A stretch of 64,000 nt of DNA from an uncultured bacterium (GTDB lineage Bacteria; Desulfobacterota; Desulfobaccia; Desulfobaccales; 0-14-0-80-60-11): assembly GCA_937943575.1 (NCBI GenBank), contig CALEAV010000002.1, positions 1 to 64,000 on the forward strand. Direction: 5' to 3'. The notes below the pieces were generated by a model that saw nothing but the letters and a program-made list of their open reading frames with translations, was not told the DNA's origin and did no database searches. Of the stretch, positions 1-64,000 are shown one piece after another. The translations under genes were made by a program, and so were the position numbers. Numbering within the stretch: the stretch's first letter is position 1; every line of letters begins with the position of its first letter.

Positions 1-1221
1 CTCAATCAGGGCCCGGCCGAAGGCGGAGCAGGAGACCTCCCGGGCGCCTTTGAGCTGCCGGGCCAGGTCGTAGGTGGCCACCCCGTCCTTCAGCGCCCTG
101 GGGATGGCCTCGTGGATGAGGCGGGCGGCCTCGTGCCAGCCCAGAAACTCCAGCAGCATGGCCCCGGAGAGGATGACCGAGCTGGGGTTCACCTTGTCCT
201 GGCCGGCATATTTGGGGGCGCTGCCGTGGGTGGCCTCGAAGATGGCGCACTCATCGCCGATGTTGGCGCCGGGGGCCATCCCCAGCCCCCCCACCTGGGC
301 CGCCAGGGCATCGGAGAGGTAGTCGCCGTTCAGGTTGGGGGTGGCGATGATGTCGTACTCCTCCGGCCGCAGCAGCACCTGCTGGAAGAGGTTGTCCGCC
401 AGCCGGTCCTTGATGACCACCCGGCCCGGGGGCACCTCCCAGTGGTAGCGGCTGGCCACCTCAGCCTCGGAGACGACCCTCTCCTCAAACTCCTCCAGGG
501 CCACCTCATAGCCCCAGTTCTGGAAGGCGCCCTCAGTGTATTTCATAATGTTGCCTTTGTGCATGAGGGTGACACTGGCGCGGCCCCGCTCCAGGGCGTA
601 GCGCAGGGCCATGCGCACCAGGCGCTTGCTACAGCGCTCGGTTATGGGCTTGAGGCCGATGGCGGCGCCGGGGTCCAGCCCGCAACCCAGCTCCTCGTTG
701 AGGAAGCGGATGAGCCGCTGGGCCTCCGGGGAGTGAGCCGGCCACTCCAGCCCGGCGTAGACGTCCTCGGTGTTCTCCCGGAAGACCACCATGTCCACCT
801 TCCAGGGCTCCTTTAAGGGGCTGGGGATGCCCTCATAGTAGCGCACCGGCCGGATGCAGGCGTAAAGGTCCAACACCTGGCGCAGGGTGACATTGAGGGA
901 GCGGAAGCCGCCCCCCACCGGGGTGGTGAGGGGGCCTTTGATGGCCACCCGGTATTCCCTCAGGGCGGCCAGGCTCTCCTCCGGCAGATAGCTCCCCGTG
1001 ACCTGAAAGGCCTTCTCCCCGGCCAGCACCTCCTGCCAGAGGATGGCCCGGGTATCACCATAGGCCTTGGCCACCGCCGCGTCCAACACCGGCCGGGCCG
1101 CCCGCCAGATGTCCGGGCCGGTGCCGTCCCCCTCGATGAACAGAATCACCGGGCGCTCCGGCACCGCCACTGCGGCACCGCCGGCCACTGTCACTTTCTC
1201 CCCATTTGTGCTTGCGTGCAT
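1..1221 (-). CDS. icd: Isocitrate dehydrogenase (NADP type), 3' end beyond window
   Basis: Oxidative decarboxylation of isocitrate to 2-oxoglutarate in the TCA cycle, cytoplasmic. The 407 codons present match the E. coli-type Icd family from the N-terminus onward: the nucleotide-site GDGTGPDIW (about residue 31), the substrate-binding [13 protein letters not shown] stretch with the regulatory/active-site Ser, the [12 protein letters not shown] motif, the [12 protein letters not shown] motif, and near the end [19 protein letters not shown]. The usual length is about 415-420 aa, so only around ten residues lie off the left edge. The ATG at 1221 has an AGGAG about 9 nt upstream. A sigma70-like promoter precedes it at 1257-1284, so it is probably transcribed separately from the cluster upstream. 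NADP rather than NAD specificity is inferred from overall similarity. Confidence 0.93.
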
Positions 1222-1256
1222 GTTCTCATCTCCTGCCGGAAATCCAAAAACGCCCT

Positions 1257-1284
1257 ATTGTATCAATTCCGCGGCCGGCGCCAA
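1257..1284 (-). promoter_or_regulatory. Sigma70-type promoter of icd
   Basis: Reading the minus strand, TTGGCG (1284-1279), a 16-nt spacer and TACAAT (1262-1257) lie about 36 nt before the icd start codon. The match to the -10 consensus is good and to the -35 moderate. Confidence 0.5.
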
Positions 1285-1351
1285 GACCTTTCGGCCCCGG
1301 AAAGGGGGGCCGCGCAGGGGAAAAACGCGCCGCGGCGCCGGCCGGGGCGTT

Positions 1352-1990
1352 TCAGACCTCCAGCAGGGCCACAAGCTCCCGATGGTCGGCCAGGTGGAAG
1401 TCCGCCGCCAGCTCCGGGGCGCGGTAGGCCCCGAAGAGGACCCCGGCCCGGGCGGCGGTCTCCTGATCCACGGGGCTGTCGCCGAGGTAGCAGGCGGCAG
1501 TCGGCGGCACCCGGAAATGGGCCAGGACCCGCTCGAGGCACTCGGGATGGGGCTTGGGGTGGCGCACCTCCAGGCTGGTGACCGTGAACTCGAAAAAGGG
1601 GGCGAGCCCCAGGCGCTCCAGCACCACCGGCAGGCTTTTCCCCCGGTTGGTGGCGATGGCCAGGTGGCAGCGCCCCTGGAGTTGCGCCAAAACCTCTTTC
1701 AGGTGGGGCTCCGGCCTCAGGAGGGGCAGGAAGGGGGTGTTGTCCACGGTCCTCTGATAGGCCTGGGCCGCCTCCCTTGCAGGGTGACCCCGGAAGAGAT
1801 GGTCCAGGGCCGCCGCGGCGGTGAGGGGCTTCACCACCTCCCACTGCTCCGGGCTGAGGGGGGGCAGGCCAAAGCGGGCCAGGATGTGGTTGTAAAAGGC
1901 CTGATTGGCCCGGGTGGAGTCTATGAGCACCCCGTCGCAGTCATAGATGATGACCGTGAGATGCCGGAGCCGCTCCCTGAGCTGCGCCAT
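1352..1990 (-). CDS. HAD-superfamily hydrolase (phosphoglycolate phosphatase-like)
   Basis: 212 aa cytoplasmic phosphatase of the beta-phosphoglucomutase/phosphoglycolate phosphatase branch. Visible HAD motifs in order: motif I DCDGVLIDS (about residues 18-26, nucleophile Asp and acid/base Asp), a helical cap, motif II ATNRGKS, motif III Lys in KPHPE, and motif IV LGDSPVDQETAARAG. The start was set at 1990 because a longer open frame upstream runs into the methyltransferase gene, while ATG 1990 overlaps that gene's stop as TGATG, a typical translational coupling. It is the last gene of the PTPS-GT4-methyltransferase-HAD cluster. The substrate is unknown; if the cluster makes a modified pterin or glycoside, a phosphate-removing step would fit, but that is inference. 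Confidence 0.85.
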   Translation of the reverse strand: MAQLRERLRHLTVIIYDCDGVLIDSTRANQAFYNHILARFGLPPLSPEQWEVVKPLTAAAALDHLFRGHPAREAAQAYQRTVDNTPFLPLLRPEPHLKEVLAQLQGRCHLAIATNRGKSLPVVLERLGLAPFFEFTVTSLEVRHPKPHPECLERVLAHFRVPPTAACYLGDSPVDQETAARAGVLFGAYRAPELAADFHLADHRELVALLEV

Positions 1991-2904
1991 CAGTCCTTTA
2001 CCCCGCAGAAATCCAGGTGGCGGGCCAGAAACACCAACTCCCCCGCCTCCGCCTGGCGCCGGCGCTCGGCCAGCCACCCCTGCAGGTCGGCGGCGGGCAG
2101 ACGGCCGGTGACGGACTCCTCCACCATGGCCAGAAGGCACTCCAGGAAGTAGGCCTCATCCGCCGGGTAGCCCTCAGGGCCGGGGAAGACCACCCACTCG
2201 GAGCCGCCTGCGGCCAGAATCCGGCCACCCTGGGCGGGGAGGAGTCCAAAGAGCCGGCGGCCGGTCCAGCTGCCGCCGGTGGGCCGGCCCGCCAGCCGGC
2301 GCTGGTCCATGCTCTGGTGATAGAGCATGGTTATCCGCTCCTCCAGCTCCGGGTCCAGGGGGGGCCAGAAGAGAGTCGTGCCGTCAAAATTGAGGGTGAA
2401 ATAGAAGGCTCCTGCCGGCGCCAGGCAGGCCAACAGAAGCCGCACGGTCTCCTCCAGGGGCACCAGATCCAGGAAGGCGTGGGCCAGGACCAGGTCGCAG
2501 GCTCCGGCCAGGGCGGGGTTCTGCAAGAACTCCGGGGCGTCCCCCACCCGGAAGGCCAGCTCCAGGTGGCGGCCCGGGCCGCTGAGGACCAGGTCGCCCC
2601 GGTCGGTGTGGCTGACAGTGAAGCCCCGCCCCCCGGCCCACCGGGCGAGCTCCTCCCGGGCGCCGGCCACGCAGGCCGGATCCACATCCACTCCCAGATA
2701 CCGCACCCGCCGAAAGAGCCCCCAGTCAGCGAGGCGGGCGGCCATGCTCCCCAGCCCGGAGCCCACCTCCAGGACCGTGAGGCTGCGGCTCTCCTGCCCC
2801 GGCAGGAGCAGCCGGGCCAGGGTCTCATAGACGGGGCGGTTCAGGCTGCGGTCGTCCACCGTCACCTTGGCCCGCAAATACCGGAGAAAATCAAAGGTGG
2901 TCAT
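1990..2904 (-). CDS. Class I SAM-dependent methyltransferase
   Basis: 304 aa. Rossmann-fold methyltransferase with motif I LEVGSGLGSMAARL (about residues 45-58), motif II acidic residue in YLGVDVDP, and a motif IV-like LVLAHAFLDLVP (about 140-150), followed by a segment NFDGTTLFWPPLD typical of several small-molecule methyltransferases. There is no signal peptide or membrane segment. The ATG overlaps the stop of the glycosyltransferase gene by four bases (ATGA), and its own stop overlaps the next ATG, so it is embedded in a translationally coupled operon. The acceptor is not identifiable from sequence. Confidence 0.82.
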   Translation of the reverse strand: MTTFDFLRYLRAKVTVDDRSLNRPVYETLARLLLPGQESRSLTVLEVGSGLGSMAARLADWGLFRRVRYLGVDVDPACVAGAREELARWAGGRGFTVSHTDRGDLVLSGPGRHLELAFRVGDAPEFLQNPALAGACDLVLAHAFLDLVPLEETVRLLLACLAPAGAFYFTLNFDGTTLFWPPLDPELEERITMLYHQSMDQRRLAGRPTGGSWTGRRLFGLLPAQGGRILAAGGSEWVVFPGPEGYPADEAYFLECLLAMVEESVTGRLPAADLQGWLAERRRQAEAGELVFLARHLDFCGVKD

Positions 2905-3980
2905 GTCTGCTCCGCCAGGGAGATAAGAAAGCGCCAGGCGCCCTCCAGGCTCTCCTCCCAGGTGGGGTGGGCCCGGAAGCGCTCCCGGGCCGCCAGGCTC
3001 ATCTCCAGCAGCAGGCGGTCGTCGGTGAGGAGGGGCTCCAGGCAGGCCGCCAGCCCGGCGGCATCCCCAGGGGGCACCAGGAAGCCGTCCTTCCCGGGGG
3101 TGATGAGCTCCGCCGCGCCCCCGGACAGACTGCCGATGGCCGGCAGCCCGAAGGCCATGCCCTCCAGGTAGCAGATGCCGAAGCCCTCATGCAGGGAGGG
3201 GACCGCCAGAATGTGACTGCAGGCCAGATGCTCGGCCAGTTCCGGGGCCGGCAGGGGCCCGGTGAACTCCACCCGGGGGCTCAAACCGGCGGCGGCCAGG
3301 CGCCGCTGAATCCGGCGCACGTAGCGCGGCGCCAGACGGAGATTGCCTGCCACCGTGAGGTGCCACTCCTGGCCCCGCAGGCCTTCCAGGGCGCGGACCA
3401 GGACATGCAGGCCCTTTCGGGGGATGACATTGCCCACAAAGAGGAGGCGGCGGGGGCCCGGTGCCTGCACCCGGGCGGCAATCTCCGCCGCCGTGGGCAG
3501 GCGGGGAAAGTCCTGGATGCCCGGGGGCGCAATCACCCCGGGGAGCTGGCGGCCCAGGAGGCGGTGCACGCTGGCCAAAGTGGCCCGGCTGTTGGTGAGG
3601 CAGGCGTCCAGGGTGTCGAGATAGCGGCGCTCCACGTGGGCATAGAGGCGGTTCATAAAGGAGCTCCGGGGCTCGGCGCAGCGCAGATGGTGCACCACCG
3701 CCGCCAGCTTTTTGCCCCTGCGCAGGCGGCGGTTCAGCCAGAAGAGGGAGGGGTGGGCCAGCTCATCCTGGAGGAGGATATCCGGCGCCAGCCCAGTGAG
3801 GCGGCGATGCAGGGCCGGGGAGAGATTGTCCAGCAGACCGAGGGCATAGGCCCGCCACGTCAGGGACACCACCTCCACCCGCGCCCCCCGCCGCCGGAGG
3901 TAGTCCACCAGGCGGCGGTCATAGAGGAAGCCGCCGCTTTGGAAATGCAGGTCCCCATAGAGGACCAGGGTCAGGTGCAT
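2901..3980 (-). CDS. Glycosyltransferase family 4 (GT-B)
   Basis: 359 aa retaining glycosyltransferase of the GT4 type. The N-terminal half has the LVLYGDLHFQSGGFLYDRRLVDYLRRRG acceptor-domain start in place of the more usual GG loop. The C-terminal donor domain begins near LLFVGNVIPRKGLHVLV (about residue 180) and carries the E-x7-E signature in HEGFGICYLEGMAFGLP (about 265-280). No membrane segment is seen. Its start codon overlaps the PTPS-like stop as TGATG and its stop overlaps the methyltransferase start, so the four genes are likely translated together. Donor and acceptor are unknown; adjacency to a pterin-synthase homologue suggests a glycosylated pterin or a small glycolipid, as inference only. 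Confidence 0.85.
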   Translation of the reverse strand: MHLTLVLYGDLHFQSGGFLYDRRLVDYLRRRGARVEVVSLTWRAYALGLLDNLSPALHRRLTGLAPDILLQDELAHPSLFWLNRRLRRGKKLAAVVHHLRCAEPRSSFMNRLYAHVERRYLDTLDACLTNSRATLASVHRLLGRQLPGVIAPPGIQDFPRLPTAAEIAARVQAPGPRRLLFVGNVIPRKGLHVLVRALEGLRGQEWHLTVAGNLRLAPRYVRRIQRRLAAAGLSPRVEFTGPLPAPELAEHLACSHILAVPSLHEGFGICYLEGMAFGLPAIGSLSGGAAELITPGKDGFLVPPGDAAGLAACLEPLLTDDRLLLEMSLAARERFRAHPTWEESLEGAWRFLISLAEQT

Positions 3981-4357
3981 CAGAAGTCTTCCTGGTAGGC
4001 GGCCCAGGCGATGCCCGTCTCCCAGATCTTCACCCGGATGCTGCTCAGATGGGGCGCAGCCAGCCTGCCCTTGAGGGCGTGGCAGAAGATGCGGGCGAAG
4101 TGCTCAATGCTGGGGTTGAGGCCGGCGAATTCCGGGAGCTCGTTCAGGGTGCGGTCCCGGAAACGGGCAATCACCTCCGACAGATGGGCCTCCAGGTCCA
4201 CGATGTCCACCAGGTACCCGTGATCGTCCAGCCGCCGGCCACAGAGCTCCACCTCCACCTGGTAGTGGTGGGAGTGGCGCAGATTCTCCGGGCCCCAGTC
4301 GCCCCCCACCAGGTAGTGCTGGGCCACAAAATCCCGCCGCACCGCCATATGATACAT
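3980..4357 (-). CDS. 6-pyruvoyl-tetrahydropterin synthase/QueD homologue lacking the catalytic Cys
   Basis: 125 aa, the usual length of the PTPS/QueD family. Zinc-ligand histidines are visible at H14, H28 and H30 (RHSHHY aligned to the family HGH), together with the D-x-G-(Y/W)-(L/I)-(V/I)-D strand DDHGYLVDI, LNELPEFAGLNPS-(I)-E and the C-terminal WETG Glu. The catalytic Cys that precedes HGH by four residues in QueD is Glu24 here, and the protein has no Cys in that loop, so canonical 6-carboxytetrahydropterin synthesis is doubtful. The ATG at 4357 has a GGAG 9 nt upstream; a longer in-frame extension overlaps the upstream gene and was discarded. It is coupled to the GT4 gene by TGATG. Confidence 0.85.
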   Translation of the reverse strand: MYHMAVRRDFVAQHYLVGGDWGPENLRHSHHYQVEVELCGRRLDDHGYLVDIVDLEAHLSEVIARFRDRTLNELPEFAGLNPSIEHFARIFCHALKGRLAAPHLSSIRVKIWETGIAWAAYQEDF

Positions 4358-4385
4358 AGGAACTCCTTTCCCGTCCCCGGGCCCC

Positions 4386-5141
4386 TCAGGCCTCAGACCC
4401 CGGGAGGTCGATCTCCGCCGCGGCCCGGGGCTGAAGGGGGTTGATGCGGGCCGCCAGGGAGAAGAGATAGGGGTAGGCCCGCTTGAGGTACGCCAGGTAA
4501 GTGAGCCACTGTGCCGCCAGCAGGCGATAGGCGCGCTGGAGATCGCCGGCCAGATGCTCCCTGTCCGGCCGGGACAGGCGGCCCAGGTCCCGCCGGTAGC
4601 CCAGCTCCTCCCCCAGGTGACAGACCGCCCAGAGGAGGTTGGTGAAGGCCTCATGTTCCAGAAGAGTGGGGTTTTCCAGGAGGCGCAGGAGAAAATCCCG
4701 CCTGCTGAGAAGAAACTCCTTGAGCTCCGCCAAGTCCCCCACCTCGGGGTCCACGGCGTAAGGGTGGCGGGCCAGCACCAGGTGGGCCTCCTGGAAATCC
4801 GCCGGCGACCAGCGGGAAAGAGCGCCGATGCTTCGCTGGAGCTCCTCCCGGTGGGCATCGAAGGCCAGGCAGCGCCGCAGCAGGGCCACCCCCACCTCGC
4901 TGAAAAAGGCGCCGATGACGATGTTCATCTTGTGGAGGCGGGCCTGCTGGGCCCGGGTGGCCAGGAGCTGGTTGATCACCAGGGTCACCACGATGATGGA
5001 GAGGGGCAGGAAACCCAGCTGCCCGAAAAACAGGCGCATCATGTAGCCCCAATCCCTGAAGATGAGGTAGTTGACCCCGTAGATGGCCAGAGAGACGGCC
5101 ACCAGGACCAGCGTCAGCTTATAGCGCCAATCCAGCCGCAT
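4386..5141 (-). CDS. Two-helix membrane protein, conserved hypothetical
   Basis: 251 aa, not recognised. Two hydrophobic segments lie near the N-terminus (about residues 8-28 and 40-60), followed by a long soluble, mainly alpha-helical domain rich in Leu/Arg/Glu. The predicted topology is hairpin anchored with a cytoplasmic C-terminal domain. Conserved-looking stretches are LLATRAQQARLHKMNIVIGAF and a Trp-Ser-Pro-Ala-Asp block. It ends 28 nt before the PTPS-like gene in the same direction, so it may be the first gene of that operon. I cannot assign a function. Confidence 0.6.
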   Translation of the reverse strand: MRLDWRYKLTLVLVAVSLAIYGVNYLIFRDWGYMMRLFFGQLGFLPLSIIVVTLVINQLLATRAQQARLHKMNIVIGAFFSEVGVALLRRCLAFDAHREELQRSIGALSRWSPADFQEAHLVLARHPYAVDPEVGDLAELKEFLLSRRDFLLRLLENPTLLEHEAFTNLLWAVCHLGEELGYRRDLGRLSRPDREHLAGDLQRAYRLLAAQWLTYLAYLKRAYPYLFSLAARINPLQPRAAAEIDLPGSEA

Positions 5142-5258
5142 GGGTTTGTTTTCGTGGTGACAGCAAGGGAGGCACCTTTCTTCCCCCGGGCTTCCCCCGG
5201 GTGGCCTCCGGGTCGGATGTCTGCTCTTTCCCGGCCCACCGGGCCGGCGGGGCCTTCA

Positions 5259-5480
5259 TCACCCCACCCAGTCCACCGCCTGGGGGTTGATCTCCGGCCG
5301 CCGGTGCTCCGCCAGGGAGGCCTGTTCCCTAGTCCAGATCTCCTCTGGCAGACCGGGAAGCAGGACGACGTGGCGTCCGTTCTCTCGCCGGTAGCAGCCG
5401 CCCCACCAGTGGGCCAGGGCCCGGGCCTGGGATTCCGTCAGCGGGGTCTCCGGTGGCCTTGGCGATTTTTCCTCCGGCAT
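5259..5480 (-). CDS. Small hypothetical protein (73 aa)
   Basis: 73 aa, not recognised; soluble, Pro- and Trp-rich, with ALAHWWGGCYRRENGRHVVLLPG in the middle. I prefer ATG 5480, preceded by GGAGG at 5 nt, over a GTG at 5495. It follows the PatZ-like gene by about 20 nt on the same strand, so it is probably co-transcribed with it. A non-coding alternative cannot be excluded given the high GC. Confidence 0.45.
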   Translation of the reverse strand: MPEEKSPRPPETPLTESQARALAHWWGGCYRRENGRHVVLLPGLPEEIWTREQASLAEHRRPEINPQAVDWVG

Positions 5481-5502
5481 CGGCACCTCCGGCACGCCGG
5501 TC

Positions 5503-8163
5503 TCAGCCGCCGGGAGTGGCTTCCAGGTCCATCTCCAGGCGCATCATGTCATCCCGGCGCTTCAGGGTGAAGCCCAGGCGGCGGGCCAGGTCCAGCATGG
5601 GCTGGTTCTGGGGCAGCACATCGCCGTAGAGCTTCTTCACCCCCTGGTCCCGGGCGATGTCGATGGCCCCCTGCACCAGGCGGGGCCCCAGACCCTTGCC
5701 CTGCCAGGGGTCGGCCACGATGATGGCGAATTCCGCCGTCCGGTGGTCGGCATCCATCACCAGGCGGCTCACCCCCATCATCACCTCCGGCCCCGGCGGC
5801 TGGCCCACCGCCATGAGGCCGATCTCCCGGTCGTAATCATTCTGGGTGAAGCGCACCAGCATCTCGTGGGTCCAGTGCTTGATGCGCCGGAAATAGCGGA
5901 AATACAGGGTGTCGTCGGAGCATTTCTGCAAAAAGTCGAAGACCAGGGGCTCATCTTCCGGCTTCATGGGCCGGAGAAGCACGGGGGTGCCGTCCCGGAG
6001 CATCCAGGCGGTCTCATACTGGTTGGGGTAGGGGGCGATGATGAGGTGCCGGGGCGCCGGCACCGTGGCCGCCCGGATCTCCAGATGGGCGTCCACCGCC
6101 ACGAACCGCCCCCCCACCACCATAAGGGGGTTGATGAGCAGATCGGCGATCTCCGGGAAATCGGCGACCAGGTGGGAGAGGCGCACCAGGATCTCCGCCA
6201 GCAGGTCCAGGTTGGCGGGGGGTATCTCCCGGTAGCCCAGGAGCACCCGGTGCACCCGGGTCTTGCGGATAAGGCTGTGGGCCAGGTGCAGGTTCAGGGG
6301 CGGCAGGTCCACGGCCCAGTCCTGGAGGACCTCGGCCATGACGCCCCCCAGCCCGAAGCGGATGAGGGGCCCGAAGTCCGGGTGCTGGCGGCAGCCCAAA
6401 AGCAGCTCGCAGTCCGCCTCCGGCTCCTGGGTCTGCACCGTCACCCCCCAGACGGCGGCCTCCGGGTGGCGCCCCCGGGCCTCAGCGATGATGTCCTCGT
6501 AGGCGGCCCGCACCTCCTCATCGTTGCGCAGATAGAAGCGCACCCCCCGGACCTCGGATTTGTGGGGGATGTCCGGGGAATGAATCTTCAGGACCACCGG
6601 GTAGCCCAGATTCCGGGCCTCCCGCACCGCATCGGCGGCGCTGGCCGCAGCCACCGTCAGGTTGGTGGGGATGCCGTAGGCCGCCAGGACGGCCTTGGAT
6701 TCCAGCTCCGTGAGGGAGGTGCGGCCCTCCCACAGGCAGTGGTCCAGATAGGCCCGGGCCTGGCGGGTGTTCACGGTGATCTCCCGGGGCAGGCGGGGCG
6801 GCGTCTCCTGGAGCACCTTCAGGCGCCGGGAATAGGAGAACATCTCCATGAAGGTGTCCACCGCCTGCTCGGGGGTCTCCAGAGTCGGGATGCCGGCATC
6901 GTTGAGGATCTTCACGGCCCCGGCCACCTCATCGCCGCCCATCCACACGGCGAAAACCGGCCGCCCCGGCGGCACCCGGGCGGCCACCTCCCTGGCCGTC
7001 GCCACCGGGTCGGTCTTTGCCAGAGGGCTGAGGATGATCACCAGCCCGGCAAACTCCGGCGCCTTGAGGGCCACCTGCAGCACCCGGGCATAGCGCTCGG
7101 GCCCTGCGTCCCCCAGGATGTCCATGGGGTTGCCGGGGGTCCAATGGGGCGGCAGCACCGCCGCCAGGGCCGCCTGGGTCTCCGGGCGGAGGGGTGCGGG
7201 GGCCTGCCCCCAGCGGGCCAGGGCGTCCACCGCCATGAGCCCCGGGGCCCGGGCGTTGGTGATGATGCCCAGGTCGCCCCGGACCGGCGGCGCCATCTTC
7301 CCCAGGGCCTCGGCGCAGCGGAACAGCTGCCCCACCGTGTCCACCCGGATGATGCCGGCCCGGCGGAAGGCGGCGTCATAGGCGGCATCCTCATCCGGGC
7401 CCCCCTCCCCTTCCCCGGCGGCCGGCCGGCGTCCGGCCTTGACCACGATGATGGGCTTGACCCGGGACACCGAGCGGCAGGCGCTCATGAACTTCCGGTG
7501 CCGGGTCAGATTCTCCATATAGATGATGATGCTGCGGGCGGACTCCTGGTTGCCCAGGTAATCGATGAGATCGGCGAAGTCCAGGTCCGCCTTGGACCCG
7601 AGGCTGATGAAATGGCTGAAGCCGATGTTCTTCTGGGTGGCCCAGCCCAGAATGGAGCTGCACATGGCGCCGCTTTGGGAGATGAAGGCCAGGTGTCCCG
7701 GCTTGGCGCACAGGGAAGAGAAGGTCACCGCCAGACGGGAGGGGGGACACATCAGCCCCCAGGAGCCGGGCCCCAGAAACCGGAGGCCGGTTTTGGCGGC
7801 GGCCGCCCGGATGTCCGCCTCCAGCCTCTCCCCCTCCGGCCCCACCTCCCGGCCACCGGTGGAGAGAATCACCGCGGCAGGGATGCCGGCGGTGCCGCAC
7901 TCCCCGATGACCGCCGGCACCTGGGCGATGGGCACCGCAATGACCGCCAGATCCACCGGGGCTTCGATGGCGCTCACGGCGGGGTAGCAGTCCAGCCCCA
8001 GAATCTCCTCGTACTTGGGGTTCACCGGGTAAATCCGGCCCAGAAAGCCGTAGTCCACCAGGTGGTCCAGCAGCCGGCGGCCGAAGCTCTCCGGGGTGGG
8101 GCTGGCCCCCACCACCGCCACCGCCTCGGGTTTGAAGAGGGCGTCCAAGGAATGTCGCGCCAT
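5503..8163 (-). CDS. ADP-forming acyl-CoA synthetase-like / GNAT lysine acetyltransferase (PatZ-type)
   Basis: 886 aa, the same length as E. coli PatZ (YfiQ). Domains in order: CoA-binding Rossmann domain (VAVVGASPTPESFGRRLLDHL, residues about 12-130), succinyl-CoA-ligase-like domain (FISQSGAMCSSILGWA about 165-180), ligase/linker region, ATP-grasp domain (LESKAVLAAYGIPTN and KIHSPDIPHKSEVRGV, about 480-700), and a C-terminal GNAT acetyltransferase (ADPWQGKGLGPRLVQGAIDIA, about 830-850, the acetyl-CoA-binding loop). In PatZ the synthetase part is catalytically dead and senses acetyl-CoA while GNAT acetylates lysines such as that of acetyl-CoA synthetase; whether the ligase half is active here is unknown. 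The start at ATG 8163 (GGGAG upstream) discards a 92-codon basic extension without family similarity. Confidence 0.88.
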   Translation of the reverse strand: MARHSLDALFKPEAVAVVGASPTPESFGRRLLDHLVDYGFLGRIYPVNPKYEEILGLDCYPAVSAIEAPVDLAVIAVPIAQVPAVIGECGTAGIPAAVILSTGGREVGPEGERLEADIRAAAAKTGLRFLGPGSWGLMCPPSRLAVTFSSLCAKPGHLAFISQSGAMCSSILGWATQKNIGFSHFISLGSKADLDFADLIDYLGNQESARSIIIYMENLTRHRKFMSACRSVSRVKPIIVVKAGRRPAAGEGEGGPDEDAAYDAAFRRAGIIRVDTVGQLFRCAEALGKMAPPVRGDLGIITNARAPGLMAVDALARWGQAPAPLRPETQAALAAVLPPHWTPGNPMDILGDAGPERYARVLQVALKAPEFAGLVIILSPLAKTDPVATAREVAARVPPGRPVFAVWMGGDEVAGAVKILNDAGIPTLETPEQAVDTFMEMFSYSRRLKVLQETPPRLPREITVNTRQARAYLDHCLWEGRTSLTELESKAVLAAYGIPTNLTVAAASAADAVREARNLGYPVVLKIHSPDIPHKSEVRGVRFYLRNDEEVRAAYEDIIAEARGRHPEAAVWGVTVQTQEPEADCELLLGCRQHPDFGPLIRFGLGGVMAEVLQDWAVDLPPLNLHLAHSLIRKTRVHRVLLGYREIPPANLDLLAEILVRLSHLVADFPEIADLLINPLMVVGGRFVAVDAHLEIRAATVPAPRHLIIAPYPNQYETAWMLRDGTPVLLRPMKPEDEPLVFDFLQKCSDDTLYFRYFRRIKHWTHEMLVRFTQNDYDREIGLMAVGQPPGPEVMMGVSRLVMDADHRTAEFAIIVADPWQGKGLGPRLVQGAIDIARDQGVKKLYGDVLPQNQPMLDLARRLGFTLKRRDDMMRLEMDLEATPGG

Positions 8164-8474
8164 CTGGACTCTCCCGGGAAATTGCCGACTGCGCCGGCCC
8201 CTCCCCTGCCCCTTCATTATACCCGAAACCAGCCCGCCTGAGCCTGGTTTCTCGCGCCCGGCCCAGGGGCTTCCGGCCCGCACCCTGCGCCGCCGGGCGC
8301 CTGCCGAAGCCCTCCCGGCTGTGATAAAGTGAGAGGGAATCAGCCGCGCCCAGGGGCATAACCTGCCCTGAGGGAGCCTCGACCTCAGCCCCTTAGCGGG
8401 CAGGGAGGGAGGGGAACACAACCCGGCTTCCCCGGCCATTTCCCTCCGGGTCCGGGAAGCTTTCAGGAGGCACC
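8164..8474. other. Divergent intergenic region, PatZ-like / DUF599 genes
   Basis: About 310 nt between divergent genes. A minus-strand TATAAT lies at 8221-8216, suitable as the -10 of the PatZ-like gene (45 nt before its ATG), with no convincing -35. On the plus strand there is an AGGAGG ribosome site 5 nt before 8475. I see no other signal. Confidence 0.4.
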
Positions 8475-9194
8475 ATGACCGGCCTGCCGTGGACGGAGAT
8501 CGTCTATCCGGCCCTCACCTTTGTGCTGCTGACCGGCTATCATCTCTACTGGGCCTGGCAGGTGCGCCGGGCGCCGCTCATCACCTATCTCGGGGTCACC
8601 CGCCACCTGCGCTTCATGTGGGTGGAGTCCGTCATACGGGAGCGCCGGGACATCCTGTCGGTGCAGACCCTGCGCAACTGGGTCATGGCCGCCAGCTTCC
8701 TCGCCTCCACCGCCATGCTCATCGGGCTGGGGCTGCTGAGCTTTCTCTTCCGGGCCGAGCTGCTGGCTGAGCTCAACTTTGAGCTCACCGCCATCTTCAC
8801 CCGGGTGCAGACCCTGTTCCTGGCCAAGCTCATGCTCCTGAGCCTGCATTTTTTCTTTGCCTTTTTCAGCTTCACCCTCTCCATCCGTTATCTCAACCAG
8901 GTGAATTTTCTCATCAATGTGCCGGCCGCCTGCGACCCGGTCCTCACCCCCGGCTTCATCGCCCACACCCTGGACCTGGGCATGCTGCACTACACCTTGG
9001 GGATGCGGGCCTACTACCTGGCGGTGCCGGTGGCCCTGTGGCTCTTCGGCCCGTTGTGGATGTTTCTGGGCGCCCTGGTGCTGACGGTGGTGCTGTATCA
9101 CCTGGACCACTGCTGCTCCCTGGATTACTCCACCGCCACCTGTCAGGTGCCCGGCGGGGCTCAGGAAGGGGGCTGCCGGGAAGCAGGCGGTTGA
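8475..9194 (+). CDS. DUF599-family integral membrane protein
   Basis: 239 aa with about four to five membrane helices (residues 8-26, 75-100, 115-150, 180-230). It carries the N-terminal YHLYWAWQVRRAPLITYLGVTRHLRFMWVE pattern, with the conserved Tyr-His and Arg/Trp residues, characteristic of the DUF599 family, whose function is unknown. The C-terminal tail is Cys-rich (HCCSLDYSTATC and GGCRE). AGGAGG sits 5 nt before the ATG. It ends just as the transketolase promoter begins, so the two genes are probably separate units. Confidence 0.8.
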   Translation: MTGLPWTEIVYPALTFVLLTGYHLYWAWQVRRAPLITYLGVTRHLRFMWVESVIRERRDILSVQTLRNWVMAASFLASTAMLIGLGLLSFLFRAELLAELNFELTAIFTRVQTLFLAKLMLLSLHFFFAFFSFTLSIRYLNQVNFLINVPAACDPVLTPGFIAHTLDLGMLHYTLGMRAYYLAVPVALWLFGPLWMFLGALVLTVVLYHLDHCCSLDYSTATCQVPGGAQEGGCREAGG

Positions 9195-9218
9195 TTCCCT
9201 AAGGGGCCGCGGTATAAT
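9191..9218 (+). promoter_or_regulatory. Sigma70-type promoter of transketolase-rpiB operon
   Basis: TTGATT (9191-9196), a 16-nt spacer and a perfect TATAAT (9213-9218) lie 75 nt before the transketolase ATG. The -35 hexamer overlaps the last codon of the DUF599 gene. Confidence 0.65.
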
Positions 9219-9293
9219 GAGGCCGCATCCCGACTGTCCCGGACGCCGGTTCCCGGCCCGGGACCGCCCATCTGTGCCGCAAGGAGAGCCGCC

Positions 9294-11138
9294 ATGCCTG
9301 CGGATCTGGAGCACCTGGCCCGCCTGTCCACCTATCTCCGCTACCTGATTCTGGCCTGTACCACGGAGGCCGGCTCCGGCCACCCCACCTCCTCCTTGTC
9401 GGCGGTGGAGCTCATGGCCGGTCTGCTCTTCGGCGGCACCTTCCGCTATCGCCCCGAGGAGCCGCAGCATCCCAACAACGACCGCCTCATCTTCTCCAAG
9501 GGCCACGCCTCCCCCCTCTTTTACGCCCTGTGGGTGGCGGCCGGGCAGCTCTCCGAGGAGGAGCTCATCCGCCGCTACCGCAAATTGGGCTCGCCGCTGG
9601 AGGGCCATCCCAGCGTGGCCTTCCCCCACGTGGAGGCGGCCACCGGCTCCTTGGGCCAGGGCCTGTCCATCGGGGTGGGCATGGCCCTGAATGCCAAATA
9701 CCTGGACCGCCTGCCATACCGCACCTATGTGCTTTTGGGGGACAGCGAGATGGCGGAGGGCGCGGTGTGGGAGGCGGCGGCCATCGCCGCCCATTACCGC
9801 CTGGACAACCTGGTGGCCGTCATCGACGTCAACCGCCTGGGGCAGCGGGGCGAAACCATGTACGGCCATGATCTGGCCGCCTATGAGCGCCGCCTGGGGG
9901 CCTTCGGCTGGGAGACCTATACCATCGACGGGCATTCCTACCCGGCCATCCTGGCCGCCTACCGGGAGGCCGCCCGGGTCTCCGGCCGCCCGGTGGCCGT
10001 CATCGCCCGCACCGTCAAGGGCAAGGGCGTCTCCTTTCTCGAGGATGTGAACGGCTGGCACGGCAAGGCCCTCAGCCGCCTGGAGCTGGAGCGGGCCCTG
10101 GGCGAGCTGGGGCCGGTGGACCACACCGTGCGGGGGGAGATCACCCGCCCGGCCCATCTCCTCCCCCCCACCCCCGTCAGTCAGCCGGCCCGGCCGCCGG
10201 CCTATGAGGCCGGTGAGAAGGTGGCCACCCGCAAGGCCTTCGGCACCGCCCTGGCCCGCCTCTTCCCCCAGTTCCCCCAGATGGTGAGCCTGGACGGGGA
10301 GGTGAGCAACTCCACCATGGCGGAGATCTTCCGGGAGGCGCAGCCCGGCCGCTTCTTTGAGATGTTTGTGGCGGAGCAGAACATGGTGGGGGTGGGCCTG
10401 GGGCTGGCCCGCCGGGGCAAGCTCCCCTTCGTCTCCTCCTTCGCCGCCTTCCTCACCCGGGCCTTCGACCAGATCCGCATGGCCCAGTACGCCGAGCCCA
10501 ACCTCAAGTTTGTGGGCTCCCATGCCGGGGTCTCCATCGGCGCCGACGGCCCCTCCCAGATGGGCCTGGAGGACCTGGCCATGTTCCGCACCCTGCTGAA
10601 CAGCGTGGTGCTCTATCCCGCGGACGCGGTGGCCACGGAAAAGCTGGTGGAAGAGATGGCCCGCTATCCCGGCATCGCCTACCTGCGCACCACCCGGGAG
10701 GCCACCCCGGTGATCTATGACCCGGCGGAGAACTTCCCCATCGGGGGGGCCAAGGTGCTGCGCCGCAGTCCCCAGGACCAGGTGACGGTGGTCACCGCCG
10801 GCATCACCCTCTTCGAGGCCCTCACCGCCCAGGAGGAGCTGGCCAAAGAAGGGATTTTCATCCGGGTCATCGATCTTTATTCGGTGAAGCCGGTGGACGC
10901 CGTCACCCTGAGGCAGGCCGCGGCGGAGACCCGGGCCATCGTCACGGTGGAGGATCACTTCCCCGAGGGCGGTCTGGGGGAGGCGGTTATGAGCGCTCTC
11001 GCCACCGTGCCCACGCCGGTCTATTCCCTGGCGGTGCGCCAAAAACCCCAAAGCGGCAGTCCCCGGGAGCTCCTGGAGCTGGAGGGGATCTCCGCCGGAG
11101 CCATCATCCGCCAGGTGAAGGCCATCCTGGGGGGCTGA
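9294..11138 (+). CDS. tkt: Transketolase (single-chain)
   Basis: 614 aa. Thiamine-diphosphate enzyme moving two-carbon ketol units in the non-oxidative pentose phosphate pathway. Visible features: the N-terminal GSGHPTSSLS substrate/cofactor His (about 30), KGHASPLFYA (about 68), the ThDP/Mg motif GDSEMAEGAVWEAAAIAAHYRLDNLVAVIDVN split over about 147-178, KGKGVSFLEDVNGWHGK, the C-terminal pyrimidine domain MVSLDGEVSNST and the catalytic Glu in EMFVAEQNMVG. It is shorter than the ~660 aa enterobacterial enzyme and resembles the compact forms in which N- and C-terminal halves are fused. AAGGAGAG lies 7 nt before the ATG. It sits 12 nt before rpiB in the same operon, consistent with a pentose-phosphate role. 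Confidence 0.93.
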   Translation: MPADLEHLARLSTYLRYLILACTTEAGSGHPTSSLSAVELMAGLLFGGTFRYRPEEPQHPNNDRLIFSKGHASPLFYALWVAAGQLSEEELIRRYRKLGSPLEGHPSVAFPHVEAATGSLGQGLSIGVGMALNAKYLDRLPYRTYVLLGDSEMAEGAVWEAAAIAAHYRLDNLVAVIDVNRLGQRGETMYGHDLAAYERRLGAFGWETYTIDGHSYPAILAAYREAARVSGRPVAVIARTVKGKGVSFLEDVNGWHGKALSRLELERALGELGPVDHTVRGEITRPAHLLPPTPVSQPARPPAYEAGEKVATRKAFGTALARLFPQFPQMVSLDGEVSNSTMAEIFREAQPGRFFEMFVAEQNMVGVGLGLARRGKLPFVSSFAAFLTRAFDQIRMAQYAEPNLKFVGSHAGVSIGADGPSQMGLEDLAMFRTLLNSVVLYPADAVATEKLVEEMARYPGIAYLRTTREATPVIYDPAENFPIGGAKVLRRSPQDQVTVVTAGITLFEALTAQEELAKEGIFIRVIDLYSVKPVDAVTLRQAAAETRAIVTVEDHFPEGGLGEAVMSALATVPTPVYSLAVRQKPQSGSPRELLELEGISAGAIIRQVKAILGG

Positions 11139-11150
11139 GGAGGCGGAGCC

Positions 11151-11606
11151 ATGCGCGTCGGGCTGGCCGCCGATCACGGCGGCTTTGAGCTGAAGGAGCA
11201 GCTGAAAGAGGAGATCCAAGCCCTGGGCCACGAGGTGGTGGATTTCGGGGCCCTGGAATACAACCCCGCCGACGACTTCCCCGATTTTGTCATCCCCTTG
11301 GCGCAAGCGGTGGCCGAGGGCCGGGTGGAGCGGGGGATTGCCATCTGCGGCAGCGGGGTCGGGGCCTCCATCGCCGCCAACAAGGTGCCCGGGGTCAGAG
11401 CCGCCCTCATCACCGAAATCTACTCCGCCCGCCAGGGGGTGGAGCACGACGACATGAACGTGCTTTGCCTGGGGGGGCGGGTCACCTGCTTTGCCCTGGC
11501 CTGGGAGCTGGTGAAGACTTTCCTCGCGGCCCGCTTCCAGGGCGCGGCGCGCCACCGCCGGCGGCTGGAGAAGATCCACCGGCTGGAGGAGCGCCCCGTC
11601 GCCTGA
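11151..11606 (+). CDS. rpiB: Ribose-5-phosphate isomerase B
   Basis: 151 aa RpiB/LacAB-family isomerase interconverting ribulose 5-phosphate and ribose 5-phosphate. Key residues seen: D8-H9 in AADHGG, catalytic C66 in GIAICGSGVGASI, and the phosphate-loop segment EHDDMNVLCLGGRV (about 103-115). There is AGGAGG upstream and 12 nt to the transketolase stop, so the pair forms a pentose-phosphate operon. Confidence 0.95.
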   Translation: MRVGLAADHGGFELKEQLKEEIQALGHEVVDFGALEYNPADDFPDFVIPLAQAVAEGRVERGIAICGSGVGASIAANKVPGVRAALITEIYSARQGVEHDDMNVLCLGGRVTCFALAWELVKTFLAARFQGAARHRRRLEKIHRLEERPVA

Positions 11607-11656
11607 GAATCCCCCCGAGGGCGCAGGCCCACCTCCGGCCGCCCTCCCCTCCTCCC

Positions 11657-12370
11657 TCACCCCTTCCCTGCCCCGAAGACCTCCCTCCCCTGCAGCCAGC
11701 GGGGCAGGGCCTGCGGGTCGGCCAGGATCTGCGTCATCGCCGCAAGGAGTTCCAGGGGCCCCGCCTGAACGCCGAGTGTTTGGGCCCCCTCGGTAAGCCC
11801 CTGGCTTACGGTCCGGGCAAAGTCGTGGCGGTGTTCATAATAGCGGTCCGGCAGGAGGGCCTCCGCCTCCAGGGAACGCCGGCAGTGCTCTGGATCCAGG
11901 GAGTGCATGGCCCGGCACATGAGGGGCCGCACCGGATAGATGGCGCAGTGGTCCCCGGAGAGGAAGGGGCAGGGGAACTCCCGGCGCCGCCTGGCCAGTT
12001 CCGAGGGGCTGAGCCTCCGGCGCCCCTTCGCCTCCTCCTCAAGAGCCGCCGCCAGTCCCGGCAGGCGCTCCGGGGCCACCCGTTGGGTCAGAAAATCGGC
12101 GATGAGAAAGGCCTCCGGCGGGGTCAGCTCCACCTGGTTGTAGCAGCAGTAACTGCAGCCCGACCGGCAGACGACGGGCTCAGGGAGCGGGTGGGCCGCC
12201 TCAAAGTGGCGCACGGCCCATTCCCACAGGAGATGAGCCTCCCGGGTGACGGCCAGCAGGGCGGCGGCCGGATCCGGAGCACCGCGGGCTTCCGCCAGGC
12301 GGCGGGCCACCCCGGCAATGAGGAGGGCGGGCGAGAGCATGACCGACTCCCGGGAGAGTTTGTGCAGCAT
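11657..12370 (-). CDS. YkgJ-family cysteine cluster protein
   Basis: About 237 aa. The cysteine arrangement CRSGCSYCC (middle) followed by CPFLSGDHCAIYPVRPLMCR identifies the YkgJ zinc/iron-chelating cluster family; the biochemical role of the family is unknown, with some members linked to Fe-S or metal chemistry. No signal peptide is seen. Start choice is uncertain: ATG 12370 has AAGG about 9 nt upstream, while ATG 12379, ATG 12394 and TTG 12412 are also in frame. It is divergent from selD, and its upstream region contains the selD promoter with a GACCTT/AAGGTC inverted repeat that could serve both genes. Confidence 0.75.
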   Translation of the reverse strand: MLHKLSRESVMLSPALLIAGVARRLAEARGAPDPAAALLAVTREAHLLWEWAVRHFEAAHPLPEPVVCRSGCSYCCYNQVELTPPEAFLIADFLTQRVAPERLPGLAAALEEEAKGRRRLSPSELARRRREFPCPFLSGDHCAIYPVRPLMCRAMHSLDPEHCRRSLEAEALLPDRYYEHRHDFARTVSQGLTEGAQTLGVQAGPLELLAAMTQILADPQALPRWLQGREVFGAGKG

Positions 12371-12425
12371 CTTTCCCATCCTTACCACAACCATCCCTCC
12401 AAAACCAGCCAAACCCTGACCTTAC

Positions 12426-12454
12426 TTGCCAGCAAGGTCAAACTCGGATAAAAT
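12426..12454 (+). promoter_or_regulatory. selD promoter with overlapping inverted repeat
   Basis: TTGCCA (12426-12431), a 17-nt spacer and TAAAAT (12449-12454). An inverted repeat GACCTT (12418-12423) / AAGGTC (12434-12439) brackets the -35 box and is a plausible operator. The predicted leader of about 160 nt contains the GC-rich repeat at 12471-12603. Confidence 0.55.
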
Positions 12455-12470
12455 TAATAATGATTACTTG

Positions 12471-12603
12471 AGGGAGGGCCGGGGGAGCCTGGCTTCCCCG
12501 CCCTCCCCTCAATCTCCCCTCCCCACCCCCCGATACGGGGTTGGGGGAGTGGGTGTAGGAGAGGGGGCAGGGGTCAACGACTCCTGGCCCCCTCTCCCAT
12601 ATA
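12471..12603. repeat. GC-rich structured intergenic repeat, copy A
   Basis: Two successive inverted repeats: GGGAGGG...CCCTCCC flanking 12472-12509, and GGGGC/AGGGGTC paired with GACTCCT/GGCCCC at about 12560-12590. A closely similar element with the same order of blocks lies at 53763-53905. It occupies the 5' leader of selD and ends 16 nt before the start codon. Confidence 0.6.
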
Positions 12604-12619
12604 AATGCGGGGAAACGCC

Positions 12620-13672
12620 ATGACGGAACAGGCATACAAGCCGCTGATGGAGCAGGTGCGGGCGGCGGGGTGAGCTGCCAAGCTTCCTCCCGGGTTGTTG
12701 GAGGAAATCCTGGCAAGCCTGCCCCGCCGGGCCCACCCGGATCTGCTCGTGGGGCTGGAGACCGCGGATGATGCGGGGGTCTACCGGCTGACGCCGGAGA
12801 TCGCCCTCATCCAGACGGTGGATTTTTTCACCCCGGTGGTGAACGACCCCTTCACCTTCGGGCAGATCGCTGCGGCCAATGCCTTAAGCGACGTCTTCGC
12901 CATGGGCGGGCGGCCGCTGACGGCCATGAACATCGTCTGCTACCCCAGCGCCACGGTGCCCAAGGAGGTGCTGAAAGACATCCTGGCCGGGGGGCTGGAC
13001 AAGATCCACGAGGCCGGGGCGCTTCTGGTGGGCGGCCACAGCGTGGATGACACCGAGCTCAAGTACGGGCTGGCGGTGACGGGAGTGGTGCACCCGGAGC
13101 GGGTCCTCACCAACGCCGGGGCCCGCCCCGGGGATGTGCTGCTGCTTACCAAGCCGGTGGGCACGGGCATCATCGCCACGGCCATGAAAGGCCGCCTGGC
13201 CTCCCCCGAGGCCGAGGCCGGGGCGGTGGCGGTGATGACCGCCCTCAACCGCCTCCCCGAGGAGGCCCTGGCCCCCGGCGCGGTCCACGGCCTCACGGAT
13301 ATCACCGGCTTCGGGCTTCTGGGTCATGCCCTGGAGATGGCGGTGGCCAGCCGGGTGGAGCTGACCCTTTTTGCCGGCCGGGTGCCGCTCCTCCCCGGGG
13401 CCTACGATTACGCCGCCATGGGGCTGGTGCCGGCCGGGAGCTTTGCCAACCGCAATTTCTGCGCCAAAAGTCTCATGGTGGACCCCGGGGTGGACCCGGT
13501 GCTCCTGGATCTTCTGGCCGACGCCCAGACCAACGGCGGCCTCCTCCTCGCCGCGGCCCCGGAGGCGGCCGACGCCCTCCTCACCGCCCTCCACCGGGAG
13601 GGCTTCCCCCACGCCGCCCTGATCGGCGAGGTCACCGCCGCCGGCCCCGGCTGCATCCGCCTGGCGCCGTAA
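12620..13672 (+). CDS. selD: Selenophosphate synthetase, itself a selenoprotein (in-frame UGA = Sec18)
   Basis: ATP-dependent synthesis of selenophosphate from selenide, the Se donor for Sec-tRNA. From ATG 12620 the frame reads 17 codons, a TGA at 12671-12673, then continues without interruption to 13672: 350 aa including Sec, the normal SelD length. The UGA falls at the family's active-site position: Sec18-Ala-Ala-Lys21 corresponds to Cys17-x-x-Lys20 of E. coli SelD. Downstream are ADDAGVY, the glycine-rich VDFFTPVVNDPFTFGQIAAANALSD Mg-ATP segment, VGGHSVDD, TDITGFGLLGH and the C-terminal NGGLLLA. A naive start at TTG 12695 would remove the catalytic residues. A SECIS-like hairpin follows the UGA immediately. 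Sec incorporation itself is inferred. Confidence 0.93.
12677..12714 (+). promoter_or_regulatory. Bacterial SECIS element in selD
   Basis: Hairpin just 3' of the UGA: lower stem GCCA (12677-12680)/TGGC (12711-12714), internal loop, upper stem TTCCTCC (12684-12690)/GGAGGAA (12700-12706), apical loop of nine bases containing GGGTTGT (12691-12699). The loop starts 17 nt after the UGA and has a GGUU-type sequence as in known bacterial SECIS loops read by SelB. Confidence 0.75.
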
Positions 13673-13806
13673 CAACAGAGGAAATGGAAAACGCCTGGCA
13701 GAGGTTTTGACCCTTATCGCCGCCCGGGGGACGAATTCCTGGGCCCAAAAGAACCTGGAGATGAAGAACCGGCATCCCCGGCGGCGGCCCCCTCACCCTG
13801 CCCCTG

Positions 13807-14226
13807 ATGCTCCGGCTCTACCTGGCCGGCTGCCCCGGTCTGGGACGCCTGGGACGGGCCGCCAGGGAAAATGTGGAGGCGGCTTTGGGACGACTGGTCC
13901 GGAACGGCGAGATCGTCCTGGAGGATGAGCTGGGGCAGCGGCGACCCGAAGGCAGGGTGGCGCGGCTGGCGGGCACTCCCCCCGTAGTGGAGCGTCCGGC
14001 GGGCATCCGCAAACTGGAGGAGATCCCGCCCCGGGAGATCTTCCTCCTCATGGACCGCTGGTGGCTGCCCTCCTCCCTTGACGGGCAGGACATGGAAGAG
14101 TATTTTTTCCGGAAAATTCCCGATCATTACGGCTATCAGAGACTCACCCGGAGCCCCCGGCAGCCCCTGAGGAGGCTGTATCAGGTCTGCAGGCGGCGCA
14201 CCCAGCCCCTGTGGCTGGTGAAATAA
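13807..14226 (+). CDS. Hypothetical protein, possible C-terminal fragment of a larger gene
   Basis: 139 aa, basic, no signal peptide. The composition and pattern (short helical RLGRAARENVEAALGRLVRNGEI, then RRPEGRVARLAGTPPVVERP and LEEIPPREIFLLM) recall the winged-helix tail and following EEIPP segment at the C-terminus of DUF3320-type helicase proteins; this is a weak recognition. The frame stays open 14 codons before the ATG with no better start and no ribosome site, so it could be a 3' remnant. The region to selD (13673-13806) has no other clear gene. Confidence 0.4.
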   Translation: MLRLYLAGCPGLGRLGRAARENVEAALGRLVRNGEIVLEDELGQRRPEGRVARLAGTPPVVERPAGIRKLEEIPPREIFLLMDRWWLPSSLDGQDMEEYFFRKIPDHYGYQRLTRSPRQPLRRLYQVCRRRTQPLWLVK

Positions 14227-14445
14227 ACGAAACGGTGGCCGGGCCGGCCGGGGGAAGAGGCGGCGTCAGCAACGACATGCCGGGAGAGGGCGCCGAACAT
14301 CGGCGGGGCCGGTCCCCCCGTCTGCGCCTTCTCCCCCCTTCCCAGGGGGGTGGGCGAGGAGGTACCGCCAGGGTGGGCCGGGGCACCGCCCTTTTGCCCT
14401 GCCCCCCACACAACCGGCCGGGACCGGCCGAACCGGAGGGTAGAT

Positions 14446-14640
14446 ATGCCCCGCTGGTGTGACCTTAGCTGTCCGGAGGCCTCCTTTCCGCCCGCCGAGG
14501 CGGTGGACGGGGCCGGCTCCTGCCGCACCTTTATGGCCCTCTATTGCGCCAGATTGGGGCAGCTGGTGCACAAACACGGGCTCTGCCAGTGCCCGGATGC
14601 CCCCCCTGCCCAGCCAGACTCTGAAAAGCCTAAGCGCTGA
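14446..14640 (+). CDS. Small cysteine-rich protein (64 aa)
   Basis: 64 aa with Cys at positions 5 and 9 (WCDLSC), then GSCRTFMALYC and HGLCQCPDAPP: seven to eight Cys in a short chain, suggesting a metal- or Fe-S-binding knuckle. GGAGG sits 5 nt before the ATG at 14446, which decides this start over a longer open frame from 14350. I do not recognise the family. There is no operon partner on the same strand. Confidence 0.55.
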   Translation: MPRWCDLSCPEASFPPAEAVDGAGSCRTFMALYCARLGQLVHKHGLCQCPDAPPAQPDSEKPKR

Positions 14641-14909
14641 GACCGCCTCTTGCCTCCCTGGGCTGCCGACCGGCGCCGGGGATGTATCCCCAGAGCATTG
14701 CTCTCGCAATCCCTCCCTCATCTTGCCAGTTTTGTTGCTCCTGAAGGGCGGAAGTTTCCCTTGTCAGGAACCCCATGTGTCAGGGAGATGTGGGAGCAAA
14801 AAGGCGGGCGGCAGGGTTCTTCAGGGAAAAACCCCGGGCCGGAGTCAGCGGTTTCAGGCGACCGGGGCTCACCCTCCTCCCCGAAGAACTCCGCCGGCGG
14901 CGGCCGGCC

Positions 14910-15605
14910 TCACTCCTCCGGGGCCCGCAGGCGGTAGCCCACCCCGGGGTCGGTGAGGAGAAAGGCCGGGCGGGCGGGATTGTCCTCCAGCTTGCGCCTC
15001 AGGTGGCGCACAAAGATGCGCAGATACGCCCCCTGGTCCACAAAGGAGGGGCCCCAGACCTCCTTGAGGAGCTGCCGGTGGGTGACCACCTTGCCGGCGT
15101 GGCGGATGAGCACGGTGAGGAGCTTGTATTCCGTGGGGGTGAGATGCACCTCCTCGCCGCCCCGGAAGACCCGGCGCTTCTCCAGATCCACCCGGATGTT
15201 CCCCACCTCGAAGACCGTCTCCTCCCGGCCCTCCCGGTCCTGCATGGAGCGGCGCAGGGCCACCCGGATGCGGGCCAGGAGCTCCCCCACCCCGAAGGGT
15301 TTGGTGAGGTAGTCGTCGGCGCCGGCATCCAGGGTGATCACCTTCTCCCGCTCCTGATCCCGGGCGGAGAGCACGATGATGGGTACCCGGGACCATTGGC
15401 GCACCTGCCGGATGATCTCCAGGCCCTCCAGGTCCGGCAGGCCCAGATCCAGGAGGATGACCTCCACCGGCTGGGAGGCGGCCAGGCTGAGGCCCTCCCG
15501 GCCGTCGGCCGCCTCCAGAAGCTCATACCCCTGGGTGGGCAGGCTGGCCCGCAAAAACCGCCGGATATGGACGTCGTCCTCAATAAGGAGAATGCGGGGT
15601 TTCAT
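14910..15605 (-). CDS. OmpR/KdpE-like response regulator
   Basis: 231 aa. The receiver domain (residues 1-120) has acidic pair EDD, phospho-acceptor Asp in ILLDLGLPDLEG (about 53), switch Ser/Thr in LSARD and Lys in DYLTKPFG; a C-terminal winged helix (about 135-230) has the OmpR pattern LTPTEYKLLTVLIRHAGKVVTHRQLLKEVWG and VGYRL. The FGVGELLARIRVALRR linker is KdpE-like. ATG 15605 was chosen over a longer frame because it aligns with the family start. It overlaps the kinase gene by 26 nt, so the pair is co-translated. No kdpFABC genes are present in this window, so the target is uncertain. Confidence 0.87.
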   Translation of the reverse strand: MKPRILLIEDDVHIRRFLRASLPTQGYELLEAADGREGLSLAASQPVEVILLDLGLPDLEGLEIIRQVRQWSRVPIIVLSARDQEREKVITLDAGADDYLTKPFGVGELLARIRVALRRSMQDREGREETVFEVGNIRVDLEKRRVFRGGEEVHLTPTEYKLLTVLIRHAGKVVTHRQLLKEVWGPSFVDQGAYLRIFVRHLRRKLEDNPARPAFLLTDPGVGYRLRAPEE

Positions 15606-17604
15606 GGGGTGCTTGCCCTTGCGGGTGGGGCATCTCCCCGTTGTCGGCGGGGGCATCCTTCCCCAGGGGCAGGGTGAAGCGGAAGACCGCCCCGCCTTCG
15701 GGCCGGTTGGCCGCCTCCATGCGGCCGCCGTGCATCTCCACGATGCTGCGGCAGATGCTCAATCCCAGCCCCACCCCCCGGTGGGTCCCCGGCGCCGCCT
15801 GGTAAAACTTGTCAAAGACCCTGGCCTCGGCTCCGGGGGGCAGACCCGGCCCATGATCCGCCACCTCCACCACCACCTCCCCCTTGCTCCGATGGGCCTT
15901 GAGGGTGATGGGCCGATCCCCGGGGCTGTATTTGAGGGCGTTGTCCAACAGGTTGATCAAGACCCGCTCCAGGAGGATGGCATCCACCTGCACCAGCGGC
16001 AGGTCGGGGTCCAGCTCCAGGACCAGGGGCCGTCCTTGCAGCCGGGTTTCCAGCTGGTGGAGGGCGCTTCCCAGCACCTCCTCCAGGTCATGCCAGTCCG
16101 GGTGCAGCTCCACCCGCCCGGACTCAAGGCGGCTCATCTCCAGGAGGTTGTGCACCAGCCGGTCCAGACGGCGGGCTTCCTCATAGATGTTGTGGGCCAG
16201 CTCCGCCCGGGTGGCTTTGTCCAGCCCGGGGTTCTCCAGCAGGGTGCTGGCGGAGCCGGCGATGACGGTGAGGGGAGTCCTGAGATCATGGGACACCGAG
16301 CTCAGGAGAATATTGCGCAGGCGCTCCGCCTCGATCTCCACCTGGGCCGCCCGGGCCTGACGGGAGAGCTCCTCCCGCTCCAGGGCCAGGCCCACCTGCC
16401 GGGCCAATCCCTGGAGGAGGGGGAGCATTTCCGAGACGACGAGACCCTGGTCCGGCAACTCCACCCGCAATACCCCCACGGGGTCCTGCGGCGGGCCTAA
16501 AGGCACATACAGGGCCCTGACCGCCGGCAGGGTGTCCGTACCGGCCCCGGCGGGGTGACGGTGGCGGTAGACCCAGCGGGCCACCATGGACTCCCGCACG
16601 TCCTCGGGGAGCGGCGGCCCCGCTGCCAGTGTCAGCTCCCCCTCCGGCCCCGGCAGCAGCACCGACACCCGGGCCTCCAAGACCTCCCCCAGATGGGCCA
16701 CGGCGGTGGCCAGCAGGGTCTCCCGGTTTGCGGCCAAGCTGAGTTTTTGTCCCAACTCCGACATGGCCGCAGCCTGGCGCTCCCTGAGCCTTGCCACCCG
16801 GGCCTGGAAGCGGCTGCGGGCCGTGAGCCCGCTGATGATGATGCTCACGGCCAGCATGACCACCAATGTCAGGGCATAATCCGGGTAGGCGAGGCGGAAC
16901 GACCAGTATTCCGGCACAAAGAGAAAGTCCGCCGCCGCCACCCCCGCCGCCGCCGCCAGAAGGGCGGGCCCCCGGCTCACCGTGGCGGAGATCAGGGCCA
17001 CGGCCAAAAGATAGAGGAGCGCCAGCCCCGTGAAGGAGAGCCAGGGGGAGAGGAGCCCGGCCACCGTGCTCGTGAGACCCACCCCGGCGACGGCCAACCC
17101 GTATTCCCAGAGCCACCTCCGGAAACGGGGGCGGGTCCCCCGGGGGGCGGCACCTTCAGGCTCCCCCTCCGGCAGGGGCACGATCCATACCTCCACCCCG
17201 CTGTGCCTAAGGAGGCAATCCGCCAGGGAGCGGCCCCACAGCCTCGGCCTCCGGCGGCCCCCGGCCTTCCCCACCAGGATGCAGGTGGCCCGGTTCTCCC
17301 GGGCAAACCGGAGGATCTCCGGCCCCACCCGGACCCCGGAGGCCCGCACCACCTGCCCCCCCAGCTGGGCCGCCCACTGCAGGGCCTGGCGGAGGGCCTC
17401 CTGCTTCTGAGGGAGAAGGTCTGCCTGCCCCGGGGTCTCCACCGTCAGCGCAAACCAGTCGGCTCCCAGGGCCGCAGCCCGACGGTGGGCGAGGCGCACC
17501 AGCTCCAGGGCGCCCTCCGAGGGCGGCAGGCAGACCACCAGCCGCGGCCTCCCCTCCGTCCCGGCGGCGGTCTCCTTGGGCGGCGCCTGGACCCCTTCCG
17601 GCAT
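15580..17604 (-). CDS. KdpD-like sensor histidine kinase lacking the N-terminal KdpD domain
   Basis: 674 aa. Order: universal-stress-protein-like domain (about 20-150, VVCLPPSEGALELVRLAHRRAAALGADWFALTVE), DUF4118 four-helix membrane module (about 165-270), GAF-like domain (about 285-410), HisKA (phospho-His in SSVSHDLRTPLTV, about 440) and HATPase (N box LINLLDNALKYSP, G boxes DHGPGLPPG and GVGLGLSI). Full KdpD is ~890 aa and starts with a ~210 aa Walker-containing KdpD domain; that part is absent here and the gene begins directly at the USP domain. GGAAGG is close upstream of the ATG. The input may therefore differ from K+ sensing; inference. Confidence 0.87.
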   Translation of the reverse strand: MPEGVQAPPKETAAGTEGRPRLVVCLPPSEGALELVRLAHRRAAALGADWFALTVETPGQADLLPQKQEALRQALQWAAQLGGQVVRASGVRVGPEILRFARENRATCILVGKAGGRRRPRLWGRSLADCLLRHSGVEVWIVPLPEGEPEGAAPRGTRPRFRRWLWEYGLAVAGVGLTSTVAGLLSPWLSFTGLALLYLLAVALISATVSRGPALLAAAAGVAAADFLFVPEYWSFRLAYPDYALTLVVMLAVSIIISGLTARSRFQARVARLRERQAAAMSELGQKLSLAANRETLLATAVAHLGEVLEARVSVLLPGPEGELTLAAGPPLPEDVRESMVARWVYRHRHPAGAGTDTLPAVRALYVPLGPPQDPVGVLRVELPDQGLVVSEMLPLLQGLARQVGLALEREELSRQARAAQVEIEAERLRNILLSSVSHDLRTPLTVIAGSASTLLENPGLDKATRAELAHNIYEEARRLDRLVHNLLEMSRLESGRVELHPDWHDLEEVLGSALHQLETRLQGRPLVLELDPDLPLVQVDAILLERVLINLLDNALKYSPGDRPITLKAHRSKGEVVVEVADHGPGLPPGAEARVFDKFYQAAPGTHRGVGLGLSICRSIVEMHGGRMEAANRPEGGAVFRFTLPLGKDAPADNGEMPHPQGQAPHETPHSPY

Positions 17605-17937
17605 ATCCCTTCCATTTCCTTCAGGAATTTCCTACAGGAAAGATACCCCCAAACCTCGGAGGGGTCAAGGACGGGAGGGATGGGGGGGGTGCCGCCACGA
17701 AGGTTTCGGAGGTGACCCCTGCCCTTTTCACCCTGCCTGCGGCACGGGCAGAGGCCCAGGCAGGGATCATGGCCCGCCGCCCTCCTTCCCTGACCCTCCC
17801 CCCTCATTTTCGTGATGCTGAGGAGATGAGGGCTCGGGAAAGTCAAAGGGACCAATTCTCCCGGCCTTCCCTTCACCGGCAGCCTCGCACCTTAAGGAGG
17901 GGCCAGGTCTGCCATCACCCGGCCCCCTCCCAGGGGC
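17605..17937. other. Intergenic region without recognisable gene
   Basis: About 330 nt between two minus-strand genes. It contains GC-rich purine/pyrimidine tracts (for example CCCTGACCCTCCCCCC near 17790-17806) that resemble part of the structured repeat seen elsewhere, but no complete copy. No convincing promoter for the kinase gene was found. Confidence 0.3.
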
Positions 17938-19665
17938 TCAATAAAACAGGAGGAGATAGGCCATGGAGATGATGATGGTGAAGAGCGTGGGCAGCCAGCA
18001 GGCCCGGATGTAGCCCAGAAAGGAGATATGGTAGCCCGCCTTCTCCATCAGCCCCACGGTCACCACATTGGCGGAGGCGCCGATCATGGTGGCATTGCCC
18101 CCCAGGCAGGCCCCCAGGGCCAGGGCCCACCACAGCACGCCGCTTTCCGCCCCGGGGATGGCCACGTTGAGAAAGGCCACGATGGGGAGCATGGTGGCGG
18201 TGAAGGGGATGTTGTCAATGATGGCGCTGGCAACGGCCGACACCCAGAGGATCAACACCACCGCCAGGGCCAGATTCCCCCGGGACAGGTCCCGCACCCC
18301 CTCGGCCAAAAGCTGGATGAGCCCGGTCTCCTCGGCGCCGGCGATGACGATAAACAGCCCCATGAAGAAGATGAGGGTGGGCCACTCCACCTCGTGCTCC
18401 AGCATCTCCACAATGTCGGTGCGGCTCAGGGTGAGCAGGAGCATGGCCCCCAGCATGGCGGCGATGGAGGGCTCCATGTGCAGCAGCCCGTGGAGAAGGA
18501 AGAGGGCGATGACAAAAGCCAGCACCCCCAGCCCCAGGGCCGCCAACCGGCGGTCGGTGATCTGGTACTCATGGCGGAGGAAGGCAATGGTGCGCTCCAC
18601 GTCCCTGACCTCCGCCTCCAGATAGCCTTTTTTGTACCACCAGAGATACCACAGGGAACTGACCACCAGACAGGCCAGGACCGCCAGCCCCAGGTTAAGG
18701 ACAAACTGGACGAAGGTGAGCTTGGCATAGGAGCCGATGAGGATGTTGGGGGGGTCGCCGATGAGGGTGGCGGTGCCCCCCACATTGGAGGCGAAGACCT
18801 CCGGAATGACGAGGGTGAGGGGATTGACCTTCAGGGTGACGGCGATCTCAATGGTCACCGGCAGCAGGAGAAGCATGGTGGTGACGTTGTCCAGGAAGGC
18901 GGAGGCCACCGCGGTGATGCACTGCAGAATCAGGGAGAGAAGGAAAATGTTCCCCCGGGCCAGGGCATAGGCCTTATAGGCCAGCCATTGAAAGAGGCCG
19001 GTCTTCTTCAGCACCCCCACGATGATCATCATCCCCAAAAGCAGAAAGATGACGTTCAGGTCGATGGCGTGCATGGCATCTTCAAAGGAGACGATGAAAT
19101 ATCGTGTGTCGAAGGTGCCCAGGGTATAGGAGATGAAGAGCACCAGAGAGGCCCCCAGGAAGGCGGCCAGGGTGCGGTGCATCACTTCGGCGGCGATGAG
19201 CACATAGACCAGCAGCAAGACCAGGGTGGCCAGCCAGAAGGCCGGGGTGGTGCGGCGGGCCAGGGTGAGGTCGGCTTCGGCCTCGAAGAGACGCCGGCCC
19301 TGGGCGTCCGTGCCTGCGAACACGACGCTGAGAGGCATCTCCCGGGCCTCCCAACTGGGTTTGGAGACCCGGAGGGTGAGGGCCGCCGCCGGCAGGGTGC
19401 CGGGTGGCAGGAGGTAATGGGCCACGAAGCTGCCGCTGCGGCCGGTCTCCGGGGGGTCCTTCTCCATCGCCGGCACCGGCTGCCCGTTCACCAGGAGCTC
19501 CACCGCCACCTCTTTAATCCCCTTCCCCTGGGCGTCCGAGGCCACCCCGAAGACCGTCAGCCGGTCCCCCGGCTGCGCCGCGGCGGCGGGGAGGAGTGCC
19601 GGAAACCACGCCACCAGGAGCGCCAGGGGGCCCAGAATACCCCCAATCCAGCCAGATCTCCGCAT
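17938..19665 (-). CDS. ArsB/NhaD-family (IT superfamily) permease with exported N-terminal domain, paralogue 1
   Basis: 575 aa. Signal peptide (residues 1-31, AAAA cleavage region), then a ~120-residue extracytoplasmic beta-rich domain (DRLTVFGVASDAQGKGIKEVAVELLVNGQPV), then about 12 helices from residue ~150. The permease part has the duplicated ArsB/NhaD/citrate-transporter signature: FLDNVTTMLLLLPVTIEIA, NVGGTATLIGDPPNILIG (first half) and IIDNIPFTATMLPI, CLGGNATMIGASANVVTVGL (second half), the latter two being the helical-hairpin ion/substrate sites. Substrate (Na+/H+, arsenite or an organic/inorganic anion) cannot be told. GGAGGGG is 7 nt from the ATG. It is preceded by a near-identical paralogue and by DASS and CBS genes in the same direction. 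Confidence 0.85.
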   Translation of the reverse strand: MRRSGWIGGILGPLALLVAWFPALLPAAAAQPGDRLTVFGVASDAQGKGIKEVAVELLVNGQPVPAMEKDPPETGRSGSFVAHYLLPPGTLPAAALTLRVSKPSWEAREMPLSVVFAGTDAQGRRLFEAEADLTLARRTTPAFWLATLVLLLVYVLIAAEVMHRTLAAFLGASLVLFISYTLGTFDTRYFIVSFEDAMHAIDLNVIFLLLGMMIIVGVLKKTGLFQWLAYKAYALARGNIFLLSLILQCITAVASAFLDNVTTMLLLLPVTIEIAVTLKVNPLTLVIPEVFASNVGGTATLIGDPPNILIGSYAKLTFVQFVLNLGLAVLACLVVSSLWYLWWYKKGYLEAEVRDVERTIAFLRHEYQITDRRLAALGLGVLAFVIALFLLHGLLHMEPSIAAMLGAMLLLTLSRTDIVEMLEHEVEWPTLIFFMGLFIVIAGAEETGLIQLLAEGVRDLSRGNLALAVVLILWVSAVASAIIDNIPFTATMLPIVAFLNVAIPGAESGVLWWALALGACLGGNATMIGASANVVTVGLMEKAGYHISFLGYIRACWLPTLFTIIISMAYLLLFY

Positions 19666-19694
19666 CTGCAGCCCCTCCTTGCCCTGGATGGAAA

Positions 19695-19729
19695 GGCCTG
19701 CCAGGGTGACAGACTCCGCCTGGCAGGCC
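19695..19729 (-). terminator. Hairpin between the two tandem permease genes
   Basis: Perfect 10-bp inverted repeat GGCCTGCCAG (19695-19704) / CTGGCAGGCC (19720-19729) with a 15-nt loop, followed on the minus strand by TTTCC. It lies 130 nt after paralogue 2 and 30 nt before the start of paralogue 1, so it may terminate or attenuate read-through. Confidence 0.45.
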
Positions 19730-19858
19730 CTCCACGTGCGGCCGGATGTTCAGGGGCGGGGGCGAATGCCGCTCCCCCTCCCGGCGGGCACCTCCCGCCC
19801 CCACCGCAGGGCTATCCTACCACAATTCCATATCTTCCGGCAAAACCTTCCCCCGGTC

Positions 19859-21586
19859 TCAATAAAAGAGCAGGAGATACCCCATGGAGATGGCCACCGT
19901 CAGCATCATGGGCCACCAGCAGGCCCGCATGTACCCCAAAAAAGACACATGGTAGCCCGCCTTCTCCATCAGCCCCACGGTCACCACGTTGGCGGAGGCG
20001 CCGATCATGGTGCCGTTGCCCCCCAGGCAGGCCCCCAGGGCCAGGGACCACCACAGGACATTGTTGGTCACCCCCATGCTCTCATTCAAAAAGAGCACAA
20101 TGGGGAGCATGGTGGCGGTGAAGGGGATGTTGTCGATGAAGGCGCTGGCAATGGCGCTCACCCACAGGATCATGATGATGGCGATGGTGAGGTTGCCCTT
20201 CGAGACGTCGAGCACCCACTCGGCGATCATCTGGATGAGGCCCGTTTCCTCGGCCCCGGCGATGACCATGAAGAGAGCAATGAAGAAGACCAGGGTGGGC
20301 CACTCCACCTCGTGCTCCAGCATCTCCACAATATCCACCCGGGAGATGACCAAAAGGAGCATGGAGCCGATGAGGGCGGCCACCGAGGGCTCCATGTGCA
20401 GCACCCCGTGGACGATGAAGAGGAAGATGACGAAGGCCAGCACCCCCAGCCCCATGGCCGTGAGCTTCCGGTCGGTGATGCGGTACTCTTCCTTCAGGTA
20501 GGAGATGGTGCGCTCCACATCCTTGACCTCGGCCATGAGATAGCCCTTGCGGTACCACCAGAGATACCACAAGGCCGTCAGCACCAGACAGACCAGGCAC
20601 ACCAGGGCAAGGTTGACCACAAACTGGGCGAAGGTGAGCTTGGCATACGAGCCGATGAGGATGTTGGGGGGGTCGCCGATGAGGGTGGCGGTGCCCCCCA
20701 CGTTGCTGGCAAAGACCTCCGGGATGAGCAGGTAGGCCGGGTTCACCTTCAGGGTCACCGCAATCTCGATGGTCACCGGAATGAGGAGCAGCATGGTGGT
20801 GACATTGTCCAGGAAGGCCGAGGTCACCGCGGTGACGATCTGCAGGATGAAGCTCAGGACGAAGATGTTGCCCCGGGCCAGGGCATAGGACTTGTAGGCC
20901 AGCCACTGGAAGAGGCCGGTCTTCTTGAGCACCCCCACGATGATCATCATCCCCATGAGGAGGAAGATGACGTTCATGTCGATGGCCCGCATGGCGTCCT
21001 CGAAGGAGATGATGAAGTAGCTCTTGTCGAAGGTGCCGGCGGTGTAGGAGATGAAGAGCACCAGGGCAGCGCCCAAAAGGGCCGCCAGGGTGCGGTGCAT
21101 CACCTCGGCGGCGATGAGCACGTAGACCCCCAAAAGCACCAGGGTGGCGATCCAGAAGGCCGGGGTCACGGCCCGGTTCAGGGTGAAGGTATGGTTGGCG
21201 GTGAAGAGGCGGTTGCCCTTCTCATCCACCCCGGTCTCCACCACCTGCACGGCGGTGGGGGGGAGGGGGCGCCAGCTGGGTTTTTTGCCGCTCACCTCCA
21301 CCCGGGCTCCGGGGAGCGTCCCCAAAGGCAGGAGGAATTCCGCCACAAAGCCGCCGTTGCTGCCGGTGATGATCTCCTCCTCCTTGCCCAGGGGGTGGAC
21401 CATCTGGCCGTTCACCCTTACTTCAATGTCCACTTCCTTGACACCCTTGCCCTGGGGGTTTTTCACCACCCCGGAGAGGGTGAGGCGATCGCCGGGGCCC
21501 GCCGTCTCCGCCGCCAGGCCGCGGCCCGCCCCGGCCAGGCTCAGGAGCGCCATCATGATCAGCCACAGACGCCACATCGTTCTCAT
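19859..21586 (-). CDS. ArsB/NhaD-family permease with exported N-terminal domain, paralogue 2
   Basis: 575 aa from ATG 21586 (AAGGAG 6 nt upstream; the in-frame ATG at 21592 directly abuts that site), exactly the length of paralogue 1. Same architecture: signal peptide (1-27), beta-rich domain with DRLTLSGVVKNPQGKGVKEVDIEVRVNG, and the paired motifs FLDNVTTMLLLIPVT / NVGGTATLIGDPPN and FIDNIPFTATMLPI / CLGGNGTMIGASANVV. The permease halves are highly similar to paralogue 1 while the exported domains have diverged, as expected after tandem duplication with specialised periplasmic parts. It lies 24 nt after the DASS permease stop, probably the same transcript. Confidence 0.85.
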   Translation of the reverse strand: MRTMWRLWLIMMALLSLAGAGRGLAAETAGPGDRLTLSGVVKNPQGKGVKEVDIEVRVNGQMVHPLGKEEEIITGSNGGFVAEFLLPLGTLPGARVEVSGKKPSWRPLPPTAVQVVETGVDEKGNRLFTANHTFTLNRAVTPAFWIATLVLLGVYVLIAAEVMHRTLAALLGAALVLFISYTAGTFDKSYFIISFEDAMRAIDMNVIFLLMGMMIIVGVLKKTGLFQWLAYKSYALARGNIFVLSFILQIVTAVTSAFLDNVTTMLLLIPVTIEIAVTLKVNPAYLLIPEVFASNVGGTATLIGDPPNILIGSYAKLTFAQFVVNLALVCLVCLVLTALWYLWWYRKGYLMAEVKDVERTISYLKEEYRITDRKLTAMGLGVLAFVIFLFIVHGVLHMEPSVAALIGSMLLLVISRVDIVEMLEHEVEWPTLVFFIALFMVIAGAEETGLIQMIAEWVLDVSKGNLTIAIIMILWVSAIASAFIDNIPFTATMLPIVLFLNESMGVTNNVLWWSLALGACLGGNGTMIGASANVVTVGLMEKAGYHVSFLGYMRACWWPMMLTVAISMGYLLLFY

Positions 21587-21616
21587 CGGCATCTCCTTCC
21601 GAGGCCTCCCGCCGCC

Positions 21617-23146
21617 TCACTTCACCAGCACCGGCATGCCCTGCAGGGGCCAGATGTACCAGACGAAGACCGCCAGGACCACCATGAGCACCACGCTGGG
21701 GATGAGGCCGTAGACAAAGAACTCCCCGGTGGTGAACTGCTTGCTCTCATAGGCGATGGCGTTGGGCGCCGCGCCGATGAGGAGGTTGAAGGGCATGCCG
21801 GCGGTCACCAGGGAGGCAAAGAGGATCACGTGGGGGGCCACCCCCAGATACTTGGCGATGACCAGGGACACCGGGAGGGAAATGGCGATGGCCGCCACGT
21901 TCATGATGAAGTTGGTCATCGCCAGCACGAAGAAGGCGATCCCCAGGATGAAGACCAGGGGATGGGCCCTGAGGAACATGCTGAGCCAGTGCACCGCCAG
22001 CCACTGGGCCGCGCCGGTCTTCCACAGGCAGAAACCGATGGACATGGCGCCGCCGAAGAGCAGGATGATGTTCCAGGGGATGGTCTCCAGATCCTCCACC
22101 GTCAGCACCCGGGTGAGGAAGAAGGCCACCGTGGCGATGAGCATGATGCCGGCCCGGTCCAGATCCCGGAAGATCTTCCAGGGCGCGAAGGATTTGAGCA
22201 TGAAGAGGGCGATGATGACCGCCATGGTGAAGATGACGAATTTTTCCTTGTTGTTCATGGGCCCCAGCTCCCGGGTGAGCTCCCGGGCCTTTTCCCGCAG
22301 TCCCTCGATTCTGGGCCGCTCCGGCTTGAAGCACACGATGATGATGAGCCAGATGAGAAAGACCATGAGCATGCCGATGGGGAACATGTACCAGGTGAGC
22401 TCAAAGAAGCCGATGTCGGTGCCGGTGAACTCCTTGAACATGCCCGCCGCGGCCACGCCCCGGGCGGCGCCCAGATAGGTGATGATGGAGCCGGCCCCCG
22501 CCGACCAGGCCATGCCGATGAACAGCCCCTTGCCGAAGCGGGTGGGCTGGTCCGATTCGCTGTACAGGGCGTTGATGGCCAAAAGCAGCGGGAAGACGGC
22601 GGCGGCCACCGCAGTGTGGGCCATGAGCAGGGTCATGACGGCCACCACCACAAAGGTCCCCAACAGGATGAAGTTGGTGTTCTCCCCCACCAGGTCCAGC
22701 ATCTTGTAGGCCATGCGCTTGGTGAGGCCGCTGGCGGTGAAGGCCGTGCCGATGACCACCGAGCCGAAGATAAACCACACCGAGGGGTCCAGGAAGTCCT
22801 TCAGAGCCTCGCTGGAGCTGCGGATGTAAAAGAGCACTTGGAAGAGCCCGATGGCGATGGCGGTGGCGCCGATGGGCATCACCTCAAAGACCCACCAGAT
22901 GCTGGCCATGAGAAAGAGGCCCAGGGCCATCTTGCCCTCCCAGGGCAGTTTGAAGACCTTGCCCATGGGGTCCACGGCATCCGGCAGCTGGGGAATGGCA
23001 TAAAAGAGGAAAAAGAAGCCCAATCCCAGACAGATGAAGAAGATGCGCTTCCAGTCGATGACCTTCTTGGGGGGCGCCAGGACGATCTCTTCCGGCATCT
23101 CCGGCACGCCGGTGCTTATCGGGGCTTTTTTGGTTTCTTCCGCCAT
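21617..23146 (-). CDS. SLC13/DASS-family anion:Na+ symporter
   Basis: 509 aa, about 11-12 membrane helices after a ~30-residue cytoplasmic N-terminus. It resembles the divalent anion:Na+ symporter family (di/tricarboxylate, sulfate): WWVFEVMPIGATAIAIGLFQ, FIFGSVVIGTAF, the first hairpin MAHTAVAAAVFPLLLAI, and the second half TNFIMNVAAIAISLPVSLVIAKYLG with GMPFNLLIGAAPNAIAYESKQF near the end. Substrate is not determinable; sulfate or C4-dicarboxylates would suit a sulfate-reducing or syntrophic anaerobe. AAGGAG is 9 nt upstream. It is first or second in a CBS-DASS-permease-permease unit. Confidence 0.87.
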   Translation of the reverse strand: MAEETKKAPISTGVPEMPEEIVLAPPKKVIDWKRIFFICLGLGFFFLFYAIPQLPDAVDPMGKVFKLPWEGKMALGLFLMASIWWVFEVMPIGATAIAIGLFQVLFYIRSSSEALKDFLDPSVWFIFGSVVIGTAFTASGLTKRMAYKMLDLVGENTNFILLGTFVVVAVMTLLMAHTAVAAAVFPLLLAINALYSESDQPTRFGKGLFIGMAWSAGAGSIITYLGAARGVAAAGMFKEFTGTDIGFFELTWYMFPIGMLMVFLIWLIIIVCFKPERPRIEGLREKARELTRELGPMNNKEKFVIFTMAVIIALFMLKSFAPWKIFRDLDRAGIMLIATVAFFLTRVLTVEDLETIPWNIILLFGGAMSIGFCLWKTGAAQWLAVHWLSMFLRAHPLVFILGIAFFVLAMTNFIMNVAAIAISLPVSLVIAKYLGVAPHVILFASLVTAGMPFNLLIGAAPNAIAYESKQFTTGEFFVYGLIPSVVLMVVLAVFVWYIWPLQGMPVLVK

Positions 23147-23174
23147 GGCTGTCTCTCCTTCGGAATAACGGGGC

Positions 23175-23681
23175 TCAGTCGCCCAGGACGATCTTGGAGA
23201 TTTCCTGGAAGAGTTCGTTCATGCGCACCATGCCGACAACCTTCTGGTTCTGCATCACCGGCATCATGCCCACATTCTCCAGGATCATCAGGGCCAGGGC
23301 CTTGGCGATGGGGTCCTCGGCGTTCACCGTCACCCGGATGGGGCTCATGACCTCGCTCACCTGCTTCTGGGAAGCCTCCTTGAGGCCCGGCCCGAAGAGG
23401 TCCCTGAGGAGCACCGTCAGGCTGGGATCGGCCTTGATGAGCCCGGAATCCTTGAGAAAGCGGGGCTCCAGACCCCGGATGATGTCCCGCAAGGTCAACA
23501 TCCCCATCAGCTGATACTTTTCATCAAACACCAGCACCGCCCGGGGCTCGAAGGAGCCCTCGAACTTGATGCTGGCCTCCCGCACGATGGCCATGGCCTG
23601 GCGCAGGGTGAACCAATAGGGGATGTGAGGGTAATCCTCCAGGGGGATCATGAAATCCTTGACCTTCTTCTCTTGCGGCAT
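23175..23681 (-). CDS. CBS-domain pair protein
   Basis: 168 aa with two CBS motifs: PRAVLVFDEKYQLMGMLTLRDI (about 50-75) and GMMPVMQNQKVVGMVRMNELF (about 138-160), separated by a helical insert. CBS pairs bind adenine nucleotides and regulate partners. It is located 28 nt upstream of the DASS permease in the same direction, so it may gate or regulate these permeases in response to energy charge; inference from context. ATG 23681 with AGGAGG at 6 nt was preferred to an upstream start at 23711. Confidence 0.8.
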   Translation of the reverse strand: MPQEKKVKDFMIPLEDYPHIPYWFTLRQAMAIVREASIKFEGSFEPRAVLVFDEKYQLMGMLTLRDIIRGLEPRFLKDSGLIKADPSLTVLLRDLFGPGLKEASQKQVSEVMSPIRVTVNAEDPIAKALALMILENVGMMPVMQNQKVVGMVRMNELFQEISKIVLGD

Positions 23682-24053
23682 GGCAGCCTCCTGAGTCGGT
23701 GTGGCCGGCACCCGCCTCCGGCCTGGGCTCCCGCCGGCCCGGCGGACACCTGGCTAGGGAATAGCAAAGGGGGTGTAAAAAAGGGGTTAAAAGGAAAGGA
23801 GGGCCTGTTAAGATTTCGTAAAGATGTTGCGGCCGCCATGAGTGGTGCCGCAGGGCGAGCAAGGGGAGGGCCCCGGGTGCCATCCTGCAGTTCCTGACAT
23901 TTTCCGGACGGCGGGGGGCCGGGCCCGGGGTCCGCACCTGCCTGAGGGGCGTTCCAGGAACGGGAGAGGACTTCCCCGCGTGGCGGGGGTCGCCCCGCTC
24001 CCGACCCTGCCCGGAGGCTGGGGGCCCCTGCCTGCTTTGGGGAGCGAGGCTTC
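23682..24053. other. Divergent intergenic region, CBS/permease operon versus histidine kinase
   Basis: About 430 nt in all between divergent genes. The part next to the CBS gene is AT-richer (23755-23825). Apart from the plus-strand promoter at 24054-24082 I see no clear signal and no gene. Confidence 0.3.
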
Positions 24054-24082
24054 TTGACCTGAAGGCATAACTATTCTAAAAT
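24054..24082 (+). promoter_or_regulatory. Sigma70-type promoter of the dCache histidine kinase operon
   Basis: TTGACC (24054-24059), 17-nt spacer, TAAAAT (24077-24082), about 33 nt before ATG 24116. The local AT-richness contrasts with the surrounding GC-rich sequence. Confidence 0.7.
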
Positions 24083-24115
24083 TTTATGGAAACAGCCCAA
24101 TAATTCAGGCCCCGC

Positions 24116-26332
<2,217 letters not shown>

Positions 26333-26350
26333 GGCAGGGAGGAGGCTCTC

Positions 26351-26770
26351 ATGGGACGCATTCTGGCAGTGGACGACGAACTGGACATGCTCTCCCTGCT
26401 CAAGATGATGGTGGAAGGCTATACCGACCACCAGGTGGTGGTCACCAACAACCCCCTGGAAGCCAAGGACCTCCTGGAGAAGGAGCGCTTCGACCTGGTG
26501 CTCACCGACCTCAAGATGCCGGGCATGGACGGCATGGAGCTGCTGGAATTCGCCCGCCGGCGGGACCCGGACCTCCTGGTTTTGGTGATCACCGCCTTCG
26601 GCTCCCTGGAGACCGCCGAGGAGGCCATGGCCAAAGGCGCCTTCGACTACATCACCAAGCCCTTCCGCAAGGAGCAGCTGCTGCTGGCCATTGACAAGGC
26701 CATCCGCTGGCGGGAGCTGGTGGAGCAGAACAAGGCCCTGCGCCGCCAGCTGGAGGGGGGTACCCCTTAG
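26351..26770 (+). CDS. Response regulator receiver (stand-alone or short)
   Basis: 139 aa: a CheY/NtrC-type receiver with acidic D8-D9 (AVDDE), phospho-acceptor Asp in VLTDLKMPGMDGMELL (about 53), Thr in VITAFGS and Lys in DYITKPF, followed by only a short helix (AIRWRELVEQNKALRRQLEGG) where an AAA+/HTH output domain would begin. It is translated right after the kinase (GGAGGAGG upstream) and probably relays to a separate activator or acts by protein-protein contact. Confidence 0.88.
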   Translation: MGRILAVDDELDMLSLLKMMVEGYTDHQVVVTNNPLEAKDLLEKERFDLVLTDLKMPGMDGMELLEFARRRDPDLLVLVITAFGSLETAEEAMAKGAFDYITKPFRKEQLLLAIDKAIRWRELVEQNKALRRQLEGGTP

Positions 26771-26819
26771 GGGCGCCGCCGGAGGGGCAGGTCTTGCGCC
26801 CCCCGGCGAAAGCAAAAAG

Positions 26820-26847
26820 AGGCCGGGAGGATCCCACTTCCCGGCCT
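26820..26847 (+). terminator. Hairpin after the two-component operon
   Basis: 9-bp perfect stem AGGCCGGGA (26820-26828) / TCCCGGCCT (26839-26847) with a 10-nt loop, located 50 nt after the receiver stop. There is no U tract, so it may only pause or stabilise the 3' end. Confidence 0.35.
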
Positions 26848-26878
26848 GGAGGGCTGACTGGATCGGGACAGGTGAGGC

Positions 26879-27493
26879 ATGGCAACCACACGACCGACTC
26901 GCAGCGCCCAGGAAGTCTGGCAGCGGCTGCTGGAAGGCAACATGCGCTTTGTCCAGGGTCTCTTCAAAGGGCGGGACCTCCTGGATCTGCGCCGCTCCCT
27001 CACCCGGGGACAGAGCCCCATGGCCGCGGTGCTCTGCTGCTCGGATTCCCGGGTGCCGGCGGAGATCATCTTCGACCAGAGCCTGGGGGACCTCTTCGTG
27101 GTGCGCACCGCCGGCCTGGTGCTGGAGCCCGCCGGCGTAGGGAGCCTGGAGTATGCGGTGGCCCACCTCCACGTGCCCTTGCTGGTCATCAAGGGCCATG
27201 AGGGCTGCGGCGCGGTGACCGCGGCGGTGCAGCACCCGGACCTGGAGGAAGGGCACATCACCGCGGTGGTGCGGGAGATCGCCCCGGCCGCGGCCCAGGC
27301 CCGGGCCCGGGGACTGGCCGGCCCGGAGCTGGTGGAGGCGGCCACCGAGACCCATCTTATGCGGCTGCAGGCGAAGCTGAGCCAGGAGAGTGCCATCATC
27401 CGGGAGGCCCTGGCCGCCGGCCGCCTGCACCTGGTGGTGAGCAAATACTATCTCAGCAACGGGCAGGTGGAGGTTCTGGACCGCACCTGGTGA
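26879..27493 (+). CDS. Beta-class carbonic anhydrase
   Basis: 204 aa. Reversible CO2 hydration. Zinc ligands and catalytic dyad are visible: C54-S-D56-S-R58 and H107-x-x-C110 (GHEGCGAV). The strand VRTAGLVLEPAGVGSLEYAVAHL follows the family. No signal peptide, so cytoplasmic. It lies 29 nt upstream of the PEP-synthase-like gene in the same direction; a link between bicarbonate supply and a PEP/pyruvate-type enzyme is possible but inferred. Confidence 0.93.
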   Translation: MATTRPTRSAQEVWQRLLEGNMRFVQGLFKGRDLLDLRRSLTRGQSPMAAVLCCSDSRVPAEIIFDQSLGDLFVVRTAGLVLEPAGVGSLEYAVAHLHVPLLVIKGHEGCGAVTAAVQHPDLEEGHITAVVREIAPAAAQARARGLAGPELVEAATETHLMRLQAKLSQESAIIREALAAGRLHLVVSKYYLSNGQVEVLDRTW

Positions 27494-27521
27494 GCAGTCC
27501 CCGGACTCTGGAAGCCGGTCA

Positions 27522-30086
27522 GTGCCCCGTTTTCTGATGAAAGTCATCAAGCGCTCCCTCAAGCGTCTCACCGGCGCCGCCCCCGCCTCCCCGCCGTCGG
27601 GCCGCCTGGCCTCCCGCTATGCCCATTTCCAGCGGCTGCTCAAGGCCAACAACCGCACCCTGGCCCTCATGGCCGACATGGAGGAGAAGCTCTCGGGGGA
27701 CTATCTCTTTGATATGGCCTACATCCGGGCTTCAGTGGGGGAGCTGCTCCAGGAGACCCAGGCCCTGGTGGAGGCCCTGGACGGCTTGGGGGAGGGGCGC
27801 TACGGCAGCCTGAAGGAGGCGGCGGCCCGCATCGGCCGGGAGGTGGAGGCCCTGGTGGAACATCGCCGGGAGATCCCGGCCGGGCCCCTGGTCCTGGACC
27901 TGGCGGTGGTGGACCTGTCCCAGGCGCCGCTGGTGGGGGGCAAGGCCGCCAACCTGGGCGAGGTGATTCAGAAACTGGGGCTGCCGGTGCCGCCGGGTTT
28001 CGCCATCACCACTGCGGCCTACAAAAAATTCCTGGACCACAACCAGCTCTCCCAGCGCCTCGCCGAGCTCCTTAAAGGCTGGAGTCTGGAGGACCTGGAC
28101 AGCCTGGCCCGGGTGAGCGAGGAGCTCAAGGCCATCATCCTGGCGGCCCGGGTGCCTCCGGAGCTGGAGGAGGCCCTGGCCGCGGCCTTTGAGGACCTCT
28201 GCCGCCGGCTGGGGGAGCGCCCCTTCCTGGCGGTGCGCTCCAGCGCCGTGGGGGAGGACCTGGCCTTCACCTTTGCCGGCCAGTATGTCAGCTTTCTCAA
28301 TGTTCCTCCCGGGGACCTGGCGGCCCGCTACAAGGACATCCTTGCCAGCCTCTTCACCCCCCGGGCCCTGTTTTACTACAAGGACAAGGGCTTCAACGAA
28401 GAGGAGCTGGCCATGGGGGTGGTGGTCATGCCGCTGATCCGGGCCAAGGCCAGCGGGGTGCTCTTCACCCGCCAGCCGGAGGCGCCGGAGCGGGACGCCA
28501 TCCTGGTGAACGCCGTCTGGGGCTTGGGGAAGTATGCAGTGGGCGGCAAGGTGCAGCCCGATCATTACCTGGCCGCCTACGAGCCCCCGGGGGAGATCCT
28601 GGAGCAGGTCATTCCCCCCAAACCCATGCGGCTGGGGTGGCGGCCCGAAGGCGGAGAGATCCAGGAAGAGGTGCCGCCGGAGGAGGCGACGGCGCCCTGC
28701 CTGACGCGGGAGCATCTGGCCCAGCTGGTGGACTGGGCCCGCCGCCTGGAGGAGTATTTCCGCAAGCCCCAGGATGTGGAGTGGGCCCTGGGGGAGGACG
28801 GCCGCCTCTGGCTTCTGCAGACCCGGCCCCTGAGGGTCCAGACCCGCAAGGCCCCCTCGGCCCGCCCCCGTCTGAAGCAGGAATATCCGGTCCTCCTGGA
28901 CACCGGCAAGGTGGCCTGCCGGGGGGTGGGCGCCGGGCCCGTGGTCCTGGTGAAGGGCGACGACGATCTGAAAAACTTCCCTGCCGGGGGGGTGCTGGTC
29001 TCCCGCTTCACCTCCCCCAAATTCGTCACCGTCATGCGCCAGGCCGCGGCCATCATCACCGACTCCGGCAGCGTCACCGGGCACATGGCGCTTCTGGCCC
29101 GGGAATTCCAGGTGCCCACTATCCTGGACACCGGCAAGGCCACCCGGGTGCTCTCCCCCGGCCAGCTCGTCACCGTGGACGCGGACTACAACAACGTCTA
29201 TGACGGCATCATCCCGGAACTGCTGGAGGACCGAGGGCGCCGGGAGGGCGATCTGACGGAGAGCCCCGTCTTCCAGGTCCTCCGGGCGGTGTTGCAGAAG
29301 GTCATCCCCCTCAACCTCATCAACCCCCGGGGGGAGAATTTCACCCCCGAGGCCTGCCAGACCATCCACGACCTCGTGCGCTACGGCCATGAATACGCCA
29401 TGCGGGAGCTCTTCCGCATGACCGAGCTGGAGCTCAGCGAGGCCGGGGAGGTGCAGGAGCTGGAGGCGGACATCCCCCTGAAACTGCGCCTCCTGGATCT
29501 GGGGGGCGGCCTCAGGCGCCGGCGCCGGCGGGTGAGGCCGACGGATATCGACTCCATCCCCTTCAGGGCCTTCTGGCAGGGCTTAAGGAGCATGCCCTGG
29601 CCCAAGCCGGCCCCGGGGGTCAAGAGCCTGTCCTCCGTCTTTGTCAAGGATGAGGCGGAGGTGGCCCAAGGCGCCGACCCCTGGCGGGACCAGAGCTATG
29701 TGGTGCTCTCCCGAAATTACATGAACTTCAGCATCCGCCTGGGTTACCACCTGTCCAATGTGGAGGCCTATGTCTCCGAGGTGCTGAATGACAACTACCT
29801 CACCTTCAGCTTCCGGGGGGGCGGCTCCACCCCGGAGCGTCGGGAGCGCCGCACCCGCCTCATCGAGACCATCATCGACCGCATGGACCTGCAGCACACC
29901 CGGCAGGGCGATTTCATCGAGGCCCGTCTGGCCAAGTATCCTCTGGAAAAGATGTGCGAGCGCCTCACCCTGCTGGGGAAGCTCACGGTCTACACCAAGC
30001 AGCTGGACATGGCCCTCTTTTCCGACGGCATCGTGGACTGGTACATCAAGGAATTCCTTCGGGAGCACCTGCACCTGCCCGCCTGA
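27522..30086 (+). CDS. PEP synthase-like protein with an atypical C-terminal domain
   Basis: 854 aa. Residues ~1-120 are helical with no known match; ~125-450 form the PEP/pyruvate ATP-grasp domain (VGGKAANLGEVIQKLGLPVPPGFAIT, RSSAVGEDLAFTFAGQYVSFLNV, and DVEWALGEDGRLWLLQTRPL); ~465-570 is the swivelling phosphohistidine domain with ITDSGSVTGHMALLARE in place of the usual GG-x-T-(C/S)-H. The remaining ~280 residues contain no PEP-utiliser TIM-barrel motifs; instead LRLLDLGGGLRRRRRRV and a dense Arg/Tyr-rich domain. So ATP-dependent His phosphorylation is plausible but pyruvate as acceptor is not supported. GTG 27522 with GGAAG at 8 nt is the best start; ATG 27537 is an alternative. Confidence 0.75.
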   Translation: MPRFLMKVIKRSLKRLTGAAPASPPSGRLASRYAHFQRLLKANNRTLALMADMEEKLSGDYLFDMAYIRASVGELLQETQALVEALDGLGEGRYGSLKEAAARIGREVEALVEHRREIPAGPLVLDLAVVDLSQAPLVGGKAANLGEVIQKLGLPVPPGFAITTAAYKKFLDHNQLSQRLAELLKGWSLEDLDSLARVSEELKAIILAARVPPELEEALAAAFEDLCRRLGERPFLAVRSSAVGEDLAFTFAGQYVSFLNVPPGDLAARYKDILASLFTPRALFYYKDKGFNEEELAMGVVVMPLIRAKASGVLFTRQPEAPERDAILVNAVWGLGKYAVGGKVQPDHYLAAYEPPGEILEQVIPPKPMRLGWRPEGGEIQEEVPPEEATAPCLTREHLAQLVDWARRLEEYFRKPQDVEWALGEDGRLWLLQTRPLRVQTRKAPSARPRLKQEYPVLLDTGKVACRGVGAGPVVLVKGDDDLKNFPAGGVLVSRFTSPKFVTVMRQAAAIITDSGSVTGHMALLAREFQVPTILDTGKATRVLSPGQLVTVDADYNNVYDGIIPELLEDRGRREGDLTESPVFQVLRAVLQKVIPLNLINPRGENFTPEACQTIHDLVRYGHEYAMRELFRMTELELSEAGEVQELEADIPLKLRLLDLGGGLRRRRRRVRPTDIDSIPFRAFWQGLRSMPWPKPAPGVKSLSSVFVKDEAEVAQGADPWRDQSYVVLSRNYMNFSIRLGYHLSNVEAYVSEVLNDNYLTFSFRGGGSTPERRERRTRLIETIIDRMDLQHTRQGDFIEARLAKYPLEKMCERLTLLGKLTVYTKQLDMALFSDGIVDWYIKEFLREHLHLPA

Positions 30087-30092
30087 AAAAAT

Positions 30093-30123
30093 GGCGGAAC
30101 CGGGGTCAGGACCCGGTCCCGCC
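30093..30123 (+). terminator. GC-rich hairpin after the PEP-synthase-like gene
   Basis: GGCGG-A-ACCGGG (30093-30104) pairs with CCCGGT-C-CCGCC (30112-30123), 11 bp with one mismatch and a 7-nt loop, starting 7 nt after the stop. There is no U tract. Confidence 0.4.
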
Positions 30124-30287
30124 GCCCACCAACCACGGATAAGGACTCAGCCACAGGTGCGGGGGAGGGGCCCGGAGGGCTGAAGGGCCATGACCCCCCT
30201 CCCCTCCCCGAAAATTTTCCTTTTGGCTTGGCGGGTCAGGCTCCCGCAGGCGGGTCAATGCCCCGGCCCGCCCAGGTCTTTTCCCAC

Positions 30288-30545
30288 TCAGCCGTAGAGC
30301 CGCACCGGCGGATGCACCGGGGTGAGCTCCCCCTCGGTGGGTTTGGCCACCAGGAGCTGGATGCGGCCGAAACCCTGGGTGAGGAGGAAATGCCAGGCCT
30401 CCTGGACGTCATAAAACCCCTCGCCGCCGCCCACCACCTCCACCCGGTCGGCCGCCAGCCCCAGCTCCCGGCAGCGGGCCGCCACATCCAAACCCGGGGG
30501 CACGTCCGCCCCGCCCACCAGATAGACAATGACTCCGCTTTTCAT
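30288..30545 (-). CDS. Small protein coupled to cbiK
   Basis: 85 aa, not recognised. Soluble, alpha/beta in appearance: MKSGVIVYLVGGADVPPGLDVAARC, then RVEVVGGGEGFYDVQEAWHFLLTQG and QLLVAKPTEGELTP. The ATG overlaps the cbiK stop by four bases (ATGA), so it is translated with the riboswitch-controlled chelatase and probably functions with cobalt or corrinoid metabolism; inference from context. No signal peptide, in contrast to CbiK. Confidence 0.65.
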   Translation of the reverse strand: MKSGVIVYLVGGADVPPGLDVAARCRELGLAADRVEVVGGGEGFYDVQEAWHFLLTQGFGRIQLLVAKPTEGELTPVHPPVRLYG

Positions 30546-31414
30546 TTTTTCCCCTCCACCTCCCTGAGCGCCTGGGCCAGATGGTCCAGGAAGAGGTCCA
30601 CAATGCCGTCGACATAACCCAAACCGGTGGTCACTCCCTCAATCTGGTAAGCCTTGTGCTTGAGGAGCTGGTTCTTCCAGCTGTCGGGCTCCTCCCCCAG
30701 AAGGTCGTTCTGGACGTGGTCCCCGGCCACAAACATGAAGGGCATGAGCACGATCTTTTGGGGGTTGGCCTTCTTCACCGCCACGAAGGCCTCCTTGGCT
30801 TCGGGTTTGCCCTCCACCGAGGCCAGAAAGGCATGGGGGTAGCGGGAGTGCAGGAGCCGGGCGAAGCTCACATAGGCCTTCTCCCCCGGGGGGACCGGGC
30901 TGCCATGGGCCATGAGGAGCACCGCCGTCTTGCCGTCCTGAGGCGGGAAGGTGGCGGCCACTGCCTTCAGGGCGCGTTCTTTGTCCTGCTCACTGCTAAG
31001 CAGCGGCTTGCCCAGGGCCGCCTTCAGCCCCGGTATTTCCCGGACGACGGAGACCACCTTCTTCTCCCACTCCTCCCCGGGCACGATGTGCAGGGACTGG
31101 ATGGCCACCCTGCTGTGCCCCTGGGCTTTGAGGTCCCGGAGCACGGTGCCCAGATCCTTGAGCTCCCGGCCCTGCTCCTTGGCCACCTTGTGGCGCACCT
31201 TGTGAGAGGTGAAGGCCCAGCGCACCTCATACCCGGGGAAGCGCTCCCGCACCTTCTTCTCGAAATGGTCATAGGTGGCGAAGGCCTCGGTGGTGGTCCC
31301 GAAGGCGGTGAGCACGATGACGGGTCTGTCCGCCGCGTCCACCTGGGCGGCCGCCAAAAGCGCCAGCACGGCCGCCGCCTGCACCAGATGCCGGGTCCTG
31401 CTTTTCTGCCCCAT
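30542..31414 (-). CDS. cbiK: Periplasmic sirohydrochlorin cobaltochelatase (CbiK type)
   Basis: 290 aa. Inserts Co2+ (or Fe2+) into sirohydrochlorin in anaerobic cobalamin synthesis. From ATG 31414 the protein has a signal peptide (basic QKSRTR, hydrophobic 10-22, VDA-A cleavage near 28), as in the periplasmic CbiK variant of Desulfovibrio. Family motifs: ltAFGTTTEAFATYDH, WAFTSHKVRHK, VAIQSLHIVPGEE, LLMAHGSPVPPGEKAYV (metal-binding His) and FMFVAGDHVQNDLLGEEPDSWK (second His). An upstream in-frame extension to 31501 would read through the terminator hairpin and is rejected. It is controlled by a cobalamin riboswitch and intrinsic terminator. Confidence 0.93.
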   Translation of the reverse strand: MGQKSRTRHLVQAAAVLALLAAAQVDAADRPVIVLTAFGTTTEAFATYDHFEKKVRERFPGYEVRWAFTSHKVRHKVAKEQGRELKDLGTVLRDLKAQGHSRVAIQSLHIVPGEEWEKKVVSVVREIPGLKAALGKPLLSSEQDKERALKAVAATFPPQDGKTAVLLMAHGSPVPPGEKAYVSFARLLHSRYPHAFLASVEGKPEAKEAFVAVKKANPQKIVLMPFMFVAGDHVQNDLLGEEPDSWKNQLLKHKAYQIEGVTTGLGYVDGIVDLFLDHLAQALREVEGKK

Positions 31415-31432
31415 CCTGTCCCCCTTAACCGG

Positions 31433-31472
31433 AAATAAAAAAATCCTTAAGCCAGCAAATGACTTAAGGATT
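31433..31472 (-). terminator. Intrinsic terminator of the cobalamin riboswitch
   Basis: On the minus strand AATCCTTAAG (31472-31463), 11-nt loop, CTTAAGGATT (31451-31442), then a run of T interrupted by one A (31441-31433). Perfect 10-bp stem plus U tract, 70 nt after the aptamer and 19 nt before the cbiK ATG: transcription attenuation platform. Confidence 0.88.
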
Positions 31473-31540
31473 GCACCCAGCTTCTTGGTCCTTAAATTCA
31501 TGCCGGGCGTCCACTATACCGCGTAGCGACGCCGGCCGGT

Positions 31541-31701
31541 GTTCGGGCAGGTCTTCTGACTCCCGGATCCTCCTCCCCCTGCGCCTTCCCATCCCCTGAA
31601 GGTGGACAGTGGCATGCTGCAGGGTTCGTCCCCGGTCACAGCGGCGGGACCGTGCCGGACTTGCACCGGCTTCCCTATTATGCCCTATGTGGGCACCCGA
31701 A
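31541..31701 (-). promoter_or_regulatory. Cobalamin (B12) riboswitch
   Basis: Minus strand shows the class hallmarks: closing stem GTTCGGG (31701-31695) / CCCGAAC (31547-31541), AGGGAAGCCGGTGCAAGTCC core with CGGCACGGTCCCGCCGCTGTGA, and the B12 box GCCACTG (31613-31607), then GGGAGTCAGAAGACC before the closing strand. With the downstream terminator it should lower cbiK transcription when cobalamin is plentiful. Confidence 0.93.
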
Positions 31702-31713
31702 CGATGTGACACC

Positions 31714-31742
31714 ACAATATCTGGAGTGTGGCCCCTTGTCAA
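31714..31742 (-). promoter_or_regulatory. Sigma70-type promoter of the riboswitch-cbiK transcript
   Basis: TTGACA (31742-31737), 17-nt spacer, TATTGT (31719-31714) on the minus strand; the start point would fall at about 31707, just before the aptamer. Confidence 0.75.
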
Positions 31743-32001
31743 GGAAAAAATGCGGCCCTTCAGCCCGGGGGCAGAATGAGTCACCCGGAAGGGCCGGCTT
31801 AGGGTCCGGTTCCGCTTTCCCCGTCAATCACCTGGGAGGGCCGGCTCAGGAGGGCTCGGCGAGGGGAGGAGAGCGCCGCCGGCTGGCAGGGGGAGGGAGG
31901 CTCAGGGGGCGTCGGGCGCCGCCCCGGACACCGGCCCGGGAGGCAGACGGGAGGGGAGACAGAGGCCCCCTGACCCCCCGGCCCTCCCCTCCTTTGCCGT
32001 C

Positions 32002-34395
32002 TTACGCCCGCTCCGGGAAGGCCAGATCCTCATACATCTTCCAGGCTGCCAGAAAGGCCTGCTCAAAGGAGCGGGACTCGGCATACACCCGGGCCGCCCG
32101 GCCCATCTCCCGGCGGCGCTCCGGGGAGCGGGCCAGGTGCAGGATGGCCTCCGCCAGGCCGGCGGGGTCATTGGCCGGCACCACGATCCCCGTCTCGCCG
32201 GGGAGCACGTTTTCCCGGGGGCCACCGGAGTCGGTGACGATGACGGGGAGCCCGCTGGCCTGGGCCTCCAGGACCACGTTGCCAAAGGTGTCGGTGGTGC
32301 TGGGAAAGACAAAGACATCGCTGGAGGCGTAGGCCTCCGCCAGGCTCTCCCCCTGGAGATAGCCGGTGAAGGTGACCGGCGCCCCGGCTAAAGTGCTTTG
32401 CATCTCGGCGAGATACGGGCCATCCCCCACCACCACCAGGTGGAGCTCCGGGTGCCGGGGGGAAAGCTCCCGGAACACCTGGCCCAACAGCTCCAGGTTC
32501 TTCTCCCGGGAGACCCGCCCCACATAGAGGAGGATGACCCGGTCCCGGAGGCCGAAGCGGCGCTCGAAAAAGCCGTTCCGCTTCTCCGGGGTGAACTGGC
32601 CGGCATCCACCCCCCGGGGATAGAGGCGGATCTTCTCCGCCGGCAGTCCCGCCTGGGTGAGCTCCCGGGCCGTGGCCGCGGAAGGCACCAGCACCACCTC
32701 CAGCTGCTGATAGAACCACAACAGATACCTCCACATCCAGGCGACCAGGGTGGGGTCCTCGGTGATGTGCAGGGCATACTGGGGCAGGGCGGTGTGGTAG
32801 GTGCCCCACACCGGCAGCTTGAGAAGGCGGCCCACCGCCAGGGCGGTGAGGCCCATGGGGCCGGGGGTGGCGGCCTTGAGGTGGGTGACGTCGTGGTCGT
32901 TGCAATAGCGGAGAATCTGCAGTACCGGCGGGTGAAAGAGCTTCATCTCCGGGTAGCCCGGGAGATGAAAGACGCCCAGGGGCACAAAATTGCGCACCCC
33001 CGGTCGGGAGGGCTGGGAGCCGGTCTCGCAGGTGATGATGGTGTAGGGCTTGCCGAAGCGCCGGGCCGCCTCCACCTGCCGGTTCAGGGTGAGGCTGACG
33101 CCGTTGATCTCGTAGAAGGTGTCCGTGAAGTGGACCAGCTTCAGTTGCCGGTGATCCTCCGGATTCCTGAGTTGACGCCGCCGCCAGGCCCCGACGATCT
33201 CCGCCGCCAGCTTCCGGTCCGCCGCAAAGGAGGAGTAGGCGGCGAAATAGGGGGCCAGCCCGGCGTAGATCAGCCCCTGGGAGGAGAGGACATTCAAGAC
33301 CTTGATGAGGTCGGCCTGGTGCAGGGCCTGGCGAAAATGCCAGTGACAGTGCTTCAGGACCGCCTCCGCCATCTGGGAGACCATGGTGTACCACTGGGTC
33401 TCCGAGTTGTCCTCGGGGCAGGAGATCCGGGCCGCCTCCTTTTTGATGAGCTGCACCACATTCTCCTCGGGTGGGGCGGACTTCATCCAGGTCCGGAAGC
33501 GTTCCAGGTAATAATGGAAGATCCGGGTCCCGCCCGGGAGGGTGGCCTCCGGGCGATGCAGGTATTTCTCCAGGAAAAAGAGGAGCAGGTCCTTGTGCAC
33601 CCCCTCTCCCAGGCGGTATTTCTGCCGGTAGAACTGGTAGGCGATGCTGTAGATGTTGTGTCCCAGGGTGAGGGGCGTGGAGGCTTGGCCGCCCACCAGC
33701 CCCTGGCCCTGGGCCAGCCCCTGGAAGAAGTCGCCCCGGGCAGCAGCCCCGGGCACTTCGGTGAACATGCGGCCGATGTGCAGGGAGCTGTGGTCGTCGG
33801 AGCCGCCGGTGAAGCGCTTGGGCCACAGGCGGCGGGCCATGACCGGCAGGCGGTGGCGCTGGGCCAGCTCCTCCAGATCCGCCGGGGTGATGAGGGAGAA
33901 CAGGAGCTTCAACCCCTCATTGAGGCGATGGTCCCGGCCGCCGTTGAGCTCGAAATTCTCAAACAGGAGAAGGAGCTTCTCAAAGTGCGCCGGGGTGAGC
34001 TTGCCGTTCACCGACCAGAAGGGGTGGGCCAGGGTGTGGCAGATCCCCTGCTCCTGGAGGTAGGCCACCAGCTCGAAGATGTTCCCCCGCAGGCGCTGGA
34101 TCTCCCGGTGGTGCTCCTCCGAGAGGTCGTAGGCCAGCACATGCAGCTTGCAGCCGTCCTCCGGGAAGTAGGTGGTGATCTCCTCGCTGATGAAGGTGTC
34201 CGGCAGGTGGGCCAGCTCCAGGCAGCCGTCAATGACATTGTGGTCGGTGATGGTCACCTGGTGCATGCCCCTGGCCTTGGCGGTGCGGTAAACCACCCCG
34301 GGCTCGGTGTAGCATTCCTGGCACCCCAGTTTCTGGAGCACCCATTGGGACGGCCGGGTGGAATAACGGGAATGCACATGCAGATCGATCTTCAT
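32002..34395 (-). CDS. PHP-domain / GT4 glycosyltransferase fusion
   Basis: 797 aa. Residues ~1-330: PHP-type metal-dependent phosphoesterase fold starting KIDLHVHSRYST (HxH), TITDHNVIDG, LAHPFW and GGSDDHSSLHIG (metal-binding His/Asp set). Middle: helical linker (~330-410). Residues ~420-797: GT4 glycosyltransferase, acceptor domain LVHFTDTFYEINGVSLTLNRQ and donor domain LLYVGRVSREKNLELLGQV with E-x7-E in FPSTTDTFGNVVLEAQASGLP. Such fusions have been annotated as PHP-GT4 with unknown products. The ATG overlaps the Psd stop by four bases. GGGGGAG is close upstream. Context (phosphatidylserine decarboxylase, methyltransferase) suggests a membrane-lipid headgroup pathway; inference. Confidence 0.85.
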   Translation of the reverse strand: MKIDLHVHSRYSTRPSQWVLQKLGCQECYTEPGVVYRTAKARGMHQVTITDHNVIDGCLELAHLPDTFISEEITTYFPEDGCKLHVLAYDLSEEHHREIQRLRGNIFELVAYLQEQGICHTLAHPFWSVNGKLTPAHFEKLLLLFENFELNGGRDHRLNEGLKLLFSLITPADLEELAQRHRLPVMARRLWPKRFTGGSDDHSSLHIGRMFTEVPGAAARGDFFQGLAQGQGLVGGQASTPLTLGHNIYSIAYQFYRQKYRLGEGVHKDLLLFFLEKYLHRPEATLPGGTRIFHYYLERFRTWMKSAPPEENVVQLIKKEAARISCPEDNSETQWYTMVSQMAEAVLKHCHWHFRQALHQADLIKVLNVLSSQGLIYAGLAPYFAAYSSFAADRKLAAEIVGAWRRRQLRNPEDHRQLKLVHFTDTFYEINGVSLTLNRQVEAARRFGKPYTIITCETGSQPSRPGVRNFVPLGVFHLPGYPEMKLFHPPVLQILRYCNDHDVTHLKAATPGPMGLTALAVGRLLKLPVWGTYHTALPQYALHITEDPTLVAWMWRYLLWFYQQLEVVLVPSAATARELTQAGLPAEKIRLYPRGVDAGQFTPEKRNGFFERRFGLRDRVILLYVGRVSREKNLELLGQVFRELSPRHPELHLVVVGDGPYLAEMQSTLAGAPVTFTGYLQGESLAEAYASSDVFVFPSTTDTFGNVVLEAQASGLPVIVTDSGGPRENVLPGETGIVVPANDPAGLAEAILHLARSPERRREMGRAARVYAESRSFEQAFLAAWKMYEDLAFPERA

Positions 34396-35096
34396 GCTCC
34401 CCCTCGCTTTGCGGCAATGAGAACGGTTTCCCCGGCCCGCACCTTGTCCCCGGGCCGGACCTGAAGCTCCATCCCAGGGTGATAGGGCAGCACCACATCC
34501 ACCTGGGAGCCGATCCGGATCATGCCGAAGATGGCGCCCTTCTCCAGCCGGGCGCCCACCTGGGCGTAGCTGTCGATGCCCCGCACCCGCCAGCCGGCGA
34601 TCTGCACCACCTGGCAGTGCACCTCCTCCCCCGCAAAGGTGCCCCGCAAGGTGGTGACCAGGCGCTCGTTGTGCAGCAGATGCCGGGAATTGCGGTAGAG
34701 GGGCGGCCGCCTGAGCAGCGTGCGCCACTGCATGGGCGTCATGGGGAAGTTGCGGCCGCGGGGCGGGAAATAGGTGATGGCCGTCACCTCCCCGGAGAGG
34801 GGCGCCCGGTTGTAGTGCACATCCCAGGGGCTCATGAAGACCCCGATGTGCACCCGGGGGACGCTTGAGTCATAACGGGTGATGTCCGTCAGCGTCGCCC
34901 GGCGCCCCGCCTTGACCAGGATGACGTCTTCCGCCGCCGCCACCACCCGGGCGTAGACCACGGTGCCGTCCGCCGGGCTGACGAGGTTCTCCCCCGGGGG
35001 GATGCACCGGGGCGGGTTGCGGAAAAACCAGACGTAGCGCCAGTAGAGATAGCCTGCCCCCAGGGCGGCGGGCACGGCCAGCCAAGCCGGGTTCAA
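34392..35096 (-). CDS. psd: Phosphatidylserine decarboxylase (short, archaeal-like type)
   Basis: 234 aa. Decarboxylates phosphatidylserine to phosphatidylethanolamine; proenzyme self-cleaves to make a pyruvoyl group. Signs: N-terminal membrane helix (about 5-22), VSPADGTVVYARV with the catalytic Asp, HIGVFMSPWDVHYNRAP with His, HNER, and the cleavage Gly-Ser in RIGSQVDVVLP near residue 195. The stop overlaps the PHP-GT4 ATG; the ATG overlaps the methyltransferase stop by 4 nt (35093-35096). Confidence 0.9.
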   Translation of the reverse strand: MNPAWLAVPAALGAGYLYWRYVWFFRNPPRCIPPGENLVSPADGTVVYARVVAAAEDVILVKAGRRATLTDITRYDSSVPRVHIGVFMSPWDVHYNRAPLSGEVTAITYFPPRGRNFPMTPMQWRTLLRRPPLYRNSRHLLHNERLVTTLRGTFAGEEVHCQVVQIAGWRVRGIDSYAQVGARLEKGAIFGMIRIGSQVDVVLPYHPGMELQVRPGDKVRAGETVLIAAKRGGA

Positions 35097-35785
35097 TTCA
35101 GCTCCTTTCCGGCCGCGGGCGACAATACCCGCACCAGGGCCACCCCGGAGGAAAAGGGGAAGTTCACCACCTCAAAGGCCTGCTCCTGCTGCTTGAGGAG
35201 CCGAAGCCACCTTTTGACGCCGGCGTGCCGCAGCAGCTCCCGGATGTAGATGTTGGTGTCATGCAGAAAGATAAAGGTGTTTTTCCGGGAGTGCTCCAAG
35301 ACCTGGAGGAAGTCGTACTTGACATCCTTGAAGGCGTGGCTGCCGTCGATGAAGGCCAGATCGATGGGCGGCAGCCCCAGCTCGGCGTAGCGGGGAAAGA
35401 ATTCATCGCTCCGGAGCTTGTGGTGGCGGACGATCTGCCCCACCCCGAAGCGCTCAAAGTGCCGCCGCACCTGCTCCTCATCGGACCAGTAGCCCCGGCC
35501 GCCGATGGTGGCCAGCGGCCCGTCTTTCACCAGGGAGTAGGAGGGGTCCACGAAGGTCAGGCGGCCGTGGCCGTTGTCCTTGAGCCCCAGGGCCAGGCAG
35601 ACGACGCTGAAGCCGTAGCCCGAGCCGATGACCAGGACGTGCTTGGGCCGGATGGCGCGGGCCACCCCATAATAGAGGAAGCCGAACCCCAGGTTCAGGG
35701 TCTTGGCGTGCTCATGGTGGCCGAACGGTTTGGCGTACTGCAGGATATCCCGGAGGCGTTCCACATTGAGGCTGAACTCTTCCAT
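35093..35785 (-). CDS. Class I SAM-dependent methyltransferase (methyltransferase-24-like)
   Basis: 230 aa. Motif I appears as VLVIGSGYGFSVVCLALGL (about 55-72), the acidic motif II as FVDPSYSLVKDG, and a later LAFIDGSHAFKDVKYDFLQVLEHSRKNTFIFLHD, typical of the methyltransferase-24 family (often sugar or lipid modifying). ATG 35785 with GGAGGGGG upstream was chosen over an earlier start. First gene of the methyltransferase-psd-PHP/GT4 unit with overlapping stop/start codons. Methyl acceptor unknown. Confidence 0.82.
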   Translation of the reverse strand: MEEFSLNVERLRDILQYAKPFGHHEHAKTLNLGFGFLYYGVARAIRPKHVLVIGSGYGFSVVCLALGLKDNGHGRLTFVDPSYSLVKDGPLATIGGRGYWSDEEQVRRHFERFGVGQIVRHHKLRSDEFFPRYAELGLPPIDLAFIDGSHAFKDVKYDFLQVLEHSRKNTFIFLHDTNIYIRELLRHAGVKRWLRLLKQQEQAFEVVNFPFSSGVALVRVLSPAAGKELN

Positions 35786-35891
35786 CTTTCCCCCTCCTGT
35801 CTCTCTGGTTTCCCCGACCATGGGCAGGAGCGGAGCCGACCCGGGAGCCCGGCGGTCAGCCCCCTTCCCCCCGCAGCCTTTCTCCTTTGCC

Positions 35892-35907
35892 TCCTGTAGC
35901 TACAGGA
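35892..35907. promoter_or_regulatory. Perfect 16-bp palindrome in a divergent promoter region
   Basis: TCCTGTAGCTACAGGA between the divergent lipid operon and the RND efflux operon, about 107 nt before the former. A dimeric-regulator operator is plausible; no adjacent regulator gene was found. Confidence 0.4.
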
Positions 35908-36027
35908 ACCAGATTTCCCGGACATTGGCGAAAGGTTTTTTCTATGCTGATTTTTGGCGGACAATTTAAGGAAACGATGTGAAAAATATGGCTCCGCCCG
36001 AAGTGCGTCACCGCCCCCCTGGGCGGG

Positions 36028-36057
36028 TTTACACTTCTGCGGCGAAGCTGCTACAAT
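36028..36057 (+). promoter_or_regulatory. Sigma70-type promoter of the RND efflux operon
   Basis: TTTACA (36028-36033), 18-nt spacer, TACAAT (36052-36057), leader of about 15 nt to GTG 36079. Confidence 0.65.
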
Positions 36058-36078
36058 GCCGGCGGGGGAATCTGAACT

Positions 36079-37473
36079 GTGGTGCGCCTTTTTCTCCTCA
36101 GCGGCATGTTTCTCCTGTGCCTGGGACCCCTGGCTCCGGCGGCGGCTGCCCCTCCCCTCACCCTGGAGGAGGCCGTCCTTACCGCTTTGCGGCACCATCC
36201 GGGGCTCAAGGCCGCCGGCCTGGAGGTCACCGCCGCCCAGGCGGAGGTGGCCAAGGCCCGGGCCCGCTTCCTCCCCCGCCTGGATTTCGCTGAGACCTAC
36301 ACCTACTCCAACAGCCCCTCCCAGGTGTTCATGAGCAAGCTGAATCAGCGGCGCTTTGCCGGGGAGGATTTCCTGCTGGACAATCTCAATCATCCCTCCC
36401 CCTACGGCAATTTCCGGAGCGCCCTCACCTTAAGCCAGCCGCTGTTCCAGGCCGGGGAGGCCGCCCTGGGCTACCAGCAGGCCAGGCTGGGCCGGGAGAT
36501 GGCCCAGGCCCAGGCCCTCACAAGGCGCCAGGAGGTCATCTTCCAGGTCATCCGGGCCTACTTCGGCCTGCACCTGGCCCGGGAACGCCACCGGGTCATC
36601 CGCCAGGCCCTGGAGACCGCCCGGCGGCACCGGCAATTGGTGCAGCAGCGCTATGACGCCGGGGCGGTGATCCGTGCCGATGTGCTCTCCGCCGAGGTGC
36701 ACCTGGCCAAGATGAAACAGGAGGAGATGAGCGCCGCGGCCCAAGTGGGGGTGGGCCAAAGCGCCCTGGACACCGCGGTGGGGAAGCCCGACACCGCCCT
36801 GCGCCCCCTGGCCCCCGCCCCCCAGGAGCCGGCGCCGCTGCCGGGGGCAGTGGAGGAGCTCCTGAAGACCGCCCACGCCAGGCGGCCGGACCTCCGGGAG
36901 ATCCGGCTGGCCGCCCAATCAGCCCACAAAGAGACCACCAAGGCCCGGCTGAATCACCTCCCCCGGGCGAAGCTGGTGGCGGAATACGAGGTGGACCAGC
37001 GCCGCCTCTTCGGCCCCTCCGGGGACAGCTTCACCGTCATGGCCCTGGTGCACTTTAACCTGTTCAACGGCCTGGCGGACCTGGCCCGGCAGCGGCAGGC
37101 CGCCGCCCGGGAGGCCAAGGTCCGGGAGCTGGAGCGGGAACTGATGGACCACATCCGGCATCAGGTGACGGAGGCGGCCCTGCACCTCAAAACGGCCCGG
37201 GAGCGCTACCAGGTGGCCAACGCGGTGGTGGCCGAGGCCCAGGAGAGCCTGCGCCTCATCCGCCTCCGGTATCAGGAGGGCCTCACCCTGCTCCTGGACC
37301 TGCTCAGCGCCGAGGATGCCGCCAAGGAGGCGGAGCTCCGGCGCCTGGAGGCCCTCTTCGACACCCATCTGGCCCACGCCGGACTGGAGCTGGCCCTGGG
37401 GACGCTGACCGGTCCGCCGGCAGGCCCCTCCCCCGGTGGCTCTGAGGCCTCAGACACGGGGGCGGCACCATGA
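36079..37473 (+). CDS. TolC-family outer membrane efflux protein
   Basis: 464 aa with a signal peptide (1-24, AAAAPPLTLEEAV start of mature). Two TolC-like halves: ALRHHPGLKAAGLEVTAAQAEVAKARARFLPRLDF and the second repeat RRPDLREIRLAAQSAHKETTKARLNHLPRAKLVAEYEV; periplasmic coiled coils ELMDHIRHQVTEAALHLKTARERYQVA; the C-terminus is Pro/Gly-rich. GTG 36079 has GGGGGAA 10 nt upstream (GTG 36082 and ATG 36106 are alternatives). Exit duct of the tripartite pump with the next two genes; its stop overlaps the adaptor ATG by four bases. Confidence 0.9.
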   Translation: MVRLFLLSGMFLLCLGPLAPAAAAPPLTLEEAVLTALRHHPGLKAAGLEVTAAQAEVAKARARFLPRLDFAETYTYSNSPSQVFMSKLNQRRFAGEDFLLDNLNHPSPYGNFRSALTLSQPLFQAGEAALGYQQARLGREMAQAQALTRRQEVIFQVIRAYFGLHLARERHRVIRQALETARRHRQLVQQRYDAGAVIRADVLSAEVHLAKMKQEEMSAAAQVGVGQSALDTAVGKPDTALRPLAPAPQEPAPLPGAVEELLKTAHARRPDLREIRLAAQSAHKETTKARLNHLPRAKLVAEYEVDQRRLFGPSGDSFTVMALVHFNLFNGLADLARQRQAAAREAKVRELERELMDHIRHQVTEAALHLKTARERYQVANAVVAEAQESLRLIRLRYQEGLTLLLDLLSAEDAAKEAELRRLEALFDTHLAHAGLELALGTLTGPPAGPSPGGSEASDTGAAP

Positions 37474-38534
37474 CCCAGGAACCGGGCTCCCGCAGACGCC
37501 TCTTCGGTCAGGCGACCCTCACGGTGGCAGTGGTCCTGGTGATGGCCTGGCTGGCCGGCTTGCTGGAATTCGGCAGGATCGCACCGGGGACTGCGAGGCC
37601 ACCGGCCCCGCCCCCGCCTGGCAGGGTGCTGACAGTAAAGGAACAGCCCCTGCCCCGGGCACTCGCCGTCCCCGGGCGGGTGATCTCCCAGAGCCTCACC
37701 CGGGTGGCCGCCCAGGTGCCGGGGCGGGTGGAGCAGATTTCCGTGCAGGTGGGCGACCGGGTGAAGGCCGGGCAGCCCCTGGTGCGTCTGAGGGCGGCGG
37801 AATATGAGGCCCGGGTGAGCCAGGCCCGGGCAGCGGCGGCCCAGGCGCAGGCGGAGCTCACCCGGGTTACGGCGGACTACGAGCGCTACCGCCGGCTCCT
37901 GCGCGAAGGCGCCGTAAGCCCCCGGGAGTTCGAGGCCATGGAGGCACGCTTCCGGGCCGCCCGGGCCGCCCTCAGCCAGGCCCAGGCCCAGGAGCGGGAG
38001 GCGGCGGTGTTCAGGGGCTACACCCTCCTCACTGCGCCGGTGGCCGGGGTGGTGGCGGCCCGGCCGGCGGCGGTGGGCGACCTGGCCCAACCCGGCCTGC
38101 CCCTGCTTACCCTGTATGATCCGGCCGAGCTGCAGGTGGAGGCGGATGTCAGCGAAGACCAGCGCCGGCTCCTGGCCCCCGGGACGCAGGTGGAGGTCGC
38201 GGTGCCCGCGGTCGGCTATGAGGGCCGCCTCCCTCTGGCCGAAGTCTTTCCCTTGAGCCAGAGCGACAGCCGGACCTTCACGGTGCGCACCGCCCGCCTC
38301 GCCGCGGAGGGCCTGACCCCGGGCATGTACGCCCACCTGCGCCTGCCCCTGCCGGAGGCCCGGGTGGTGGCCGTCCCCCGGGCGGCCCTGAAACGGGTGG
38401 GGCAGCTCACCCTGGTGGAGGTGGCCACCGACGCCGGCCCGGTCCCCCGGCCGGTGCAGCCGGGCGCCGAGGTGGGGGAGCTGGTGGAGATCCTCTCCGG
38501 CCTGAGGCCGGGAGAGCAGATCATCGTGCCGTAA
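37470..38534 (+). CDS. RND efflux periplasmic adaptor (membrane fusion protein)
   Basis: 354 aa. N-terminal anchor helix (about 14-32), barrel-sandwich/lipoyl halves AAQVPGRVEQISVQVGDRVKAGQPLVRL (about 78-106) and VFRGYTLLTAPVAGVVAARPAAVGDLA (about 180-206) around a coiled-coil hairpin (YEARVSQARAAAAQAQAELTRVTADYERYRRLLREG), then beta-barrel and membrane-proximal domains. Bridges the RND pump and TolC-type channel. Translationally coupled to the upstream gene. Confidence 0.9.
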   Translation: MTQEPGSRRRLFGQATLTVAVVLVMAWLAGLLEFGRIAPGTARPPAPPPPGRVLTVKEQPLPRALAVPGRVISQSLTRVAAQVPGRVEQISVQVGDRVKAGQPLVRLRAAEYEARVSQARAAAAQAQAELTRVTADYERYRRLLREGAVSPREFEAMEARFRAARAALSQAQAQEREAAVFRGYTLLTAPVAGVVAARPAAVGDLAQPGLPLLTLYDPAELQVEADVSEDQRRLLAPGTQVEVAVPAVGYEGRLPLAEVFPLSQSDSRTFTVRTARLAAEGLTPGMYAHLRLPLPEARVVAVPRAALKRVGQLTLVEVATDAGPVPRPVQPGAEVGELVEILSGLRPGEQIIVP

Positions 38535-38667
38535 GGGAGGGCGGGACGGCAGGGACACCCCACCCGGTTCGCACCCCCTCTCCCTGTCGTCGAGGTCCAG
38601 GGACGAGGGTCCAGGGTGGCTCCCCGGCTTCCGCCCCTGACAAGCGCTCGGCAGAGCTGACCGGAGC

Positions 38668-41600
38668 ATGGACAACGCCCCCGACAAACCCCAACTGGGC
38701 CTCACCGCCCGCCTGGTGGAGGTCTTCCTCACCTCCAAGCTCCCCACCATCTTCATCCTCATCAGCCTGTTGGCCGGGGCGGCGGCGCTTCTGGCCACTC
38801 CCCGGGAGGAGGACCCGCAGATCCGGGTGCCCATGGTGGATGTCCTCATCCGCCTCCCCGGGGCCCAGCCCCAGGAGGTGGAAAACCTGGTGGTCATCAA
38901 TCTGGAGAAGAAGCTCTGGGAGATGGACGGCCTGGAGGACCTCTACTCCCTGGCCCGGCCCGGCTTCGCGGTGGTGACCGCCAAGTTCCGGGTGGGGGAG
39001 CGCATGGAGGACGCCCTGGTGAAGACCTACAACCAGGTCTTCTCCAACCTCGACCAGGTGCCCTCCGGGGTGGCGGGCTGGGTGGTGAAGCCCATGGGCA
39101 TCGATGACGTGCCCATCCTGACCCTCACCCTGTGGAGCCCCCGGGCGGACGACCATGAGCTCCGGAGGGTGGCGGACGAACTGCTGCACCGGCTGCAGAA
39201 CATCCCCGACACCGCCCGCACCTTCGTGGTGGCCGGCACCCGGCGCCAGCTCCGGGTCATCCCGGACCCCCCACGGCTGGCAGCCCGGCACCTGGACCTC
39301 CTGGACCTGGTGCGGGCCCTGGAGGCCGGCAATGTCAACCTGCCGGCGGGGCACTTCTCGCGCCAGGACCGGGAGTATCTCCTGGAGGCCGGGCCCTTCT
39401 TCCGCAGCGCCCGGGAGGTGGCCCGCCTGGTGGTGGGGGTGCATCAGGGCAAACCGGTCTTTCTGGAAGAAGTAGCCGAAGTCACCGACGGCCCCGAGGA
39501 GCCGGTGGAGCTGAGCCGCCTCGTCTTCGGCCCGGCCCATGGCACTCTACCCCCGGGGGTGGAGCCCGGCCGCTTCTACCCCGCGGTGACCCTGGCCTTC
39601 GCCAAACGCCCCGGGACCAACGCCGTGGCGGTGGCCGAGGGGCTGCTGGCCCGCATCGGGGAGCTGAAAGGGCAGATCCTGCCCCCGGATATCTACGCCG
39701 AGGTGACCCGCAACTACGGCCGCACCGCCAACGACAAGGTGAACAAGCTCCTGAGGGAGCTTTTGATTGCGGTGCTCTCCATCACCCTGCTCCTCACCCT
39801 GGCCCTGGGCTGGCGGGAGGCCCTCATCGTGGCCCTGGCGGTGCCCCTGACCCTGGCCATCACCCTCACCGGCAATATGCTCTTCGGCTACACCATCAAC
39901 CGGGTGACCCTCTTTGCCCTCATCCTCTCCCTGGGCCTCCTGGTGGACGACCCCATCATCGATGTGGAGAACATCCACCGCCACTTCCAGTTGCGCCTCC
40001 ACCCGCCCCTGGAGGCCACCTTGGTGGCGGTGGATGAGGTGCGGGCCCCCACCATTTTGGCCACCTTTACGGTGATCATCAGCTTTCTCCCCCTGTTCTT
40101 CGTCACCGGCATGATGGGCCCTTACATGCGGCCCATGCCGGTGAACGTGCCCCTGGCCATGCTCATGAGCCTGGTGGTGGCCTTCACCGTCACCCCCTGG
40201 GCCACCTACCACCTGCTGAAAGGAGAATACGGCCGGGAGGCCAGGCCCTTCGTGCTGGAGGAGACCCGGGTCTATCGTCTCTACAGCCGCCTCATGACCC
40301 CCCTCCTCACCCGGGACCGCCTGGCCCGGCTGTTTCTGGCGGGGATGGTGCTGCTTTTCTGCGTCGCCCTGCTTTTGCCGGTGGTGGGCCTGGTGCCCCT
40401 GAAGATGCTCCCCTTTGACAACAAGGATGAGCTCCTGGTGGTGGCGGACCTGCCGGAGGACACCCCCCTGGAGGGCACCCAGCGGGCCCTCACCGACCTG
40501 GCCGCCTATCTCTCCCGGGTCAACGAGGTGGACCACGCCGTCACCTTCGCCGGGGTGACCTCCCCCATGGACTTCAACGGCCTGGTGCGCCACTACTATC
40601 TCAAGCGCGGCCCCTCGGTGGGGGAGATTCGGGTGAAGCTGGCGGACAAGCACCACCGGGCCGCCGCCAGCCACGCCATCGCCCTGCGCCTGCGGCCGGA
40701 GCTCACCCGCCTGGCGGCCAGGCACGGGGTGCGCCTGAAAATCGTGGAGGTGCCCCCGGGGCCGCCGGTCCTGCAGACCCTGGTGGGGGAGGTGTACGGG
40801 CCCCCCGGTGCCGCCTACGAGGAGCTCATCGCCGCCGCCCGGCCCCTGGAGGCCCTATTCCGGGAGACCCCGGGGGTGGTGGACGTGGACACTTCCGTGG
40901 AGGCCGACCGCCCCCGCTGGCGCTTCCTCATCGACCGGGAGAAGGCGGCTTTGAGTGGCCTCACCCCGGCGCAGATCGCCCGCAGCCTGGCCCTTGCCCA
41001 GGGGGGGGAGCCCGTGGGCCGGCTCCACGAGGAGACCGAACGCCTGCCCCTGGAGATCGTCCTGCGGTGGCCCCGGGCGGAGCGCTCGACCCCGGAAACC
41101 CTGGGCCAGCTGCGCCTTAAGAGCCCCACCGGAAGCCTGGTGCCGCTCACGGAGCTGGGGGAGTTTGTCCTGGACACCGCGCCTCAGCCCATCATGCGCA
41201 AGAACCTGGAGCGGGTGGTCTTCGTCACCGGCGACACCGCCGGCGCCAGCCCGGTGAATGCCATCCTGCACCTCATGGGCGAGGCCCGGCGCCGCCCTCT
41301 GCCCCCCGGCTTCCGGGTGAACTGGGCCGGGGAGGGGGAGTGGAAGATCACCGTGGAGGTCTTCCGGGACCTGGGGCTGGCCTTTGCCGGGGCTTTGGTG
41401 GGCATTTACCTCCTTTTGGTCCTCCAGACCCAGTCCTACGGCCTGCCCCTGGTCATCATGGTGGCCATCCCCCTCACCCTCATCGGGGTGATGCCCGGCT
41501 TTGCCCTCTTAAACCTCCTCTTTGCCGGGAAGGTGGCGGGCTATGCCGACCCCATCTATTTCACCGCCACCGCCATGATCGGCCTCATCGCCCTGGCGGG

Positions 41601-41883
41601 CATCGTGGTGCGCAATTCCATCATCCTCATTGACTTTATTCACCACCACCTGGAGCGAGGCCTGCCCCTGAAGGAGGCGGTGCTCAATTCCGGGGCGGTG
41701 CGCTTCCGGCCCATTTTGCTGACTGCCGGGGCCGCCATGTTCGGCTCCTGGGTCATCACCCTGGACCCCATCTTCTCCGGCCTGGCCTGGTCCTTCATCT
41801 TCGGCCTCTTTGCCTCCACCGCCTTCTCTCTGGTGGTGGTGCCCCTGATCTTCTACCGCCTGGCCCGCCGCAGCACTCCGTGA
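38668..41883 (+). CDS. RND efflux transporter permease (HAE family)
   Basis: 1071 aa, the usual size of AcrB/HAE pumps, about 12 helices. Pattern: TM1 ILISLLAGAAALLATPREEDPQIRVPMVDVLI, porter domains, the central helix block ALAVPLTLAITLTGNMLFGYTINRVTLFALILSLGLLVDDPIIDVENIHRH with the proton-relay Asp pair (LLVDDPI) in helix 4, and the second-half block AMIGLIALAGIVVRNSIILIDFIHHH. Periplasmic repeats with GAQPQEVENLV and SVEADRPRWRFLIDREKAALSGLT. Substrate not predictable. 133 nt after the adaptor, probably the same transcript. Confidence 0.92.
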   Translation: MDNAPDKPQLGLTARLVEVFLTSKLPTIFILISLLAGAAALLATPREEDPQIRVPMVDVLIRLPGAQPQEVENLVVINLEKKLWEMDGLEDLYSLARPGFAVVTAKFRVGERMEDALVKTYNQVFSNLDQVPSGVAGWVVKPMGIDDVPILTLTLWSPRADDHELRRVADELLHRLQNIPDTARTFVVAGTRRQLRVIPDPPRLAARHLDLLDLVRALEAGNVNLPAGHFSRQDREYLLEAGPFFRSAREVARLVVGVHQGKPVFLEEVAEVTDGPEEPVELSRLVFGPAHGTLPPGVEPGRFYPAVTLAFAKRPGTNAVAVAEGLLARIGELKGQILPPDIYAEVTRNYGRTANDKVNKLLRELLIAVLSITLLLTLALGWREALIVALAVPLTLAITLTGNMLFGYTINRVTLFALILSLGLLVDDPIIDVENIHRHFQLRLHPPLEATLVAVDEVRAPTILATFTVIISFLPLFFVTGMMGPYMRPMPVNVPLAMLMSLVVAFTVTPWATYHLLKGEYGREARPFVLEETRVYRLYSRLMTPLLTRDRLARLFLAGMVLLFCVALLLPVVGLVPLKMLPFDNKDELLVVADLPEDTPLEGTQRALTDLAAYLSRVNEVDHAVTFAGVTSPMDFNGLVRHYYLKRGPSVGEIRVKLADKHHRAAASHAIALRLRPELTRLAARHGVRLKIVEVPPGPPVLQTLVGEVYGPPGAAYEELIAAARPLEALFRETPGVVDVDTSVEADRPRWRFLIDREKAALSGLTPAQIARSLALAQGGEPVGRLHEETERLPLEIVLRWPRAERSTPETLGQLRLKSPTGSLVPLTELGEFVLDTAPQPIMRKNLERVVFVTGDTAGASPVNAILHLMGEARRRPLPPGFRVNWAGEGEWKITVEVFRDLGLAFAGALVGIYLLLVLQTQSYGLPLVIMVAIPLTLIGVMPGFALLNLLFAGKVAGYADPIYFTATAMIGLIALAGIVVRNSIILIDFIHHHLERGLPLKEAVLNSGAVRFRPILLTAGAAMFGSWVITLDPIFSGLAWSFIFGLFASTAFSLVVVPLIFYRLARRSTP

Positions 41884-41930
41884 CCCTGGCCAGGAGGGGC
41901 TTCCGGTTGCGGCTCCCTCTCCACTTTTGG

Positions 41931-41959
41931 TTGACAGCGGGGTCAGCTTTCGCTATGGT
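41931..41959 (+). promoter_or_regulatory. Sigma70-type promoter of the methyltransferase-TonB-SBP operon
   Basis: TTGACA (41931-41936), 17-nt spacer, TATGGT (41954-41959). The start point would be near 41966, giving a leader of about 170 nt to ATG 42140. Confidence 0.7.
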
Positions 41960-41965
41960 GACCGG

Positions 41966-42134
41966 CAACGAGGGATGAACCCCGGCGCCCGGCCTGAAGC
42001 GCCGCCGCGCCCCGCGGCCCTGCCCGGCCGCGTCTCTGATGTGAGCGACCTCCTCAGCCTGGCCGGCTGAGAAGGGGCAAAATCACCCGAGCCATGAAGG
42101 CTGCTGCGACGCACGCGGCTTTCATGGCTTTTTT
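41966..42134 (+). promoter_or_regulatory. Structured leader RNA ending in a terminator (candidate attenuator/riboswitch)
   Basis: Successive inverted repeats: GGG-ATGAA-CCC at the 5' end, GGCGC/GCGCC, CGCGGCC/GGCCGCG, CTCAGCC/GGCTGAG (about 42052-42070), then the terminator at 42091-42134. The element does not show the B12 box, TPP, SAM or other patterns I know, so the ligand and even the mode (riboswitch, protein, leader peptide) are open. Confidence 0.45.
42091..42134 (+). terminator. Intrinsic terminator abutting the methyltransferase start
   Basis: GCCATGAA (42091-42098) / TTCATGGC (42121-42128), extended inward by further G-C and G-U pairs to about 14 bp, followed by six T (42129-42134). 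ATG 42140 follows within 6 nt, leaving no ribosome site, as expected of an attenuator. Confidence 0.8.
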
Positions 42135-42139
42135 CATTT

Positions 42140-42940
42140 ATGGCAGGCTCTGGTCCTTTGCACGTGCTCGCTGCACCCGGCGCTCTCAGTCCCCGGTCCG
42201 AAGTCCGACGGGTGGAATCGCTCCCGGCCCATATCCGGGACCTGGCCTATTGGGAGGCCCAGGTCCCCTGGCACCGGCTGTGGCTGAGCCACAATGACTA
42301 CCACCGGCCTGTGCTCGCCTTTCTTTCGCCCCGGGTGCGCCCGGGCTGGCGGGTGTTGGAGGTGGGGGCGGGAAACGGCGTGCTGGCCCTGCCTCTGGAG
42401 GCCCAGGGCTGCCGGGTGACGGCCCTGGAACCCTGCCGGGGGATGCAGGGCCTGCTCGGGGAGGAATGCCGGCGCCGGGGCCTGGCGCCCCAGCGTTTGG
42501 AACCCCGCCCCTGGGAGGACCTGCCCCTTTCGGAGGCGGCCGGCTACGACCTCATCCTGGCCTGCAACAGCCTGCAGGTCTGCGCCGGCGGCTTTGACGC
42601 GGCCTTCCGGAAACTCTTTGCCGGCGCCCCCCGGCATGTGTGCGTCATCAGCGAAGTGGGCTGGGAGCGGCTTCTCCGGCCGGGGGGGACCCCGGGCTAC
42701 CGCCTGGACTGTCTTTGTCTTTACCGCCCCGGGAGTTCTTACGCCTACCGCCATCCCAGGGAAGCGGTGGCGCATCTGCGCCATCGGCTGAGACGCCCGC
42801 CCACCCCGGAGGAGGCGGCGGACCTGAGGCGGCGTCTGGTTTTTCATCAGGGCCGCTGGTGGCTGCCGGAGGTGGCCCGGGTGGGGATCTTCTGGTGGGA
42901 GAGAGAGGATATCCGGAACCCCCAAGGAGGTTTGGCATGA
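42140..42940 (+). CDS. Class I SAM-dependent methyltransferase
   Basis: 266 aa. Motif I VLEVGAGNGVLALPLEAQG (about 72-90), motif II acidic CRVTALEPCRG, motif IV YDLILACNSLQVC (about 136-148). No signal peptide. ATG 42140 directly follows the terminator U tract and has no ribosome site; initiation downstream (for example at GTG 42211) is possible because residues before VESLPAHIRDLAYWEAQ are low-complexity. Its stop overlaps the TonB receptor ATG by four bases. Methyl acceptor unknown; together with the receptor it might modify or respond to an imported metal complex, as inference. Confidence 0.75.
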   Translation: MAGSGPLHVLAAPGALSPRSEVRRVESLPAHIRDLAYWEAQVPWHRLWLSHNDYHRPVLAFLSPRVRPGWRVLEVGAGNGVLALPLEAQGCRVTALEPCRGMQGLLGEECRRRGLAPQRLEPRPWEDLPLSEAAGYDLILACNSLQVCAGGFDAAFRKLFAGAPRHVCVISEVGWERLLRPGGTPGYRLDCLCLYRPGSSYAYRHPREAVAHLRHRLRRPPTPEEAADLRRRLVFHQGRWWLPEVARVGIFWWEREDIRNPQGGLA

Positions 42941-45081
42941 CGAGACTGGGCTTACTGATATCGGCACTCATCCTTGTCAGCGGCATGGCGGCCGCCGCCG
43001 GGGAAGGATCGGAGAAAAGGATCCCGGAACTCTTTTTGCTGCAGGAGCTGGAGATCACCGAGAGGGAATTGCAGAGCAATATCGACACCCCCAATATGAC
43101 GGTGATCAAGCCGGAGGTCCTCCTCCAGGGGCTGGGCACCACCCTGGACGGCGCCCTGAAACGCCTCCCGGGGGTGGACGTGCAGCGGCTCCAGGAGGTG
43201 GGGGGCGCCCTGGATGACGACTCCATCCGCATCCGGGGCTTCGGGGCCCGGCGGATTCTGGTGACCATTGACGGCCGGCCCCTGAACACCCCGGGCACCG
43301 CCGGAGGCCACTTCATCGACTGGACCACCATCCCTTTAAACAACATTGAGCGCATCGAGCTCATCAAGGGAGTGAGCGACCCCCGCTACGGCAACACCCT
43401 GGGGGGAGTGATCAACCTGGTGACCAAAAAACCCACCCCACGGCCCCAGGTGGAGGTGCAAACCGGGCTGGCCCGCTTCGATACCGCCTCCGTCAACTTC
43501 TTCCATGGCTGGCGGCCGGGAGCCGGGCCCCTGGAGTACTCCGTGAGCGGCGGCTACGCCTCCAGCGACGGCTACCTGGACAACGGCCGCTTCCGCATCA
43601 AAAACCTCAATCTCTACGCCGGGTTGCATGTGCCTTGGCAGGGGAAGCTCTTCGGAAACGTCCAGCTCCTCTCCCTCACCAGGGGCTTTTTGGTGAACAA
43701 CCGCCTGAGCAAGGATTATGACTCGCCCCTGTATGACAGCCCCCGCAACCCCCAGTTCCCGGCCTCCGACGGGGACATCATGTATGGCGGCATGGGAGCG
43801 TACCCGGAACCCGGAAGCTTCTGGACCCGGGAGCGGGTGATTTTCGATGTGGGCTATGAGCAGAAGCTCCTCGAGGGCCTCTTTCAGGCCCGCTTCTGGA
43901 AGAACTACGGCCAAAGGGAGGCCTTCAACACCAGGGCCGCCCTTAGCCGGGTGTTCCACAAGAAATTCTTCGACGACGACTCCCACGGCTTTGACGGCCG
44001 TTACCGCCACCCCTGGGGTCGCCACACCCTCACCCTGGGGGTGGACTACTGCCGCTTTCTGGATCGGGGGGACAAGCTCTTCCCCGATGACTTCCGGTAT
44101 TCCCGGCCGGGATTCCCCCGCCAGAACGCCAACTATGTCAATTCCCGGGTCCTGGGCGTCTATCTCATGGATGACTTAAAGCTCACGGACAGGCTGATCC
44201 TCACCCCGGGGCTGAGGTATTCCCGCATGGAGGCCAGCCCCGGGCCGGCAGGGCGGGCGGCCCCCGACCTCATCCAACGGGACCTGACCCAGGAGGGGGT
44301 CTCCCCGTCCCTGAAGCTGACCTATCTCCTGGGGGAGGACAGCCTGGCCTACCTCAGCGTGGCCCGGGCCCTCCGCCTGGCCACCCCGCCGGAGTACTTC
44401 TGGCACTTCACCCAGGACAGTGACTTCGCCGAGGTCTTCAGCCGCCTGCCCCTCAAAAAAGAGGACGGTCTGCTCCTGCAGGGGGGAGTGAAGTACAACT
44501 GGCGGGGGAAGACCATGCTGGGCGTGTCCCCCTATTTCTATTACATCAATGATTTTATTCATTTCGATCTGATCAATTTTGTTTCCTACAATATTGACCG
44601 GGCCGTCCTTTACGGCATTGAACTGGAGGCGGCCCACAAACTGCCCTGGGGGTTCACCGTTTTCGCCAATTACACCTTCCAGAAGAGCCGGACGTCTGGC
44701 GACCCGCTGGTTGACCGGTTGGTGGCCCCCCAGGACCGGGGTTTCAAAGAAATCCCGGCGTTGCCGGCCCATAAAATCAACGCCGGCATTCAGTACAAGG
44801 GCAAGTATAAGGAGAAGATCGCCCTCTACCTCAGCTTTGTCTCCGATCAGAAGGTCATCTATAACAACAACACTCTGTTCAACACCGACCTGCGGGTGCG
44901 GCGACAGCCGGCTTACGTCACCCTGGACCTGGAAGGCTCGGTCCCCATCCGCTGGCGGGGGCGGGAACACCTGGAACTCTATGGCTTTTTGCATAACCTG
45001 ACGGATGCGCGCTATCAGGAACGCTTCGGCTACCGGGCCGCACCCTTCACCGTCGGCGGCGGCCTCAAGTTGAAATATTGA
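42937..45081 (+). CDS. TonB-dependent outer membrane receptor
   Basis: 714 aa from ATG 42937 (AGGAGG 8 nt upstream). Signal peptide (1-21, MAAAAGEG), plug domain LDGALKRLPGVDVQRLQEVGGALDDDSIRIRGFGARRILVTIDGRPLN and IERIELIKGVSDPRYGNTLGGVINLVTKKP (about 60-165), then a 22-strand beta barrel with alternating aromatic residues, ending in a hydrophobic strand and C-terminal Tyr (GGGLKLKY). Imports a ligand (siderophore, corrinoid, metal chelate or peptide) across the outer membrane using TonB energy; specificity unknown. A longer in-frame 5' extension lies inside the methyltransferase and is rejected. Confidence 0.93.
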   Translation: MTRLGLLISALILVSGMAAAAGEGSEKRIPELFLLQELEITERELQSNIDTPNMTVIKPEVLLQGLGTTLDGALKRLPGVDVQRLQEVGGALDDDSIRIRGFGARRILVTIDGRPLNTPGTAGGHFIDWTTIPLNNIERIELIKGVSDPRYGNTLGGVINLVTKKPTPRPQVEVQTGLARFDTASVNFFHGWRPGAGPLEYSVSGGYASSDGYLDNGRFRIKNLNLYAGLHVPWQGKLFGNVQLLSLTRGFLVNNRLSKDYDSPLYDSPRNPQFPASDGDIMYGGMGAYPEPGSFWTRERVIFDVGYEQKLLEGLFQARFWKNYGQREAFNTRAALSRVFHKKFFDDDSHGFDGRYRHPWGRHTLTLGVDYCRFLDRGDKLFPDDFRYSRPGFPRQNANYVNSRVLGVYLMDDLKLTDRLILTPGLRYSRMEASPGPAGRAAPDLIQRDLTQEGVSPSLKLTYLLGEDSLAYLSVARALRLATPPEYFWHFTQDSDFAEVFSRLPLKKEDGLLLQGGVKYNWRGKTMLGVSPYFYYINDFIHFDLINFVSYNIDRAVLYGIELEAAHKLPWGFTVFANYTFQKSRTSGDPLVDRLVAPQDRGFKEIPALPAHKINAGIQYKGKYKEKIALYLSFVSDQKVIYNNNTLFNTDLRVRRQPAYVTLDLEGSVPIRWRGREHLELYGFLHNLTDARYQERFGYRAAPFTVGGGLKLKY

Positions 45082-45083
45082 GC

Positions 45084-46679
45084 ATGGCAGACGCACCTCA
45101 GGCGGGGGAAAATCGAAGCCGTCACCCTGGCCTGCGCCGGAAAATCTGGCTTTCTGCGGTGGCGGTCCTTCTGGCCGTGGGGGTGGGGTGCGCCTCACCT
45201 CCGGCGGCCCGGAAGGGTGATACGGTGGTCATCGGTCTCATGGCCGAGCCCGCCACCCTCAACCCGCTTTTTCTCACCGACCAGGTGTCCTATACCGTCA
45301 GCGCCTGGACCAACCCCGGGCTGGTGCGGCTGACCCCGGAGCTGAAACCCGCCCCGGACCTGGCGGAGGCCTGGGAGATCCGCCACGGGGGCCGGGAGAT
45401 CCGCTTCCGCCTCAGGCCGGGGGTGCGCTGGCATGACGGCCGGGAATTCCGGGCGGAGGATGTGGTCTTCACCTATGAGATCCTCACCTCCGGCGCCCTC
45501 CCCACCCCGCACCTCAGCCACTTCGGGCCGGTCCGGGAGGTGCAGGCCCTGGACCCGCAAACGGTGGCGGTGCATTATGCAGAGGTGTATTCCTCGGCGC
45601 TGGAGAGCTGGACCTTCGGGCTGCTCCCCCGGCCCCGGACCCCGGAGGAGAGGGAGGAGACGGCCCGCTCCCGCACCCCGGTGGGCACCGGACCCTACCA
45701 GGTGCGGGAATGGCTGGCGGGCCAGCGCCTGGTGCTGGAGGCCTTCCCCGGGTATTATGGCGGCCCTCCGGCCATTCACAGGGTGGTGTTAAGCATTCAT
45801 CCCGACCCGGTGACGGCGCTTATGGAGCTTCGGGCCGGCCGCCTGGACCTCCTGGAGGTGACCCCGCAGCAATTTCTCACTCTGAGCCGGGCCCGCCGGG
45901 GCATGGGGCCGCTGCGCCTCCACCGCTCTCCTGCGGAGCGCTACGGGCTTCTGGGCTTCAACTGCCGGGAACCCCGCTTGCGGGACCCCCGGGTCCGCCG
46001 GGCGCTCTCCCGGGCCATCGACCGGCAGGCCATCATCAGGACGGTGTGGCAGGGCTGGGCCCGGCCCGCCGCCGGCCCCTACCCTCCCGGCGCCTGGTTC
46101 TCTCCTCCGGAGCCTGCCATGCCGGAGTATGACCCCGAGGCCGCCCGGCAGGAACTCACCGCCCTGGGGTGGAATCCAGCCGGCCAGCCGCCCCTGCGTC
46201 TGCTGACCCATATGGAGAGCCGGGAAAATCTTCTCACCGCCCAGCTCATCCAGTCCCACCTCCAGCGGCTGGGCCTTCCGGTGAAGATTGAGACCTATGA
46301 GTGGCTCACTTTCCGCTACCGGGCCATCGCCCGGAAGGATTTCGATCTGGTGCTCCTGCACCGCCATTATCTCCCGGACCCGGACCTCTACAATGTCTGG
46401 CACTCCTCCAAGACCGGGGAGGGGGAATGGAATTTTCTCTCCTACCACCATCCGGTGGTGGACGACCTCCTGGAGAGGGCCCGGCGGACGGTGGAGGTGG
46501 AGAGGCGTCGAGCCCTCTGTCAGCAGATCCAGGAGGCGATGCAGGAGGATCCCCCCGGAGTCTTTCTCTATCACCTCGACGGCCTCTATCTGGCTCACCA
46601 GAACCTCCGGGGCCTGACCCCCTCCCGGCTGGGCCTGTTGGCGGCACCCCACACCTGGTCCTGGGCCGCGGCGCCCTAA
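45084..46679 (+). CDS. ABC-transporter solute-binding lipoprotein, family 5 (peptide/nickel type)
   Basis: 531 aa. Lipoprotein signal with lipobox ending at C36 (LLAVGVGC). SBP family 5 body: VIGLMAEPATLNPLFLTDQ, PGVRWHDGREFRAEDVVFTYE, TGPYQVREWLAGQRLVLEAFPGYYGG, FNCREPRLRDPRVRRALSRAIDRQAII and DLVLLHRHYLPDPDLYNVWHSSK. Family members bind oligopeptides, nickel chelates or opines. It begins 3 nt after the TonB receptor stop, so it is part of the same uptake operon; no ABC permease or ATPase genes follow, the next gene being Hsp20. Confidence 0.88.
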   Translation: MADAPQAGENRSRHPGLRRKIWLSAVAVLLAVGVGCASPPAARKGDTVVIGLMAEPATLNPLFLTDQVSYTVSAWTNPGLVRLTPELKPAPDLAEAWEIRHGGREIRFRLRPGVRWHDGREFRAEDVVFTYEILTSGALPTPHLSHFGPVREVQALDPQTVAVHYAEVYSSALESWTFGLLPRPRTPEEREETARSRTPVGTGPYQVREWLAGQRLVLEAFPGYYGGPPAIHRVVLSIHPDPVTALMELRAGRLDLLEVTPQQFLTLSRARRGMGPLRLHRSPAERYGLLGFNCREPRLRDPRVRRALSRAIDRQAIIRTVWQGWARPAAGPYPPGAWFSPPEPAMPEYDPEAARQELTALGWNPAGQPPLRLLTHMESRENLLTAQLIQSHLQRLGLPVKIETYEWLTFRYRAIARKDFDLVLLHRHYLPDPDLYNVWHSSKTGEGEWNFLSYHHPVVDDLLERARRTVEVERRRALCQQIQEAMQEDPPGVFLYHLDGLYLAHQNLRGLTPSRLGLLAAPHTWSWAAAP

Positions 46680-46877
46680 GGCCCCGGGCAGCCCCGGCGA
46701 GGGCAAGAGTGCCCCTCTGAGGTGTGACGGCCGACGACCGGCGGCTTCCCCCCTCTGTCTGGGTCTCTTTCTCCCCTGCCTGGCCGATCCGGCGAAAAAC
46801 CACGGCTATGCCCCTTGTGTGCGGCCGGGAGGGGATTATTTTAAAAATGATGCAGTGACTTCTGAACCGAGGCCTTC

Positions 46878-47324
46878 ATGCACCACTTCATCAAGATCCG
46901 CATCCTGCGGGATCTGGAGAGCCTGGAGGAGCGGGCCCGCTCCTTAAGGCAGCTCTGGCCCGGCTGGGCGACGGCCCCTTCTTTCCGGCCTGCGGCCGAC
47001 CTCTTTGAGACCGCCGCCGGCCTGGTGCTGCGCCTGGAGGTGGCGGGCATCTCCCCGGAGGACCTGAGAGTCTCCCTGGAGGGTCAGGAACTGCTGATCC
47101 AGGGGCGCCGGCGCCTGAGCCCCCCTCCCGGCACCGCCCGCATCCTGCAGCACGAGATGGTGACCGGCGTCTTTGAGCGCCGCTTCTTCCTCCCCCTCCC
47201 GGTGGACCCCCAGGCGGTTCAGGCCCGCTGTCTCCACGGGGTGCTGGAAGTGGAACTTCCCCGGCCCGCCGCCCGGCGCATCCAGGTCACCGTCTCCACT
47301 GCTGACGACGACCAGGAAAGGTAA
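46878..47324 (+). CDS. Hsp20/alpha-crystallin small heat-shock protein
   Basis: 148 aa. Alpha-crystallin domain with the pattern LRLEVAGISPEDLRVSLEGQELLIQGRR and the C-terminal GVLEVELPRP motif plus I-x-V tail (RIQVTV). ATP-independent holdase. It lies 6 nt from lon in the same direction, a proteostasis pair. A heat-shock promoter is not evident in 46680-46877. Confidence 0.9.
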   Translation: MHHFIKIRILRDLESLEERARSLRQLWPGWATAPSFRPAADLFETAAGLVLRLEVAGISPEDLRVSLEGQELLIQGRRRLSPPPGTARILQHEMVTGVFERRFFLPLPVDPQAVQARCLHGVLEVELPRPAARRIQVTVSTADDDQER

Positions 47325-47330
47325 CGATAT

Positions 47331-49709
47331 ATGGCTTCTGAGACCAATCACGGCAACAACAACCATCGCGCCCCGGGGGGTGGACCGCCCTCCGGCAGAC
47401 TGGTTCTCCCCATTCTGCCCACCTCGGACATCGTCCTGTTTCCCCGCATCATCATGCCCCTGGCGGTGTGGGACGAGGCCGGGCAGAAGCTGGTGGACGA
47501 CGTGCTGATGCACGACAAGATCTTCGGGGTCCTCTCCTCCCGGCAGGAGGCCGCCGCCGGCTATGGCCCCGACAACCTCTTCACCACCGGTACCGCTGCG
47601 GTCATCCTGAAGATGCGCAAACCCGACGACGGCTCGGTGCGCCTCCTCATCCAGGGGCTGTACCGCTTCCGTCTGATTCACTTTGTGGGCTACGAGCCTT
47701 ACCTCACCGCCGAGGTGGAGGGCCTGAGCGAAGACTATGAGCCGGACCTGGAGATCGAGGCCCTGGTCTCCAACCTCAAGGGCCTCTTTCTCAAGATGCT
47801 GGAGCTCTCGCCGTATCTGCCCTCGGAGCTGGGGCCGCTGGTGCGGGAGCTGAGCGACCCCCGGGTGCTGGCGGACATCGCCGCCGGCAGCCTCAACATC
47901 AGCAAGGCCGACAAGCAGGCCCTGCTGGAGACCATCGACGTCAAGGCCCGGCTGCACCAGGTGCTGGCCCACGTCAACCGGGAGCTGGAGATCCTGGAGC
48001 TGGGGAAAAAGATCCAGGCCCAGGTCAAAAGCGAGATGGACAAGGCCCAGCGGGAGTATTTCCTGCGGGAGCAGATCAAGGTGCTGGAAAAGGAGCTGGG
48101 CGGCACCGATGAGCGCACCCGGGAATATGAGGAGCTGAAATTCCGGCTGGAGGAGGCCCACCTGCCGCCGCATGCCCTGAAGGAGGCGGAGCGGGAGCTG
48201 GCCCGCCTCAGGCGCACCCCACCCACCTCGCCGGACCACCAGGTCATCCGCAACTACCTGGAGTGGATGATCGAGCTCCCCTGGAGTGTGAGCACCGAGG
48301 ACAACCTGGACCTGGCCCAGGCCCGGAAGATCCTGGACGAGGACCACTACAACCTGGAAAAGGTGAAAAAGCGCATCCTGGAGTATCTGGCGGTGCGCAA
48401 GCTCAAGCCGGATATGAAGGGCCCCATCCTGTGCTTTGTGGGGCCGCCGGGAACCGGCAAGACCTCGCTGGGCCGCTCCATCGCCCGGGCCCTGGGGCGC
48501 AAGTTTGTGCGCCTGTCTTTGGGCGGCGTCAGGGACGAAGCGGAGATCCGGGGTCACCGCCGCACCTACGTAGGGGCCCTGCCCGGCCGCATCATCCAGT
48601 CCATGCGCCGGGCCGGCTCCAACAACCCGGTCTTCATCCTGGATGAGGTGGACAAGATCGGGGCGGATTTCCGGGGCGACCCGGCCGCGGCCCTCCTGGA
48701 GGTCCTGGATCCGGAGCAGAACCACTCCTTTTCCGACCACTACCTGGATGTGGGCTTCGACCTCTCCCGGGTGATGTTCATCACCACCGCCAACCTCCTG
48801 GATCCCATCCCGCCGGCCCTGCGGGACCGCATGGAGGTGCTGGAGCTGCCGGGCTATACCGAAGAGGAAAAAATCGAGATCACCTTCAAATATCTCATTC
48901 CCCGGCAGCTGGAGGCCCACGGCCTCACCCCGGAGCAGTTCCGCCTCACCGAGGAGGCGGCCCGCCAACTCATCGCCCGCTACACCCGGGAGGCGGGCCT
49001 GCGCAACCTGGAGCGGGAGATTGCGGCGCTCTGCCGGGCCGCCGGGCGGGAGATTGTGGAGGGCTTAAAGGAGCGGGTGGAGGTCGATGTCCAGGACCTG
49101 GCCACCTACCTGGGGCCGCCCCGCTTCTTCCGGGAGGCGGCCCTGGACCGGCCCGAACCCGGAGTGGCCACCGGCCTGGCCTGGACCCCCACCGGCGGCG
49201 ACATCCTCTTCATCGAGGTGCTGCGCATGCCCGGCAAGGGGGCCCTCAAGCTCACCGGCCAGCTGGGGGAGGTGATGAAGGAGTCCGCCGAGGCGGCCCT
49301 AAGCTACGTGCGGGCCCGGGCCCCCTTTTTAGGGGTGGAGGAGGACTTCTTTGAGGGCTCGGACCTGCACATCCATGTGCCCGCGGGGGCCATCCCCAAG
49401 GACGGGCCCTCCGCCGGGCTGGCCCTGCTGGCCGCCCTGGTCTCCCGGCTGGCCCACCGGCCGGTGAAAAAGGGCCTGGCCATGACCGGGGAGATTACCC
49501 TGCGGGGGGACGTGCTCCCCGTGGGCGGCATCAAGAACAAGGTGCTGGCGGCGCACCGGGCCGGCATCCGGGAGATCATCCTGCCGGCTCAGAATGCCGT
49601 GGACCTGGAGGAGATCCCGGAGACGGTGCGCAAAGACCTTATCTTCCACCCGGTGGAGAAGATGGACCAGGCCCTGGAGATCGCCTTTCCGCCCCAGGAA
49701 CAGGGGTAG
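47331..49709 (+). CDS. lon: ATP-dependent Lon protease
   Basis: 792 aa, usual Lon length. N-terminal substrate domain ([21 protein letters not shown]), coiled coil ([29 protein letters not shown]), AAA+ module with Walker [12 protein letters not shown] (about 370-377) and Walker [10 protein letters not shown], then the C-terminal protease with catalytic Ser (GPSAG, about 694) and Lys (GGIKNK, about 737). Degrades damaged and regulatory proteins in the cytoplasm. It follows Hsp20. Confidence 0.96.
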
Positions 49710-49919
49710 AGGGCCAAGGGGCCCCATCCCGGTGGCCCCATCTTCCCTTCCTCCCCCACATTCTTCCTGCCGGTCAATTGACCCGGCGGCTGGATGTGGT
49801 ACAAACAGGGGAGACGGCGGGGCTTGCCGACCCCGGGCGGGCAGCCTCGGGGGGAAGGGACCGGGGCGCAGCCGCTCCTGCCCTCTCCCTGCGGCCTTTC
49901 CCCCGCCGCGCCGGGGGAC

Positions 49920-49947
49920 GGGGGCCTGAGGACGGAGGCAGGCCCCC
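49920..49947 (+). terminator. GC hairpin upstream of the rubredoxin-like gene
   Basis: 9-bp perfect stem GGGGGCCTG (49920-49928) / CAGGCCCCC (49939-49947), 10-nt loop, followed by GCTCTTT. It lies 210 nt after lon and 30 nt before the next ATG, so it may end the lon transcript. Confidence 0.4.
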
Positions 49948-49976
49948 GCTCTTTCACCCTATCACGGAGGCAGGCG

Positions 49977-50105
49977 ATGGCGGTGTTTGTCTGTGAGAAA
50001 TGCGGCGCCCAGGTGGAGACCCGCTGCAAGCCCAAAAAATGCCCCCAGTGCGCCGAAGTCGGCTCCATGGCCAAAGCGGACAACCCCAAGGGAAAGGGGA
50101 AGTGA
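49977..50105 (+). CDS. RCKP-type rubredoxin-like small protein
   Basis: 42 aa. Four-cysteine rubredoxin-like knuckle VCEKCGA...TRCKPKKCPQC, with the RCKP sequence that names the family, then a basic tail. It should bind one Fe or Zn. ATG 49977 has GGAGG 7 nt upstream; a longer frame from 49794 has no support. Probably co-transcribed with acpS, 86 nt further on. Confidence 0.8.
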   Translation: MAVFVCEKCGAQVETRCKPKKCPQCAEVGSMAKADNPKGKGK

Positions 50106-50191
50106 GCCGCTGACCGGTGCCCGGGGCCGCCGCCTCCCCTGCGAGAGGGAGGACAGCCATCCCCTGGCCCGTGGCCGGGCTCACGACTTTG

Positions 50192-50575
50192 ATGATTTAC
50201 GGCATCGGCGTGGATCTTATCCGGGTGGCGCGCCTGGCCCGGGTGGTGGAGCGTTTCGGCGAGCGGTTTTTGCAGCGCGTCTTCACCGAGCGGGAGATTG
50301 CCTACTGCCGTACTCGCCACCGCCAGGGCGTCTACCAGCTGGCCCAGCGCTTCGCCGCCAAGGAGGCCTTCTCCAAGGCCCTGGGCGTGGGCCTGAGGGC
50401 CGGGGGCATCCGCTGGCGGGAGGTGGAGGTGCTCCCGGATTCCCTGGGCAAACCGGAACTCCATGTCAGCGGCCGGGCGGCGGAGCTCTGCCGGGCACAC
50501 GGCATCACCCGGATGCATGTGAGCCTCACGGACGAGGACAACCACGCAGTGGCCATGGTGGTGCTGGAAAAGTAG
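50192..50575 (+). CDS. acpS: Holo-[acyl-carrier-protein] synthase
   Basis: 127 aa. Transfers phosphopantetheine from CoA to apo-ACP. Mg-binding Asp in YGIGVDLIRVARL (D8) and Glu in RFAAKEAFSKALGVGLR; further SLTDEDNHAVAMVVLE at the C-terminus. The start ATG 50192 aligns with the family; an in-frame extension to 50117 lacks similarity. The ribosome site is weak, and GTG 50171 is an alternative start. Confidence 0.92.
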   Translation: MIYGIGVDLIRVARLARVVERFGERFLQRVFTEREIAYCRTRHRQGVYQLAQRFAAKEAFSKALGVGLRAGGIRWREVEVLPDSLGKPELHVSGRAAELCRAHGITRMHVSLTDEDNHAVAMVVLEK

Positions 50576-50641
50576 TCCTGCCGGGGATGGGCCCTCCGGG
50601 GCGGCGGCCCCTTCCCCTCCCCAGGATTCCCAGGAGAACCC

Positions 50642-51535
50642 ATGCGGGTCTTTGTCACCGGTGCCAGCGGCTTTGTGGGCAATGAGGTGGTGGCGGAACT
50701 GCTCAAGCGGGGCCATGCGGTGCGCGCCCTCATTCGGCCGGGCTCGGAGAAGAAGCTCCGGGAGCGGGAGCGGGTGGAGGTGGTCAGCGGCGACTGCCTC
50801 CACCCCGAGGTCCTGGAGCGGGGCCTGGCGGGCTGCGAGGCCGCCATCCACCTCATCGGCATCATCCGGGAATTTCCCGGCCGGGGGGTGACCTTCGAGC
50901 GGCTGCACGTGGAGGCCACCCGCAACGTGGTGGAGGCGGCAAAGAAGGCCGGGGTGCGCCGCTTCCTGCACATGAGCGCCCTGGGGGCCCGGCCGGAGCC
51001 GGCGGACCCCTACCACGTCACCAACTGGCAGGCCGAGGAGATCGTCAAGGCCTCGGGCCTCACTTACACCATCTTCCGGCCGTCGGTGATCTACGGCCCC
51101 GGGGATCAGTCCCTCAACCTCTTTGCCCGCCACATCCAGCGGCTGCACTTCTTCCCCATCATCGGCGACGGCCTGTACAAACTCCAGCCGGTGCCGGTGT
51201 GGCAGGTGGCCCAGGCCTTTGCCCTGGCCCTGGAGCTCCCTCACACAGAGAATAAGACCTACGAGGTGGGGGGCCCCGAGCCCATCGCCTTCCGGGATCT
51301 CATCGACACCATCGCCCGGGTGCTGGGCCGGCGGGTCATCAAGGTGCACCAGCCGGTGTGGTGCATGCGGGCCGCGGCCCGGGTGTGCGGCCGCTTCGCC
51401 TGGTTCCCCCTGACGCCGGGCCAGCTGCGTATGCTCCTCGAGGGCAGCACCTGCGACCCCACGGCCTTTTACCATGACTTCGGCCTGGAGCCGGTCCCCC
51501 TGGCCGCCGGACTGGCCCGCTATCTGGGAAAATAA
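50642..51535 (+). CDS. NAD(P)-dependent epimerase/dehydratase-like protein (NDUFA9-like)
   Basis: 297 aa atypical short-chain dehydrogenase: FVTGASGFVGNEVVAELLKRGH (N-terminal dinucleotide site TGxxGxxG), MSALGA and a TNWQAEEIVKASGLTYTIFRPSVIYGPGD segment; the YxxxK is degenerate (WQAEE), as in NDUFA9/NmrA-like members, so it may bind NADPH without classic dehydrogenase activity. AGGAG is upstream. Function in bacteria often unclear. Confidence 0.82.
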   Translation: MRVFVTGASGFVGNEVVAELLKRGHAVRALIRPGSEKKLRERERVEVVSGDCLHPEVLERGLAGCEAAIHLIGIIREFPGRGVTFERLHVEATRNVVEAAKKAGVRRFLHMSALGARPEPADPYHVTNWQAEEIVKASGLTYTIFRPSVIYGPGDQSLNLFARHIQRLHFFPIIGDGLYKLQPVPVWQVAQAFALALELPHTENKTYEVGGPEPIAFRDLIDTIARVLGRRVIKVHQPVWCMRAAARVCGRFAWFPLTPGQLRMLLEGSTCDPTAFYHDFGLEPVPLAAGLARYLGK

Positions 51536-51905
51536 CCGCACAGCCAAGCAAAAAGGCTGGGGGGCGCCGCCCGCAGGGCGTCCTGTCAGGGGTAAAGGAG
51601 GGGGGATATCCGGGAGGGGGCCGGAGGGCGCCAGCCCTTTCCCCTCTTCCCCCTCCCCCCTCCCACACAGAGTGAGCGTGACGGCGGGCTCAAGGCCCCC
51701 TCCGGAGCCATCATTATGGGAAGAATCACCTCAAAGCGGGGATATTCTGTGGCCTGGCACCACCGCCCCTCGGGGGCCCAGGGATGCAGAGGTGTTTTCA
51801 GAGATCCAGACTCCGTTTATGGTGGTTTCCCGGGCGGAAAATCAGGTTCCTCCCGATGGCAGGCAGGCGGGATTCATGCTACGGGGTTTGTGAAGGAGAG
51901 AACAA
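51536..51905. other. Intergenic region without recognisable gene
   Basis: About 370 nt, GC-rich with runs of G and C (51595-51665). No good open frame with ribosome site, no promoter I would defend. Confidence 0.3.
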
Positions 51906-52277
51906 GTGGCCCGCTCCGCCATCCCTATGACCGCTGACCTTCTCCCCTACCTCGGCGACCGTCCTGAAGAGCGCCTCATCGTCTATGGCAGCCTGGCCCC
52001 CGGCGGCGCCAACAATTTCATCCTGGCCCGGCTGGGCGGGTTCTGGTATCGCTGCACCATTTTCGGCCACATGCGCATCGTCAAGGGCTTCAAATCCTTC
52101 CGGTATGATCCCCGGGGCCAGGAGTACCAGGCCTGGCTCTTCGTCTCGCCCGCCCTGCCCGACAAATTCCCTGACCTGGACGACTTTGAGGGCGAAGACT
52201 ACCGGCGCCTCCTCATCCCGGTGACCGTGGCGGGGCAGGCCATCTGGGCCTACATCTACGAGGGCGTCGTGGCATGA
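51906..52277 (+). CDS. Gamma-glutamylcyclotransferase-like (AIG2/GGCT fold) protein
   Basis: 123 aa. Substrate-loop VYGSLAPGG (about 27-35) of the GGCT/AIG2 fold and the FEGEDYRRLLIPV segment with the likely catalytic Glu. GTG start at 51906 with AGGAG 7 nt upstream. Acts on gamma-glutamyl amines or similar; substrate unknown. Confidence 0.8.
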   Translation: MARSAIPMTADLLPYLGDRPEERLIVYGSLAPGGANNFILARLGGFWYRCTIFGHMRIVKGFKSFRYDPRGQEYQAWLFVSPALPDKFPDLDDFEGEDYRRLLIPVTVAGQAIWAYIYEGVVA

Positions 52278-52301
52278 GACGGCGACAGGACCGGGACGCC
52301 C

Positions 52302-52577
52302 TCACTCCAGATGGTAGTGCTTGCGCACCGGCTTTTTCACCCTCCAGGTGCAGGACATCCCGGCGGGAAAGGTGACCAGGTCGCCCTCCCCCACCCGCAC
52401 CGGCTCGCCCCCCTGGGGGATGACCTCCACCTCCCCCTCCAGAAAGTAGCAGATCTCCCGGGTGTCATAGGTCCAGGGGAATTCTGACACCTCCTTGGTC
52501 CAGATGGGCCAGGTTCGCACTCCCAGCTCCTGAAGCCGCGCCTCACTGGGCCGGCGCTCCACTTTGATCTCCGCCAT
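52302..52577 (-). CDS. Cupin-domain protein (EutQ/DUF861-like)
   Basis: 91 aa single-domain cupin: ICYFLEGEVEVIPQGGEPVRVGEGDLVTFPAGMSCTWRVKKPVRKHYHLE. The metal-binding His/Glu set is partial, as in the cupin-3 family. GGAGGAG is 3-8 nt upstream. It is divergent from the CrtC-like gene 46 nt away. Confidence 0.82.
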   Translation of the reverse strand: MAEIKVERRPSEARLQELGVRTWPIWTKEVSEFPWTYDTREICYFLEGEVEVIPQGGEPVRVGEGDLVTFPAGMSCTWRVKKPVRKHYHLE

Positions 52578-52623
52578 CTCCTCCTCCTTGGCAAATCCGG
52601 GGACTACGGGTTAGGATGAAGGC

Positions 52624-53760
52624 ATGCTTCCCCCGCTGCCCCGCCCGGGGTGCCGTCGGCTCCCCGGCCTCCTCCTGTTGGTGATGCTCTCCCTGCCGGC
52701 CGGACTCGCCGGGGCCGAGGCGAAGCCGGAAGGCTTCCTCCCGGCCCGGCCCGGCTACCCCTGGCAGTTCCCCCGGGATCACGGCGCCCACCCGGGGTAT
52801 CGCACCGAGTGGTGGTATTTTACCGGACATCTCGTGGGCGACCAAGGGGAGCTTTTCGGCTACCAGCTCACTTTCTTCCGGGTGGCCCTCACCCCCACCC
52901 CTTCCCGCCGCGCCTCGGCCTGGGCCGCGGACACGGTCTATTTCGCCCACTTCGCCCTCACGGACGGACCCGGCCGGCGATTTCACTACCGGGAGCGGGC
53001 CCAGCGGGGCGCCCTGGGGCTGGCCGGGGCCGCCCCCGACCGCCTGCACGTCTGGGTGGACGACTGGCAGGCCGAGGCCAGCGGGGAGGACATCCGTCTC
53101 GCCGCCCAGGATGACGGGCTGGCCCTGGACCTGACCCTCACCCCCTTAAAGCCCCCGGTCTTTCACGGCGACGGCGGCTTCAGCCGCAAGGCCGCGGGCA
53201 CGGAGCACGCCTCCTTGTACTACTCCCTCACTCGCCTGCGCACCCAGGGGACTGTCACCGTCAACGGCCGGCGCCTGCCGGTGGCGGGCGAGAGCTGGAT
53301 GGACCGGGAGTTTTCCAGCAGCCAGCTCGCCCCCCACCAGGCCGGCTGGGACTGGTTCGCCCTGCAGCTGGAAGACGGCGCCGAGCTCATGCTCTACCAC
53401 CTGCGCCTTGCGGACGGGGGGGTGGACGCCGCCTCCTCGGGCACCTATGTTGACCCCCAGGGCCGCACCCGGCACCTCACCCGGGAGGAGTTCCAGATCA
53501 CGGTCACCGGCCACTGGCGCTCGGCCATGAGCGGCGCTCGCTATCCGGCGGCCTGGGAGATCCGCCTGCCTGCTTTGGGATATGAGCTCACTCTCACCCC
53601 CACCCTGCCGGACCAGGAGCTCCGCACCACCGGCAGCACCCGCATCACCTACTGGGAGGGCCAAGTCAGGGTGGCAGGGCGCCACCAGGACGCCCCGGTC
53701 AGGGGCCGGGGCTATGTGGAACTCACCGGCTACGCCGGACCTTTGGGTGGGAGATTTTGA
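52624..53760 (+). CDS. CrtC/AttH-like lipocalin-fold protein, exported
   Basis: 378 aa with signal peptide (about 1-31, GLAGAEA). The body shows the TEWWYFTGHLVGDQGELFGYQLTFFRV signature, DRLHVWVDDWQAEASGEDIRLAAQDDGLALDLTLTPLKPPVFHGD and SWMDREFSSSQLAPHQAGWDWFALQLEDGAELMLYHLR of the carotenoid 1,2-hydratase/lipocalin-like family. In most bacteria outside phototrophs this family lies in the periplasm or envelope with unknown role. Confidence 0.85.
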   Translation: MLPPLPRPGCRRLPGLLLLVMLSLPAGLAGAEAKPEGFLPARPGYPWQFPRDHGAHPGYRTEWWYFTGHLVGDQGELFGYQLTFFRVALTPTPSRRASAWAADTVYFAHFALTDGPGRRFHYRERAQRGALGLAGAAPDRLHVWVDDWQAEASGEDIRLAAQDDGLALDLTLTPLKPPVFHGDGGFSRKAAGTEHASLYYSLTRLRTQGTVTVNGRRLPVAGESWMDREFSSSQLAPHQAGWDWFALQLEDGAELMLYHLRLADGGVDAASSGTYVDPQGRTRHLTREEFQITVTGHWRSAMSGARYPAAWEIRLPALGYELTLTPTLPDQELRTTGSTRITYWEGQVRVAGRHQDAPVRGRGYVELTGYAGPLGGRF

Positions 53761-53762
53761 GT

Positions 53763-53905
53763 GAGGGGAGGGCCGCAGGGGAGCAGTGGCTCCCCCGCCC
53801 TCCCCTGACCCTCCCCTCCCCGCCCCCTTTGTTAAGGGATTGGGGGTGGGAGCGTGAGGGAAGGGGTAAGGGTCCGCGACCCTTAGCCCCCTCCCCCACA
53901 TGCTA
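53763..53905. repeat. GC-rich structured intergenic repeat, copy B
   Basis: Same block order as 12471-12603: GGGGAGGGCCG, a GGGAGC/GGCTCCC hairpin, CGCCCTCCCCT, CTCCCCTCCCC, a GGGGTGGGAG tract, GGGTAAGGGTC / GACCCTTAGCCCC hairpin, CCCACAT end. The second hairpin covaries with copy A (AAGGGTC-GACCCTT against AGGGGTC-GACTCCT). Confidence 0.6.
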
Positions 53906-53918
53906 TATGGTCATCTCG

Positions 53919-55283
53919 CTAGCGGGTGAGCCAGCGGGAATTGCGGAGGGTGAGGAAGGCGTAAGGCTGCACCCAGTTGAGGGCGAAGAAGGCGAAGTAG
54001 GAATAGAGGATGCCGTAGATGAATTCCCAGTCCCGCTCCTGGGCGTAATAGAAATACATGTAGATGAGGGTCATCACCCCCAGGCCGGCGAAAAACTTCA
54101 CCATGACAATGGGATAGAGATAGAAGGACATCAACAGCAGTCCCAGAAAGAGGTAAGTCAAAGGAAACTCAATCTGGGTGATGAAGAAGTCCACGATGGG
54201 CCAGAAGCGGTCCCGCTCCCGGTAGCGGGTGAACATGTAGGTGAGCTGCACCCAGGACTCCCGGAAGTTGGAGCGGTCCCAGCGCAGGAACATCCTGCAC
54301 AGGCCCCGGTAGGTCTCGGGCACCACCGTGTGGACCACGGCGCTGCGCTGGTAGACCGAGGTGAACCCCTGGCGCAGGATGAAGTTGGTGAGGGCCCGGT
54401 CCTCGCCGATGATGGCCGGCTCCCCCAGGAAGGTCTGCCGCCGCCAGGCCTCCAGGATGGGCAGGACGGCGCTTTTCCGATAGGCAGACAAGGCTCCGGG
54501 AGTGCAGGCCACAAAGCCGTACATGGACTGGGAGGCCCGGAGGAAATCGAAAGCCAGGACAAAGCGCACCGCCAGCATGCGGGCCAGGAGACTCCGGAAG
54601 CGGTTGTAGACCTTGACGTTGCCCGCCACCGCCCCCACCCGGGGGTCGGCCAGCATGGGGGCGATGATCTGCTTCACCGTGTCCGGCTCGATGACGCTGT
54701 CGGAGTCGATGGTGACGAAGAACTCCCCCCTGCCCAGGGTGAAGCCGGCGGCCAGCCCCTCTTTCTTGCCCCGGTTCCGGGCGAAGCGCACCGCCCGGAT
54801 GAGGTCCGGATAGCGCCGCTGGGCCCGGTCGATGTAAAACCAGGTGTCATCCTTGGAGCCGTCGTCCACCACGATGATTTCCAGCCTGCCGGCGGGGTAA
54901 TCCGAGGCCGCGGCGGAGTAGATGGCCTTCTCCACCATGGCCCCTTCATTGTAGGCCGGGATGATGACCGTCACCGGCGGCAGCTCCCCCTCCGGCAGCG
55001 GATAGGGCCGGTAGCGCCACCAGAACCAGGTGCGCACCACCTGGAAGCCCAGGACGAGAAAGGTGAACACCGCCCCCAGGATCAGCAGGGGCGAGGCAAA
55101 GGACTGGCGGCTCAGCAGCGTCAGGTAGCCGTCAAAAGAGCCCAGCTTCAGGGCGGCCAGGAAGCAGGCCAATAAAAACCCCGGCACCAGAATCTTCAGG
55201 ATCTGATCCAGGGCTTGCAAACGCTCCTCCGGAGTGCGCCACTTTCCCGGCACCCAGGTCAGGGTGGTGCTGTGCTCTCGCAT
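53919..55283 (-). CDS. Membrane glycosyltransferase family 2 (HasA/NodC-like)
   Basis: 454 aa. Two N-terminal helices (about 30-50, 65-88), GT2 catalytic domain with VIIPAYNEG, VVDDGSKDD (nucleotide binding), TIDSDSVIEPD (metal DxD), GEDRALT (catalytic-base region) and RWDRSNFRE (Q/RxxRW), then about four helices at the C-terminus. This layout is that of processive polysaccharide synthases making exopolysaccharide while exporting it. No accessory genes adjoin. A sigma-54 promoter site lies upstream at 55339-55355. Confidence 0.9.
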   Translation of the reverse strand: MREHSTTLTWVPGKWRTPEERLQALDQILKILVPGFLLACFLAALKLGSFDGYLTLLSRQSFASPLLILGAVFTFLVLGFQVVRTWFWWRYRPYPLPEGELPPVTVIIPAYNEGAMVEKAIYSAAASDYPAGRLEIIVVDDGSKDDTWFYIDRAQRRYPDLIRAVRFARNRGKKEGLAAGFTLGRGEFFVTIDSDSVIEPDTVKQIIAPMLADPRVGAVAGNVKVYNRFRSLLARMLAVRFVLAFDFLRASQSMYGFVACTPGALSAYRKSAVLPILEAWRRQTFLGEPAIIGEDRALTNFILRQGFTSVYQRSAVVHTVVPETYRGLCRMFLRWDRSNFRESWVQLTYMFTRYRERDRFWPIVDFFITQIEFPLTYLFLGLLLMSFYLYPIVMVKFFAGLGVMTLIYMYFYYAQERDWEFIYGILYSYFAFFALNWVQPYAFLTLRNSRWLTR

Positions 55284-55338
55284 GGCGTCAGTACCCTCGA
55301 TTCCTCGCTCGCAATGGTGTCAGCCGTCCCTTAAGGTA

Positions 55339-55355
55339 TGCAAAGGGCTTGCCAA
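55339..55355 (-). promoter_or_regulatory. Sigma-54 promoter of the GT2 gene
   Basis: Minus strand TTGGCAAG-CCCT-TTGCA (55355-55339) matches the -24/-12 consensus with correct spacing (GG and GC ten bases apart). The start point would be near 55328, leader about 45 nt to ATG 55283. Confidence 0.7.
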
Positions 55356-55653
55356 TTCCATTGCTCCGTCTTGAGAATAAGTATTTGAAATTATTACCTA
55401 TTTAATCAGCCGTCCTGCACCTCCCCCGGGGTGGATCCCCGGTTTTCTCCTCCTGAGAGAAAGGTCTACCGGAGAGGAATTTTGTTCTCATTTTGAGAAA
55501 AAACGCTCTGTCGTCTGCCAGTTTTTTCTTTCCCCGCTCCCCTTCAGGTCCCGGGGCGGGGAACGATTCCCTTCCGGACACCGGTGTGGTATGAAAGAGG
55601 GGAGGTGATGCCGGGGAGGAGGTCGCCCTCCCCCTTGGACCCCTGAGGCGTGC
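55356..55653. other. AT-rich intergenic region upstream of the sigma-54 site
   Basis: 55360-55405 is AT-rich (AATAAGTATTTGAAATTATT), a likely site for an activator or IHF binding to the sigma-54 promoter on the minus strand; the remainder toward 55654 includes a plus-strand leader without a clear promoter. No gene is seen. Confidence 0.35.
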
Positions 55654-57093
55654 ATGAGCGAGGCGGTGGATTCCCGGCCCCTGACCTGGGCCGACGGGCT
55701 CAAGCTGGAAAACGTGGGCCGCGAAGTGCGCGTGCCGGCGGGGACCCTGGTGGTCAAACAGGGGGAGCCGCCCCAGTGCTTCTACGTGGTGGTCAGCGGC
55801 CGCCTGGAGGTCTTCCGGGAGACCGCCGAGGGCATCCGCACCCACCTCACCGACCTGGGGCCGGGGGATTATTTCGGGGAGGTGGCCCTGGTCACCGGTC
55901 AGCCCCGCACCGCCTCGGTGGCCGCCCGGGAGGACGCGGTGCTCCTGGAGATCACCAAGGACGAGTTCGACCACGTCCTGGACCACAACCCCCGGCTGGC
56001 CCGGCACATCATCCAGCAGCTCAGCCATTGGCTGGTGCAGGGCGACGGCCGCCTGGAGCGGGAGGTGGTGCATCAGGCCAAGCTGAGGCAGATCTCCTGG
56101 TTCGACTACCTCCTCCTGCTGGGCCTGAGCCTGGTGCTGGCGCTGGTCTTCAATACCTACAACGACAACCAGATCCCCCTGGTGCACGGCTGGGGGGAGA
56201 AGCTTCAGATCACGGAGATCAGCCCCACCCGGGCCCTGGAGCTGCACCGCCGCCAGGCGGCGGTCTTTGTGGACGCCCGCAAGGCCAACTTCTTTGACCA
56301 GCGCCACATTCAGGGGGCCGTGAATCTGCCGCGCCTCTATTTTGACCTCCAGTACCCCATGTTCCGCTTCATTCTGGAGCAGATGGGCTGGCAGGACAAA
56401 CCCCTCATCGTCTACGGGGGGGGCTTCAGCCGCCGCTTCGACCACGAGCTGGCAAACCTGCTCCAGGAAAAGGACCATGGCCAGGTCCTGGTGCTGGGGG
56501 GGCACTACGCCGCCTGGGAGAAGCTCTTCCCGGTGACGGAGAAGGCGGCGGCGCCGCCCCCGGCCATGCCCCTGGGGATTCCGGGGCTCATCGAGTGGCT
56601 GCCGGTGGGCTTTCTGGTCCTGCTGCTCATTCCGCCGGTCCGGCGCAGCCCCCACCTGGCCATGGCCGGCCGCCTGGTCCTGGGGGTGATCTTCATCCAG
56701 TTCGCCCTGAGCAAGATCATGCGCCCCGGGGTCTTTGCCCTCAACGTGGTGGAGTACGGCCTCATGCCGCCCTGGGGGGTGAATCTGTGGGCCCTGTTTC
56801 TGCCCTGGGCGGAGCTGGTCTGCGGGCTCTTTCTCATTCTGGGCATCCGCACCCGGGCGGCGGCCACCCTCATCGGCGGGATGAACCTGATTTTCATCAT
56901 CGGCCTGGTGAACGCCCTGCTCATGGGCCTCCCCATCAACTGCGGCTGCGTGGGGGAGGTGGGGGAGCCCGTCAACTGGTGGAAGGTGACCAAAAACGCC
57001 GCCATGCTCCTCATGGCCGGACAGATTTATCTCTATGACCGTTTCCTGGTCCTGGACCGGGGCGGCTTCATCTGGCGGGAACGGGAGATATGA
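55654..57093 (+). CDS. Cyclic-nucleotide-binding / rhodanese-like / MauE(DoxX) membrane fusion
   Basis: 479 aa. Residues ~15-135: cNMP-binding jelly roll (VPAGTLVVKQGEPPQCFYVVVSGRLEVF, PGDYFGEVALVTGQPRTASVAA). ~150-168: one helix. ~180-300: rhodanese-like fold (AVFVDARKANFFDQRHIQGAVNLPR, LIVYGGGFSRRFDHELAN); the active-site Cys position is replaced (YGGGFSRR), so sulfur transfer is not expected. ~310-470: four-helix MauE/DoxX-type domain with NCGCVGEVGEP (paired Cys in CGC, as in MauE). MauE is tied to disulfide formation in methylamine dehydrogenase maturation. Head of an operon ending with the Sec glutaredoxin-like gene; its stop overlaps the next ATG by 4 nt. Confidence 0.85.
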   Translation: MSEAVDSRPLTWADGLKLENVGREVRVPAGTLVVKQGEPPQCFYVVVSGRLEVFRETAEGIRTHLTDLGPGDYFGEVALVTGQPRTASVAAREDAVLLEITKDEFDHVLDHNPRLARHIIQQLSHWLVQGDGRLEREVVHQAKLRQISWFDYLLLLGLSLVLALVFNTYNDNQIPLVHGWGEKLQITEISPTRALELHRRQAAVFVDARKANFFDQRHIQGAVNLPRLYFDLQYPMFRFILEQMGWQDKPLIVYGGGFSRRFDHELANLLQEKDHGQVLVLGGHYAAWEKLFPVTEKAAAPPPAMPLGIPGLIEWLPVGFLVLLLIPPVRRSPHLAMAGRLVLGVIFIQFALSKIMRPGVFALNVVEYGLMPPWGVNLWALFLPWAELVCGLFLILGIRTRAAATLIGGMNLIFIIGLVNALLMGLPINCGCVGEVGEPVNWWKVTKNAAMLLMAGQIYLYDRFLVLDRGGFIWREREI

Positions 57094-57467
57094 CTTACCG
57101 GACGGTGCCCTGGGCTCTGGCGCTCTGGGCGTTGGTCTTTGCGGCCGGCCTGGGATGCGGGGAGGCCCGGGCCCCCTTTGCCGGCACCTATCGCTCCGAG
57201 CTGCCTTACGGCGGCAGGGGGCATGTGGAGCTGACCCTGAAGGAAGACGGCGAGGGGCTGTGGAAATGGGAGGAGGTCTCCCTGAGGTTCAAGTGGCGGG
57301 TGGACAAGGGGCAGATCTGGCTCTATACCCGGGAGGGGGGGATCATCATCGCCACCCCCAGTGACGAGGGCCGCCGCCTCAACCTGGACATGAGCGGCTC
57401 CTGGCACCCCAGCTGCCCGGTGGAGCACTGCCTTACTTTTCAGCGAGTGACGGGAGGTGCCCGATGA
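57090..57467 (+). CDS. Small predicted lipoprotein
   Basis: 125 aa. Signal with lipobox-like FAAGLGC (C23) and a compact beta-rich mature domain GTYRSELPYGGRGHVELTLKEDGEGLWKWEEVSLRFKW...CLTFQRV. Two more Cys near the end (SCPVEHC). Function unrecognised. Overlaps the upstream stop (ATGA) and the downstream ATG by four bases. Confidence 0.7.
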   Translation: MTYRTVPWALALWALVFAAGLGCGEARAPFAGTYRSELPYGGRGHVELTLKEDGEGLWKWEEVSLRFKWRVDKGQIWLYTREGGIIIATPSDEGRRLNLDMSGSWHPSCPVEHCLTFQRVTGGAR

Positions 57468-58681
57468 GGCCTCAGTGGCGTCTGGGCCTGGTGGCCGTGG
57501 CCCTGACGGGGCTCCTCGGCCAGCCCGTCCCGGGACAGGCGGCGCCGACCCGGCAGGCGGTGGAGGTGCGCCAGGTGGGGCTCAGCCGGGTGGGCGGCCA
57601 GACCCTCCTCACCGTGGTGTTGACCCGTCCGGCCGCCCCCCGCATCACCCCGGAGGACCGGGGTGGCCAGCCCCGGCTGGTGGTGGAATTCCCCCAGGCC
57701 CGGGCCAGGCGCCTGCCAGGCACTCTGGCGGGGGATGAGGTTTTGGTCTCGAGGGTCCTGACCCGGGTGGGGCCTGGCGGCAGCGGGGTGACCATCACCC
57801 TGGAGCTGGTGCCGGACCGGCCCTACACCTGGTGGCGCCAGTCCCGGCCCGGGAGCGGCCAGCAGGCCCTGTTCGTGGTGGGCCTGCGCCCGGCCGGGGC
57901 AACCCCGGCCCCGCCCACCGCCCGCCCGGCGCCCCTGGTGCCGCCCCCGCCCCCGGCGCCGCACCGGGCCCAGATGGCGCCGCTGCCGGAGGAGCCGGAG
58001 GAGCTGGAGGAGGAACCCCCCGCGGGCCGGGAATGGCAGGCGCCACCGCCCTCCGCTTATCCCGGGAGCCCCCGGGAGCGGGCCCGGGGGGATTTTGCCG
58101 AACTGCGCCGCCTGGCGCCCCAGGGGCAGGGGGTCTGGCAGTACCTGGAGAGGAGCGGCTGGCGGGTGAGCAGCGTCAAGGATTATGACCGCCCCGGGGT
58201 GCGGGCCAGCCGGGCCTTCACCCTCACTCACCCCTCCTACCCCGAGGTGGAGGTGAATGTGGTGCATCTGCCGGGGACTGCCGCCGGCACCCCCAACATC
58301 ACCTTGCTGGATCTGTCCTTCAACCGGCTTACCAGCGCCCCGGCGGTGAAGTACCGGGAGATGCGCACCTGGAGCTTCGCCAAAATCCGGCAGCAGTTTG
58401 AGGACATCGGGGATTTCTTCGACGACGCCCTCAAGCCCCTGCGGGTGGACCTCCGGAAAGAGTGCCAGAGCCTGGCGCTGCGCTACGCCCCCCTCATCCA
58501 GGAGTTTGTCCGCCAGGTGGTGCCCCGGGATCCCAGGGCGCCGGAGACCGTCATGAACCACATCAAGGCCAAGGTGAGCCTTCGGTTTGAGGGGGTGCAA
58601 TATACCATCAGCGAAGAGCCGCTCCTCATCCTCAACCTGGTGGACTTTCTCTACCTGAGGACCTATTACGTGGGCGGCTGA
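57464..58681 (+). CDS. AMIN-domain exported protein
   Basis: 405 aa with signal peptide (1-27, GQAAPT). An AMIN-like beta domain (about 33-130, LTVVLTRPAAPRITPEDRGGQPRLVVEFPQARAR), a Pro-rich linker (about 145-200), and a C-terminal domain of about 200 residues (KYREMRTWSFAKIRQQFEDIGDFFDDALKPLRVDL) that I do not recognise. AMIN domains target periplasmic proteins to the envelope. Located 10 nt before the Sec glutaredoxin-like ATG; same operon. Confidence 0.72.
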   Translation: MRPQWRLGLVAVALTGLLGQPVPGQAAPTRQAVEVRQVGLSRVGGQTLLTVVLTRPAAPRITPEDRGGQPRLVVEFPQARARRLPGTLAGDEVLVSRVLTRVGPGGSGVTITLELVPDRPYTWWRQSRPGSGQQALFVVGLRPAGATPAPPTARPAPLVPPPPPAPHRAQMAPLPEEPEELEEEPPAGREWQAPPPSAYPGSPRERARGDFAELRRLAPQGQGVWQYLERSGWRVSSVKDYDRPGVRASRAFTLTHPSYPEVEVNVVHLPGTAAGTPNITLLDLSFNRLTSAPAVKYREMRTWSFAKIRQQFEDIGDFFDDALKPLRVDLRKECQSLALRYAPLIQEFVRQVVPRDPRAPETVMNHIKAKVSLRFEGVQYTISEEPLLILNLVDFLYLRTYYVGG

Positions 58682-58691
58682 GGAGGATGAG

Positions 58692-58907
58692 ATGGCGAAG
58701 GAGATCGTGATCTACGGCAAGGCCAGTTGACCCTTCACCCTGCGGGCCCGGGAGGCCAAGACGCAGGCGGGCTATCAGGTGGATTATCGGGACGTCAAGG
58801 AGGAGCCCAAATATCTGGAGGAGATGCTGCGCCTCAGCCGGGGGGTGCGCAAGGTGCCGGTCCTGGTGGAGGGCGGCCAGGTGAGCATCGGCTTCGGGGG
58901 CACCTGA
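58692..58907 (+). CDS. Selenocysteine glutaredoxin-like protein (UXX-type), UGA = Sec13
   Basis: 71 aa thioredoxin-fold redox protein. From ATG 58692 (AGGAGG 6 nt upstream): MAKEIVIYGKAS then TGA (58728-58730) then PFTLRAREAKTQAG, running on to TGA 58905-58907. The UGA sits where glutaredoxins have the first Cys of the active site: Sec-Pro-Phe-Thr after YGKAS, followed by the family's KVPVLVEGGQVSIGFGG (cis-Pro VP, and GxxxxGFGG tail). This fits the UXX-type glutaredoxin-like selenoprotein group. A SECIS-like hairpin starts 9 nt after the UGA. Resolving-Cys is absent (Thr), so a glutathione or partner thiol is needed. Read as normal code, the gene is missed. Confidence 0.88.
58739..58767 (+). 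promoter_or_regulatory. Bacterial SECIS element in the Sec glutaredoxin-like gene
   Basis: CCTGCG (58739-58744) / CGCAGG (58762-58767) with inner GGCC (58745-58748) / GGCC (58754-58757), loop CGGGA and a four-base 3' bulge AAGA. The loop begins 18 nt after the UGA, nearly the same distance as in selD. Confidence 0.65.
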
Positions 58908-59839
58908 GGGGTGTAAGGAGGGCCCCCTGGGAGCGGGCTCGGTGGGGGCGGGGCCGGCCGGCAGCGGCGGGTCCCGCCCCTTTTTGCTGTCTTGGGCTCA
59001 GGCCTCCCCGGCACCGGTCCCGGGTGAAAAATCTCCCACTTTTTTCATTTCGGGCCCCCCACGGCGCCTCGTCCTTGCCACCGCCGGGCGGTTTGGATGG
59101 CTAATCCATGAGAATTGCGTTTAATTTTTCCCGGGCCGGGGGCGGGGGGCAGGGCGGGCCGCCTCTCTGATCCTTACCCCACTCCTGCGGCCAACTCCGG
59201 CAGATTTTTCCACTTAGGCGCCTTATTCAGCTTGAAATCAGCATGAAAATGGTTAATTTGTCCCACTTCCTTCAAAAAGGAGGGAGGTTTTTCTTTATAT
59301 AATCTATTAAGATAATGAAATTATTAGATTTTATACATTCCCAGGGGTTTTGTCAGTGAAAAAGGTTTTATGGCTTTTTTTTATCCCACTTTATCCGATT
59401 TTTTTCCTGGTATTTCTCTTTTTTAATCCACTTTATCGGTGATTTTCCCCTCTTCCCCAAGCTTTCCCCTTCTTGTTAATTTGGGCACAATAGCAATTAT
59501 AAAGAATTTACCAAATATTTCAAGTAATTATAAATTTTTTGAAAAAAATTTCTTGACAGCCTCTCCGCCGTGGTTTACTAATCAGAGCCATCAGACAGCC
59601 ACCGACAGACATTCGAACCTCAACTCCCACGGGATGGCGGTGACAGCCGGTTGAGGCTGGGTCCCCACCTCTCCTCTTCTCCCGAACCCAGATACGTACC
59701 GGGAGGGGACCCGGGCTGCACTTTGGGGGAGCCCAAAACCCGGCTGCCAACCAGGGCAAGGAGGCCCGGGGCTCCCCGGCAGTCACGCCCGCCGCGTCCC
59801 CCATCCTGCCGACATCCAGCAGCGACAAGAGAGGCGATC
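58908..59839. other. Long intergenic region with AT-rich core
   Basis: About 930 nt without a convincing gene. 59200-59570 is strikingly AT-rich against GC-rich surroundings. It contains two copies of CCACTTTATC[C/G]G at 59386-59397 and 59428-59439 (42 nt apart) and TTGACA at 59553-59558 with a weak -10 (TACTAA at 17 nt). It may be a regulatory or protein-binding region for the 3D-domain gene at 59840. Confidence 0.4.
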
Positions 59840-60208
59840 ATGAAAAAAACGGCGATCCTGTGCCTGGTGTCTGTGGGGATGTTCTTCTTCCCCCGCCCCA
59901 CCCTCAGCGTCAGTATGGCCATTGTCACGGTCACCGCCTACTCCTACAACGGCGGCGCCTCCCCTCACGGGATCACGGCCTCCGGCAAAAGGGTGAAAGA
60001 GGGCATGGTGGCGGTGAGCCGGGATGTGGAGCGCACCCTCAATCTGGCCTTCGGCGACCGGGTGCTGCTCCACGGGCTGGGGGTCTATGAATACCAGGAC
60101 CGCATGGCCTCCCGCATGCGCAAGAAGGTGGATGTCTTCCTGAACAGCGACCGGAAGGCCCGCCGTTTCGGGGTGAAGCGGCAGGTGGTCCTGGTCAAGC
60201 TGGTGTGA
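59840..60208 (+). CDS. 3D (Asp-Asp-Asp) domain protein, exported
   Basis: 122 aa. Signal peptide (1-25, SVS), then the 3D/RlpA-like double-psi beta-barrel: VTAYSYNGGASPHGITASGKRVKEGMVAVSRDVERTLNLAFGDRVLLHGLGVYEYQDRMASRMRKKVDVFLNS, with the conserved Asp residues of this lytic-transglycosylase-like fold. Cell-wall associated. It lies behind the AT-rich region, convergent with efp 11 nt away. Confidence 0.82.
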   Translation: MKKTAILCLVSVGMFFFPRPTLSVSMAIVTVTAYSYNGGASPHGITASGKRVKEGMVAVSRDVERTLNLAFGDRVLLHGLGVYEYQDRMASRMRKKVDVFLNSDRKARRFGVKRQVVLVKLV

Positions 60209-60218
60209 GGCGGAAGGG

Positions 60219-60779
60219 TTACTTGGCCCGCTCCAGATAGGTGCCGGTGCGGGTGTCCACCCGCACCCGATCCCCCACGTTGATGAACAGGGGCACCTGG
60301 ATGACCGCGCCGGTCTCCAGGGTGGCGGGCTTGCTGCCGCCGCTGGCGGTATCCCCCCTCACCCCGGGCTCCGTCTCGGTGACGGTGAGCTCCACGGCCA
60401 GGGGCAGCTCCACCGCCACCGGCTGCTTGTTGAAGAAGAGCACCTTGACGGTGAGGTTCTCCGGCAGGAACAGGGCCGCCTCCCCCATCTGCTCCGGGGT
60501 GAGGCTGAGCTGCTCGTAGGTGTCGTTGTCCATCATGACAAAATCGTCGCCGTCCCGGTAGAGGAACTGCATCTCCCGCTCCTCCAGGTCCGGCTTCTTC
60601 ACCCGCTCCCCGGAGCGGAAGGTCTGATCCAGCACCCGCCCGGTCACCAGGTTCTTCAGCTTGGTGCGCACAAAGGCGCCGCCCTTGCCCGGCTTGACGT
60701 GGAGAAAGTCGATGATGACATAGGGCTGGCCGTCCAGCTCGATCTTCAGGCCCTTTTTGAAGTCCGCGGTGGAATACAT
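60219..60779 (-). CDS. efp: Elongation factor P
   Basis: 186 aa, the usual EF-P length. KOW-like domain I with the modifiable Lys in HVKPGKGGAFVRTKLKNL (about residue 34), OB domains II and III (FFNKQPVAVELPLAVELTVTETEPGVRGDTASGGSKPATLETGAVIQVPLFINVGD). Relieves ribosome stalling at polyproline. ATG 60779 aligns with the family; an in-frame upstream extension of 44 residues is rejected. Confidence 0.96.
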   Translation of the reverse strand: MYSTADFKKGLKIELDGQPYVIIDFLHVKPGKGGAFVRTKLKNLVTGRVLDQTFRSGERVKKPDLEEREMQFLYRDGDDFVMMDNDTYEQLSLTPEQMGEAALFLPENLTVKVLFFNKQPVAVELPLAVELTVTETEPGVRGDTASGGSKPATLETGAVIQVPLFINVGDRVRVDTRTGTYLERAK

Positions 60780-60924
60780 GGAAAAAACCCCGATAATCTC
60801 AAAATGCTCGCCCCTCTGACGGCTCCGGCGCCCCCCGGGGGAGGCCGTCCCTGACCCCGGCCGGGTCAGCACCGCGGCTGGGGGTCGCCGGCCGGCCACA
60901 GCCAAGGCCACGGCCGGAGGCAGA

Positions 60925-61353
60925 TCAGGGTGGGGAAGAGGCCGGGGGGTGGCCGGACCGGGAGTGGCTCCGTGCCTGCGGCCTGGGAGGGGGAGGGGGT
61001 TTGAGCCGCTCCGCCGGCAGGGCCACCGAGGGCTGGTCCTCCGGCAGGTGCAGGATCAGCTCATTTTTGCGGAGGAAGTTCAGCTCCCGCCGGATCTGGT
61101 CCTGAATCAGGACCGGATCGTGCTGCAGGCGTTCGATGGTGAGGGCCAGGCGGCGGTTCTCCTGGGCCAGCCGGGCGTTTTCCCATTCCAGGCGCTGCAG
61201 CTCCTGCCGCAGGCGGCTGATTTCCCACACGCCCTGGCGGCTGAAGACGGCCACCCCGATGACGGCCAGCAGGCAGAGGACGGCCCCCACCGCCAGCCCT
61301 TTGTAACCTCCCCAGCCGTTCAGGCCTCCCCCGGGTGCGGCCTCCGTCGGCAT
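60925..61353 (-). CDS. FtsB/DivIC-type septum formation initiator
   Basis: 142 aa: one N-terminal membrane helix (about 19-37), then a coiled coil (LRQELQRLEWENARLAQENRRLALTIERLQHDPVLIQDQIRRELNFLRKNELIL) with the conserved ARE/REL-(L/Y)-x-(R/K)-x-x-E-x-V/I pattern, Pro-rich tail. Divisome assembly. GGGGAAGG upstream. Possibly co-transcribed with efp (145 nt gap). Confidence 0.82.
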   Translation of the reverse strand: MPTEAAPGGGLNGWGGYKGLAVGAVLCLLAVIGVAVFSRQGVWEISRLRQELQRLEWENARLAQENRRLALTIERLQHDPVLIQDQIRRELNFLRKNELILHLPEDQPSVALPAERLKPPPPPRPQARSHSRSGHPPASSPP

Positions 61354-61559
61354 GACCTTCCCCCTCGTTCCTTCGCATTCTGCCCAAAAACCGCCGCAGC
61401 TGCAACTAGAATTTTGGGGGAGCCCCCCTTGCCTTCAGCGGGCAGGGCCCCGGCGGCTTTCGGCTTTTCTCCCGGGGGAAGGTATATTATAATTTTTTAT
61501 CTATCCGGCGCCGGGGCCTCTGGATATCTGAGGCCCGTACCCTTTTCGGAAGGAGGCGG

Positions 61560-62630
61560 ATGATGACTTTCGTGCCCCCTTTGGCGGCCACCGGCATCGG
61601 CTCGGTGCCCTTTACTGACCCGGAGGCCACCGCCGCCCTGATTCTGGAGCATCTCCCGGAGGTGCCCTTCTGGCCCCAGATGGTGCGCCGGGGCTATGCC
61701 GAGGACATGGTCCCCCAGGGGGCCCGGGGCCTCCCCGGGTTGGTGGCGGACCCCGACGCCCGGCAGGTGCGCCTGGACCCCGGCGTCTCCCGGGAGATGG
61801 CCCTGGCGGAATTCTACGAACTGGTCTGGCAGGACACCCTGGAGCCCTTTGCCCTGGCGCCGGAGGAGGCCGCCGGCTTTTATGCCCTCTGCCGGGGGGT
61901 GGCGGCATTGCCCTCCCCGCCCCGGGGGCTCAAAGGCCAGGTGGTGGGGCCGGTGACCTTTGCCGGCATGGTGAAGGACGAGCAGGACAAGCCCATCCTG
62001 TATGATGCCGAATTCACCCAGGCGGTGGCCCTGGGGCTGGCGAAAAAGGCCGCCTGGCAGGCAAAGCACTTTCGCTCCCTGGGGGCCGAAGCGGTGGTCT
62101 TTTTTGATGAGCCCATCCTCACCGGCTTCGGCTCGGCCTTCTTCCCGGTGTCCCGGGAGGAGGTGGCCCGCCTCCTCAGCGACACCCTGGAGGCCACCCG
62201 GCAGTCCGGGCCGGCGCTGTTGGGGGTGCATTGCTGTGGCAACACCGACTGGTCCCTGATCCTTGCCCTGCCCTTCGACATTGTCAGCTTCGACGCTTAC
62301 GGGTATTTCGACAGCCTGGCGCTGTATGACAAGGCCCTGCGCCAGTTTCTGGAGCGGGGCGGCTGGCTGGCCTGGGGGGCGGTGCCCACCGGCGAGGAGC
62401 TGGCCCGGGAGAACGCCGCCGGCCTCTGGGAGCGTTTCACCGGGCAGGTTAAGCGGCTGGCGGACCTGGGCCTGGAACCGGCCCGGGTTCTCTCCCAGGC
62501 CCTGGTGACGCCGTCGTGCGGCCTGGGGTATCTCAGCCCGGAGGCGGCGGTCACCGCCCTGGATTATCTGAAGGAGCTGAGCACACGGGCCCGGGAGTGG
62601 CACGCCTCCCTGGAGCGGGCCGGGGCCTGA
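61560..62630 (+). CDS. Core-MetE-type methionine synthase (cobalamin-independent fold, no N-terminal domain)
   Basis: 356 aa, about half of MetE. TIM-barrel of the UroD/MetE superfamily with zinc ligands H224-x-C226 (VHCCGN) and C320 (TPSCGLG), plus E184 (FFDEP) as a likely Glu ligand or base. N-terminal GIGSVPF and the QVVGPVTFAGM strand fit core MetE enzymes such as the methanogen-type and anaerobe-type homologues that use corrinoid proteins rather than folate as methyl donor. AGGAGG is 5-8 nt before two tandem ATG codons. A TATAAT at 61488-61493 may be its -10. Confidence 0.8.
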   Translation: MMTFVPPLAATGIGSVPFTDPEATAALILEHLPEVPFWPQMVRRGYAEDMVPQGARGLPGLVADPDARQVRLDPGVSREMALAEFYELVWQDTLEPFALAPEEAAGFYALCRGVAALPSPPRGLKGQVVGPVTFAGMVKDEQDKPILYDAEFTQAVALGLAKKAAWQAKHFRSLGAEAVVFFDEPILTGFGSAFFPVSREEVARLLSDTLEATRQSGPALLGVHCCGNTDWSLILALPFDIVSFDAYGYFDSLALYDKALRQFLERGGWLAWGAVPTGEELARENAAGLWERFTGQVKRLADLGLEPARVLSQALVTPSCGLGYLSPEAAVTALDYLKELSTRAREWHASLERAGA

Positions 62631-62759
62631 GCCCCACACCCCCGACATGCCGTCAGGCGGAGATCCGGAAGCCTGGCGGGGCGGCAGGGGGCGGCGTGCA
62701 TTTGGGAGGGCGGAGGCAAATCCAAGCCGGGGACGGACTTCAGGCACCGGGAGGGTCGG

Positions 62760-63173
62760 ATGAAGGTGCGGGACATCATGGTGAAGGAAGTGGCCACCCT
62801 CGACGTCAACGATGAGCTGAGCCTGGCCAACGACATCATGCGCCTGGGGCGCATCCGCCACCTCCCGGTGGTGGACGGCGCCCGCCTGGTGGGCATCATC
62901 TCGGAGAGGGACCTGTTCCGCTCCTCCCTGGCCCAGGCCCTGGGCTATGAGACCAAGGCCACCCGGGAGCTCATGAAGAGCCTGCGCATCAAGGACGTCA
63001 TGGTCAGCCGGGTCATCACTGTGAGCCCCGATACGGACCTGAAGACCGCGGTGAAGATGATGGTGGACCATAAGATCGGCTGCCTGCCGGTGGTGGAAGG
63101 GGACCGCCTCATCGGGCTGGTGACGGAGACGGACATCCTCCTGCAATACTGCAAGGAGCTGGGGGGCTGCTAA
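62760..63173 (+). CDS. CBS-domain pair protein
   Basis: 137 aa, two CBS motifs back to back (VRDIMVKEVATLDVNDELSLANDIMRLGRIRHLPVVDGARLVGIISERDL and KDVMVSRVITVSPDTDLKTAVKMMVDHKIGCLPVVEGDRLIGLVTETDIL). Ligand-sensing module, stand-alone. GGGAGGG upstream. The region encoding the last ten residues is partially duplicated in the following intergenic sequence. Confidence 0.88.
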   Translation: MKVRDIMVKEVATLDVNDELSLANDIMRLGRIRHLPVVDGARLVGIISERDLFRSSLAQALGYETKATRELMKSLRIKDVMVSRVITVSPDTDLKTAVKMMVDHKIGCLPVVEGDRLIGLVTETDILLQYCKELGGC

Positions 63174-63819
63174 ACCGGAGGCGGCGGCGGGGCCGTTGGC
63201 GGTCCGGCAATACTGCCAGGAGCCGGGGGCTGCCTCACCGGCCGGGGCGGCATCCTCCTTCCGGCGCCCGTCGCTTTCGCCCCCCGGCGACGGTCATGGG
63301 CCGGTGATCCTCTTCCCCTCCCGGCGCCCGTCGCTGCGGCCCCTCCCCCGAGGCCCCCGTGGCGCTCGACGCCCTGCCGGTGGCTGAGCCGACGCGCGGG
63401 GATCGCTTCGGCCCGCCACCCCGGTGGCCTCAGAGCCCCTGGGGCATCAAACTTCCCTCCCTTTCCGCCCCGGAGTGCCTGGACCGGCGGCCGGCCGGGC
63501 TTCCCGGCGTATCAGCGGCGGCCCCGGCCACGCCAGCCCCCCGGGGTGCCCGGGCAGCCGCCGTCTCGGAGTCCTTCCTCTCCCGCCAGCGCTTTCCCCT
63601 CTTTGCCCCCTCCCCTTCCTCCCCCCTACGTCCTGGAGGAGGAACCCGTCCTGCCCCACCAGTGCCCTCCTCTCTTTATTCCTTCCCCTCCGCCGGCGCC
63701 TTTCCCCCTTAGCCCGTCCTGCCCTCCTGCACAGCTTGACAAAATCGACGCAAATCAGTCCCTTCCCCCGTTCGCCAGTCCCGCCGCCCGTCCGTCCCGG
63801 GTCCCGGCGGGACTCCCGG
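63174..63819. other. Intergenic region with local duplication
   Basis: About 650 nt, GC-rich. 63205-63235 repeats, with a few changes, the end of the CBS gene (CAATACTGC-AGGAGC-GGGGGCTGC, 63145-63170). The decamer CGGCGCCCGTCGCT occurs twice (about 63263 and 63320). No convincing gene. Confidence 0.35.
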
Positions 63820-64000
63820 TCAGTTCAGGGACAGAAGCTCAATGAATTTCTTCAGCACCTGGGGGTCATAGGCCGGCCCCTGCTTCCCCCGCTGCTCCCG
63901 CAGGGCATTGAGGGCGGCAAAAGGAGTCAGCCGGGGGCGGTAGGGGCGGAAAAGGGTCATGCCGTCATAGGCCTCCAGGAGGCTGAGATAACGGGTTAAG
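63820..64000 (-). CDS. HD-GYP-type protein, C-terminal part (gene enters from the right)
   Basis: Minus-strand frame open from the right edge to TGA at 63822-63820. The 60 residues end a typical HD-GYP domain: LEAYDGMTLFRPYRPRLTPFAALNALREQ with the DxxTxxRPYR element, then AYDPQVLKKFIELLS. HD-GYP domains hydrolyse cyclic-di-GMP. N-terminal domains are outside the window. Confidence 0.7.
   Translation of the reverse strand, partial: LTRYLSLLEAYDGMTLFRPYRPRLTPFAALNALREQRGKQGPAYDPQVLKKFIELLSLN

Follow-up and report, generated by a model that had tools for sequence, protein, structure and literature searches.

The stretch of DNA analysed here (64,000 nucleotides, the window) carries a selD gene whose reading frame is crossed by one in-frame TGA. 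The frame opens at ATG 12620, reads 17 codons to TGA 12671-12673, continues for 332 sense codons and ends at TAA 13670-13672; the TGA, at codon 18, is the only one among its 350 codons. The ATG, the 17 codons and the UGA given in the original prediction were confirmed by the sequence and by translation with TGA read as U, and the total of 350 aa was likewise confirmed, start and length being conserved in relatives. The codons downstream of the UGA lie in the same frame, as had been claimed; they number 332, and the 325 given earlier is the count from TTG 12695. It had also been anticipated that gene calling with UGA as a stop would truncate the gene, and the six-frame ORF list indeed offers an ORF from TTG 12695 in which the active site is lost. 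The features of the region, with the evidence for each, are as follows.

11657-12412, minus strand: gene for a CxxCxxCC protein
12608-12615, plus strand: purine-rich stretch (GGGGAAA) 5' of ATG 12620, a putative Shine-Dalgarno-like site of weak consensus, read from the sequence
12620-13672, plus strand: selD, selenide, water dikinase (selenophosphate synthetase), 350 aa with one predicted selenocysteine (Sec, U18); translation with TGA as U, TIGR00476, PDB SelD matches, start and length in relatives
12671-12673, plus strand: in-frame UGA, predicted Sec codon at the catalytic Cys/Sec position; alignment with the active-site Cys of 2yye and 3u0o, UGA or Cys in homologues
12676-12715, plus strand: possible lower stem of the SECIS, formed beneath the upper one by 12676-12680 with 12711-12715; one folding calculation
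12680-12682, plus strand: AAG codon for the conserved Lys K21 at Sec+3; U18-A-A-K21 in the translation, kept in the PDB alignments
12684-12706, plus strand: predicted apical hairpin of a bacterial SECIS, 7-bp upper stem 12684-12690/12700-12706 with the 9-nt loop CGGGUUGUU; energy, spacing, pairing register, paired substitutions
12695-13672, plus strand: shortened ORF expected from a caller that stops at UGA, TTG start, 325 aa, without the active-site Sec and Lys; six-frame ORF list

Between the CxxCxxCC protein gene and selD, at 12460-12605, lie GC-rich complementary stretches (GGAGGG/CCCTCC and GGGGGC/GCCCCC), which are possibly terminator- or repeat-like hairpins. An Rfam scan of the region returned sub-threshold noise only, mostly microRNA models placed on these repeats, and no relevant family. 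Downstream of selD, an ORF of 139 aa (13807-14226) had no Pfam match and may not be a gene.

The read-through product was compared with SelD models and structures. It matched TIGR00476, the SelD equivalog, over residues 11-316 with 371.4 bits (cut-off 125, E 3.3e-111), and PRK00943 with 339 bits (cut-off 299). The PDB SelD chains 3u0o and 2yye, the latter of which we take to be the Aquifex aeolicus SelD, align from residue 9 or 10 on, straight across the UGA. The UGA is aligned with their active-site Cys, and Lys follows at +3. The 2yye alignment spans residues 9-319 and passes through the active-site loop 'vr.sgcaak'; the solved chain has Cys at the site, whereas the window gene has UGA. The catalytic Cys/Sec with Lys at +3 in the N-terminal loop, a mark of SelD membership, is found here as U18-A-A-K21, and the claimed place of the UGA, at the catalytic position with the Lys as the third residue after it, was borne out by the translation and the PDB alignments. 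The alignment of the 350-aa product that had been proposed as a check of the original prediction gave a full-length SelD match that runs across the UGA into the 2yye active site. The codons 5' of the UGA are conserved as protein as well: matches in relatives begin at residue 1-3, which is not what a chance upstream ORF would give.

We compared the locus in 40 genomes, from the same genus out to the same phylum. Within the genus, family and order, wherever a genome has a full-length SelD, the best one contains exactly one internal TGA, down to 68% identity, the exception being one extra Cys copy in genome G018. The aligned codon over 80 loci, which represent 68 distinct contexts, is TGA in 55/68 and TGC or TGT (Cys) in 13/68, the 13 Cys-bearing homologues being more distant. 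An exchange of UGA and Cys at one site is an accepted signature of selenocysteine, and the window gene conforms to it, with an in-frame UGA where homologues have Cys. Homologues carry UGA or Cys at this codon behind a conserved N-terminus, rather than the normal stop and unrelated upstream sequence that would have spoken against the original prediction. SelA was present in 28/31 genomes tested, including all tested family members.

Two observations concern the copies of selD in individual relatives. In G018, a Cys-selD (L124, G018:C5:1-6000, minus strand, 54-1097) stands beside the UGA-selD of the same genome (L035), and its TGC codon still has an intact SECIS-like hairpin on the 3' side, CCTCCAGG-GGT-CCTGGAGG. 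SECIS remnants are known to persist behind Cys codons (PMC1794560), and L124 has the look of a gene recently converted from Sec to Cys, its SECIS now a fossil; mixed strains in the draft genome may instead account for the L124/L035 pair. Two genomes of the same phylum, G034 (L044, L125) and G037 (L043, L126), hold two different UGA-containing selD genes each.

The stem-loop claimed to follow the UGA, with 7 bp and a loop 17 nt away, was found at the coordinates listed above and lies within the published constraints for a bacterial SECIS. The bSECIS model (PMC13188914, Fig. 2) calls for a stem of 4-16 bp, a loop of 3-9 nt, a spacing of 16-37 nt from the UGA, a G in the first two loop positions and an MFE of at most -7.5 kcal/mol. 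The selD hairpin agrees on every point: 7 bp, a loop of 9 nt (12691-12699) with G at position 2, followed by another G, a spacing of 17 nt and about -8.3 kcal/mol. Its loop has the largest size that the consensus allows; in several relatives the same stem ends in a 3-nt loop. Folding of 12674-12715, which would include the possible lower stem, gave -15.2 kcal/mol.

On its own, this hairpin is weak evidence for Sec. The window is GC-rich, and a stem of equal strength lies close to 6.6% of its TGA trinucleotides, or to 3.5% when the loop must also carry a G at position 1 or 2. The folding energy of the whole region, taken from the window sequence alone, is unremarkable (z between 0 and -0.8). 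These single-sequence MFE z-scores were uninformative, and the hairpin was therefore judged by synonymous-codon shuffles over the homologues and by pair counts. Among UGA homologues, the hairpin energy is more stable than in the shuffles (mean z -2.24, n=55); among Cys homologues it is not better than in the shuffles, at -0.32 for TGC (n=10) and +0.12 for TGT (n=3). For the window selD itself, the energy is not better than in synonymous shuffles (z 0.27), and a stem of equal strength arises in only about 0.3% of them. In the members of the order, the register of the window stem pairs 93% of cells, the top value of the 18 registers tried. Covariation in a 30-sequence alignment was 0.332 vs 0.172 in shuffles, with 0/500 as high, and it lay above that of every slid register, a test inflated towards structure by the eleven distant rows of this alignment that were picked partly for their shared register. 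Across the homologues, the evidence for the hairpin is strong. Chance falls far short of explaining the frame that stays open before and after the UGA, the conservation of the UGA in relatives and that of the hairpin.

The source genome is a 2.58-Mb draft in 62 contigs, 95.8% complete. Its nearest named relatives, all MAGs, go under the labels Desulfobacca, Syntrophobacterales or Deltaproteobacteria. A search for selA, selB and selC, on whose presence the original prediction had hung its case, found all three: selA on contig 44 (E 2.5e-158), selB on contig 60 (352 bits, cut-off 242) and the tRNA-Sec gene selC on contig 61 (73.8 bits, anticodon UCA). A search of the genome for ybbB/selU, the selenouridine synthase that stands for an alternative use of selenophosphate, found no copy; Sec is thus the apparent use of selenophosphate. 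Family searches, by which the selenoprotein count is a lower bound, recovered UGA-interrupted genes for two formate dehydrogenase alpha subunits, three FlpD-domain proteins and one NiFe hydrogenase large subunit. Read in their own frames, the UGA contexts are CARLUHS in both copies of FdhA, GUHLGDCHY in two FlpD/MvhD-type proteins and DPULSCATH in the NiFe(Se) hydrogenase large subunit. These contexts (CARL-U-HS, G-U-HLGDCHY, DP-U-LSCATH) we take to be the classical Sec sites of their families. The two formate dehydrogenases, the two FlpD/MvhD-type proteins and the NiFe(Se) hydrogenase (L099, L100, L108, L109, L119) are accordingly listed as further candidate selenoproteins with UGA at canonical Sec sites. 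In the third FlpD-domain protein (L111, G000:C22:29397-29765, minus strand), the UGA stands in an unusual context, CCRYUAYSAAD, at residue 9 of the match, and not at the usual GUHLGDCHY site. TusA-type selenoproteins were also sought, and the TusA copies found have no UGA.

Three other readings of the UGA were weighed. The genome record is a draft and Cys homologues exist, so the TGA could have arisen from the TGC or TGT of an ordinary Cys-SelD, by an error in sequencing or assembly or through a nonsense mutation of recent date. Yet all closely related independent genomes that have a full-length selD share this UGA, and with it a conserved hairpin that is mostly missing from the Cys homologues; conservation of the UGA across independent assemblies already refutes this explanation, to which we assign practically no probability. 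It is just as hard to credit that the UGA is a real stop and that translation of SelD begins at the internal TTG 12695, giving a 325-aa protein that lacks the N-terminal active-site segment. A stop-bounded ORF does exist at 12695, but its product would miss the catalytic Sec/Cys and the Lys, the pre-UGA codons are conserved as protein in relatives, and the genome holds the Sec machinery and other Sec genes. Reading of the UGA as another amino acid, for example Trp by a code change, or Cys, is a prospect of the same vanishing order: we found nothing in its favour, and against it stand a dedicated tRNA-Sec (UCA) with SelA and SelB, UGA at canonical Sec sites in several families, and Cys as the exchange partner at the site, as expected for Sec.

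The locus is thus almost certainly a functional selD with an active-site Sec, its UGA decoded through SelB, Sec-tRNA(Sec) and a bacterial SECIS. The proposal that selD is a selenoprotein gene is supported by the SelD match through the UGA, the agreement with the bSECIS constraints, the presence of selA, selB and selC, and the homologues. Gene identity, UGA position, machinery and hairpin are established at the level of sequence. From what is known of the family, we infer that Sec is inserted at residue 18 and that the enzyme is catalytically active. In the proposed mechanism, the SECIS hairpin directly downstream would recruit SelB and Sec-tRNA(Sec), and these would decode UGA 12671 as Sec. 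SelD would make selenophosphate from selenide and ATP, and SelA would use this selenophosphate to form Sec-tRNA(Sec); SelD would therefore supply selenium for its own synthesis as well as for that of the formate dehydrogenases, the FlpD/MvhD-type proteins and the NiFeSe hydrogenase.

The arrangement resembles the Sec-SelD of Deltaproteobacteria (Syntrophobacter, Desulfovibrio, Geobacter; PMC1794560), in which a bacterial SECIS likewise lies directly 3' of the UGA. SelD is listed there as a selenoprotein in genomes that have SelA/SelB together with Sec-FdhA, FrhD-type and FrhA-type proteins (PMC1794560). We see no essential difference from these systems, and the window gene is a new species-level member from a Desulfobacca-like draft genome. 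It is improbable, in our estimate, that a lineage-specific form of the SelD SECIS is in use across the order around Desulfobacca, with a register shifted 3' of the GGUCC-type 3-nt-loop hairpin of some distant homologues and a loop of 3 to 9 nt; if true, this would imply somewhat different SelB recognition. The original prediction is correct, yet what it describes is ordinary: the window selD encodes a textbook bacterial selenoprotein whose family is well described, from a lineage that has been little studied, and it leaves the understanding of SelD and of Sec insertion unchanged. The value of the finding lies mainly in annotation: standard gene calling in this lineage would yield a 325-aa SelD minus the active site, and misannotation of selenoprotein genes when UGA is mistaken for a stop is a standard remark (PMC1088965). 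For the organism, the finding means that this Desulfobacca-like bacterium is a Sec-decoding one with at least six UGA-encoded proteins.

Follow-up and report, generated by a model that had tools for sequence, protein, structure and literature searches.

A four-gene operon conserved in Desulfobaccales encodes a membrane protein combining a cyclic-nucleotide-binding (cNMP) domain, a Cys-less rhodanese domain and a MauE domain, followed by a lipoprotein, an exported AMIN-type protein, and a glutaredoxin-like protein with two selenocysteine (Sec) residues. With slightly less than even confidence, we propose that the operon specifies a cNMP-sensing inner-membrane module for periplasmic thiol redox together with a co-expressed, lineage-specific cytosolic double-selenol protein. 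It lies in a stretch of 64,000 nucleotides from an uncultured bacterium (CALEAV010000002.1:1-64000, hereafter the window), whose genome falls, by its named relatives, among Desulfobaccales-type MAGs. All parts of the operon belong to known families; their combination appears to be new and specific to Desulfobaccales (one group of sediment bacteria), and the function is a proposal. The four genes are on the plus strand at 55654-58916. The initial annotation had described a chain formed by ATGA overlaps and a 10-nt gap, and the gene coordinates bear this out: gene 1 (55654-57093) and gene 2 (57090-57467) overlap by ATGA, as do gene 2 and gene 3 (57464-58681), and 10 nt separate the end of gene 3 (58681) from the start of gene 4 (58692). 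The operon end had been placed wrongly at 58907; the TGA there is the second Sec codon, and the frame continues to 58916. The features are as follows, with their basis in parentheses.

55654-57093, plus strand: gene 1, fusion of cNMP-binding domain, transmembrane (TM) helix, Cys-less rhodanese, TM helix and MauE, 479 aa (Pfam, homologue alignment)
55726-55989, plus strand: cNMP-binding domain, signature FGEVAL...PRTASV, probably cytosolic (Pfam, alignment, fold match)
56227-56523, plus strand: rhodanese-like domain without catalytic Cys (YGGxxSRR), probably periplasmic (Pfam, alignment)
56575-56631, plus strand: extra TM helix between rhodanese and MauE, aa 308-326 (locus comparison)
56656-57021, plus strand: MauE domain (Pfam, 2.5e-21)
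56941-56949, plus strand: CGC, aa 430-432, invariant, probably periplasmic (alignment of homologues)
57090-57467, plus strand: gene 2, lipoprotein, predicted small β barrel, C-terminal CPVEHC (sequence, alignment, predicted structure)
57464-58681, plus strand: gene 3, exported AMIN-type protein with an uncharacterised C-terminal domain (sequence, alignment, profile matches in relatives)
58692-58916, plus strand: gene 4, a 74-aa member of UXX-star selenoprotein family 1 carrying Sec at positions 13 and 72 (U13, U72); stop codon TAA at 58914-58916 (NF041114 match, codon conservation)
58728-58730, plus strand: TGA for Sec13 (UPFT, at the position of the glutaredoxin catalytic Cys; codon conservation)
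58745-58757, plus strand: hairpin 3' of Sec13, candidate SECIS (GGCC-CGGGA-GGCC; codon conservation)
58905-58907, plus strand: TGA for Sec72 (GGT-U-G-V-stop; codon conservation)
58921-58939, plus strand: hairpin region 3' of Sec72, candidate SECIS (covariation in relatives)

An AT-rich stretch of the window without a recognised gene (59200-59600) separates the operon from a 3D-domain-like gene (59840-60208), which is conserved at this downstream position in the nearest family. A Cobalamin riboswitch (125 bits) is located at 31529-31715 on the minus strand, and the gene downstream of it (30542-31501, minus strand) resembles a CbiK-like anaerobic cobaltochelatase, as assigned by eye.

Gene 1 matched the Pfam families cNMP_binding (1.6e-25, aa 25-112), Rhodanese (8.4e-10, aa 192-290), and MauE (PF07291; 2.5e-21, aa 335-456; 76.7 bits against a cut-off of 27). 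Together with the alignment, these matches confirm the composition given in the initial annotation, which had also noted the missing rhodanese Cys and the CGC of the MauE domain. In the cNMP domain, G75, E76, A78, R85, A87, and V89 are invariant in the homologue alignment; the phosphate-binding motif is of the FGExAL...PR[ST]ASV type, with R85 invariant in 23 homologues. The top structural match of the fold was Thermus CAP (Z 16.7 over 124 residues, rmsd 2.6). Three class III cyclases are encoded in the window's genome. The rhodanese loop reads YGGxxSRR or YGRxxSxxY, and Gly replaces the catalytic Cys in all homologues read; lacking the residue expected of an active sulfurtransferase, the domain probably retains the fold only. 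The MauE CGC is invariant in homologues, so that the conservation of the Cys pair, on which the redox proposal had been made to depend, holds. The AlphaFold model of gene 1 was of moderate quality (pLDDT 70.7, pTM 0.50), with low confidence around the CGC, where it is too weak to use. Structural searches with the fusion were dominated by cNMP-domain matches and were uninformative on MauE. An in-frame TGA in the fusion gene of two genomes (G027 and G028) was considered as a Sec form and rejected; it is the normal stop of a separate cNMP-rhodanese gene, and MauE starts just after it.

The frame of gene 4 from 58692 reads MAKEIVIYGKAS-U-PFTLRAREAK...GFGGT-U-GV-stop (TAA). Its match to NF041114 (UXX-star selenoprotein family 1; 6.5e-30, 103.2 bits, cut-off 72) agrees with the earlier description as a glutaredoxin-like Sec protein. 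In place of the single catalytic residue then attributed to it, the protein has two selenols, U13 and U72. The model has 70 positions ending in U-x-x, and the family name describes the Sec-x-x-stop tail, which gene 4 possesses (TGA at 58905-58907, G, V, TAA). Of the 22 complete copies from the order, all carry TGA at codon 72; at codon 13, 21 have TGA and one has TGC. The gene 4 proteins in the order differ by up to about 45%. At 9013-9015 of one locus (L077, genome G007), Cys (TGC) takes the place of Sec13, with the hairpin behind it and Sec72 kept. By alignment with glutaredoxins, Sec13 would occupy the catalytic position and Sec72 would lie in the tail near the substrate groove, and the two residues could be joined as a diselenide or act together as a chelator of a soft metal. 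A 2026 review lists the family as 'distant Grx-like protein 1' with two Sec (PMC13188914). The family is catalogued, and no description of the function of UXX-star selenoproteins was found in the literature. One reading makes the gene 4 selenols chelators of Hg, As, Cu or a similar element, the operon being an envelope response to soft-metal stress. This would accord with the suggestion of the same review that Sec in UXX-star proteins may act as metal ligands (PMC13188914), as well as with the conservation of the two selenols together in most copies. However, no metal transporter, regulator, or resistance gene was recognised beside the operon. We know of no metal role for MauE or cNMP domains, and we regard metal handling as unlikely.

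The window's genome encodes SelB (351.9 bits, cut-off 242) and tRNA-Sec (73.8 bits, cut-off 47). Bacterial SECIS elements sit just 3' of the UGA (PMC9312934), and both hairpins fit this placement as candidate elements. In the first, the codons for A19-R20-E21-A22 are GCC CGG GAG GCC in nearly all copies. They show almost no synonymous change (mean entropy 0.11 versus 1.07 bits), a scarcity matched by only 9 of 27,405 sets of four conserved codons, and the single change in the hairpin (GCT in the genus g11) is compensated by a G-to-A change across the stem. The folding z-score of this hairpin in isolation was uninformative (z +0.76), and conservation was used instead. The stem after Sec72 has 7 bp and is 90% paired in relatives within the order, where five pairs show double changes; none of 500 shuffles reached its covariation score. 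This stem is strong in the relatives but imperfect in the window copy. Both Sec residues are supported by the decoding machinery, SelB and tRNA-Sec, and by two hairpins placed like SECIS elements.

The arrangement of these proteins about the membrane was deduced from helix counts and charge. Separate MauE proteins have a basic N-terminus, four helices, and the CGC after the third helix, which places the CGC probably in the periplasm. The fusion carries one helix more than the separate genes (aa 308-326), joining the rhodanese and MauE halves, and this helix would be what both halves need to keep their topology. It is absent in most loci with separate genes and is present N-terminally in the separate MauE of one locus (L094 2892-3470, reverse strand, genome G011). 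This unfused MauE is an apparent intermediate toward the fusion. The gene 4 product has no signal peptide, and the CGC and the Sec protein would thus be located on opposite sides, in the periplasm and the cytosol, respectively. The initial annotation had suggested that the Sec protein reduces the CGC directly, a selenothiol feeding the envelope redox module. The shared operon, the invariance of the CGC, and a glutaredoxin fold in which Sec takes the catalytic place would suit this role, but a direct electron feed is improbable because the predicted compartments are opposite. Moreover, the CGC is equally invariant in genomes without the Sec gene, and that gene is absent from the core loci examined outside the order and from Desulfobacca-like genomes that keep SelB. 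We regard direct reduction as highly improbable. A cNMP-gated relay, in which one membrane fusion protein links cytosolic diselenol chemistry to the periplasmic thiol pair, also seems unlikely; if true, it would give anaerobes a transmembrane redox device under the control of a second messenger.

Besides its lipobox Cys, gene 2 carries a pair of Cys residues at the C-terminus. The earlier description as a Cys-containing lipoprotein stands for the window copy, but the pair is not universal: it is shared by the nearest family and the Desulfobacca-like genomes and is absent in g11 and outside the order. The pair showed no link to the Sec gene, as g10 has the pair without the Sec gene and g11 has the Sec gene without the pair. 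The structure model of gene 2 is a small β barrel (pLDDT 80), for which Foldseek returned no more than weak similarity to lipocalin-like proteins or YedD (best 4.5e-3, TM about 0.5). Pfam DUF3048_C was matched in 17 of 28 lipoprotein relatives (2.4e-5). For gene 3, 11 of 24 relatives support the AMIN assignment (best 3.5e-4), but the window copy alone does not. Neither the AMIN nor the lipoprotein alignment gave a usable result in sequence searches of the PDB. In one genome (L098, G026), gene 3 is split between two frames and there is no gene 4, with genes 1 and 2 intact.

The distribution of the genes was examined in 29 genomes of the order and, for loci outside it, in a phylum sample. Gene 1 was found in all 29 genomes of the order, in some at contig ends. 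Most of them have the fusion; in G011 and the genus g11, cNMP-rhodanese and MauE are two genes, as they are in all loci read outside the order. In the phylum sample, eight genomes outside the order have cNMP-TM-rhodanese and MauE as distinct genes, with the lipoprotein detected in six. The phylum-wide core, as read from these loci, is cNMP-TM-rhodanese, MauE, and the lipoprotein. The Sec gene is present in 23 of the 29 genomes, always directly after gene 3 and usually at about 20 nt. The genomes without it are G026, G021, whose contig ends there, and four Desulfobacca-like genomes, which retain genes 1-3 and SelB. Co-occurrence of the four families, proposed earlier as a check on the operon, is thus retained in most genomes of the order but lost outside it, where none of the examined core loci (eight genomes) has the Sec gene beside it.

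These patterns bear on whether gene 4 is functionally tied to the module at all. The Sec protein may instead be a passenger. In that case, the gene for a UXX-star protein of general use would have landed behind the module in the ancestor of Desulfobaccales and been kept there by synteny. Outside the order, UXX-star genes have varied neighbours, such as endonuclease III, NDK, and LOG-type genes (families by eye), and core genomes there are not enriched for the gene, which occurs elsewhere in two of eight versus 86 of 377 overall. The core also persists in the Desulfobacca-like genomes and G026 that lack the Sec gene. Synteny in the nearest family extends over the whole chromosomal stretch, and the glycosyltransferase, CrtC-like, 3D-domain, and EF-P neighbours (named by eye) are equally conserved; co-occurrence in that family is weak evidence for this reason. 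On the other hand, the four genes stay together in g11 although its flanks differ, and this one case speaks for a unit; in every genome that has the Sec gene, moreover, it comes directly after the AMIN gene. We give the passenger reading a sizeable minority chance, and it is nearly as likely as a functional tie of gene 4 to the module.

Further neighbours were noted at several loci. Outside the order, a gene for a cNMP-binding protein lies close upstream of UXX-star in two of 25 loci (L167 and L163), possibly by chance. In L181 (8637-10091, on the module's strand, genome G108), a class III cyclase-like gene (family by eye) is located about 50 nt downstream of the cNMP-rhodanese/MauE/lipoprotein set and is a possible source of ligand for the cNMP domain. 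In L180 (8691-12918, genome G348), genes for cytochrome b, Rieske, and multihaem cytochrome proteins (families by eye) directly follow the module, hinting at a respiratory link. In L185 (9511-10924, reverse strand, genome G156), MauE directly follows a gene for an exported protein that resembles thioredoxin and has CPHC; the cNMP-rhodanese gene lies elsewhere.

Here, we propose how the cNMP-sensing thiol-redox module may work. Genes 1 and 2, and possibly 3, would form an inner-membrane module whose CRP-like domain, with its predicted binding site, senses a cyclic nucleotide in the cytosol. The cNMP state would pass via the TM helix to the periplasmic, catalytically dead rhodanese, which may serve as a docking domain. 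In the four-helix MauE/DoxX-type unit, the periplasmic CGC would exchange electrons with extracytoplasmic thiol proteins, with the membrane quinone pool, by analogy, as the probable source. The gene 2 lipoprotein would be a periplasmic partner. The last gene of the operon in Desulfobaccales, gene 4, would provide a cytosolic protein of glutaredoxin fold with two selenols, probably expressed along with the module to serve the cytosolic side of a shared stress response and not as a direct donor to the CGC. The best-supported unit is the membrane module of cNMP sensor, docking domain, and MauE thiol pair; gene 4, which accompanies it in Desulfobaccales only, would be a putative addition. The initial idea of an envelope redox module with cNMP input accordingly remains plausible for its membrane part, as the CGC is invariant, the cNMP fold and phosphate signature are kept, and the core recurs in the phylum, but a supply of reductant from the Sec protein to the CGC is not supported.

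No description of the set of cNMP-TM-pseudorhodanese, MauE, and lipoprotein was found in the open-access literature, and it appears to be an undescribed envelope module present in several families of the phylum. Such a module would couple second-messenger signalling with periplasmic thiol redox. The placement of a UXX-star gene alongside a defined membrane partner, within an operon that is conserved, offers concrete candidate partners for this selenoprotein family.

Compared with known systems, gene 4 shares the UxxT active site, the Sec-x-x-stop tail, and the two Sec residues of UXX-star family 1 (NF041114); the protein itself is no different, and its operon setting alone is specific. SseA is a rhodanese-family protein. 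In Mycobacterium tuberculosis, a membrane-associated oxidoreductase complex is composed of DoxX (Rv3005c), SseA, and SodA, and SseA is a predicted thiol-oxidoreductase (PMC6930017). The likeness lies in a DoxX-type membrane protein working with SseA and is an analogy only. The rhodanese of gene 1 is Cys-less, fused, and probably periplasmic; gene 1 adds a cNMP domain, and no SodA was recognised in the operon or its nearest conserved flank. The MauE of methylamine utilisation, which acts with MauD, has a CGC and an assumed role in periplasmic disulfide chemistry. Gene 1 shares its Pfam domain and the CGC but stands outside a methylamine dehydrogenase context, has no MauD in the operon, and is fused to cNMP and rhodanese domains. 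With CRP-type cNMP-binding domains, gene 1 shares the fold, as reflected in the match to Thermus CAP, and the phosphate-binding residues; in gene 1, however, the cNMP domain is attached to a membrane helix and a predicted periplasmic domain, not to a DNA-binding domain.

Follow-up and report, generated by a model that had tools for sequence, protein, structure and literature searches.

A predicted two-selenocysteine glutaredoxin-like gene of UXX-star family 1 closing a conserved gene run in a Desulfobaccales bacterium

Within the 64,000-nucleotide stretch of DNA analysed here (the window), a small gene predicted to encode a selenocysteine (Sec) protein is complete at 58692–58916 on the plus strand and is the last of a conserved four-gene run. 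Both the bacterium's own family and its sister family in the order have kept the run, which opens with a 479-residue fusion of cNMP-binding, rhodanese and MauE/DoxX membrane domains (55654–57093, plus strand; Pfam assignments). This is an unusual domain combination. A lipoprotein-like gene (57090–57467, plus strand; 125 residues) and a 405-residue gene (57464–58681, plus strand) follow, with four-base overlaps between neighbouring members of these three; the Sec gene starts 10 nt later. The 405-residue protein gave no match in Pfam or NCBIfam; in 14 relatives its gene immediately precedes the Sec gene. The Shine–Dalgarno sequence AGGAGG (58681–58686, plus strand) overlaps the TGA stop of this upstream gene (58679–58681) and lies 5 nt 5' of the ATG at 58692. 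A terminator-like hairpin with a T run (58966–58983, plus strand), weakly indicated by a consensus match only, marks the end of the run.

The frame starting at ATG 58692 stays open past an in-frame TGA at 58728–58730 (plus strand), located in the motif S-U-P-F-T. These elements had been described in a first-pass annotation made from the letters alone and were confirmed from the sequence. The same annotation had closed the frame after 71 codons at a 'normal stop'; that triplet, TGA 58905–58907 (plus strand), is instead predicted to be a second recoded codon, in the motif GGT-U-G-V-stop, and the frame runs on from it as GGG GTG TAA. With both TGA codons read as Sec, the product has the form MAKEIVIYGKAS-U-PFT...GFGGT-U-GV-stop and comprises 74 residues, with Sec at positions 13 and 72 and termination at TAA 58914–58916. 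The full translation is MAKEIVIYGKASUPFTLRAREAKTQAGYQVDYRDVKEEPKYLEEMLRLSRGVRKVPVLVEGGQVSIGFGGTUGV.

The 74-residue protein was scored against the NCBIfam model NF041114, 'UXX-star selenoprotein family 1', and reached 103.2 bits (curated cut-off 72). A six-frame search of the genome placed the same model at 58704–58913, over model positions 1–70 of 70, with two TGA codons inside the match and 92.6 bits. Both features of the family are present, namely an N-terminal UxxT site (U13-P-F-T) and the U-X-X-stop end from which the family takes its name (U-G-V-TAA). The protein therefore resembles the family in whole-length match, number of Sec residues and both motifs, and nothing essential differs; the window copy closes the cNMP–rhodanese–MauE run. 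Uxx-star families 2 and 3 (NF041211 and NF047338) and the HUGP/GUXX-star fusion (NF045501) have a related glutaredoxin-like domain, and the window protein scored far under their cut-offs (47 against 100, 53 against 97 and 53 against 325 bits, respectively). The region 58692–58916 is thus almost certainly a member of UXX-star selenoprotein family 1 in which both UGAs would be recoded as Sec. The first-pass proposal of a UXX-type, glutaredoxin-like selenoprotein behind an in-frame UGA was borne out in this way, with two Sec residues; its remark that such a gene is invisible when UGA is taken as a stop did not hold, NCBIfam having a specific model for it. As a member of a documented double-selenoprotein family, the gene does not represent a discovery of a new kind: it is a new example of a family already catalogued. 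The analysis supplies the corrected gene end and this placement.

For comparison, NF041114 was searched against 395 genomes of the same phylum, of which 100 gave scores over the cut-off. The alignment contained 104 distinct loci, 94 of them reaching the C-terminal position; these loci are related by descent and are not independent trials, and their divergence is wide (41–92% protein identity to the window protein). Sequence conserved beyond the first UGA, the lack of which had been named beforehand as grounds for abandoning the gene, was present in the relatives. Purifying selection acts between the two UGAs, judging from the synonymous/nonsynonymous comparison that had been suggested at the outset: dN was 0.04–0.09 and dS 0.35–0.48 over this interval among three genomes of the same genus.

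In the bSECISearch rule, the loop of a bacterial SECIS (bSECIS) lies 16–37 nt from the UGA and has a G among its first two bases. Both window loops fit. SECIS-like hairpin 1 (58739–58767, plus strand) is formed by the helices CCTGCG/CGCAGG and GGCC/GGCC and was identified by folding and comparison; its first helix starts 9 nt after UGA 58728–58730, and its loop, CGGGA (58749–58753), lies 18 nt past it, as the first-pass annotation had described. SECIS-like hairpin 2 (58920–58940, plus strand; covariation and local fold) lies beyond the TAA, with the loop GGG (58929–58931) 21 nt past the second UGA. In this G+C-rich DNA neither window hairpin was unusually stable compared with shuffled sequence (z from −0.1 to 0.2; about 0.1 for hairpin 1), and no match to either was found in Rfam. 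Folding energy alone, which did not set the window hairpins apart from shuffles, was therefore rejected as SECIS evidence; the case rests on comparison, which is also what makes the early description of hairpin 1 convincing.

At the first site, the loop of the best local hairpin was found 18 nt past the UGA in 36 of 87 relatives (four of 174 shuffles). The codons of the hairpin 1 stem-loop core, GCC CGG GAG (Ala-Arg-Glu), did not differ between the 16 sequences of the order, with zero synonymous change in the ungapped codon table that was used. The single varying base pair is A-U instead of G-C in the sister family, both of its sides having changed. At the second site, a loop was present 17–20 nt downstream in 63 of 94 relatives, and in 88% the first or second loop base was a G (55% for shuffles). 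RNAalifold gave one seven-pair helix for 16 sequences, in which four of the seven pairs were changed on both sides; none of 500 shuffles reached the observed percentage paired or the covariation score. This helix lies mostly past the stop codon, so that protein coding does not explain its conservation. A terminator was considered as the source of the hairpin and was set aside, because it could conserve the hairpin itself but not a fixed distance to the UGA or the loop G. The comparison supports a conserved hairpin downstream of each UGA as well as the prediction that both UGAs are translated.

If the first UGA only were recoded, UGA 58905 would be a real stop and the protein would have 71 residues. 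A UGA terminates translation where a good SECIS is lacking, and the window copy of hairpin 2 does have one C-C mismatch in the conserved helix and a more stable alternative fold (58922–58949) competing with it. Against this stand the covarying hairpin at SECIS spacing described above and the pattern of codons around the second site. The next stop lies exactly three codons past the second UGA in 90 of 94 relatives, compared with nine of 422 ordinary long TGA-ending open reading frames in the same loci. All 94 have Val or Ile as the residue before this final stop (GTC 26, GTT 24, GTG 22, GTA 10, Ile 12); every Val codon is in use, with the third base free, and the conservation is therefore at the protein level. 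All 94 relatives have UGA at the second position itself. At the first position 81 of them have UGA and the other 13 have Cys (homologues with Cys in place of Sec had been called for when the gene was first noticed), and these 13 retain UGA at the second. We consider the 71-residue product very improbable. That the frame is open by chance, or is a decayed gene with nonsense mutations, is a notion to which high G+C DNA with its many long spurious frames lends itself; it is refuted by the family score, the purifying selection, the conserved residues and the conserved gene order, and its probability is negligible. Just as negligible is a general reassignment of UGA or nonspecific readthrough in place of Sec, for which no supporting point was found: the relatives' loci include the 422 ordinary frames counted above that close with TGA, the residue exchanged for Sec at the first site is Cys and not Trp, and the genome has a full Sec apparatus, comprising tRNA-Sec (73.8 bits) and SelA, SelB and SelD, all over their cut-offs. 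Sec at both UGAs is a prediction that comparison strongly supports.

The comparative picture obtained in this way, which should be useful in itself, consists of an invariant C-terminal UGA, a SECIS that covaries and lies for the most part outside the coding sequence and, in about half of the members (49 of 90), a UGA as the final stop nine nucleotides past the Sec UGA. We tentatively suggest that the C-terminal Sec is the constant element of the family and the N-terminal Sec the varying one, the former being a key catalytic or ligand residue for which a Cys form may not be tolerated; in the members with a UGA stop, one and the same ribosome would decode the first of the paired UGAs as Sec and the next as a stop under the direction of a hairpin located mainly in the 3' untranslated region, which would be a natural test of SECIS spacing.

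The structure was predicted with AlphaFold2 using 75 relatives and had a thioredoxin-like fold (mean pLDDT 92) in which residues 72–73 form a short strand. The Pfam Glutaredoxin model PF00462 scored 42.1 bits (gathering threshold 22.9). Of the glutaredoxin features claimed in the first-pass annotation, the cis-Pro stands; the GG is not a generic feature and belongs to the GFGGT-U-X-X-stop signature. The fold, the cis-Pro and sequence similarity are in common with glutaredoxin 3 and NrdH redoxin, which differ in having a CXXC dithiol site and no Sec; the window protein, with UPFT and no second Cys, falls outside classical dithiol Grx3 (TIGR02181, 32 bits against a cut-off of 90) and is also under the cut-off of TIGR02194. 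The top PDB matches were glutaredoxins, including cGrx1 and cGrx2, which we take to be the Clostridium oremlandii proteins named in PMC13188914. With the selenoprotein cGrx1 (PDB entries 7c10/7c12) the glutaredoxin fold is shared at a TM-score of about 0.77. cGrx1 has its Sec at the nucleophile position, as in the window protein, and unlike the latter is without a C-terminal Sec. Its motif is UxxC, with a single Sec (table in PMC13188914).

The following scheme is proposed for the gene and its product. SelB and Sec-tRNA would decode UGA 58728 with the aid of the hairpin inside the coding sequence and UGA 58905 with the aid of the hairpin mostly past the stop codon, translation ending two codons on at TAA. 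U13 would occupy the position of the nucleophilic Cys of glutaredoxins and, having Thr where the second Cys would be (UPFT), act in a monothiol-type manner. U72 may be its partner selenol, either resolving the oxidized intermediate as a diselenide or completing a site of two selenols that would bind a soft metal or metalloid. For this order, the conservation of the gene run points to the rhodanese/MauE membrane protein as a possible client, perhaps for electron or sulfane sulfur transfer, and this conserved link provides a first concrete partner candidate. Rhodanese and MauE were found near 15 of 103 loci, among them two distant ones (L114 and L122) with another layout, in which rhodanese and MauE genes precede a UXX-star gene whose C-terminal part is longer. 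These neighbours are largely those of one order plus the two distant loci, and conclusions drawn from the operon hardly extend to the whole family.

A redox relay between the two selenols is a tentative proposal, in which we place a little less than even confidence. The same double recoding could also serve selenols that mainly bind a metal or metalloid such as arsenic or mercury and are not electron carriers. Metal-ligand roles have been suggested for UXX-star Sec (PMC13188914), and ACR3 arsenite transporter genes occur near nine relatives and ArsR-type regulators near five; most relatives, on the other hand, have other neighbours, no arsenic genes were identified among the immediate neighbours of the window gene, and the fold with its cis-Pro is of the glutaredoxin type. 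Metal or metalloid binding as the main function is a possibility to which we give only slightly less weight than to the redox relay. A metalloid-resistance role for the window gene itself was not retained, its own neighbours giving no support despite the ACR3 and ArsR genes beside some relatives.

The review PMC13188914 (2026) lists a 'Distant Grx-like protein 1' with the motif UxxT and two Sec residues, which is this family, and credits it to Zhang and Gladyshev (2008). In the passages searched from the main text of the 2008 GOS paper, no entry under this family's name or motif was found. A literature search returned no paper on a selenoprotein with MauE and rhodanese and none on Deltaproteobacteria proteins with two Sec residues.

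Several further features were recorded. At loci L112, L114, L121, L122, L123, L125 and L126 the UXX-star gene is a variant in which a SLRGGIPLFGGT-like stretch is inserted 5' of the C-terminal Sec codon; ACR3 arsenite transporter genes and ArsR genes are often its neighbours. In the locus comparison the largest 'neighbour cluster' was discarded as antisense-frame noise. A gene for a small conserved protein with a signal-like N-terminus (59651–60208, plus strand) occurs 3' of the Sec gene at 11 loci; the relative of this protein at L066 gave no Pfam match. The window's second selenoprotein gene is selD (12605–13672, plus strand), which has its own in-frame UGA at 12671–12673 (...RAAGUAAK...) and would encode a Sec-containing selenophosphate synthetase. 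A cobalamin riboswitch was located at 31529–31715 on the minus strand (125 bits), with three more in the genome.
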